From a virus, in the IMG/VR virus record IMGVR_UViG_3300027796_000310, positions 1 through 24,307 of that record: a stretch of DNA of 24,307 nucleotides; one strand, given 5' to 3'. The notes under the pieces are model-generated. The model was not told where the DNA came from and did no database searches. It saw nothing but the letters and a program-made list of their open reading frames with translations. Below, one piece after another: positions 1 to 24,307 of this stretch. How positions within the stretch are numbered: the stretch's first letter is position 1; each line of letters begins with the position of its first letter. Both the position numbers and the translations under genes were made by a program.

Positions 1-174
1 TCTCGTAAGCGCAAGATCCGCTTCGACAAGACCCGATACAAATTCCGCTGGATGATCGAGGCCGTCTTTTGCCGCCTCAAGGACTTTCGCCGTGTCGCCA
101 CACGATACGACAAGCTCTCCAGAAACTATCTGGCAACTCTGCAAATTGCAACCATCGTGGCTTATTGGACCTGA
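1..174 (+). CDS. IS5-family transposase, C-terminal fragment
   Basis: Fifty-seven residues are visible before the TGA stop; the start lies left of the window. The segment carries the end of a DDE transposase catalytic domain. The spacing R16-x3-E20-x6-K27 (WMIEAVFCRLK) matches the R-E-K signature around the third acidic residue of IS4/IS5-type enzymes, and the following FRRVATRYDKL and NYLATLQIATIVAYW are typical of short IS5 transposase ends. It would cut and rejoin IS ends during transposition. Whether the full gene is intact cannot be seen. Confidence 0.8.
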   Translation, partial: SRKRKIRFDKTRYKFRWMIEAVFCRLKDFRRVATRYDKLSRNYLATLQIATIVAYWT

Positions 175-188
175 TCGAGTCTGGACCC
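1..188 (+). mobile_element. Right end of an IS5-family insertion sequence (partial)
   Basis: Only the 3' end of the element is in the window: the transposase C-terminus, its stop codon at 172-174, and a short terminal sequence. The probable terminal inverted repeat reads, from outside inward on the minus strand, GGGTCCAGACTCGATCAGG, which resembles ends seen in the IS427-like branch of IS5. The TA at 189-190 may be half of a 2-bp target duplication; this is inferred because the other end is outside the window. The element sits in the tape measure gene, whose reading frame resumes at about 191. Confidence 0.75.
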
Positions 189-190
189 TA

Positions 191-1110
191 AGATTATCAA
201 AGACGGAATAACCAAGCCTGCCCATGTCTCCAAACGCAGCACCGGTGGCTGTGACAGCTCGGCCAATCGGTTCCAGCGCAGTTAAAGCCAAGTCTGGATC
301 AAGACCTTTCCCAGCAAGGTCTTTCTGTACCGTCAGCATAGCGCCGCTCGTTTGTCGTACCCGTTTGGCAATTGCCTCGACACGTTCAAGGTCGGCATTC
401 AAATCGGCGCCACTACGGCCAGCTGTCAAACCATACTCGGCAGCTTGATATTCTCCCGTCATGGCCCGCCCGATGACCGGCATGGTGGTCGCCAGGATTC
501 CTCCGCCCGAAGCGATCGCCGCCGCCCCGCGCCCGGCGATCTGTCCCGCCGCCGTCTCGGCCGCCGCCAGTTTGCGCCGGGCGGCCGCCAGGGCCTCCAT
601 TTTAGCCCGGGCCTGATCCAGGGTCGCGGCTTGCCGGGCGGCGGCGGTCCGCGCCTCTTCCAAGCGCCGGGTCAGGTCAGCCTGAGCCCCGGCCAGATCA
701 TCGGTAGTGAGTCCCGCCTGGGCGAGATCCTGGCGCAGGCGGTCCATATCGAGCGAGCAACGACGCCCGATGTCAGATAATTTTGCGACCTAGCGTTGAG
801 CCTTGGCAAAAGCCTCGGCCGCCTTGGTCGCCTCGGTCTGGCTGCCGTACAATTGCTTGATCGTTGCTTCCAGTTCCGCCCCTTTGGCAGCGGCCCGGGC
901 CTGTTCCAGCGCCTTGGCATTGGCCTGGGCTTTGGCTTGCAACCGACTGAAAGCCTCAATCGAGGCGGAGGTTTGTTCCAGCTTGCGGACCTCGCCAGCC
1001 GCCCCGCGCACGGCGGTGCGCAATTGGTCAGTCGTTTGAGTCGCGCGACGGAACGGAGCCGAAACTCGATCCAGCGCCTCGACCCAAATCTGTAACCGGA
1101 GGTCAGCCAT
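191..1110 (-). pseudogene. T: Tail tape measure protein gene (P2 T-like), amber-interrupted and cut by an IS
   Basis: The N-terminus begins MADLRLQIWVEALDRVSAPF, typical of phage tape measure proteins, followed by alanine-rich coiled-coil sequence. The protein would set tail length and occupy the tube lumen. The start at 1110 overlaps the end of E' by 8 bases (aATGGCTGA), as expected for translational coupling. At 790-792 an in-frame TAG follows KAQR after 106 codons. The same frame then stays open for 200 codons with more tape-measure-like sequence (for example MDRLRQDLAQAGLTTDDL and IASGGGILATTMPVIGRAM) up to the IS at about 190. A single C-to-T change (CAG to TAG) would explain the stop. 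P2 gpT is about 815 residues, so most of the gene is missing here. The frame runs on antisense through the visible IS without a stop. Confidence 0.85.
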
Positions 1111-1557
1111 TTTTCCGCCGCGCATCTTCGAGTGCTGAGATCTCGGCTTCCAGGAACGCGACCGCCAGGGCATAGACCTCGGCGTAGCGTTCGAGACTCA
1201 GTCGGTCAAACACGTCCGGGGGGAAAGACCCCGGAAATATTTTCATCAGGATCCCCCAGGCACTCAGTGTGTCATCTGGGAGGGGGAGATTTTGGGTTTC
1301 TTCGGCAGAAAAAAACCCGCAATCGTCGCGCTGACCTCGATCAAATCGGCCGGGTCCAACTCGAAATCGGGAGGGAGCGGGACGGTGCAGATCCGGGGCA
1401 GCAGAGTCAGGATGGTATTGACGTCCAGTTCATGAAGCTGCGACAGCTTGATCCCCCGCAAGTCGCCAGACATCGGTCGGCGCAACGGCAGGAGGCTGAT
1501 TTTCTCTTCGCCGAAAGAGATCGGCTCATTCAAGAGAACAGTTTCGGAATTTTTCAT
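1103..1557 (-). CDS. E+E': Tail assembly chaperone fusion E+E' by -1 programmed frameshift
   Basis: In the E frame, codon GGT is followed by TTT TTT, giving the slippery heptamer T TTT TTT (bases 1315-1309, minus strand). A -1 shift there leaves E after about 83 codons and continues for 68 more (SAEETQNLPLPDDTLSAWGI, later RYAEVYALAVAFLEAEISAL) to a TGA at 1105-1103, which overlaps the start of T. The product would be about 151 residues, close to P2 gpE+E' (142). Such fusions act as chaperones that bind the tape measure while the tube polymerises. The E' part has no good start of its own. I see no clear downstream stimulatory hairpin. Confidence 0.82.
1264..1557 (-). CDS. E: Tail assembly chaperone gpE (unshifted product)
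   Basis: A 97-residue protein (MKNSETVLLNEPISFGEEKI...) of the phage tail assembly family that includes P2 gpE and Mu gp41. P2 gpE is 91 residues. The start is supported by GAGGG a few bases upstream of the ATG at 1557. It lies between the tube gene FII and the tape measure T, exactly the P2 position. The last 14 codons overlap, in another frame, the start of the E' extension. It probably works with the frameshifted form to coat the tape measure protein before tube assembly. Confidence 0.85.
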   Translation of the reverse strand: MKNSETVLLNEPISFGEEKISLLPLRRPMSGDLRGIKLSQLHELDVNTILTLLPRICTVPLPPDFELDPADLIEVSATIAGFFLPKKPKISPSQMTH

Positions 1558-1584
1558 CGAACCCTCATCTTTGTAGGATGCTTT

Positions 1585-2097
1585 TTAATTGGCGATTGAC
1601 AGAGCAGAGAGAATTTTGGCAGAGAGATTGGTGCCATTGACAATAACATTGCCGCCGATCATGTCGATCTCGTGAATTACGTTTTTGTTGATGCTATAGC
1701 GGTAGTAAGTCAACGGCATCTCAATCTTCAGCTCATTGAGCTTCTTGCGCTCGACATCGCCCCAATCGAGCGATTTCCAGCGACCGCGAACAGACACTTC
1801 GATCGCGTTCGTTCTGCCGCCGTCTCCAGTGACTTCGGCCCCCAACAAACGGAGGCCAATGCCCGATGGATTGTTGACCCCCCACCGCCGGAGGACCTCG
1901 ACGACAAAGCCGCCCAGAGTGAATTCAAGTTTCAGCGAAGCCTGACCCAAATCGATTTCAATCGGCCCCGCCATACCGGCAGCGCACCATTCCTCCATCT
2001 GGCGTTCCAGTTTCGGGAGTTTGATATTCTTCGCCCGTCCGGCCATTCCATTGCCATCGACGAAAACATTGAAGTCCTTGAGGATTGCTGGAAGCAT
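1585..2097 (-). CDS. FII: Major tail tube protein FII
   Basis: A 170-residue protein beginning MLPAILKDFNVFVDGNGMAG, with the P2 FII features: the N-terminal LKDFNVFVDG stretch, a central beta-rich body and RGRWKSLDWGDVERKK near residue 110. P2 FII is 172 residues. It forms the inner tube of the contractile tail through which DNA passes. It starts 10 bases after FI and is followed by E, the canonical order. I saw no disruption. Confidence 0.93.
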   Translation of the reverse strand: MLPAILKDFNVFVDGNGMAGRAKNIKLPKLERQMEEWCAAGMAGPIEIDLGQASLKLEFTLGGFVVEVLRRWGVNNPSGIGLRLLGAEVTGDGGRTNAIEVSVRGRWKSLDWGDVERKKLNELKIEMPLTYYRYSINKNVIHEIDMIGGNVIVNGTNLSAKILSALSIAN

Positions 2098-2107
2098 TTC
2101 TATTTCC

Positions 2108-3277
2108 TTACGCGGTCATTTTCGCGGCAAAATCGATCAGATATTCATCTGTAATGCTCTGTTCAAGCGTCAGGTTTTCCAAAGGTGGAACCGGCGTGTA
2201 ATTGTAAGTGATGTTTATCTTTCCGGACTTGACCATATCCTTGTCATTTTTGCTGGGGTCGAACCATGCTTCGCCACCAATCAGGTAACCATTCAGAATC
2301 AATTCGCGGAATTTCGCGTTGATCCCCTCGACGATATCGCGGGCGAGGCTGGGGTGGATCGGCAGATCGATAGCCCAGAAATGTGCCTCGGCCATGGTGT
2401 CGGCGAGAACATGAGCGGTCCGGGTGTAATTCTCGAACGCGAACAGAGGGTCTTCTGAGCAGGTGCGGGACCCCCAAAAACGGAATCCTCCCTTGCGGAT
2501 CAGCGTCGTGACCTCATGCGCGTTGAGATAACCGGCGTCGGTCGAGGAATCCTGCAAATCCCAGAACACGTCCTTGGTGATTCCGGTAACCCCCTTGACC
2601 TCGACATTGGACAGGGTTTTGTGCCAGCCGGTTTCCTCATCGATCTTGGCCCGCAGTCCCAGGGCTCTGGCCGTGGCCCATTCGGTGCGGGCGGTGTTGG
2701 CGGTCCCGTCCCACGAAACAAAGTCCGGCCAAAGTAGCATCAACTCGCGGTCACCAAAGAAATCGCGATATGCCACAGCGTCTTCGATGGTATCGCACTC
2801 GTGGCAGGAAGCGTAGACAAACGCCCGCATCTGCTTTGACACTGCGACCATTTGGGCGGTGACTTCATGGGTGTCGAGGCCCGGCGCCCCCAAAATCCGG
2901 GGCGTGACTCCCAGGGCAGATTTCGCCGCAGTCAGAGCCCGAATGCCGGTTTTCACCCCGCTGGTGGTGCTGCCGATGACATTGCTGGTGGTTTCCGCCG
3001 TCGTGGCGCCAGTCGCAACCCGAACTGCCACAATGGCCGGGCTGCCGTGATCGGCGATTGCATTGAGCACATGGGGCAAAGTCCCGTTGTCGCCAGCCTT
3101 GCCAATGGCCGAAGCGACATCGGTGATCAAGGTCGGCCGGCCGAGCGGGAAAGTGGTGGCGTCGGCATCATCCCCGGTCACCACGACCCCGATGACTGCG
3201 GTTTCGATGGTGTTGATGGGACGGGTGCCATCCGAGAGTTCGATGATCCTTACGCCGTGGTGATAATCACTGGGCAT
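2108..3277 (-). CDS. FI: Contractile tail sheath protein FI
   Basis: A 389-residue sheath protein (P2 FI is 396). The N-terminus MPSDYHHGVRIIELSDGTRP and the GVVVTGDDADATTFPLGRPT segment are typical of P2-like sheaths. The C-terminus (NYTPVPPLENLTLEQSITDE, ending FAAKMTA) matches the conserved sheath C-terminal domain. It polymerises around the tube and contracts on infection. AGGAAG precedes the ATG by a short A-rich spacer. In P2 a separate late promoter lies before FI; here the 61 bases upstream hold only a weak TTTATA and none of the 26-bp dyads found before P, V and com. Confidence 0.95.
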   Translation of the reverse strand: MPSDYHHGVRIIELSDGTRPINTIETAVIGVVVTGDDADATTFPLGRPTLITDVASAIGKAGDNGTLPHVLNAIADHGSPAIVAVRVATGATTAETTSNVIGSTTSGVKTGIRALTAAKSALGVTPRILGAPGLDTHEVTAQMVAVSKQMRAFVYASCHECDTIEDAVAYRDFFGDRELMLLWPDFVSWDGTANTARTEWATARALGLRAKIDEETGWHKTLSNVEVKGVTGITKDVFWDLQDSSTDAGYLNAHEVTTLIRKGGFRFWGSRTCSEDPLFAFENYTRTAHVLADTMAEAHFWAIDLPIHPSLARDIVEGINAKFRELILNGYLIGGEAWFDPSKNDKDMVKSGKINITYNYTPVPPLENLTLEQSITDEYLIDFAAKMTA

Positions 3278-3338
3278 GTTTTTTCTTCCTATAAAACGGG
3301 GGGTAAGGAGGAAGGGGGTCGCGGCGATGGGAGGAGGG

Positions 3339-4016
3339 TCAGGCCTTTGGCCACGTCACCGTCGCGACGATCGAATCGACTTCAGCGAGGGATGTCGCAA
3401 CGTCAATCGCGGCTTTTGCCGCCCGGTAGAGGGTGCGGCAGGCTGCGATATGCGATTTGCTTAACTCCCACAGCGCCAGGACTTCCGCGACTGATGCCCA
3501 GATCGTGCCGTCATTGGTGCCAATCAGATAGCCGGCGCGGCTCCAGCCGGCGGTGCCGTCGGAGATCTCGGTCTGATATTCGGCCGACCAAGTTGGCTCG
3601 GTCGTGCCGGAGATACCGGGGGTGGTGCAGAGATAATAGACTCCACCAGCCAGCAACACGGCGCTGCGGTCCTGTGTCGTGTCGGCCGCCCAGGCGGTGG
3701 CCCGGTTTTCGGCTATCAATGCAAGCTGATAGGCGCTATCGAGGTTAGCCTGATCGGTGCCGGTAAGGGTGTAGGTTCGTGTCTTGCCAGTAACAGAACA
3801 ACGAAACCCGCGCTCGATCGCCGTCGCGCAGGCGTTGGACAGAGTGGTAGCGGCATGAGTCTTTGCCTCGGCCATCTTGGCTAAAGCATATCCTGCGAAC
3901 ATTGTTTCCAGTTCGGATTCGGCCGGCTCGTGGTCGAAGAAAACCTCGTCGGGTGAGACGGTCATGGGATCGTCCCAAGCTCGGAAACTCAAGCCATTAT
4001 CTGAATAAGCGTACAT
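3339..4016 (-). CDS. Tail fibre assembly-like protein (DUF4376-like central region)
   Basis: A 225-residue protein directly after the fibre gene, with start and stop overlapping as TGATG. The N-terminus MYAYSDNGLSFRAWDDPMTV resembles tail fibre assembly or tip proteins. The segment around residues 55-75 (AEAKTHAATTLSNACATAIE) resembles DUF4376, common in fibre-associated phage proteins. A small beta-rich insertion (LAGGVYYLCTTPGISGTTEP) may be a carbohydrate-binding or structural module. The position matches P2 gene G. Likely a fibre chaperone or distal fibre component; the exact role is not shown. Confidence 0.6.
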   Translation of the reverse strand: MYAYSDNGLSFRAWDDPMTVSPDEVFFDHEPAESELETMFAGYALAKMAEAKTHAATTLSNACATAIERGFRCSVTGKTRTYTLTGTDQANLDSAYQLALIAENRATAWAADTTQDRSAVLLAGGVYYLCTTPGISGTTEPTWSAEYQTEISDGTAGWSRAGYLIGTNDGTIWASVAEVLALWELSKSHIAACRTLYRAAKAAIDVATSLAEVDSIVATVTWPKA

Positions 4017-7000
4017 CAGATACTATCCTCCCACCCCATACAGTAAAGAGAAGCCGTCCCCAATGTGCTTCCATAATAAATATTTCTACTTTCGAGCAGA
4101 AAATTAATAGATCCGACCGCAACAGCCGAACTGGTGTAAAAAGAAGAGAGCAAAGGAATATCTTCCGTATAGGCTGAAATTTCCTCCGGTTTAGCGTTAT
4201 CGTTCGGTCCTGCGTATGCGTAGCCACCAGCTTTTCCTGGGGCGAGAACCAGGGATATGGCGGTCGCTGTTGCCGGGACAGTTGCACTTACAGCAACGGC
4301 TTTCGGCCATGTCGCGCTTCCAGACGCGAGCTTGGGACACGAAGGCAGATTGATCCCACCCGAAACGTATTGGGCGCGGCGGCCGCATTGGCGCGTTTCT
4401 ATTAAGTTCCCACTGCCGTTGGTCCTTACTGCTCCAACGCGAATTTTGTGGGTATAGCCACTGGGTAGTGTCGGGTCTGTAGCGGAAAGTGACAGCATCG
4501 CCACCGTACCGGCAAATCCATCAATAACCCAAACATGATACCAAGTGTTTCCAGAGACTGAACCTACGTCAATTCCTCCCGCCCCACTTACATTGGCTGC
4601 TATCGTTTCTGATACAGATATCTTCGTCTTTGGTTTCGCACTGTTATCCGCCAAAACCAGCTCATCAGCCGAGATGCTGATGCCTGTAGACGATGTGACC
4701 TGCACTTTGAGACCACGGTGATAGCCGTGAGCAGAGTTAACCATTGCGGCTTGAACGAAAGCCGTTGAGGCAAGCTGGCTGGTGCTGGTCCCAACAGCGG
4801 CCGTCGGGGCAGTCGGAATCCCCGTCAGGACTGGGCTGGACAAGGGCGCTTTCAGGGCCAGGGCATTGGTCATCGTCGTGGCGAAATTGGGATTGTCGCC
4901 CAGAGCCGCCGCCAGTTCGTTGAGGGTGTTGATAGTCCCCGGCGCAGCATCCACCATCGCCGCGATGGCCGCTTGGACAAAAGCGGTGGTCGCGAGTTGG
5001 GTGGTGCTGGTCCCGGCGGGAGCAGTTGGTGCTGCCGGATTCCCCGTCAAAACCGGACTATCCAAGGGCGCTTTGAGCGCGAGGGCAGCCGCCATTGTCG
5101 CGGCGAAATTTGGATCGTCACCAATCGCGGCCGCGAGTTCTTTGAGGGTGTTGAGAGCCCCTGGCGCAGCGTTTACCAACGCCGCGATGGCCGCTTGGAC
5201 AAAAGCGGTGGTCGCGAGTTGGGTGGTGCTGGTCCCGACGGCAGCGGTTGGTGCTGCCGGATTCCCCGTCAAAACCGGACTATCCAAGGGCGCTTTGAGC
5301 GCGAGGGCATCTGCCATTGTCGCGGCGAAATTTGGATCGTCACCAATCGCGGCCGCGAGTTCTTTGAGGTTGTTGAGCATGGCCGGCGCGCCGGCGATCA
5401 GGGCGAGGATCGTCTCATGCACAAAAGCCGTGGAGGCGATTTGGGTCGTATTGGTGCCGACTGTGGCAGTCGGTGCCCTCGGCGTTCCAGCAAAAACCGG
5501 ACTGGACAAGGGCGCTTTCAAGGCCAAGGCATTGATCATCGTCGTGGCGAAATTAGGATCGTCGCCGATGGATGCCGCCAAACTGTCCAAAGTATTGAGC
5601 GTAGCCGGTGCGCCAGCGATCAGAGCGAGGATCGCTGCTTGGACAAAAGCAGTAGAAGCGAGCTGATTACTATTGGTGCCAACAGCGGCCGTCGGGGCGG
5701 TCGGCGTTCCGGTCAAGGCCGGGCTGGCCAGGGGGGCTTTCAGGGCCAGGGCATTGGTCATCGTCGTGGCGAAATTGGGATTATCCCCCAGAGCGGCAGC
5801 CAGTTCGTTAAGGGTGTTGAGAGCCCCTGGCGCAGCATCCACCATCGCCGCGATGGCTGCTTGGACAAAAGCGGTGGTCGCGAGTTGGGTGGTGCTGGTC
5901 CCGGCGGGAGCAGTTGGTGCTGCCGGATTCCCCGTCAAAACCGGACTATCCAAGGGCGCTTTGAGCGCGAGGGCAGCCGCCATTGTCGCGGCGAAATTCG
6001 GGTCATTTCCCAGGGCGGCTGCGAGTTCTTTGAGGGTGTTGAGGGTCTCCGGCGCACCATCGATCAGGGCGAGGATCGTCTCATGCACAAAAGCCGTGGA
6101 GGCGATTTGGGTCGTATTGGTGCCGACTGTGGCAGTCGGCGCCCTCGGCGTTCCAGTAAAAACCGGGCTGATCAACGGCGCCTTTAATTCGAGTGCGCCG
6201 GCCATTGCTTCGGCAAAATTCGTAGCAAAATTGCGATCGTTACCAATCGCGGCTGCGAGTTCTTTGAGGGTGTTGAGTTTCTCCGGCGCACCATCGATCA
6301 GGGCGAGGATCGTCTCATGCACAAAAGCCGTGGAGGCAAGCTGGGTGTTATTGGTGCCGACCGTGGCAGTCGGCGCCCTCGGCGTTCCAGTAAAAACCGG
6401 GCTGTCCAAGGGCGCTTTGAGCGTGAGGGCAGTGGAGAAATTCGTTGCGAAATTGGGATCGTTGCCAATGGCGGCCGCGAGTTCTTTGAGGGTGCTGAGA
6501 GTACCTGGCGCAGTACTGATCAAGGCGTTGATCGTCGCTTGCACGAAAGCTGTGGAAGCGATTTGGGTCGTATTGGTGCCGACTGTGGCAGTCGGTGCGG
6601 TTGGTTTTCCGGTCAGCGTCGGGCTGACCAACGGCGCTTTAAGCGCAAGGGTAGCAGCCATTGTCGCGGCGAAATTCGGATCATTTCCCAGGGCGGAAGA
6701 AAGCTCGCGCAGCGTATCCAGAGCCCCGGGTGCGGCATTAACCAATGCCGTCAGTGCCGCTTGAACAAAAGCGGTGGAAGCAATCTGAGTGGTGTTGGTA
6801 CCGACGGCGGCCGTCGGGGCGGTCGGAATCCCCGTCAGGACCGGACTGGCCAGTGGAGCTTTGGGAGCAATCGCGGCCGCGATCAGGGCGACAATCGCCA
6901 GATCAAGTTGATTGGTCAGCGACAAGTCAAGCGCGCGTCCTGACCGTTTAATCACCGCCTCAATTTGAGCCTTCAGCCAAACACTACGCTCAGTCAACGA

Positions 7001-7135
7001 CCGCAACGGCCAGTTGTCAATACCATCTGGACCACCCAAAACAGGGTCATCAGTCTGGAGTTCATAGATTCCACTCGGCCAGGAGGGATTATCGTCCAAA
7101 AAAGGGCCGGTAAGGCGAGACCTTCCTGTTGACAT
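4016..7135 (-). CDS. H: Long tail fibre protein with about 9.5 tandem 74-residue repeats (P2 H-like)
   Basis: A 1039-residue fibre. Residues 1-90 form an N-terminal baseplate-attachment region (IDNWPLRSLTERSVWLKAQI). Residues 91 to about 800 hold nine full and one partial repeat of roughly 74 residues, each with LKAPLxSPxxTGxPxAPTA, TQxAxTAFV and TLKELAAAIGDDPNFA. The first part resembles the phage tail fibre repeats of T4/P2-type fibres. Residues 800-1039 (from SAHGYHRGLKVQVTSSTG) are non-repetitive and probably form the receptor-binding tip. The start overlaps the stop of I (TAATG). Several repeats are nearly identical in DNA, so copy number may vary by recombination. It should trimerise and determine host adsorption. 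Confidence 0.9.
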   Translation of the reverse strand: MSTGRSRLTGPFLDDNPSWPSGIYELQTDDPVLGGPDGIDNWPLRSLTERSVWLKAQIEAVIKRSGRALDLSLTNQLDLAIVALIAAAIAPKAPLASPVLTGIPTAPTAAVGTNTTQIASTAFVQAALTALVNAAPGALDTLRELSSALGNDPNFAATMAATLALKAPLVSPTLTGKPTAPTATVGTNTTQIASTAFVQATINALISTAPGTLSTLKELAAAIGNDPNFATNFSTALTLKAPLDSPVFTGTPRAPTATVGTNNTQLASTAFVHETILALIDGAPEKLNTLKELAAAIGNDRNFATNFAEAMAGALELKAPLISPVFTGTPRAPTATVGTNTTQIASTAFVHETILALIDGAPETLNTLKELAAALGNDPNFAATMAAALALKAPLDSPVLTGNPAAPTAPAGTSTTQLATTAFVQAAIAAMVDAAPGALNTLNELAAALGDNPNFATTMTNALALKAPLASPALTGTPTAPTAAVGTNSNQLASTAFVQAAILALIAGAPATLNTLDSLAASIGDDPNFATTMINALALKAPLSSPVFAGTPRAPTATVGTNTTQIASTAFVHETILALIAGAPAMLNNLKELAAAIGDDPNFAATMADALALKAPLDSPVLTGNPAAPTAAVGTSTTQLATTAFVQAAIAALVNAAPGALNTLKELAAAIGDDPNFAATMAAALALKAPLDSPVLTGNPAAPTAPAGTSTTQLATTAFVQAAIAAMVDAAPGTINTLNELAAALGDNPNFATTMTNALALKAPLSSPVLTGIPTAPTAAVGTSTSQLASTAFVQAAMVNSAHGYHRGLKVQVTSSTGISISADELVLADNSAKPKTKISVSETIAANVSGAGGIDVGSVSGNTWYHVWVIDGFAGTVAMLSLSATDPTLPSGYTHKIRVGAVRTNGSGNLIETRQCGRRAQYVSGGINLPSCPKLASGSATWPKAVAVSATVPATATAISLVLAPGKAGGYAYAGPNDNAKPEEISAYTEDIPLLSSFYTSSAVAVGSINFLLESRNIYYGSTLGTASLYCMGWEDSI
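4736..6865 (-). repeat. Tandem array of about 222-bp units inside the fibre gene
   Basis: Nine complete units and a tenth partial unit, mostly 74 codons (the third has four extra codons). Three unit types can be told apart: units 3, 4 and 7 share VFxGTPRAPTATVGT and STAFVHETILALI; units 5, 8 and 9 share VLTGNPAAPTA and TAFVQAAIAA; units 6 and 10 are closer to unit 1. The order C-D-E (4-6) is followed by C-D-D-E (7-10), suggesting duplication of a block. Units 5 and 9 are almost identical in DNA (around 5840-6000 against 4950-5110). Confidence 0.9.
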
Positions 7136-7701
7136 TACGCAATCCCGTAATTGTAAGTCCCGTCGCGCCGAATCACGCCGTTATGAATTGCGGCACACTC
7201 GACGTAATCGAGAGAGAGGAGGTGACTGCGCTTCGGCGCTATTGCGGCCAGAATCTGGCGAACCTGATCGGCTTGGCGGTTGGTGATCGGTCGTTCCAAC
7301 ACGACGCGGTAGCAGGCCCATCCCGCCGCCCACCCGTGGAAAAATCGGCCATTACGGCTGATGCTGCCGTCATGACGGCGGCGGTGCAGGCCTTCCAGGA
7401 TGATCGGCGTTTGGTTAAGCACCGCTGCGATTACGGTTTTGATGGACCAAACCGTCCCTTTGAAGCGGTGGGTATCAAAGCTGGCGGCGATCACTGCCCG
7501 CTTTGTTGCTTCGGACCAGTCTTCATCCCAGAAATCGACCGAAAGCTCCCATGCCAGCCAGGGTAGGAGATCCGCCGGGCACCGCCAGGGATCCTTCAAA
7601 ATCGTCAGCGGCACCGGAATCGCTGAAATCTCGCCATTGACTGTCGTCACGGCCCGCAGCAACGCCGTTGCATTCGGGGGGAGCAGAGTCGGATCAGCCA
7701 T
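7135..7701 (-). CDS. I: Tail protein gpI (baseplate)
   Basis: A 188-residue protein of the P2 gpI family (P2 gpI is 176 residues). The family signature is clear in PWRCPADLLPWLAWELSVDF at residues 37-56, followed by HRFKGTVWSIKTVIAAV. It is a baseplate component at the base of the fibres. It overlaps J by 8 bases and the fibre gene by one base, so translation is probably coupled across V-W-J-I-H. Confidence 0.93.
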   Translation of the reverse strand: MADPTLLPPNATALLRAVTTVNGEISAIPVPLTILKDPWRCPADLLPWLAWELSVDFWDEDWSEATKRAVIAASFDTHRFKGTVWSIKTVIAAVLNQTPIILEGLHRRRHDGSISRNGRFFHGWAAGWACYRVVLERPITNRQADQVRQILAAIAPKRSHLLSLDYVECAAIHNGVIRRDGTYNYGIA

Positions 7702-8566
7702 TGGCGGTCACCGCGCGAAGGGTAATGCCGGTACAGCGCGGAGCAGCAGTCTGGCCCGGATCAATCGCCTCAACAGTCGGGGCGAGCAAACGAACTTGTC
7801 GCACCCCGGGGCAATGTAACGCCCGATCTAGGCCTGAACGCGCCACGAGGGCACCGAGAACGTGGCAATCCGTGGTGTATTTTTCGACAGCGTTTCGAGC
7901 CGCCTGCAAGATCAGCGCACTATCGATGCCGGTGAATGGCTCGATTTCAGCGTCCACTGCGTAGCAAACGATCCCAGCAGATGCGAGTAAAACCGTGTCG
8001 TTGAGCGGCCGTACTTTTTCTGCATTCACCGCCGCCGCCACAATCCTTAGCAATTCGGCCGAGGCAACCCCATCTTTTTCACTTGACAAGATTGTAATCA
8101 AGACATCCCCAGGCTGGGGTGATGTAATCGCAACATCCTTGACGCGGATATCAGCCGAGAGGGCGTGGTATTTGTAGGCCCCCTCAGGGCCGGCGGTGCT
8201 GAAGCCCTCCATCGCCAACTGAGCGCGGGCACGCAACCGAGAATCGATCTCGCCGGGCAATCGCTGCACTCTATAAAAGGCCACCAGATTGTCCAGATCG
8301 CCTTTAGTGGCATGAGCCAACAGCAAAGCCCGGGCCGCGTCATTGACCCGCCCACGCAACAACAGTTCGCGATAGGCCCCCTCTTGGAGCTGGATCAGGA
8401 TCGGATCGCTTTCCCGCGTCGGATCCCAGGATCCGAGGATACCGGCAGCGGTCGCCAGTTGCCGGAACCGGGCGATGCGCGCGGCCAGGATCGTCTCGTA
8501 ATCCAGCGCCTCCACCACCGTGGGCGAGGGCAGCAACGACAAATCGATGGGAGTGCCGCTGCTCAT
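7694..8566 (-). CDS. J: Baseplate wedge protein gpJ
   Basis: A 290-residue member of the baseplate J family (P2 gpJ is 302). It starts MSSGTPIDLSLLPSPTVVEA and continues LDYETILAARIARFRQL, a standard gpJ N-terminus. The interior has RGRVNDAARALLLAHATKGD and LSADIRVKDVAITSPQPGDV, the conserved J-like core. It forms the baseplate wedge with gpW and gpI. ATGA overlap with W. Confidence 0.94.
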   Translation of the reverse strand: MSSGTPIDLSLLPSPTVVEALDYETILAARIARFRQLATAAGILGSWDPTRESDPILIQLQEGAYRELLLRGRVNDAARALLLAHATKGDLDNLVAFYRVQRLPGEIDSRLRARAQLAMEGFSTAGPEGAYKYHALSADIRVKDVAITSPQPGDVLITILSSEKDGVASAELLRIVAAAVNAEKVRPLNDTVLLASAGIVCYAVDAEIEPFTGIDSALILQAARNAVEKYTTDCHVLGALVARSGLDRALHCPGVRQVRLLAPTVEAIDPGQTAAPRCTGITLRAVTANG

Positions 8567-8904
8567 CGCACATTCACCGGGACGTCAGCGGTAATCGTCA
8601 GATTGTCGCTGATTACCCTTAAGACGAGCTGTAGACGGCCCTGTCCACCGATCCCCACCGAGAGGGTTCCGCGCACGACATCGACCCGGTCTTCCCAAAT
8701 ATAGAGTGCAGCGGCGGCAGCGGCGATCAGACGCAGTGCCCCGGACTCATTGCCGGGGCTATCGACTAGGTCGAACAGCTCGCTGCCAAATTTCCGGCGC
8801 ATGACCCGGCTGCCGACGGGGGTGGTGAGAATCGTCTCGACCGATTGCCGGATATCAGCCAGCTCATCAATTTCGGTGCCGGTCAGGGCGTCAACACTGG
8901 CCAT
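8563..8904 (-). CDS. W: Baseplate protein gpW (gp25-like)
   Basis: From the ATG at 8904 the product is 113 residues, matching P2 gpW (115). It contains IRQSVETILTTPVGSRVMRR, the hallmark of the GPW/gp25 family, a T6SS and phage sheath-initiator-like wedge protein. An ATG at 8937 would add 11 residues and overlap V, and the open frame extends to 9009; neither option has a better ribosome binding site. The 8904 start lies one base after the V stop codon and fits family length. Confidence 0.9.
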   Translation of the reverse strand: MASVDALTGTEIDELADIRQSVETILTTPVGSRVMRRKFGSELFDLVDSPGNESGALRLIAAAAAALYIWEDRVDVVRGTLSVGIGGQGRLQLVLRVISDNLTITADVPVNVR

Positions 8905-8905
8905 C

Positions 8906-9463
8906 TCAGTGCCTGTGGTGGTTAGAATTGGCGCCATCGCTGAGGATCGAGCCGGTGGCATGAACATCGCCCTGGATCTCGACCTTGCCTTGGATCTCCA
9001 GATCGCCAATCAGGCAGAGGCGGGGCGCTTTGGCGGTAATCTCGACCTCCGATTCGGCGGTGATGGCCTCCCGGGCGCGGACGGTCACCGCCCCGACCGC
9101 CTCGACGGTCAGACGGTGTTCGGCACTGTCGTAGGCAATCCGGGTGCCGTCGTCGTATTCGATCAGATCCTGCGTGCCGAGATCGGCCGGGGCGGGATGG
9201 GCGGCGCTGTAAAAGGTCTGAAGGATGCGGGCGTTGCCTGGATCGCCGGAAACCGATCCGAGAGTGACCGGGGTGCCGATCCGCAACGGCCGCCAGCGAC
9301 GAAAATTGGCGCCAATTTCAGCCGGCACCGGCAACCAGTCGGTCAGCCGGCCGCCAGCCAGCTCAACGCGCACCATGGCGGTCGCATGATCGACTGCGGC
9401 GATCACACCGTGATTCAGGACGTTTTCCAGGCGGCGGGCCTGATCGGTGCGGGTCTGGCTCAT
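8906..9463 (-). CDS. V: Baseplate spike protein gpV
   Basis: The product is 185 residues from ATG 9463 (MSQTRTDQARRLENVLNHGV); an upstream ATG at 9499 would give 197. P2 gpV is 211. The N-terminal OB-fold region contains HGVIAAVDHATAMVRVELAG. The C-terminal part has the strand pattern EVEITAKAPRLCLIGDLEIQ then GKVEIQGDVHATG, and the protein ends SNHHRH. The final His-x-His cluster matches the iron-binding tip of P2-type spikes. The spike pierces the outer membrane. I prefer 9463 because it lies exactly 44 bases from an upstream dyad, the same distance as at gene P. GGGGG precedes it, but with very short spacing. Confidence 0.9.
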   Translation of the reverse strand: MSQTRTDQARRLENVLNHGVIAAVDHATAMVRVELAGGRLTDWLPVPAEIGANFRRWRPLRIGTPVTLGSVSGDPGNARILQTFYSAAHPAPADLGTQDLIEYDDGTRIAYDSAEHRLTVEAVGAVTVRAREAITAESEVEITAKAPRLCLIGDLEIQGKVEIQGDVHATGSILSDGANSNHHRH

Positions 9464-9507
9464 CCCCCGATCATGGGCCAAGCCGGAGTGGCGGTTCATC
9501 CGGGTTC

Positions 9508-9533
9508 GAGTTGGCGGAGGCGGTTGCCAACTC
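9508..9533 (-). promoter_or_regulatory. Candidate late-promoter box before V (26-bp dyad)
   Basis: On the minus strand it reads GAGTTG, nine bases, TCCGCCAACTC. The outer arms GAGTTGGC and GCCAACTC are a perfect 8-bp inverted repeat with a 10-base centre. The same pattern occurs before P and before com. It ends 44 bases before the V start. P2 has its PV late promoter at this position, activated by Ogr at TGT-N12-ACA, a pattern not found here. Function is inferred. Confidence 0.5.
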
Positions 9534-9576
9534 TGTCGGGCTTTCAGCCTTTCACGGGATGCGCGCGGATGGCATC

Positions 9577-9598
9577 AGTGCATCTGATGCACTATATT
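9577..9598 (+). promoter_or_regulatory. Palindromic operator and -10 for the DUF4160-DUF2442 pair
   Basis: AGTGCATC, T, GATGCACT (9577-9593) is a perfect 17-bp dyad. Its last base overlaps TATATT (9593-9598), a good -10 hexamer, 22 bases before the preferred start of the DUF4160 gene at 9621. No consensus -35 is seen. The layout suits autorepression by the helix-turn-helix protein encoded by the second gene. Confidence 0.5.
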
Positions 9599-9620
9599 GG
9601 CAGGGATGACGGAGGGTGCG

Positions 9621-9851
9621 ATGGTGACGATGGGGCGGTGGGACGGGATCAAGATCGAGATCCGCACCGATCACAACCCGCCTCATTTCCACGTGACCTC
9701 GGCCGAAGCTGATCTGATGATCGATCTGCGTAGCTTTGAAATCCTGGCCGGCTCCGGGCCGCGTCAGGTCGCCGAGCGGGCAATCGCTTGGGCTCGGGCG
9801 CACCAGGATGAATTGATGGCGAAATGGAGGGAGCTCAATGAGCGGGAATGA
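9621..9851 (+). CDS. DUF4160 protein, probable toxin-antitoxin partner
   Basis: A 76-residue protein with the DUF4160 core IKIEIRTDHNPPHFHVTSAE (residues 10-29) and the basic-acidic C-terminus common in this family. The start at 9621 is chosen because GGAGGG lies 4 bases upstream; ATG 9606 and TTG 9597 are also in frame. The gene overlaps the next one by 14 bases, and the DUF4160 plus DUF2442 pairing is a recurrent two-gene unit thought to be toxin-antitoxin-like. The biochemical activity of DUF4160 is not established. It lies on the strand opposite to its neighbours in the P2 S-V slot, which is usual for cargo. Confidence 0.75.
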   Translation: MVTMGRWDGIKIEIRTDHNPPHFHVTSAEADLMIDLRSFEILAGSGPRQVAERAIAWARAHQDELMAKWRELNERE

Positions 9852-10308
9852 CTGGATCACCGTCGGCGCGCCGATTCCCAAGATCGCCGCCGTCAAGGCC
9901 GGGGCACCGTTCGAGGTGACGGTGACGTGGCGCGACGGCACCTGCGACCGGATCGACCTCGCCCCGTTCCTCGCCGCCTTCAAGGTGTACCGGCCCTTGC
10001 GCCAGGATCCGGCATTGTTTGCCGCCGTCCAGGTGGAGGAGCATGGCAGCGGTCTCGTCTGGTCAGACGGGATCGACATCGCCGCCTATACCCTCGATCG
10101 TCTCGCCCAGGTGTCGCGACCAATGAGCCGTGAGGCATTTAGGGATTGGATGAAGCGCAACGGCCTGACCCTCGATACCGCCGCCCCGGTGCTTGGCCTG
10201 TCGCGCCGACAGGTTGCCGCTTATTCCAGCGGTGAGAAGCCGATCGACCGCTCGACCAAGCTGGCCTGCCGGGGGTATGACGCGATTATGCGGGTGGCGG
10301 CAGAGTAG
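9838..10308 (+). CDS. DUF2442 protein with C-terminal helix-turn-helix
   Basis: A 156-residue protein. Residues about 10-90 are DUF2442-like (FEVTVTWRDGTCDRIDLAPF, then FKVYRPLRQDPALF and GSGLVWSDGIDIAAYTLDRL). Residues about 100-150 form an XRE-like helix-turn-helix (FRDWMKRNGLTLDTAAPVLG, SRRQVAAYSSGEKPI). Stand-alone DUF2442 proteins lack this DNA-binding tail in many cases. It probably acts as the antitoxin and repressor, binding the dyad at 9577-9593. GGAGGGAG precedes the ATG, which lies inside the end of the DUF4160 gene. Confidence 0.75.
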   Translation: MSGNDWITVGAPIPKIAAVKAGAPFEVTVTWRDGTCDRIDLAPFLAAFKVYRPLRQDPALFAAVQVEEHGSGLVWSDGIDIAAYTLDRLAQVSRPMSREAFRDWMKRNGLTLDTAAPVLGLSRRQVAAYSSGEKPIDRSTKLACRGYDAIMRVAAE

Positions 10309-10405
10309 GGGCGGCAAGCTCATCCATAAAATCAGGGCGGCCTTCTTCAGCGACCACTTTATGCTCATCCCTGCGGTCAGGCGGTGGCGATGCCTCCCGG
10401 GAAGG

Positions 10406-11662
10406 TTACAGCTTTTTCTCGGCGTTCAGGAACATCGGGAAGAAGCTGCGCTGATTTTTGGCCTTGATGACGTCGTTGACACTGATTGTATTTGCTTTCC
10501 GCCGTTCGCCACCTGCTGGCGTAATCACCTTAAGGTCCGCGCTTTCGATGATTGCCGCATGGACATCATCGGTGTGTGCCGGGGTGACGTTGTAGATGCT
10601 CTCGTAGAATTCCATTACGGAGATGGCGTCGCCTGCTTCCATCACGAGACGAGGAATGTCTCCCAAAAGCTGCTCCTTCGCGGAAGCGCGGCCGTTGTCG
10701 TCGAACAGGTAGAGCATTCCCTCGTCATGCCGCGGATCATAGGACAACATATTGAGACCAGACCGACCGAAATGCGCCTGATGGCTCGCGTTGTCGTGAA
10801 GAATGTTATTGTAAACCTGTCGCGCACGATAAGCGTTAGCAAAATGGATCAGCCAGTACCGCCAACCGCCGGGATTGTTGATCGAGAAGGGGCTGACATA
10901 GGGTGCGCAAAGACGGAATGCGTCGAAGACGATCTTCTCCGCCGTGCCAAGCCAATCCTTCTGGCTCACAATAAGCCCATCAAGCGCCTGGACGTCGTCG
11001 CGGGGGAGTCCTAGGTGCTCAAGTTGAGCACTCAGCCGCTCCGGCTGATCTTTCTGAAGAAACGCCAAAAGTGAACTGATGACGAATGTATAAAAAATCT
11101 CTGCAGCAGGATATGAGTGCATGATATCGAGTATAGTCTCTCGATCAACATGGCTATGGCCGCACTGATCTAGGTTGAAGAGAACGCTCCGATACCGTCC
11201 TTGCTCTAAAAACAACTTAACATTTGGGTAGACACTCTCAAATAAGTCGTTCAGATATTCAACGCGCAGATGGAGCTTTGGACAAGTCTCTGCGATATCC
11301 AATTGCATCGGTACGACATGTGTTTTTAGAAGCTCGATCGCATCGGGACTCGCGTCATTGAAAATCAGCAGACATTCGACCTCGATCGAACCGATCCCCT
11401 GAACCGCACGCTGGGTGTTTACCGCCTCGACGGCCCGCTTCAGTTCCTCAATGAAAATCAGCGGCGAACCCGATGTACCGCACTTATATCGGCCACCTCC
11501 AGCGAATCCATCGACAATTGCCAGTCGAAAGCGCTCTTGCTGGGGCAGTCTACAACGGACAGTCAGATAGTCGAATACATATTCTCGAAGAATTTTGTGT
11601 TTTCGCCGAGAATGCTCATCAATATTAGCACCATCCGCCCATTCATATCGTTTTTGCACCAT
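10406..11662 (-). CDS. tcmP: Three-Cys-motif partner protein TcmP
   Basis: A 418-residue protein. The N-terminal region KRYEWADGANIDEHSRRKHK is characteristic of TcmP. IVDGFAGGGRY (residues 49-59) resembles motif I of Rossmann methyltransferases, and FNLDQCGHSHV (162-172) sits where a motif IV-like strand would be. The C-terminal 80 residues are winged-helix-like (ISVMEFYESIYNVTPAHTDD). TcmP genes are known to co-occur with three-Cys-motif (Gp37/Gp68, DUF5131) genes, and here one lies 27 bases upstream. The molecular role is unknown; nucleic-acid modification or defence is possible but is inference. Confidence 0.85.
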   Translation of the reverse strand: MVQKRYEWADGANIDEHSRRKHKILREYVFDYLTVRCRLPQQERFRLAIVDGFAGGGRYKCGTSGSPLIFIEELKRAVEAVNTQRAVQGIGSIEVECLLIFNDASPDAIELLKTHVVPMQLDIAETCPKLHLRVEYLNDLFESVYPNVKLFLEQGRYRSVLFNLDQCGHSHVDRETILDIMHSYPAAEIFYTFVISSLLAFLQKDQPERLSAQLEHLGLPRDDVQALDGLIVSQKDWLGTAEKIVFDAFRLCAPYVSPFSINNPGGWRYWLIHFANAYRARQVYNNILHDNASHQAHFGRSGLNMLSYDPRHDEGMLYLFDDNGRASAKEQLLGDIPRLVMEAGDAISVMEFYESIYNVTPAHTDDVHAAIIESADLKVITPAGGERRKANTISVNDVIKAKNQRSFFPMFLNAEKKL

Positions 11663-11689
11663 TTCGAAACACCATCTTTTGTCGAAATT

Positions 11690-12472
11690 TTATGCCAATA
11701 CCTGCTTCGAGGCTGGCATTTCATCCCATGTTTTTCCTCTATACTCGCGGCCGTTGGCTTTTTTCGAGCGTTTCTTGTTGTCGCTGCCCCAGGTACCCCA
11801 TTGCTTGAAGAAAAAGGCCGTACCGGCTGACAGACATTGAGCATAGATTTCATCGATCCATTCCTCGCGGATAAGACGCGCGGACTTGCCGCTTTCCCCG
11901 CCAACGATCGCCCAATCGATGTCCCGAAGATCGATGGTACCAACGGCTCCTATAAGCGGCTCGAAGGAGATGAAGCGGATCGCGGCTGGTGCCTCCCGCA
12001 GATGGCCGATTCGGTCGACTACATTCGCATCCTCAATGCTAGTGCCGAGCCAGACATTGGGTAGAACTTCTCCGATCTTGTCGGCGACCAGTTCCGCCAT
12101 GCGTTCTGGCCGTTTGGTAAGAATCTGGTAGTTGTGCCAAGGTGTCTCGCGCATCACTTGCCAGACATCGAGAATAAAATCTTTGCTGACCTTCTCATGA
12201 AACAGGTCGCTCATCGAGTTTACGAAAATCTTGCGGGGTTTGCGCCAGCGATGCGGAATCAGCAGTGCTTCGCGATCCTCACGCACCACGCCGCTCCACG
12301 CGGTACCTACCCCCGTCTTGCGGGTTAGCCCCGCATATTTATCGACTCCCATCGCCTCCAGACGTTTGGCCATTTCCAACGCATAGCAATGGGCGCAGCC
12401 GGCGGTAACGATCGAACATCCGGCGACGGGATTCCAAGTGGCATCCGTCCACTCGATTTGGGTTTCAGCCAT
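11690..12472 (-). CDS. Three-Cys-motif protein, phage Gp37/Gp68 family (DUF5131)
   Basis: The product is 260 residues from ATG 12472, preceded by GGAGGG. An upstream in-frame start would add 21 residues, but the family normally begins near MAETQIEWTDATWNPVAGC. Cys19, Cys26 and Cys29 (C-x6-C-x2-C, GCSIVTAGCAHCYA) resemble an iron-sulfur cluster site of radical-SAM-like enzymes. Other family blocks are RKIFVNSMSDLFHEKV, QILTKRPERM, VWLGTSIED, FISFEPLIG and WAIVGGESG. It forms an operon with tcmP. A possible -10 (TACAAT, 12522-12517) lies 45 bases upstream without a clear -35. The pair sits right after gene S, a P2-family cargo position. Confidence 0.87.
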   Translation of the reverse strand: MAETQIEWTDATWNPVAGCSIVTAGCAHCYALEMAKRLEAMGVDKYAGLTRKTGVGTAWSGVVREDREALLIPHRWRKPRKIFVNSMSDLFHEKVSKDFILDVWQVMRETPWHNYQILTKRPERMAELVADKIGEVLPNVWLGTSIEDANVVDRIGHLREAPAAIRFISFEPLIGAVGTIDLRDIDWAIVGGESGKSARLIREEWIDEIYAQCLSAGTAFFFKQWGTWGSDNKKRSKKANGREYRGKTWDEMPASKQVLA

Positions 12473-12528
12473 CTTGCCCTCCCAGGTATCCTTCCATTCG
12501 TCGCGACGTTGACCCCATTGTATCGCGT

Positions 12529-12987
12529 TTACCACTCAATCGCCGCCAATATCCGCGCCCGGACGGCGGCGACATCTTCGGCGGGTAGACCGAGCAGGAG
12601 CCGGGCGGCATATTGGTGCTGAGGGCCGCCCGGCTCTACTGCGTCCACCTCACCGAAATGGTGGACCGAGGCCAGTCGCCGGTTGCGGCCGGAATAGCCC
12701 AGCTCGAGTCCGGCCGGACTGGTTTTGAGGGCAAGCCGGCGGGTCTCGCGCAAGCCCTGCAACATTTTGGCGGTGGAGCGGATCCGGCCCCAGCGGTCCC
12801 GTCTCCGAGGCTCCCACGGGATGCCATCGGGGGCGATCTGGGCACCGATCCGGCGCTGATTGCGGCGCCGCAAATCGCGGCCGATCTCCAGCAGCAGGCG
12901 GCGCCGGGCCTCGGGATCGAGCGCGGCCAGAGCTTGCATCAACCAGCGTTCCAGCCCGGCCAACCCGGCATCGGGCGCTCTGGTCAT
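12529..12987 (-). CDS. S: Tail completion protein gpS
   Basis: A 152-residue protein (P2 gpS is 150). The start at 12987 overlaps the stop of R as ATGA; the open frame runs farther upstream, but that part is out-of-frame R sequence. Conserved segments are RRLLLEIGRDLRRRNQRRIG, DGIPWEPRR and the final HFGEVDAVEP and QYAARLLLGLPAEDVAAVR. gpS is needed for tail completion and joining. It ends the O-to-S operon; the next minus-strand gene is cargo. Confidence 0.92.
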   Translation of the reverse strand: MTRAPDAGLAGLERWLMQALAALDPEARRRLLLEIGRDLRRRNQRRIGAQIAPDGIPWEPRRRDRWGRIRSTAKMLQGLRETRRLALKTSPAGLELGYSGRNRRLASVHHFGEVDAVEPGGPQHQYAARLLLGLPAEDVAAVRARILAAIEW

Positions 12988-13412
12988 GTGATTCCCAGGG
13001 CCAGGGCGGCGAGATCCGGGCCAAAGGCATCGGGATCGGCCGTCGGCACCAGCGCCACCCCGTTCGCCCGCTCGCTGGCGGCAATCAGTTCGGTCAGGTC
13101 GAGAGCGATCGAGACGTCCGCCGCCTTGTGGTCCAGAAAATCGACATGAAAACGCAGAGCCTCCTCGGGGTTGGCGTCGGGACAGGTGGCATGCAACCAA
13201 TCCAGGGCGATAAACAACAGATCCTGGGGCGCCCCGACATAGTCGGTCACGATCAGATGGGCGGTGTAATCGAGTAGGAAGGCGTGGTTGTCGCCGATAT
13301 CCCCACGCCAGGACCGGACTTTGCCCTTCTCGGCAAAGGTCAGCAGTTTGTCCGCCCGGATCCGCAGTGGCGAGGCCAGCACCGCCAGACGCAAGTCGGT
13401 CAGCTTTTTCAT
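12984..13412 (-). CDS. R: Tail completion protein gpR
   Basis: A 142-residue protein (P2 gpR is 155) starting MKKLTDLRLAVLASPLRIRA. The P2-family pattern includes FLLDYTAHLIVTDYVGAPQD, LFIALDWLHATCPDANPEEA and DFLDHKAADVSIALDLTELI. It works with gpS in tail completion. It overlaps both the Rz gene and S by ATGA junctions. Confidence 0.92.
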   Translation of the reverse strand: MKKLTDLRLAVLASPLRIRADKLLTFAEKGKVRSWRGDIGDNHAFLLDYTAHLIVTDYVGAPQDLLFIALDWLHATCPDANPEEALRFHVDFLDHKAADVSIALDLTELIAASERANGVALVPTADPDAFGPDLAALALGIT

Positions 13413-13876
13413 TCCACGTCCCGTTCTACCGTCAACAGGTCCTGGCAGGCTGAAAGCTTGGCCTCGACCCGGGTCAGCCCGGTGCGGAGGGCGAAATAAT
13501 CCGGTCGAGCGTCGGGAGCAAGCTCGGCTCCGGTTCGAGGATCCATACCGGCACCGACGGCAGACGCGGGCAGGCCGGCGGTGGGGCAGGTGGCGGCGAT
13601 ACGCAGGCGGACAGCGCCAGCAGCAACACGGGCGCGCAAAGTCGCGATTTCCTCATCGGCTTTTCTTCTTTCTGCGGTTCGAGCGGCGTCAAGCGTCTCC
13701 AAGGCATTGGCCCAAGCGGCTTCTTTCTCTCGGGCCTCTTCCGAGGCCCGGGCGAGGGTGGTGGCGATGTCGGCGGTCTGGGCGTTCCACCGTGCCTCCC
13801 AGCGCCAGCCGTTGGCGATCCAGCCGGCCGCAAAGACGGTCGCCAGGATCAAGGCGCGCAGAATCAGAGCCGGCAT
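13409..13876 (-). CDS. Rz: Inner-membrane spanin (Rz-like, LysB position)
   Basis: A 155-residue protein from ATG 13876, whose start overlaps the last codons of the endolysin gene. Residues 1-22 form a membrane anchor (MPALILRALILATVFAAGWI). A charged coiled coil follows (TTLARASEEAREKEAAWANA, KADEEIATLRARVAA). It would span the periplasm and pair with the nested Rz1 lipoprotein to fuse the inner and outer membranes at lysis. Long upstream extensions of the frame are endolysin sequence out of frame. Confidence 0.87.
   Translation of the reverse strand: MPALILRALILATVFAAGWIANGWRWEARWNAQTADIATTLARASEEAREKEAAWANALETLDAARTAERRKADEEIATLRARVAAGAVRLRIAATCPTAGLPASAVGAGMDPRTGAELAPDARPDYFALRTGLTRVEAKLSACQDLLTVERDVE
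13474..13656 (-). CDS. Rz1: Outer-membrane spanin lipoprotein Rz1, nested in Rz
   Basis: A 60-residue protein entirely inside the Rz gene in another frame. MRKSRLCAPVLLLALSACVS is a lipoprotein signal peptide with lipobox LSAC. The mature part is proline-rich (PPPAPPPACPRLP), as in Rz1 and P2 LysC. The frame extends upstream of 13656, but the signal peptide fixes this start. The upstream AAAGAAG is a modest ribosome binding site. The product is the outer-membrane partner of the Rz spanin. Confidence 0.85.
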   Translation of the reverse strand: MRKSRLCAPVLLLALSACVSPPPAPPPACPRLPSVPVWILEPEPSLLPTLDRIISPSAPG

Positions 13877-14358
13877 AGCTCGGCCTCCTGCTGTCGCCGG
13901 ATCACAATCCCCCGGCAGTTGCTGGCCGGATCGCGGCAATCCTTGCCACCGACATAGACCCACCGTTCGATCTCGTCGCAGGCGTTGGGATCTCCGGCAT
14001 TGAGACGGCGGATAAAGGTTGAGCGGGCGCATTTGGTCAGGCCGAGATTATAGCCGCAGAAGGAAGCGACGGCGGCGCGGCGGGGTTCGCTCATCGGGAC
14101 CGAGACGATCCGGTCAATCTCGGTCAGAACTTGGCCAAGGTCGGACGCGAACAGGCGGGCGCATTCCTCGGGCGTCGCCGTTTGCCCCGGTCGGACCCCG
14201 GCAGTGTGGCCGGTGCAGATCGTCCACACCCGGGCACCATCCTGATAGGCCGTCAACGCGGTGCCTTCTTTCTCGCCAACAAAGGCGGCGGCAATCGCCA
14301 CCGAGCTAGCCCCGGCGGCGATCAGGGCCAGCACTTTGGCCGGCAGGCGCGCGGTCAC
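13864..14358 (-). CDS. SAR endolysin, glycoside hydrolase 24 lysozyme (P21 R-like)
   Basis: A 164-residue product from GTG 14358, preceded by GGAAGGGG and overlapping the holin stop as GTGA. Residues 5-27 form an Ala/Gly-rich weak membrane helix (LPAKVLALIAAGASSVAIAA), a signal-anchor-release domain. The catalytic pattern is E31-x8-D40-x5-T46 (KEG, YQDG, WTICTGHT). The sequence FCGYNLGLTKCARSTFIRRL is typical of the C-terminal lobe. It cleaves peptidoglycan after release from the membrane. P2 itself uses a cytoplasmic lysozyme (gpK), so this cassette is of the P21 type. Confidence 0.9.
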   Translation of the reverse strand: MTARLPAKVLALIAAGASSVAIAAAFVGEKEGTALTAYQDGARVWTICTGHTAGVRPGQTATPEECARLFASDLGQVLTEIDRIVSVPMSEPRRAAVASFCGYNLGLTKCARSTFIRRLNAGDPNACDEIERWVYVGGKDCRDPASNCRGIVIRRQQEAELCRL

Positions 14359-14543
14359 TTCACCCCTTCCCGGCCGAAGCGGCGGCGGAACACCGCCCAA
14401 TATTTCGGCAGCAACAGCAGGGTCTGCGCCACAACATAGACAATGGTGACGATCGCCACCCAGTCGTTGAGGGTCAGGGTGTAATAGGTCGCGCCGCCGA
14501 TGGCGGGGGTGATCTTCACGGCAGCGGCAAATTCTTCATTCAT
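14355..14543 (-). CDS. Putative holin, one strong transmembrane segment
   Basis: A 62-residue protein from ATG 14543 (MNEEFAAAVKITPAIGGATY); ATG 14555 (MGLIM) is an alternative that overlaps X. The segment NDWVAIVTIVYVVAQTLLLL (residues 27-46) is a clear transmembrane helix, followed by KYWAVFRRRFGREGVK, a basic cytoplasmic tail. The first 25 residues are small-residue-rich and might be a second, weaker membrane segment, as in pinholins paired with SAR endolysins. It lies directly upstream of the endolysin with a 4-base overlap. Confidence 0.75.
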   Translation of the reverse strand: MNEEFAAAVKITPAIGGATYYTLTLNDWVAIVTIVYVVAQTLLLLPKYWAVFRRRFGREGVK

Positions 14544-14545
14544 GA

Positions 14546-14752
14546 TCAATCCCATAAGCTGAGGATCGGAGGGGGGGAGGATTTGGCTTTTTCCGGCAGG
14601 GTGACTTCGGTGCCGTGGGGAAGGCACAGGCCGAGGGCGGACAGGCCGGGGTTGGCGGTGAGGATGGCCGCCGCCATGCTGGTGTCGCCGCTGTAACAAC
14701 GGGCGGCGATCTGATCGACCGTTTCCCCCTGGCGGGCGAGAATGATCGGCAT
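14546..14752 (-). CDS. X: Tail protein X (LysM-like)
   Basis: A 68-residue protein, the size of P2 gpX (67). The start at 14752 overlaps the L stop as TGATG. ARQGETVDQIAARCYSGDTS and AILTANPGLSALGLCLPHGT are typical of the gpX LysM-like fold. It is a small tail component required for tail completion. The frame upstream of 14752 is out-of-frame L sequence. Confidence 0.92.
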   Translation of the reverse strand: MPIILARQGETVDQIAARCYSGDTSMAAAILTANPGLSALGLCLPHGTEVTLPEKAKSSPPPILSLWD

Positions 14753-15216
14753 CAGATCAGCTCCACCACCGCGCGCGGTCGCCCGGTCAGGCGGGCCAGA
14801 GCCTCGATTGACTGGCGCTGGTAATCGTCGGCGGTGGAGCCCAACCTTTCGGCGCGGTCGTGACCGCTGTCGGTGCTGTCGTAATCGCGGGTGGTGCGGA
14901 CCAGTTCGGCCCGCGCCCGACAAAAGACCGCCCGGGTATAGAGCAGGATTTTTTCTGAAATCCCGCCATAGCCGGGGGCTGGAATCTCGGCCAGACAGGG
15001 GGCGGTCTGATCGACCCGCCACGCGATGATCGAGGCGTTGATTTCGATCATCGCCGCCTGAAGAGTGGCAACAAGCCGGGCCGGCGGGAATACATCGCCC
15101 TGCCCGGTCTCCGCCTTGAACGCGGTCAGATCCAGATCGGGATAGAATCCGTCATTGGCGATGACGATGCCGTCGCTGGCGGCGGGATCGAGGGAGGGAA
15201 TCAGCGCGAGCGACAT
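14752..15216 (-). CDS. L: Head completion protein gpL
   Basis: A 154-residue protein (P2 gpL is 169). Two adjacent ATGs exist at 15219 and 15216; the second has better spacing (5 bases) from GGAGG at 15226-15222. Recognisable segments are PDLDLTAFKAETGQGDVFPP and LLYTRAVFCRARAELVRTTRDYDST, then STADDYQRQSIEALARLTGR. It completes the capsid after packaging. The 95 bases between M and L are GC-rich and hold no gene. Confidence 0.92.
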   Translation of the reverse strand: MSLALIPSLDPAASDGIVIANDGFYPDLDLTAFKAETGQGDVFPPARLVATLQAAMIEINASIIAWRVDQTAPCLAEIPAPGYGGISEKILLYTRAVFCRARAELVRTTRDYDSTDSGHDRAERLGSTADDYQRQSIEALARLTGRPRAVVELI

Positions 15217-15314
15217 CATGACCTCCTCAGAGGGGGGAGAGGCGGCGACGTGCGGTTCCGGGTTGGGGCCGAGCCCGCCCTTTCCCGCGCCGTCGCCGCG
15301 CCGGGGGGGCCTGG

Positions 15315-15983
15315 TTAAGCGGGCGGATCGTCTCCGCCACTGGCGGTCTGCTTGCGGAGGCGGGTCAAAACGGTCTTGACCCCGGCTTTCGGATCGAGCC
15401 CCAGAGCGGTCTCCAGATGGTCGATCGCCCGGACCGGGTCGGCATCGGCAGTGATCAGGCCGAGGGCGCGGTGGGCCTTGGCCCGGACCTCATCCGGCAT
15501 GTCGTGGTCGGCCACCAGTTCCAACGCGGCGTCAAGGGGGGCCGCCAACGCCGGGTCGGGGGTGGGCCGGGCCAGGGCGGCGTCGGCGATCTCCTCCAAC
15601 ACAGTGGTGGCGACGTCGCGCGAAAACCGCTCCGGCATCACCAGCTCGTGCCGCAGGGCGTAGGCGGCAATCTCCAGTGCGCGCGGCCAGTCCTCGATGT
15701 CGAGGCGCCACACCATCATGGTGACGACCACCTCATCCTGGGCACCGGCAGCGGCCGCCAGCACCCCCTCGACATAGGGAGCGTACTGGTCTATCCAGTC
15801 CCGCTTGGCCGCGATCTTGGCGGTGCGCGACTGGATCGTTTTGAGCTGGACCTGATGCATCCGCAGCAAGGCCAACATCCGGTCGGCCAGCGATGCCGCC
15901 CCCGGCAGCGGGGCTTCAGCCGTGCCGGACCCGGCCTGACGCGCGGCCAGGGTGCGTTCGAAATGAGCGCGGGCGAGGCTCAT
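15315..15983 (-). CDS. M: Terminase endonuclease (small) subunit gpM
   Basis: A 222-residue protein (P2 gpM is 247), beginning MSLARAHFERTLAARQAG. The interior has LLRMHQVQLKTIQSRTAKIA and MMVWRLDIEDWPRALEIAAY, which are conserved gpM segments. With gpP it forms the terminase that cuts cos DNA. Its start lies one base after the N stop. Confidence 0.94.
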   Translation of the reverse strand: MSLARAHFERTLAARQAGSGTAEAPLPGAASLADRMLALLRMHQVQLKTIQSRTAKIAAKRDWIDQYAPYVEGVLAAAAGAQDEVVVTMMVWRLDIEDWPRALEIAAYALRHELVMPERFSRDVATTVLEEIADAALARPTPDPALAAPLDAALELVADHDMPDEVRAKAHRALGLITADADPVRAIDHLETALGLDPKAGVKTVLTRLRKQTASGGDDPPA

Positions 15984-15984
15984 G

Positions 15985-17004
15985 TCACACCCAGGCCGAA
16001 CCGTTGTGGAACTGAATCCCTTCGATCAGGGCGCAGGCTTCCAGATCCTCGATCACATAGGCCTCGTTGTCGGAGGCGTAATCGACCACCCGGTCAAACT
16101 CCGGCTCCTCCTTGACGTGGCGGCGGTGGCTGCCGGACTGGACGTAGATCGAAAGGTTCGAGGCCTTGGTGATCAGGATTGAGGTGGCCGGGAAGAACGG
16201 CACCAGTTCGGCGCGGCGGCCGCCGACCGTCCGGTTGACCATCATCGTCGCCAGGGCATTGCGTTCGGTCGGGGCGTCGGTGGTGGGGGCATTGAGCAGG
16301 GCCACGTATTTGTCGGTCAGCAGCGACCGGCCCATGATCGCGACGATGTCGGGATCGTCCTGATACCATGAAGCCAGCAGCTCGCCGGCTGCGTCGGTGA
16401 CCAGGGCATCCAGATTGCGATAATCGTGCCCGCTTTCGGGGCCGACCTTGATCCCGCTCAACACCCGCTGCGGCGCGTCAGTGCGGATGTGTTGGAGCCA
16501 GCCGATATTGACGTCCTGCAACAGCGGGTTGGCCCCCAGATCGGTGGTAGCGGCCGCGCTGGTGCCGTTCCAACCGATCGTCAGGCGATCGCGGGCGATC
16601 TGCCGGGTAACGTGGTTACGGATACGAGTCTGGAAATCGGGGAATTTGGCCCAGGCATCAAGCTGCTGGTACCCCACGTAGGTATCGAAATTGGTCTGGA
16701 GGCACAGATAGCTGCGCTCATCCAGCCCGGTGATCGCGCGCGGCTCACGCCGGACACTGGCCGAGGTCTTGGTGCGGCTGGCGGCCGGGCTGTTGGCCCC
16801 CAGGCCGAGGACCGCGCCGACCTGCTCGGTGACCGGAACGACGTTGATTCGCCCGAGGAAGTCGGCGTTTTCCTGGATCCGGTCTTCCAGTTTCTGCGCC
16901 ACGGTCGGATCGACCGCGAATTTCTGCTCCGCCGAAGGCACGCCATTCAAACTGGCGAGCTTGGAGAGGTAGGAGTCGAACGCGGTGCGGGTCTCGTTGC
17001 GCAT
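15985..17004 (-). CDS. N: Major capsid protein gpN
   Basis: A 339-residue protein (P2 gpN is 357). The ATG at 17004 (MRNETRTAFDSYLSKLASLN) matches the P2 N-terminus; a TTG three codons upstream is less likely. Conserved parts are DFLGRINVVPVTEQVG, FPDFQTRIRNHVTRQIARDR, LLQDVNIGWLQHIRTDAPQR and DPDIVAIMGRSLLTDKYVAL. The HK97-fold shell protein is normally cleaved by the gpO protease. It starts 2 bases after O. Confidence 0.96.
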   Translation of the reverse strand: MRNETRTAFDSYLSKLASLNGVPSAEQKFAVDPTVAQKLEDRIQENADFLGRINVVPVTEQVGAVLGLGANSPAASRTKTSASVRREPRAITGLDERSYLCLQTNFDTYVGYQQLDAWAKFPDFQTRIRNHVTRQIARDRLTIGWNGTSAAATTDLGANPLLQDVNIGWLQHIRTDAPQRVLSGIKVGPESGHDYRNLDALVTDAAGELLASWYQDDPDIVAIMGRSLLTDKYVALLNAPTTDAPTERNALATMMVNRTVGGRRAELVPFFPATSILITKASNLSIYVQSGSHRRHVKEEPEFDRVVDYASDNEAYVIEDLEACALIEGIQFHNGSAWV

Positions 17005-17006
17005 GG

Positions 17007-17810
17007 TCAGCAATCCGTCTCAAGAAAGGCCGCGCCACCGCCGGCATGGGGCGGGCGCGGCGGGGTGGCGGCGGTGGAGGACAGGCGGGTGATCAAGTCG
17101 TCCAGCTTGTCAGAGAGGACTTTGACGTCGGCAGCGGCGGCGAAGGCCCCCGCCGCCGGCAGACCGCGCCGGATCTCCGCCACCTCTTCGGCGATGGTGG
17201 TGACGGCGCCCTCGACCTGGCTGTAGCGGGCCTCGTCGCCCTTCGGCTTGTGCGCCGACAGCAGGTCCTTGACCTTGGCCAGCAGGCCGGCGCCGGGATC
17301 AGCGGTTTCGGCCAATTCGAACCGGCTTTCGACCGCCGCCGAGAACAGATGGCCCTTGACCGTATCCGGGGTGCTGGCCGACTGGAGCGCAAAGGACAGC
17401 ATCTCGGTCCCCAGGCTGGCCGGACTGTCGGTCACAGACAGGCCGACCAGATAGGCTTGACCGGTGCCGGCGAAATTGGGGTCGAGTTCGATCGACCAGA
17501 ACACCTTCTGGCGGTCGGCCGACAGCTTGACCAAGTCAGGAGTCGGGGCGATTTCGGCCAACAGCACCCGGCCGCCCTCCGCCTCGGTTTCGGCCTTCAG
17601 CGACAGCACATCGCCGAACGCCCGGAACGGGCTGTCGGGCAGCAGGGAGCGGAGATGCTCAACCCAGATCCGCGCGCCATAGGTCGCCGGGTTGTAGCTG
17701 GCGGCCATCTGGTCGATCTGAGCCGGGGAGATCTCGCGGCCATCGATCGTCTTGCCGGATCGGGCGACGCGGAAAAACTTGGTCCTGGGGGCGGGAGGGG
17801 TGGTGGTCAT
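17007..17810 (-). CDS. O: Capsid scaffold and maturation protease gpO
   Basis: A 267-residue protein from ATG 17810 (P2 gpO is 284). The N-terminal protease domain has candidate catalytic residues D23 (TIDGREI), H52 (WVEHLRS) and S106 (KVFWSIEL). The D-to-H spacing of 29 equals that reported for P2 (Asp19, His48; Ser107). YLVGLSVTDSPASLGTEML is a conserved block. The C-terminal half is helical scaffold (KVLSDKLDDLITRLSS). It starts the O-S operon, divergent from P. Confidence 0.94.
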   Translation of the reverse strand: MTTTPPAPRTKFFRVARSGKTIDGREISPAQIDQMAASYNPATYGARIWVEHLRSLLPDSPFRAFGDVLSLKAETEAEGGRVLLAEIAPTPDLVKLSADRQKVFWSIELDPNFAGTGQAYLVGLSVTDSPASLGTEMLSFALQSASTPDTVKGHLFSAAVESRFELAETADPGAGLLAKVKDLLSAHKPKGDEARYSQVEGAVTTIAEEVAEIRRGLPAAGAFAAAADVKVLSDKLDDLITRLSSTAATPPRPPHAGGGAAFLETDC

Positions 17811-17887
17811 GATCGGTCCTGCTTGATCCCGGAAAGCCCGGTTGCGATCAGGCTGAGGCCCGGCCCGCCGCTCGCGCAAACCCCGCC

Positions 17888-17913
17888 GGGTTGGCGGGAC
17901 CGTCCGCCAACCC
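17888..17913 (+). promoter_or_regulatory. Candidate late-promoter box between O and P (26-bp dyad)
   Basis: On the plus strand it reads GGGTTG, nine bases, TCCGCCAACCC. GGGTTGGCGG and CCGCCAACCC form a perfect 10-bp inverted repeat with a 6-base centre. It lies in the 147-bp divergent gap and ends exactly 44 bases before the P start, as the related box does at V. Both V and P copies continue GAACCC. Being symmetric, it may serve O as well. Hairpin termination is unlikely because it sits between divergent starts and has no T-run. Confidence 0.55.
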
Positions 17914-17957
17914 GAACCCCGTCGTCGCCATCACCGCTCCGCCCGCAGGCTGGGGCG

Positions 17958-19727
17958 ATGACCCCCGCCCCTCCTCCCGCCCCTGAACCTCGTCTTGCCG
18001 CCCGCGCCCTCTATTGGCAGGGGCATAGCCCGGCCGACATCGCCCGGCAGCTCGGTCTGCCCTATGGCACGATCGACGCCTGGAAGCGGCGCGACGAATG
18101 GGACAAGGCTCCGGTGGTGGCCCGGGTCGAGGCCAGCGTCGAGGCGCGGCTGATGCAGATCATCGCCAAGGAGCCGAAGAGCGCGGGCGATCTGGCAGAA
18201 ATCGACCAGCTCGGCAAGCTGATGGAGCGCACCGCGCGGATTCAACAGTTTGGGCGGTCTGGACGCGAAACCGACCTCAACCCCAATCTCGAAAACCGGG
18301 CCAAGGGGCGCAAGCGCAAGGCCGAAGAGAAGAACACCCTGAGCGAAGAGCAGGTCGAAACCCTGGTCGCCGCGTTCGATCAGGGGCTGTTCGGCTATCA
18401 GAAGGCATGGCACGCGGCGAAGCGGTACCGGATCCGCAACCTGCTGAAGTCACGCCAGATCGGCGCGACATGGTATTTCGCCCGCGAAGCCCTGATCGAT
18501 GCGATCGAGACCGGCGACAACCAGATTTTCCTGTCGGCCTCCAAAGCCCAGGCCCACGTCTTCCGCGAATACATCGTCCAGTTCGTCAAGGACGTCACCG
18601 GGGTGATCCTCAAGGGCGACCCGATCACCCTGTGGAATGGCGCCACCCTCTATTTCCTCGGCACCAATTCCAAGACGGCGCAGTCCTATCATGGCCACGT
18701 CTATCTCGACGAATATGCCTGGATCGCCAAGTTCCTCGAATTCCGCAAGGTCGCCAGCGCGATGGCGACCCATAAGAAATGGCGGATTACCTACTTTTCG
18801 ACCCCCTCGACCATCGGTCACGAGGCTCATGCCTTCTGGTCGGGCGAAAGCTTCAACAAGGGCAGGGCCAAGGAAGACCGGGTCGAGATCGACGTCAGCC
18901 ACGCCGCACTGAAGGCCGGAATGCTCGGCCCGGACGGGCAATGGCGCCAGATCGTCACCATTGACGATGCCGCCGCCAGCGGCTGCGATCTGTTCGACAT
19001 CGCGGCGTTGCGCCGCGAGTACAATGAGCAGGATTTCGCCAATCTGTTCATGGCGGTGTGGGTTGACGACACCCAGAGCTTCTTCGGCTTCGACGAGCTG
19101 CGCCGCTGCATGGTCGATAGCTGGGAGGTGTGGGGCGATGTCAACGCCCTGGCGGCACGGCCATTCGGCGACCGCCCGGTGTGGATCGGCTATGACCCGG
19201 CCCTGTCCCAGGATAACGCCTCGATCGTGGTGGTAGCCCCGCCGACGGTCGAAGGCGGAACCTTCCGCATCCTCGAAAAAGTCAATGTCAACGGGGTCGA
19301 TTTCGAGGCTCAGGCCAACGTGATTCGCGGCCTGTGCGCCCGTTATGCCGTCGCCCATATCGGCATCGATACCAGCACCATCGGCCAGGGGGTGTTCGAG
19401 ATGGTCCGCCGCTTCTTCCCCGCGGTGCGCGCCATCACCTATTCGGTCGGGGTCAAAACCCGCCTTGTCCTCAAGGCCAAGCAACTGATCGCCAAGCGCC
19501 GGCTCGAATTCGACGCGGGCTGGTCCGATGTCGCGATGGCCTTTCTCGCCATCCGCCGCACCGCCACCCCGACCGGGCGTCAGGCCACCTTCTCCGCCGG
19601 CCGCTCCAAGGAAACCGGCCATGCCGACGTCGCGTGGGCGATCATGCACGCGCTTGACCGGCTCGATTACACCGATTTCGACCAGACCGCCGGGGGGACC
19701 GGTGGTGGTTTCATGGAGATCTTCTGA
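17958..19727 (+). CDS. P: Terminase large (ATPase) subunit gpP
   Basis: A 589-residue protein (P2 gpP is 590). The start at 17958 begins MTPAPPPAPEPRLAARALYW; the open frame upstream covers O antisense and is not coding. Residues 14-46 form a helix-turn-helix (GHSPADIARQLGLPYGTIDAW). The ATPase has a Walker A-like KSRQIGAT at 164-171 and Walker B VYLDEY at 248-253. The RNase H-like nuclease part has acidic residues D413 (GYDPALSQDNAS), D471 (IGIDTST) and D557 (GHADVAWA). It powers DNA packaging. Q follows after 2 bases. Confidence 0.96.
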   Translation: MTPAPPPAPEPRLAARALYWQGHSPADIARQLGLPYGTIDAWKRRDEWDKAPVVARVEASVEARLMQIIAKEPKSAGDLAEIDQLGKLMERTARIQQFGRSGRETDLNPNLENRAKGRKRKAEEKNTLSEEQVETLVAAFDQGLFGYQKAWHAAKRYRIRNLLKSRQIGATWYFAREALIDAIETGDNQIFLSASKAQAHVFREYIVQFVKDVTGVILKGDPITLWNGATLYFLGTNSKTAQSYHGHVYLDEYAWIAKFLEFRKVASAMATHKKWRITYFSTPSTIGHEAHAFWSGESFNKGRAKEDRVEIDVSHAALKAGMLGPDGQWRQIVTIDDAAASGCDLFDIAALRREYNEQDFANLFMAVWVDDTQSFFGFDELRRCMVDSWEVWGDVNALAARPFGDRPVWIGYDPALSQDNASIVVVAPPTVEGGTFRILEKVNVNGVDFEAQANVIRGLCARYAVAHIGIDTSTIGQGVFEMVRRFFPAVRAITYSVGVKTRLVLKAKQLIAKRRLEFDAGWSDVAMAFLAIRRTATPTGRQATFSAGRSKETGHADVAWAIMHALDRLDYTDFDQTAGGTGGGFMEIF

Positions 19728-19729
19728 TC

Positions 19730-20764
19730 ATGCCCAGACTTCGCCCGCGCCAGAAGCTGCACGCGCTCGGCCCCAGCCGCTCCGCTGCCCCGGTTCCGGC
19801 TCCAGCGCCGGAGGTGTTCACCTTCGGCGACCCGCTGCCGGTGCTCGACCGTCACGAGGTGATGGGGCTGTTCCGTTCCAATTTCAACGGGCGCTGGTAC
19901 GAACCGCCGGTCTCGTTCGACGGCTTGGCCAAAGCCCTGACCGCCAGCCCGCACCACCAAAGCGCCCTGGCCTACAAAGTCAATCTGCTGGCCGGGGCCT
20001 TTGTGCCGCACCCGCTGCTGTCGCGGCACGATTTCAAGCGTCTGGCGCTCGATTTCCTGGTGTTCGGCAACGCCTTTGTCGAAGTGCGCCGGTCGAGATT
20101 GGGCAGCCTGATGCGTTTGGCCCCGCTGCTGGCCCGCTGGACCCGGCCGACCCCGGCCAGGGGGGCGGTGCTGCTGACCGACGGCACCGAGATCGAATTC
20201 GAACCCGGCGCGGTGCTGCATCTGCTGGAACCGGACATCAGCCAGGAGATTTACGGCCTGCCCTGCTATCTCGGCGCGTTGCAATCAGCCTTGCTCGGCG
20301 AGGCGGCAACCCTGTTCCGCCGCAAATATTACGTCAATGGCAGCCACGCCGGCTTCATCCTTTATCTGACCGATCCGGCCGGCAACCAGCAGGACATCGA
20401 CGAGCTGCGGGCGGCGATGCGCGCATCCAAGGGACCGGGCAATTTCCGCAACCTGTTCATGTACATGCCCAACGGCAAGAAGGACGGGCTTCAGGTGATC
20501 CCGATCAGCGAGGTGACCGCCAAGGATGAATTCTGGAACATCAAGAACGTGACGCGAGACGACGTGCTGGCCGCGCACCGGGTGCCGCCGCAATTGCTGG
20601 GAATCGTTCCCTCGAATAATGGCGGGTTCGGCTCGGTGGCGCAGGCGGCCGACGTGTTCTTCCGCCATGAAATCGAGCCGCTGCAAACCACCTTCCTCGC
20701 CCTCAACCAGGGTTGCGGCGAGGAGGTGGTCCGCTTTGCGCCTTATCAGGCGATGGCGGTCTGA
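19730..20764 (+). CDS. Q: Portal protein gpQ
   Basis: A 344-residue protein, the same length as P2 gpQ. Conserved portal segments are FGDPLPVLDRHEVMGLFRSN, RWYEPPVSFDGLAKAL, LKFxx-type core replaced by FKRLALDFLVFGNAFVEVRR, and MYMPNGKKDGLQVIPISEV. The ring sits at the packaging vertex. It is co-transcribed with P. The stop codon abuts the stop of hicB on the other strand, leaving no terminator space. Confidence 0.96.
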   Translation: MPRLRPRQKLHALGPSRSAAPVPAPAPEVFTFGDPLPVLDRHEVMGLFRSNFNGRWYEPPVSFDGLAKALTASPHHQSALAYKVNLLAGAFVPHPLLSRHDFKRLALDFLVFGNAFVEVRRSRLGSLMRLAPLLARWTRPTPARGAVLLTDGTEIEFEPGAVLHLLEPDISQEIYGLPCYLGALQSALLGEAATLFRRKYYVNGSHAGFILYLTDPAGNQQDIDELRAAMRASKGPGNFRNLFMYMPNGKKDGLQVIPISEVTAKDEFWNIKNVTRDDVLAAHRVPPQLLGIVPSNNGGFGSVAQAADVFFRHEIEPLQTTFLALNQGCGEEVVRFAPYQAMAV

Positions 20765-21157
20765 TCAGCCAAGCTTCTCCCGGGCCGCGACCGCCAGAAA
20801 ACCAGACCGGCTCATCCCTTGTGTTCGCGCGGCGGCATCAACTCGGCTCAACAGCCCTTCGTCCATCGTGGCGTTGAACCGGATTGCCTTACCGGGAAGA
20901 TCCACCCGCACCAGAACCCGGCAAACCTCGTCAACCTCGGAATTAGGCTCGATCCGGTCCAGTGGGGTCGGATCGGGCAACGGATCCCCGTCCTCGATGA
21001 TGCCGCGCAGATGGAGGCTCAACGCCTCCTCAGCCGAACGAGCGGCCATCTCTATGGTATCCCCCGCGCTGACGCAGCCGGGAAGGTCGGGGAAAAACAC
21101 CCCGAAGCCCGGCTCGTCGCCTCGTTCGATGATTGCCGGGTAATAACGGATCGCCAT
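20765..21157 (-). CDS. hicB: HicB antitoxin
   Basis: A 130-residue protein. The N-terminal HicB-like domain includes EPGFGVFFPDLPGCVSAGDT, a degraded RNase H-like fold. The C-terminal region (IRFNATMDEGLLSRVDAAAR, GMSRSGFLAVAAREKLG) is a ribbon-helix-helix type DNA-binding domain. It should neutralise HicA and repress the hicA promoter. It starts 10 bases after hicA. Such pairs stabilise mobile elements or act in phage defence. Confidence 0.92.
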   Translation of the reverse strand: MAIRYYPAIIERGDEPGFGVFFPDLPGCVSAGDTIEMAARSAEEALSLHLRGIIEDGDPLPDPTPLDRIEPNSEVDEVCRVLVRVDLPGKAIRFNATMDEGLLSRVDAAARTQGMSRSGFLAVAAREKLG

Positions 21158-21167
21158 CGTCTGCTCC

Positions 21168-21368
21168 TTACCTGATTTTGAGGCCGGCCTGACGCTCGAT
21201 GCTCTTGAGGGTACCGATCTTCATGTCCTTCTCGGGGTGCTTGACCGTGATCCGGCCCGGCTTGGTCGGGTGCTTGAACTGATGGTGCGACCCCTCGACG
21301 TTAACCAGGCGCCACCCATCCGCCTCAAGGGCTTTGATCGCGTCCCGACTGCTGATGCTCTTGACCAT
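21168..21368 (-). CDS. hicA: HicA mRNA interferase toxin
   Basis: A 66-residue double-stranded RNA-binding-like protein from ATG 21368 (MVKSISSRDAIKALEADGWR). The catalytic histidine lies in VEGSHHQF, followed by PTKPGRITVKHPEKDMKIGT, all family hallmarks. The open frame extends to 21401, but that start lies within the palindromic promoter, so the internal ATG is preferred. It would cleave mRNA when free of HicB. Confidence 0.92.
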   Translation of the reverse strand: MVKSISSRDAIKALEADGWRLVNVEGSHHQFKHPTKPGRITVKHPEKDMKIGTLKSIERQAGLKIR

Positions 21369-21371
21369 TTC

Positions 21372-21420
21372 GCCCCCGCTTAATGTGTATTTTATACACA
21401 TAAGGCGGGGGCTACGTCAA
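21372..21420 (-). promoter_or_regulatory. hicAB promoter with large palindromic operator
   Basis: Minus strand -35 TTGACG (21420-21415), 18 bases, -10 TATAAA (21396-21391). ATGTGTAT, 3 bases, ATACACAT (21383-21401) is a perfect dyad over the -10. It is nested in a 41-bp imperfect palindrome (21372-21412, arms 17 of 19 matching, with outer GCCCCCGC and GCGGGGGC). A lone half-site TGTGTAT is at 21440-21446. HicB autorepression is the likely function. Confidence 0.65.
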
Positions 21421-21445
21421 GAGGGTAATGTGTTTTAAGTGTGTA

Positions 21446-22162
21446 TCAACAGACCGGGATAGCCTCGACCCTGGCCCGAATCGCCGCAACATGAACCGGC
21501 GAAATGTCGCTGACGATCGCCCGCCGGCCGGTGCGGAGCGCTGCCTCGGCCAGACTGCCCCCGCCCGCGAACACATCGACCACGGTGCCATCTTCCGGGG
21601 TGGTGGCGCGGATGATCGTCTCCAGCAGATCAACCGGCTTGGCGGTGGGATGATTCCGCTTGGCTGGTGCCACCCGCTTGGCTGGGATCACATTGCCGAC
21701 CGTGACATCATAACGCGGGGTGCTGGTCCCCTTGGCAAAATGCAGCACCAGTTCGTGGCGAGCCCGGAAGCTGCTGCTGCCCAGTCCGGTGGACAGCTTG
21801 TCCCACACCACTAGGTTACGCCAGCGCAGGCCGGAACTCTCCAGCGCCGGGGCCAACGCCGCCACCATCCGCCAGTCGCAGAACACGCACAGGCTGCCCT
21901 TATCGGTGAGAATGCGGTGAGCCTCGATCGCCACCTGGCGCAGCAGCCATACCAGCCCCGTCGTCGTCATCGCATCGCCCTGGAACCAATCAGCCTTGGT
22001 CATTCCTGGTGCGGCGGTGCGAGCGGCCTCGGTGAAACCTCCGGCGCAATAAGGCGGATCGAGGATCACCGCATTGGCGGATTCATCGCCCAGATCGGCT
22101 AACGCCTCCAGACAATCCGCCTGGGCGAGACGCACGCGGCCAAGATCGGTCCAATTCGGCAT
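21446..22162 (-). CDS. DNA adenine/cytosine-N4 methyltransferase (beta class), com-linked
   Basis: A 238-residue protein from ATG 22162 (MPNWTDLGRVRLAQADCLEA); a TTG 18 bases upstream is also in frame. DPPY (residues 35-38, VILDPPYCAGG) precedes HPTAKPVDLLETII and the SAM-binding VVDVFAGGGSLAEAALRTGR, the motif order of beta-class N6-adenine or N4-cytosine enzymes. No restriction gene is adjacent, so it is probably an orphan phage methyltransferase protecting or marking phage DNA. The start lies inside com, overlapping it by 80 bases, as mom overlaps com in Mu, although this is not a Mom protein. AAGGGA lies 9 bases before the ATG. Confidence 0.87.
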   Translation of the reverse strand: MPNWTDLGRVRLAQADCLEALADLGDESANAVILDPPYCAGGFTEAARTAAPGMTKADWFQGDAMTTTGLVWLLRQVAIEAHRILTDKGSLCVFCDWRMVAALAPALESSGLRWRNLVVWDKLSTGLGSSSFRARHELVLHFAKGTSTPRYDVTVGNVIPAKRVAPAKRNHPTAKPVDLLETIIRATTPEDGTVVDVFAGGGSLAEAALRTGRRAIVSDISPVHVAAIRARVEAIPVC

Positions 22163-22331
22163 GTTGAGCGTTCCCTTCAAGGTCAGGACGCTCGGGGCGT
22201 TCGGGAGAGGGGCACGCGGCCCTCTGATGGCAATTCAAGGCCCCGCAACGGGGGCATTTGATCTCGATCACCCGGCAATCAGCCGCCCGGGCCAGCAACC
22301 GCCCGCAAGCGGCGCACCGTATGGACTCCAT
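22083..22331 (-). CDS. com: Com-family zinc-finger translational regulator
   Basis: An 82-residue protein. MESIRCAACGRLLARAADCR with a following IEIKCPRCGALN gives two CxxC knuckles and closely resembles phage Mu Com (which begins MKSIRCKNCNKLL). Mu Com binds mom mRNA and opens a hairpin hiding its start. Here com overlaps the methyltransferase start and a hairpin covers that gene's ribosome binding site, so the same control is likely. The C-terminal 40 residues are Arg/Pro-rich and may be constrained mainly by the overlap. AGGTGA lies shortly upstream of the ATG. Confidence 0.85.
   Translation of the reverse strand: MESIRCAACGRLLARAADCRVIEIKCPRCGALNCHQRAACPSPERPERPDLEGNAQHAELDRSWPRASRPGGLSGGVSRSGR
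22166..22193 (-). promoter_or_regulatory. Hairpin over the methyltransferase ribosome binding site
   Basis: On the mRNA (minus strand), GAGCGT and ACGCTC form a 6-bp stem; inside it CCT can pair with GGG of AAGGGA, the ribosome binding site 9 bases before ATG 22162, with one bulged A. The hairpin ends 3 bases before the start codon. This is the arrangement expected for Com-dependent translational activation. Confidence 0.5.
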
Positions 22332-22390
22332 AATGGTTCACCTGATACAGATCCCGCGCCGTGCACGGCGCGCGGGGTGGGTTTTCCCAT
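22268..22390 (-). CDS. Possible 40-residue leader peptide before com
   Basis: ATG 22390 is preceded by a strong AAGGAG six bases upstream, better than the site before com. The product MGKPTPRAVHGAGSVSGEPL... ends at 22268, overlapping the first 64 bases of com in another frame. No homology is recognised. It may couple translation into com or be a chance frame. An 18-bp palindrome (22355-22372) lies within it. Confidence 0.35.
   Translation of the reverse strand: MGKPTPRAVHGAGSVSGEPLWSPYGAPLAGGCWPGRLIAG
22355..22372. repeat. 18-bp perfect palindrome in the com leader
   Basis: CGCGCCGTGCACGGCGCG is fully self-complementary. In RNA it can form a 6-bp GC hairpin with loop GUGCAC, 24 bases before the com start codon. 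It could be a protein-binding site or a translational control element. Confidence 0.55.
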
Positions 22391-22432
22391 GTCAGGCTCC
22401 TTTCCTGGCGGTTCGGGGCGCTGCAACGCTCC

Positions 22433-22452
22433 GGCCCCCGCTAACGGGGGCC
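22433..22452 (-). promoter_or_regulatory. Stable GC hairpin in the com 5' region
   Basis: GGCCCCCG, TTAG, CGGGGGCC on the minus strand: an 8-bp perfect stem with a 4-base loop, 42 bases before the possible leader ATG. There is no T-run on either strand, so a simple intrinsic terminator is unlikely. It would be part of the com leader RNA if transcription starts near the box at 22496-22521. Confidence 0.45.
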
Positions 22453-22495
22453 TGCCCACCTTCGCCCGGATCGCAGGCCGCTGGCGAGGCCCTGA

Positions 22496-22521
22496 AAGTT
22501 GGCGGAGGCCTTTCTCAACCC
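22496..22521 (-). promoter_or_regulatory. Candidate late-promoter box before com (degenerate 26-bp dyad)
   Basis: On the minus strand it reads GGGTTG, nine bases, TCCGCCAACTT. The right half is identical to the V and P copies over TCCGCCAAC and the GTTG-to-CAAC spacing is the same; the left half is degenerate. The orientation agrees with transcription of com and the methyltransferase. Mu com-mom is also expressed late. Function is inferred. Confidence 0.42.
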
Positions 22522-22559
22522 GATGCCGCCTCCCCCTTGGAATCCCCGCCGCCGATCGC

Positions 22560-22578
22560 AGACGTCCCCCGCCGCGCC
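22560..22578 (-). other. cos: Candidate cos site (P2-like cohesive end)
   Basis: The minus strand reads GGCGCGGCGGGGGACGTCT. P2 and 186 cohesive ends, as I recall them, follow GGCGNGGCGGGGAAAGCA; the first 12 bases fit, and CTGCG follows at nearly the same distance as in P2. The orientation is right: reading on along this strand leads to Q, P and O. The position between integrase and Q is also where cos is expected. The local sequence is GC-rich, so chance similarity must be tested. Confidence 0.45.
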
Positions 22579-22762
22579 TCCGGCTTAAATGGGGCTTGAT
22601 TTCTGCACTGCGGAGAGGGCGGGAAACGGCCCCAGGCCTGCCGATCCAGATCGCTGGCGGGAGTTCTCAATCTCTGCGGCTTTCTGCGATCTTCTGCGCG
22701 TTCGGCTTGAGGCGGCTTTCCCACGTCCCGAAACCGTCAGCCCCCTCTTTCCAGGTTGGCCA

Positions 22763-23056
22763 TCGGAAAAAGGTAATCTCGGTTTTGTCACCCCAAAAAT
22801 CAGCTTAATGCTTTGAAAATAAAAGAATAAAAAGATTACCCGGCGCGGGTAATGCCGGGTAATTGGCCTGTGCGTTTGGGGTTAAGTCGTTGATTTTCAG
22901 CAATCCCACAGCCCAAGGCGATGACCCTCAACAACGGTAATCGGATAACCTATCCATAACCGATTTTGTTACCAACGAAGCTTCGTGATTTTAACAGGTA
23001 AATCATAGGTTTAATCAATTTTTTAATATCTTCTTACCTAGATTACCTTTTTCCGA
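22763..23056. repeat. Perfect 17-bp inverted repeat bracketing the AT-rich gap
   Basis: TCGGAAAAAGGTAATCT at 22763-22779 and its exact reverse complement at 23040-23056. The arms lie about 260 bases apart and the GGTAATC core recurs between them. They resemble paired binding sites rather than a hairpin because of the distance. Confidence 0.8.
22836..22862. repeat. Nested TTACCCG/CGGGTAA repeats
   Basis: TTACCCGGC, nine bases, GCCGGGTAA is a perfect inverted repeat. The nine-base centre itself contains CGGGTAA, so three copies of the word occur in 27 bp (one inverted, two direct, the direct copies 10 bp apart). The 10-bp spacing suggests binding on one face of the helix. Confidence 0.7.
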
Positions 23057-23131
23057 GCCCCAGATTTTTTAGCGGCTTCCATCATAACGCGCGTTGAGGG
23101 GGTGTCTCTCTGAAACGCTTTTCCCCAAATC

Positions 23132-24307
23132 CTACCCACTTGAGGTCTGACAGAACGCAGCCCAGGCCTCCATCAAGTCTCGCCGTTTATCGAACAGGTC
23201 GCCGCGCCGATAAGCCGCCTCGACCTTGTCGGCGACGGCGTGAGCGAGAGCGGCTTCAGCCACCTCGCTGGGAAAAGCGGTCGTTTCGGATGTCCAATCG
23301 CGGAAAGTTGATCGGAAGCCGTGGGCGGTGAGGTCTGGCCAGTCCATCCGTCGCAGCAGCATCAGCAGCGCCATCGACGACAGCGGCCGTTTTGGCCGGG
23401 TGCCAGGAAAGACCCATTCGCTTTCCCGTCCCCGTAACGCGGCCATCTCCGTCAGCACGGCGACGGCCTGGGGGGCGAGCGGAACGCGATGGTCCCGTCC
23501 GGCCTTCATGCGCTCGGCCGGGATCGTCCAGACCTTGTTTTTGAGATCGATTTCAGGCCAAACCGCTTCAAGGGTTTCCGACGTGCGGCTGGCGGTGAGG
23601 ATCAGGAATTCAAGAGCCCGGGCGGCGACAGCATTCCGTTGCCGCAACTCGGCCATGAACCGGGCGATCTCGGCATAGGGCAAGGCAGCGTGGTGTTCGA
23701 CGATGGCAACCTTCGAGCGGGCCGGCAGCAGCTTGTCGAGGTGCCCACGCCAGCGCGCCGGGTTTTCGCCCTGGCGGAAACCGCGCACCGTTGCCCAATC
23801 CAGAATCGTCTCGATCCGGCCGCGCAGACGTGAGGCGGTTTCCGGCTTTTCCTTCCAGATCGGCTCCAGCACCTTCATCACCAGGGGCAAGTCGATGGCT
23901 GCAACGGGGAGGGCACCGAAGACCGGTTCGGCATAGGTGGCCAGCGTGTTTTCCCATTGCTGGCGATGCTTCGGGTTGCGCCAGCCTTCCCGGTGCGCGG
24001 TGATATAGGCGGCAGCACATTGAGAGAACGTCATTCCATGCGCCGTTTTTGCCCGCTCGCTGGCCATCTCGACCCGCCGCGCCTCCAGTGGATCGACGCC
24101 GTTGACCAGCAGCCTGCGAACATCGGCCGCTTTATTCCGGGCCTCGGCCAAGGTCAGAGCCGCCAGCGCGCCAAGCCCCATCTGATGGGCTTTGCCGTGA
24201 CGCATATAGCGGACCAGCCAAGACTTCCCCCCGGTGGGGCCGACCTGCAAATACAGCCCGCCACCATCCGCGTATCGTCCGGGCTTCGTCATCTTCTTGA
24301 CCGCCAT
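23132..24307 (-). CDS. int: P4-type tyrosine integrase (start probably outside the window)
   Basis: 391 residues are visible up to the window edge. The DUF4102-type N-terminal domain is shown by GRYADGGGLYLQV and SWLVRYMRHGKAHQMGLG. The catalytic domain has the first Arg in TASRTSETLEAVWPEIDL, HGFR in LTAHGFRSTFRDWTSE, and the nucleophile Tyr in VEAAYRRGDLF. Family members usually have about 10-20 residues before the visible MAVKKM, so the real start is probably past 24307. In P4-type islands the attachment site is next to the int 5' end, which would put it right of the window and this phage to its left. Confidence 0.9.
   Translation of the reverse strand: MAVKKMTKPGRYADGGGLYLQVGPTGGKSWLVRYMRHGKAHQMGLGALAALTLAEARNKAADVRRLLVNGVDPLEARRVEMASERAKTAHGMTFSQCAAAYITAHREGWRNPKHRQQWENTLATYAEPVFGALPVAAIDLPLVMKVLEPIWKEKPETASRLRGRIETILDWATVRGFRQGENPARWRGHLDKLLPARSKVAIVEHHAALPYAEIARFMAELRQRNAVAARALEFLILTASRTSETLEAVWPEIDLKNKVWTIPAERMKAGRDHRVPLAPQAVAVLTEMAALRGRESEWVFPGTRPKRPLSSMALLMLLRRMDWPDLTAHGFRSTFRDWTSETTAFPSEVAEAALAHAVADKVEAAYRRGDLFDKRRDLMEAWAAFCQTSSG

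Follow-up and report, generated by a model that had tools for sequence, protein, structure and literature searches.

The window, by which is meant the whole stretch of 24,307 nucleotides analysed here, corresponds to positions 1 to 24,307 of the IMG/VR virus record IMGVR_UViG_3300027796_000310. It carries an island of four genes, in which DUF4160 and DUF2442 genes on the plus strand face tcmP and DUF5131 genes on the minus strand (Table 1). The surrounding genes follow the P2 order, R-S-[island]-V-W-J-I. An earlier note on this DNA had described the locus as two two-gene modules lying between S and V and converging with under 100 bases between them; the four genes, the gpS-like and gpV-like flanks and a stop-to-stop distance of 97 nt all agree with that description.

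Table 1. Genes and other features of the island and of its two borders, in window positions
Feature	Position	Strand	Remarks
gpV-like baseplate protein, slot border	8906..9499	-	phrog_9992 3.1e-23
DUF4160, DhiT-type toxin candidate	9621..9851	+	76 aa; ATG 9621, GGAGGG upstream; PF13711 3.5e-15
DUF2442 + weak C-terminal HTH, DhiA-type antitoxin candidate	9838..10308	+	PF10387 4.2e-8
Intermodule gap	10309..10405		97 nt between stop codons of the converging modules
TcmP (three-Cys-motif partner; PADLOC PDC-M30A)	11662..10406	-	TIGR04474 2.4e-64; PDC-M30A 6.1e-20, residues 13-276
DUF5131 (PDC-M30B/PDC-M41B)	12472..11690	-	ATG 12472-12470; PF07505 3.9e-100; 27 nt upstream of tcmP
Leader	12473..12528	-	gpS stop to DUF5131 ATG; Shine-Dalgarno-like GGGAGGG
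gpS-like tail completion protein, slot border	12529..13026	-	phrog_26 1.4e-27

The late genes and the DUF5131-tcmP pair share one direction, and only the DUF4160/DUF2442 pair runs against it. No intrinsic terminator or terminator-like structure was found in the gap between the modules. In the window, the DUF5131-tcmP pair lies co-directional behind gpS, and no promoter belonging to the pair could be recognised. P2-type Ogr sites (TGT-N12-ACA) are absent from the window, which is below chance expectation, and consequently late promoters could not be placed. The GC content of DUF5131-tcmP is 48-55% versus 60-68% in its surroundings, and that of the DUF4160/DUF2442 pair is 62-66% and not distinct. 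An assembly artefact was considered for the latter pair and rejected, because a second IMG/VR contig (L090) repeats window positions 6080-10204 at 100% identity, so that its presence in the slot does not depend on a single contig. Elsewhere in the window are a HicB-looking protein adjoining gpQ (20765-21157, judged by eye), an N6_N4-type DNA methyltransferase (21446-22180, Pfam 1.3e-28), and a tail fibre of 1,039 aa made of many diverged repeats, each of ~75 residues (4016-7135).

In the plus-strand module the DUF4160 gene comes first and overlaps the DUF2442 gene by 14 nt, which is the gene order of dhiTA from Dickeya dadantii, a type II toxin-antitoxin system that has been validated by experiment and in which the toxin gene leads (PMC8198452). 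The DUF4160 protein matches the NCBIfam model toxin_DhiT with 48 bits (1.4e-12), short of the 100 set as equivalog cut-off, and so the window pair is called DhiTA-type and not a DhiT equivalog. The earlier naming of the module as DUF4160-DUF2442-HTH holds for both domains, with the C-terminal HTH appearing as a weak match only (HTH_31, E=0.033; the transcriptional regulator family phrog_14076, E=6e-4). The same toxin-first architecture with the same 14-nt overlap is present on the Methylobacterium plasmid pD, and DhiTA relatives occur on small sphingomonad plasmids; on the one plasmid inspected, no DUF5131-TcmP pair stands beside the homologue. Judged by its sequence, the module is an ordinary candidate toxin-antitoxin pair of the validated type II kind, as had been suggested by calling it toxin-antitoxin-like, and it probably serves as a stabilisation or abortive module.

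The DUF5131 protein of the other module matches the PADLOC models PDC-M30B/PDC-M41B at about 1e-94 to 5e-100. It contains the cysteine motif C19-x6-C26-x2-C29, exactly as the earlier note had read it, and the three cysteines are invariant in an alignment of 56 DUF5131 sequences, together with D89, H113, K120, E171, E193, R199, K223, and Q224. This CX6CX2C spacing is not the CX3CX2C of radical SAM enzymes. The predicted model (pLDDT 94) finds spore photoproduct lyase as its top six matches in the PDB (E 2e-3 to 4e-3, TMq 0.40-0.47); MiaB and viperin stand further down the list and are weak by E-value, viperin being much the weaker. A match to rSAM_mob_pairA (9e-20) falls below the cut-off of that model, profile comparison gave no significant match to three distant radical-SAM proteins, and sequence searches against solved structures gave no match for either DUF5131 or TcmP.

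TcmP has a methyltransferase-like N-terminal half and a weak winged HTH near the C-terminus (GMT-wHTH 8.1e-5, below cut-off). Its predicted model (mean 75, core >90) was compared by Foldseek, and class I SAM methyltransferases were matched in both libraries; against the PDB, methyltransferases make up 10 of the 11 matches with E <= 0.001 (best 9e-5), at low TM. Structural matches are low for both models, with TM of about 0.45 for DUF5131 and 0.3 for TcmP. Among the motif I-like and acidic motifs looked at, D51/G55/G57, N102-D103, and D165 are conserved. Because the CX3CX2C motif is absent and the profile comparison was not significant, the two models suggest a pair that may work like a radical-SAM/methyltransferase pair, a likeness that stops short of proof of being one.

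The P2 orf30 site, as well as the TO and Z regions, is a place of horizontally acquired genes (PMC3091744). Since a single-protein scan for gpV among viral contigs returned the same virus only, the S-V slot was surveyed in phage records and in a small alphaproteobacterial sample. P2, Acica, and KS14 have nothing in the slot, and their gpS and gpV are ~65-85 nt apart. One or two genes running against the late genes occupy it in Sirocco, RE-2010, and ST437-OXA245phi4.1, and in the P2-like phage KL3 it holds a DNA methyltransferase with the same orientation. Of three alphaproteobacterial relatives, one (L163) has an empty slot and two (L165 and L166) have an ORF co-directional with gpS. In L165, a P2-type prophage, this ORF (1956-2495) encodes a peptidase M15 domain and reads in the direction of the tail genes; the one in L166 looks similar. 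The slot thus carries variable genes, as the earlier note had held, and this variability together with the published description makes cargo at this site expected. The island of the window lies between gpS and gpV and is absent from the relatives; at 2.9 kb and with two modules, it ranks among the larger of the few examined. The main described defence hotspot of E. coli P2 is the cos-proximal A-Q region, not S-V (PMC9122126). Another virus contig that has P2-type tail genes (L089) likewise carries DUF5131-TcmP, in this case with a gpV-like gene on one side and a gpW-like gene on the other. The island there (1895-8597) encodes NA37, a PDC-S33-like protein with a RelA/SpoT domain, DUF5131, TcmP, and an unknown protein of 214 aa.

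DUF5131 and TcmP together constitute the PADLOC candidate system PDC-M30: its A and B models are both matched, and the genes are adjacent in the usual order, with a spacing of 27 nt where 20-40 nt is usual. PDC names are assigned by guilt-by-embedding and not by experiment, and among 100 strains of P. aeruginosa PDC-M30 occurs in 32, of which 68.8% are in the phage-resistant group (PMC10855318). A literature search found no experiment showing phage protection by DUF5131-TcmP. At the search sensitivity used, TcmP of the window type is present in 109 genome contigs, 61 plasmid records, 3 virus contigs, and 1 of 50,697 phage records. DUF5131 matches 159 of the same 50,697 phage records, many of them Gordonia and Mycobacterium phages and mostly lacking TcmP; DUF5131 alone is common, lytic phages included. 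In a sample of 385 alphaproteobacterial genomes, matches over the cut-off place TcmP in 29 (8%) and DUF5131 in 54. Within this sample DUF5131 lies within ~1 kb of 30 of the 31 TcmP genes, as counted by matching the coordinates of two result tables by eye, and the exception is located at the end of a contig; roughly half of the DUF5131 genes, in turn, lack a TcmP. It follows that TcmP depends on DUF5131 and not the reverse. At one locus (L077:7860-11242) the neighbour of a window-type TcmP is a divergent DUF5131, after which comes another TcmP-like protein, encoded on the opposite strand.

Other loci resemble the window at the DNA level from just upstream of the DUF5131 ATG (12483-12484) to near the tcmP stop, which identifies the pair as the unit that moved. 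A DUF5131-tcmP unit of 2,075 nt is 100% identical in Phenylobacterium haematophilum and Prosthecomicrobium hirschii, within 13 kb at 99.96% identity, and isolates of Celeribacter and Thalassospira have a 15-kb segment in common at 97.6%. The genera concerned fall into different orders. Assembly contamination may conceivably underlie the identical Phenylobacterium/Prosthecomicrobium pair but does not explain the 97.6% case. The near-identical copies across orders indicate a mobile and not a housekeeping pair, and TcmP is found on plasmids and integrative elements. A housekeeping operon was rejected on the grounds of the patchy distribution and of recurrent neighbours that include no housekeeping genes. 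A mainly non-mobile housekeeping context, named in the earlier note as the finding that would speak against its proposal, is thus contradicted by TcmP being in 29 of 385 genomes, by its mobile carriers, by cross-order exchange, and by the defence genes around it.

A PADLOC scan of 130 non-redundant neighbours returned type IIG RM, Hma, Hachiman, and DISARM-, BREX-, and Dpd-type models, and the matches were then checked one by one; the DISARM-, BREX-, and Dpd-type ones are probably overlapping helicase matches. A HamB-family helicase of Hachiman occurs in nine loci, with HamA downstream of tcmP in three (L014, L017, and L031). Type IIG RM stands beside the pair in two loci (L048 and L049), AbiE is also among the defence neighbours, and single loci have HmaA (L052), a CBASS cyclase (L003), and a PDC-S28 helicase that we take to be Hna-like (L006). 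At this last locus, on pSymA of Sinorhizobium meliloti (6147-11808), the pair and another TcmP-like gene, which adjoins the helicase, are convergent; in S. meliloti, NolR is reported to affect both Hna and a TcmP gene, one or other of the two TcmP-like copies at this locus (PMC12445080). Viral contig L088 has, 171 nt downstream of the pair, a dCTP-deaminase defence homologue; both there and in L087 the pair runs against the late genes. In 13 loci the gene right after tcmP is of the Mrr_cat type, and in 11 of these it overlaps the tcmP stop by 4 nt; this restriction-endonuclease-like gene (e.g., L041:11266-12219) is possibly a third component. An ArdC-like anti-restriction gene is present in 12 loci. 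Upstream of the pair and near a serine recombinase, a conserved protein of ~100 aa (MSNAAQKRAIKNYRARLTQRGFKRFEVMAL...) was seen at L041:8424-8726 and in eight other loci; it has no Pfam match. The neighbourhood evidence is guilt by association, and any enrichment is putative.

The slot is best explained as holding two independent pieces of cargo, a DhiTA-type toxin-antitoxin pair and a mobile DUF5131-tcmP pair that is most likely an anti-phage or superinfection-exclusion module, an explanation whose chances of being right are about even. It builds on computed gene content, pairing, mobility, a defence-rich neighbourhood, predicted folds, and invariant cysteines. This context supports defence, and we infer protection, cluster binding, catalysis, and the substrate. 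According to the proposed mechanism, DUF5131 would be a radical-SAM-type [4Fe-4S] enzyme chemically altering a nucleic acid or nucleotide. TcmP would be its obligate partner with a SAM-methyltransferase fold, binding the substrate, possibly via the winged HTH, and either methylating or presenting it. Incoming phage nucleic acid would thereby be marked or damaged; alternatively, self would be marked so that a nuclease can discriminate, of the Mrr type in some operons and of the host otherwise. The prophage would use such a module against rival phages. Several points count against this account. DUF5131 often occurs without TcmP, lytic phages included, and its chemistry is thus not specific to defence. 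The pair lies co-directional behind gpS without a recognisable promoter, which makes expression in the lysogen putative. The structural matches are low, and the profile comparison with radical-SAM proteins gave nothing significant.

The main rival to defence is that the pair acts on the DNA of its own carrier, be it a phage, a plasmid, or an integrative element, and modifies it against host restriction. Such counter-defence, which we regard as rather unlikely, would account for DUF5131 in phage records mostly without TcmP, for the ArdC-like genes, and for the DNA methyltransferase of KL3 in the same slot, and the shared direction of the window pair and the late genes would suit late modification of progeny DNA. 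It agrees poorly with the orientation against late genes in L087 and L088, the single phage record with TcmP, and the frequent direct adjacency to Hachiman, Hma, CBASS, and the Mrr nuclease. Somewhat less probable still is a role in which the pair has a tRNA, rRNA, or metabolite of the host as its target of modification and aids the lysogen without acting on phages. The tRNA enzyme MiaB among the weaker structural matches of DUF5131 and the wide spread of solo DUF5131 are consistent with such a role, but the patchy occurrence of TcmP, its recent cross-order transfer, and the lack of a housekeeping neighbourhood among the recurrent neighbours argue against it. A joint function of both modules, hinted at by the earlier term double island, would imply one four-gene defence or addiction system, with the DhiTA-like pair as a possible killing arm 97 nt away in the same slot. 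This is very improbable: the genes converge and so do not form one operon, GC differs between the modules, and DhiTA is a separate known kind of toxin-antitoxin, with homologues on small plasmids. The joint system was rejected because DhiT and DhiA match none of the other loci searched, including ~80 with DUF5131-TcmP, and the modules are best treated as independent.

The enzyme-like nature of both families, as read in the earlier note, holds. The defence role proposed there is partly supported, by mobility, patchiness, and defence neighbours, and it is qualified in three respects: the pair was already suspect as PDC-M30, the DhiTA neighbour is a separate module, and protection is putative, with modification of the carrier element's own DNA as a live rival. 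A bolder version, which we consider doubtful, is that DUF5131-TcmP would represent a chemically new class of anti-phage system: a radical-SAM-like enzyme with CX6CX2C and a partner with a methyltransferase fold would install or remove an unusual nucleic-acid modification, Mrr-type or other nucleases would act as exchangeable effectors, and P2-type phages would capture the pair repeatedly. Should the pair work as inferred in the main explanation, it would join viperin as another radical-SAM-like enzyme of bacterial immunity, one that differs in its cysteine motif and has a methyltransferase-like partner dedicated to it. PDC-M30 is a common defence candidate, being found in nearly a third (32/100) of the P. 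aeruginosa strains (PMC10855318), and the near-strict dependence of TcmP, the Mrr and Hachiman neighbours, and the repeated capture among tail genes make the hypothesis directly testable. The candidate system, the toxin-antitoxin kind, and the slot are all already known, which limits novelty; added here are the Mrr third gene, the Hachiman and dCTP deaminase contexts, another capture among tail genes, and the clue from structure.

Among known systems, DUF5131 is closest in predicted fold to spore photoproduct lyase, a radical SAM DNA repair enzyme, with which it also shares three invariant cysteines, and it has a weak fold match to the prokaryotic viperins, which are radical SAM antivirals. 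It differs from both in its CX6CX2C motif and its methyltransferase-like partner, and no significant sequence similarity to either was found. Restriction-modification systems with Mrr-type nucleases are resembled by the 13 relatives in which an Mrr_cat gene follows tcmP; the window differs in having no nuclease gene, with modification as the candidate activity. The DhiTA-type pair shares with dhiTA of Dickeya dadantii the overlapping arrangement of DUF4160 before DUF2442 and differs in its score below the DhiT equivalog cut-off and in the weak HTH match of its antitoxin. The island resembles the P2 orf30 or S-V moron slot (PMC3091744) in its site and in the variability of content, and differs in being longer (~2.9 kb) and composed of two modules. 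Finally, the DUF5131-tcmP pair corresponds to PDC-M30, to which PDC-M41 is related, in the model matches of both genes and in their adjacency and order, and the window copy is set apart by where it lies, in a slot between P2-type tail genes within a virus record.

Follow-up and report, generated by a model that had tools for sequence, protein, structure and literature searches.

A predicted replication origin with mirror-image iteron halves beside cos in P2-family phages that encode a primase-helicase

In this work, we describe a 294-bp non-coding, AT-rich element, at positions 22763-23056 of a virus contig, which is very probably the replication origin of a P2-family phage that does not use the gpA nickase. 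The short word repeated in this element follows the phage primase, not the terminase or the portal protein. The element appears not to have been described before, and database records leave this conserved block beside cos unannotated. No description was found in the literature searched; the 1993 phiCTX paper was outside the scope of that search, and an earlier notice of the repeats is possible. The Smp131 paper treats cos and att in detail, in passages without mention of the element (PMC3931495).

Results

The stretch of DNA analysed, hereafter the window, is the 24,307-nucleotide (24.3-kb) contig IMGVR_UViG_3300027796_000310, which carries P2-family genes for the portal, large terminase, scaffold, capsid and tail proteins. 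The large terminase gene ends at 19727, before that of the portal protein (19730-20764). Genes for HicAB, an N6/N4 methylase and a Mu-like Com protein separate the latter from the element, and a tyrosine integrase gene lies beyond it. The record stops at the start of int, and the early region, in which the primase gene is expected, thus falls outside the window; no primase gene is present in the window itself.

HicA and HicB (20765-21401) form a toxin-antitoxin pair, present as cargo between the portal gene and cos, a known hotspot of the P2 family, and HicAB of phi3 are likewise found near the genome end. At 21446-22331, the gene of the Mu-like Com zinc-ribbon protein overlaps that of the N6/N4 DNA methylase, an arrangement reminiscent of com-mom of Mu, and the whole com-methylase-HicA-HicB block is also present in locus L039, with 81-94% identity. 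Within the tail gene cluster, a DUF5131/GP88-like protein is encoded beside a GMT-wHTH protein (10406-12535), a pair that resembles a cargo insertion and is possibly three-Tmp-like. A tail-fibre-like protein of 1039 residues (4016-7135) contains many repeats of about 60 residues (LKAPLxSPxxTGxPxAPTAxVGTNTTQIASTAFV...).

The preliminary description of this DNA had pointed to a 17-bp perfect inverted repeat in an AT-rich island at 22763-23056. Those coordinates are correct, and the exact 17-nt arm, TCGGAAAAAGGTAATCT, can even be extended to 21 nt, with 20 of 21 positions (95%) complementary between the two arms. The G+C content of the island is 39.8%, versus 60-67% around it. The features of the element and its context are as follows.

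22763-23056, no strand: predicted replication origin, a pseudo-palindromic iteron array (element conserved in 73 loci; word tracks primase)
22763-22783, plus strand: left outer arm, TCGGAAAAAGGTAATCTCGGT (arm comparison)
23036-23056, minus strand: right outer arm, inverted copy (arm comparison)
22772-22777, plus strand: iteron GGTAAT of the outer pair, whose partner at +9 is degenerate
22835-22840, minus strand: iteron GGTAAT, inverted single
22848-22853, plus strand: iteron GGTAAT, left trio
22858-22863, plus strand: iteron GGTAAT, left trio, whose third member is degenerate in the window copy
22883-22895, minus strand: central match to the IHF consensus, WATCAANNNNTTR (enriched across all elements)
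22922-22926, minus strand: degenerate iteron GGTCA
22936-22941, plus strand: iteron GGTAAT, right single
22946-22950, minus strand: degenerate iteron GGTTA, right trio
22957-22961, minus strand: degenerate iteron GGTTA, right trio
22969-22973, minus strand: iteron GGTAA, right trio
23013-23025, plus strand: match to the IHF consensus in the right spacer
23034-23038, minus strand: iteron GGTAA, right outer pair
23042-23047, minus strand: iteron GGTAAT, right outer pair
22560-22579, no strand: putative cos cleavage region, AGACGTCCCCCGCCGCGCCT, by homology to the mapped cosR of phiCTX, AGTCGTCCCCCCGCCACGCCT (context, outside the origin)
23132-24307, minus strand: tyrosine integrase (Arm-DNA-bind_3 / Phage_int_M / Phage_integrase) (context)
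19730-20764, plus strand: P2-family portal protein (Q) (context)

All six GGTAAT words listed at the outset are present (22772, 22848, 22858 and 22936 on the plus strand, 22835 and 23042 on the minus strand), but that list is an undercount, as the array comprises about 12 words once one-base variants at consensus positions (TGACC, TAACC, TTACC) are included. That words and arms are unlikely to arise by chance was borne out. The island contains six GGTAAT and seven GGTAAY; in 5000 dinucleotide shuffles of the island the means were 0.27 and 0.42, respectively, and neither count was ever reached. Its longest inverted repeat, of 17 nt, exceeds the maximum of 14 nt obtained when the surrounding 1.3 kb was shuffled 200 times. 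A count of GGTAATC, as had been proposed, gave nine copies in the whole window against 1.36 expected, four of the nine being inside the element.

The exact 17-mer was found in 12 IMG/VR contigs. In 11 of them the inverted second arm follows at 275-278 bp, and in the last, L009, the sequence ends 138 bases past the arm. A two-arm pattern search of 84,980 species genomes yielded 60 further loci in Pseudomonas, Halomonas and relatives, Ralstonia, Pandoraea, Dyella, Edwardsiella, Telmatospirillum and others. Phages and prophages of the P2 family that bear the element thus have hosts among alpha-, beta- and gammaproteobacteria. In the 73 aligned elements (285-295 bp), the positions and orientations of the words are kept while the spacers have diverged; as only the words are conserved, blastn of the window region against phages and plasmids returned no match, and relatives were recovered by the pattern search and by profiles instead. 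A search of Rfam gave chance matches only. The consensus of 47 non-redundant elements begins with an outer pair, followed by an inverted single and a trio; beyond the centre, these groups recur as a mirror image. The dyad is confirmed by the element profile, which scores on either strand. Matches to the IHF consensus number 31 over all elements, versus 1.4 expected. Most Pseudomonas genomes tested have a single copy of the element, and nearly all other genomes have one for each P2-like prophage; the idea that the arms are remnants of a dispersed repeat family is not consistent with these copy numbers. Each phage genome examined has one strong GGTAAY cluster, at the element, and the early promoters lack a further one.

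In the portal-associated loci checked, the 3' end of the portal gene faces cos and the element. In the phiCTX record (D13409), the annotated features are cos, attP, int and terminators. The element has no annotation there, but a homologue is present at 194-474, between the marked cosR and attP core, giving the order cosR, element, attP, int. The order in the window is cos, element, int, with int in the opposite reading direction compared with phiCTX. By this comparison, the window cos probably lies at 22560-22579, some 180 bp from the element. The distance between element and cos, measured from profile edges, is 134-176 bp in most loci but 0.6-2 kb in L006, L014, L053, L059 and L079, and that between element and att ranges from 0.16 to 1.3 kb; neither geometry is therefore fixed. 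Likewise, the location downstream of int noted initially characterises only some members, among them the window copy, which is 75 bp from the stop codon of int. Between cos and the element, at 22601-22700 and in equivalent regions, we observed repeated TGCA/TGCG words, e.g. TTTATGCAC... and, in Halomonas, CATGCGGAATCTTGCG; similar TGCA words are found at the right end of P2. These repeats might be sites for the small terminase subunit.

All six annotated full-length phages that bear the element (Dobby, OQ658368, D14A, Sirocco, Smp131 and Halomonas 4908) encode a Toprim protein of about 900 residues, PHROG 1139. Of 31 genomes with the element, 24 have the primase gene, whole or partial, at a distance of 5-38 kb within one contig, and the relatives thus encode a candidate initiator. 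The protein combines a Toprim region and a GEAGAGKT P-loop with the conserved cysteines of a Zn finger. Its structural model has a mean pLDDT of 70, with a poorly modelled helicase part, and its fold matches include the SCCmec Cch helicase (5dgk), the RNAP domain of DnaG and the SaPIbov1 replication initiator (8tch); a sequence search against the PDB gave weak DnaG matches only. Modelled alone, the C-terminal domain (pLDDT 86) has the order alpha-beta-alpha-alpha-beta-beta of winged helices. The structural matches listed for it by VIA are mostly winged-helix DNA binders, with weak scores (Z up to 5.3), the origin-binding domain of P4 alpha being absent from them, and Foldseek returned no significant match for this domain.

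Two primase genes deserve mention. In the closest relative of the window with a prophage-length record, from Telmatospirillum (L007, record G074 4776-7317; G030 C12 226956-229494), the primase is encoded as two adjacent reading frames, for the primase (1-479) and for the helicase and C-terminal part (515-896), which reflects either a frameshift or a gene that is split as in SaPI pri/rep. In Smp131 (NC_023588; L120 25406-27958), the gene is frameshifted near the C-terminus, giving 850 residues versus about 896-900 in relatives. The match limit at 1-754, which had suggested a swapped C-terminal domain, is explained by that frameshift in the record.

P2, HP1 and phiO18P encode the gpA nickase in place of PHROG 1139. 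The element profile had no match in HP1, and P2 and HP1 were at background, without an array, in the word-density scan. In phiO18P the highest word density of the genome, seven CCTGCA at about 30.5 kb (L175 30550-30850), is inside an annotated tail-fibre gene; we discarded it as an origin array, similar GC-rich repeats being present in other loci. The scan is imperfectly specific, with phiO18P and several primase-bearing loci reaching 7-9 copies of GC-rich hexamers (CAGCAG or CTGGCC in loci other than phiO18P), and density by itself is therefore insufficient to call an array.

The pairing of element and primase has exceptions. Five genomes (G003, G011, G031, G008, G002) have the element and no nearby primase, and these elements are either remnants or orphan sites. 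In the Pseudoalteromonas prophage G014 the element is present, the assembly has no match to PHROG 1139, and a gpA gene is located on another contig. Among 12 more distant primase records, no array was found in the stretch searched for four (G059, G060, G065, G067), nor did the word scan detect one in the ZY1 genome.

Arrays of similar build, but composed of unrelated words, are present in phages with more distant PHROG-1139 proteins: TGTCAG in UFJF_PfPro, GGAACA in phi3, where the array is directly 3' of the primase gene, TGTGAT in ESSI2_ev239, which has the outer TCGGAAAAA in common with the window element, AGTTAC in 2F_1 and TGGAAG in PaBSM. The likeness is in the grouping of the words, not base for base, with some words shifted or additional in phi3 and UFJF_PfPro. 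Among elements of xanthomonad-type records, GCAAY reaches peaks of 11-12 per 280 bp, versus about 1.3 in the remainder of those stretches. Within each element, the words are homogenised at their last base (chi2 of 244 versus 47 expected), as for a single co-evolving binding protein. Beside the origin array of G052 are 12 CCGGTT (AACCGG) repeats (L299 2520-2660); we considered them as a second array, but they look like a coding repeat.

The word co-varies with the primase, also between phages with near-identical terminase and portal proteins. Prophage W4I3 and UFJF_PfPro are highly similar in their large terminases (92% identity), small terminases (94%), portal proteins (98%) and HTH repressors (97%), yet their words are GGTAAT and TGTCAG, respectively; the C-terminal half of the W4I3 primase is 61% identical to that of Dobby, which has the same word, versus 48% to that of UFJF_PfPro. 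In G032 and G036, the large terminases are 100% and the portal proteins 99% identical, yet the words are GGTAAY and GCAAY. Finally, in a nearest-neighbour comparison (not a formal co-phylogeny) of 22 xanthomonad-type records found by their primase, the nearest neighbour has the same word in 21 of 22 cases for the primase, 17 for the portal protein and 16 for the large terminase; the sole exception for the primase is G044, with GGTAAY and a nearest primase associated with GCAAY. As the word differs on near-identical terminase and portal backgrounds, it is very unlikely to be controlled by the terminase or by packaging. Our reasons for setting aside the integrase as determinant of the word are limited to position and to W4I3, where the 54 kb searched had no match to the integrase of either Dobby or UFJF_PfPro.

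Discussion

Multiple short repeats with a fixed geometry in non-coding AT-rich DNA are what is found in iteron origins. We propose that the phage-encoded PHROG-1139 protein, with its Zn finger, Toprim primase, P-loop helicase and winged-helix-like C-terminal domain, would act as the initiator. The C-terminal domain would bind the short iterons, and IHF might bend the three AT-rich spacers, such that the two mirror-image halves would assemble into one symmetric complex. The helicase would then melt the AT-rich DNA, after which the primase activity would start synthesis.

An attP-arm or Cox array and a terminase site both fit phiCTX, but the module-swap pairs and phi3 speak against them. If the element were a packaging enhancer, to which the small terminase subunit and IHF would bind as to a cosB-like array, its usual proximity to cos and its IHF-like sites, reminiscent of lambda cosB, would be accounted for. 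Indeed, the customary place beside cos is not explained by origin function and counts against the origin. Nevertheless, the position beside cos is not fixed (0.13-2 kb, five loci being at 0.6-2 kb), the phi3 array is away from the genome ends, and P2 packages its DNA without the element. The words differ despite 98-100% identity of large terminase or portal and 94% of small terminase, and the separate TGCA/TGCG repeats would make a likelier terminase signal. We thus regard a role in packaging as quite improbable, if the least improbable of the alternatives.

An integrase/excisionase array of the Cox type, governing excision, was among the three options initially offered for this region; the origin is the one that our data support. 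Its frequent location near int or attP speaks for such an array, as does the HP1 Cox site, which resembles GGTAA. Direct repeats one helical turn apart are also typical of recombination directionality factors, or RDFs (PMC7498355). This reading is hard to reconcile with elements that are intact in integrated prophages, at variable distances from att and int and not fixed at the attP core, with the lack of a second word cluster at early promoters in the phage genomes examined, or with W4I3, which has the word of Dobby without a match to either known integrase; moreover, the words track the primase. We consider it highly unlikely, and to the same extent a partition, multimer-resolution or other nucleoprotein site that travels with the primase module. 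A symmetric complex with IHF-like sites and a conserved size would suit the latter, but no ParAB or resolvase is regularly linked to the element in the loci and phages examined, and co-evolution with the primase is most simply that of an initiator-origin pair. The terminal inverted repeats, the lack of coding capacity and the similar length everywhere might evoke a 294-bp MITE-like mobile element. This is hardly credible, since there is one copy per prophage instead of dispersal, the internal words are conserved in position and co-evolve, and no target duplication is evident in the window.

Beyond the window, we consider it likely, with somewhat less confidence than for the origin itself, that a large share of the P2 family, namely the PHROG-1139 lineage with over 560 IMG/VR contigs, does not rely on the gpA rolling circle and starts its replication at one symmetric iteron origin close to cos. 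This origin would be akin to P4-type ori and crr fused head-to-head, and its word would diversify along with the primase-helicase, yielding many mutually incompatible replicons in one phage family. P2 is the textbook rolling-circle phage, and many of its relatives thus appear to hold a different replication module. If so, the origin of each such phage could be predicted from its sequence, and the conserved unannotated block beside cos would be accounted for. The matched pairs of initiator and word would form a natural series to study how a winged-helix-like domain shifts its DNA specificity, and they suggest rules of incompatibility and parasitism for coinfecting phages and satellites.

As for known systems, the attP-cos region of phiCTX has the homologous element between cosR and attP. 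P2, HP1 and phiO18P belong to the same phage family and have the same morphogenesis genes. Unlike the element, the gpA origin is a rolling-circle nick site within gene A (the P2 ori is at 29892), and the scans revealed no comparable origin-type array in these phages. SaPIs have an iteron origin with a matching initiator. The predicted fold of the helicase matches Cch of SCCmec (5dgk) and the SaPIbov1 initiator (8tch), but primase and initiator are separate in SaPIs, and the hosts and sequences are unrelated.

In organisation, the element resembles P4 ori and crr, which are non-coding, with short iterons in groups, and recognised by the alpha protein of their own replicon, a Toprim primase-helicase fusion (PMC7145576). 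P4 ori likewise has a trio, an inverted single and a pair, and crr, of 300 bp, has pairs 9 bp apart. Unlike ori and crr, which are two sites more than 4 kb apart, the element gathers two mirror-image halves in one 294-bp site, with a single array per phage, and both the word and its polarity differ (TGTTCACC). In hhalign, P4 alpha and PHROG 1139 align over the Toprim region only (E 2e-4, 107 columns) and not over their full lengths. In view of the two distant sites of P4 and this Toprim-only alignment, we do not class the element as a P4 origin proper but as an iteron origin with a primase-helicase initiator.
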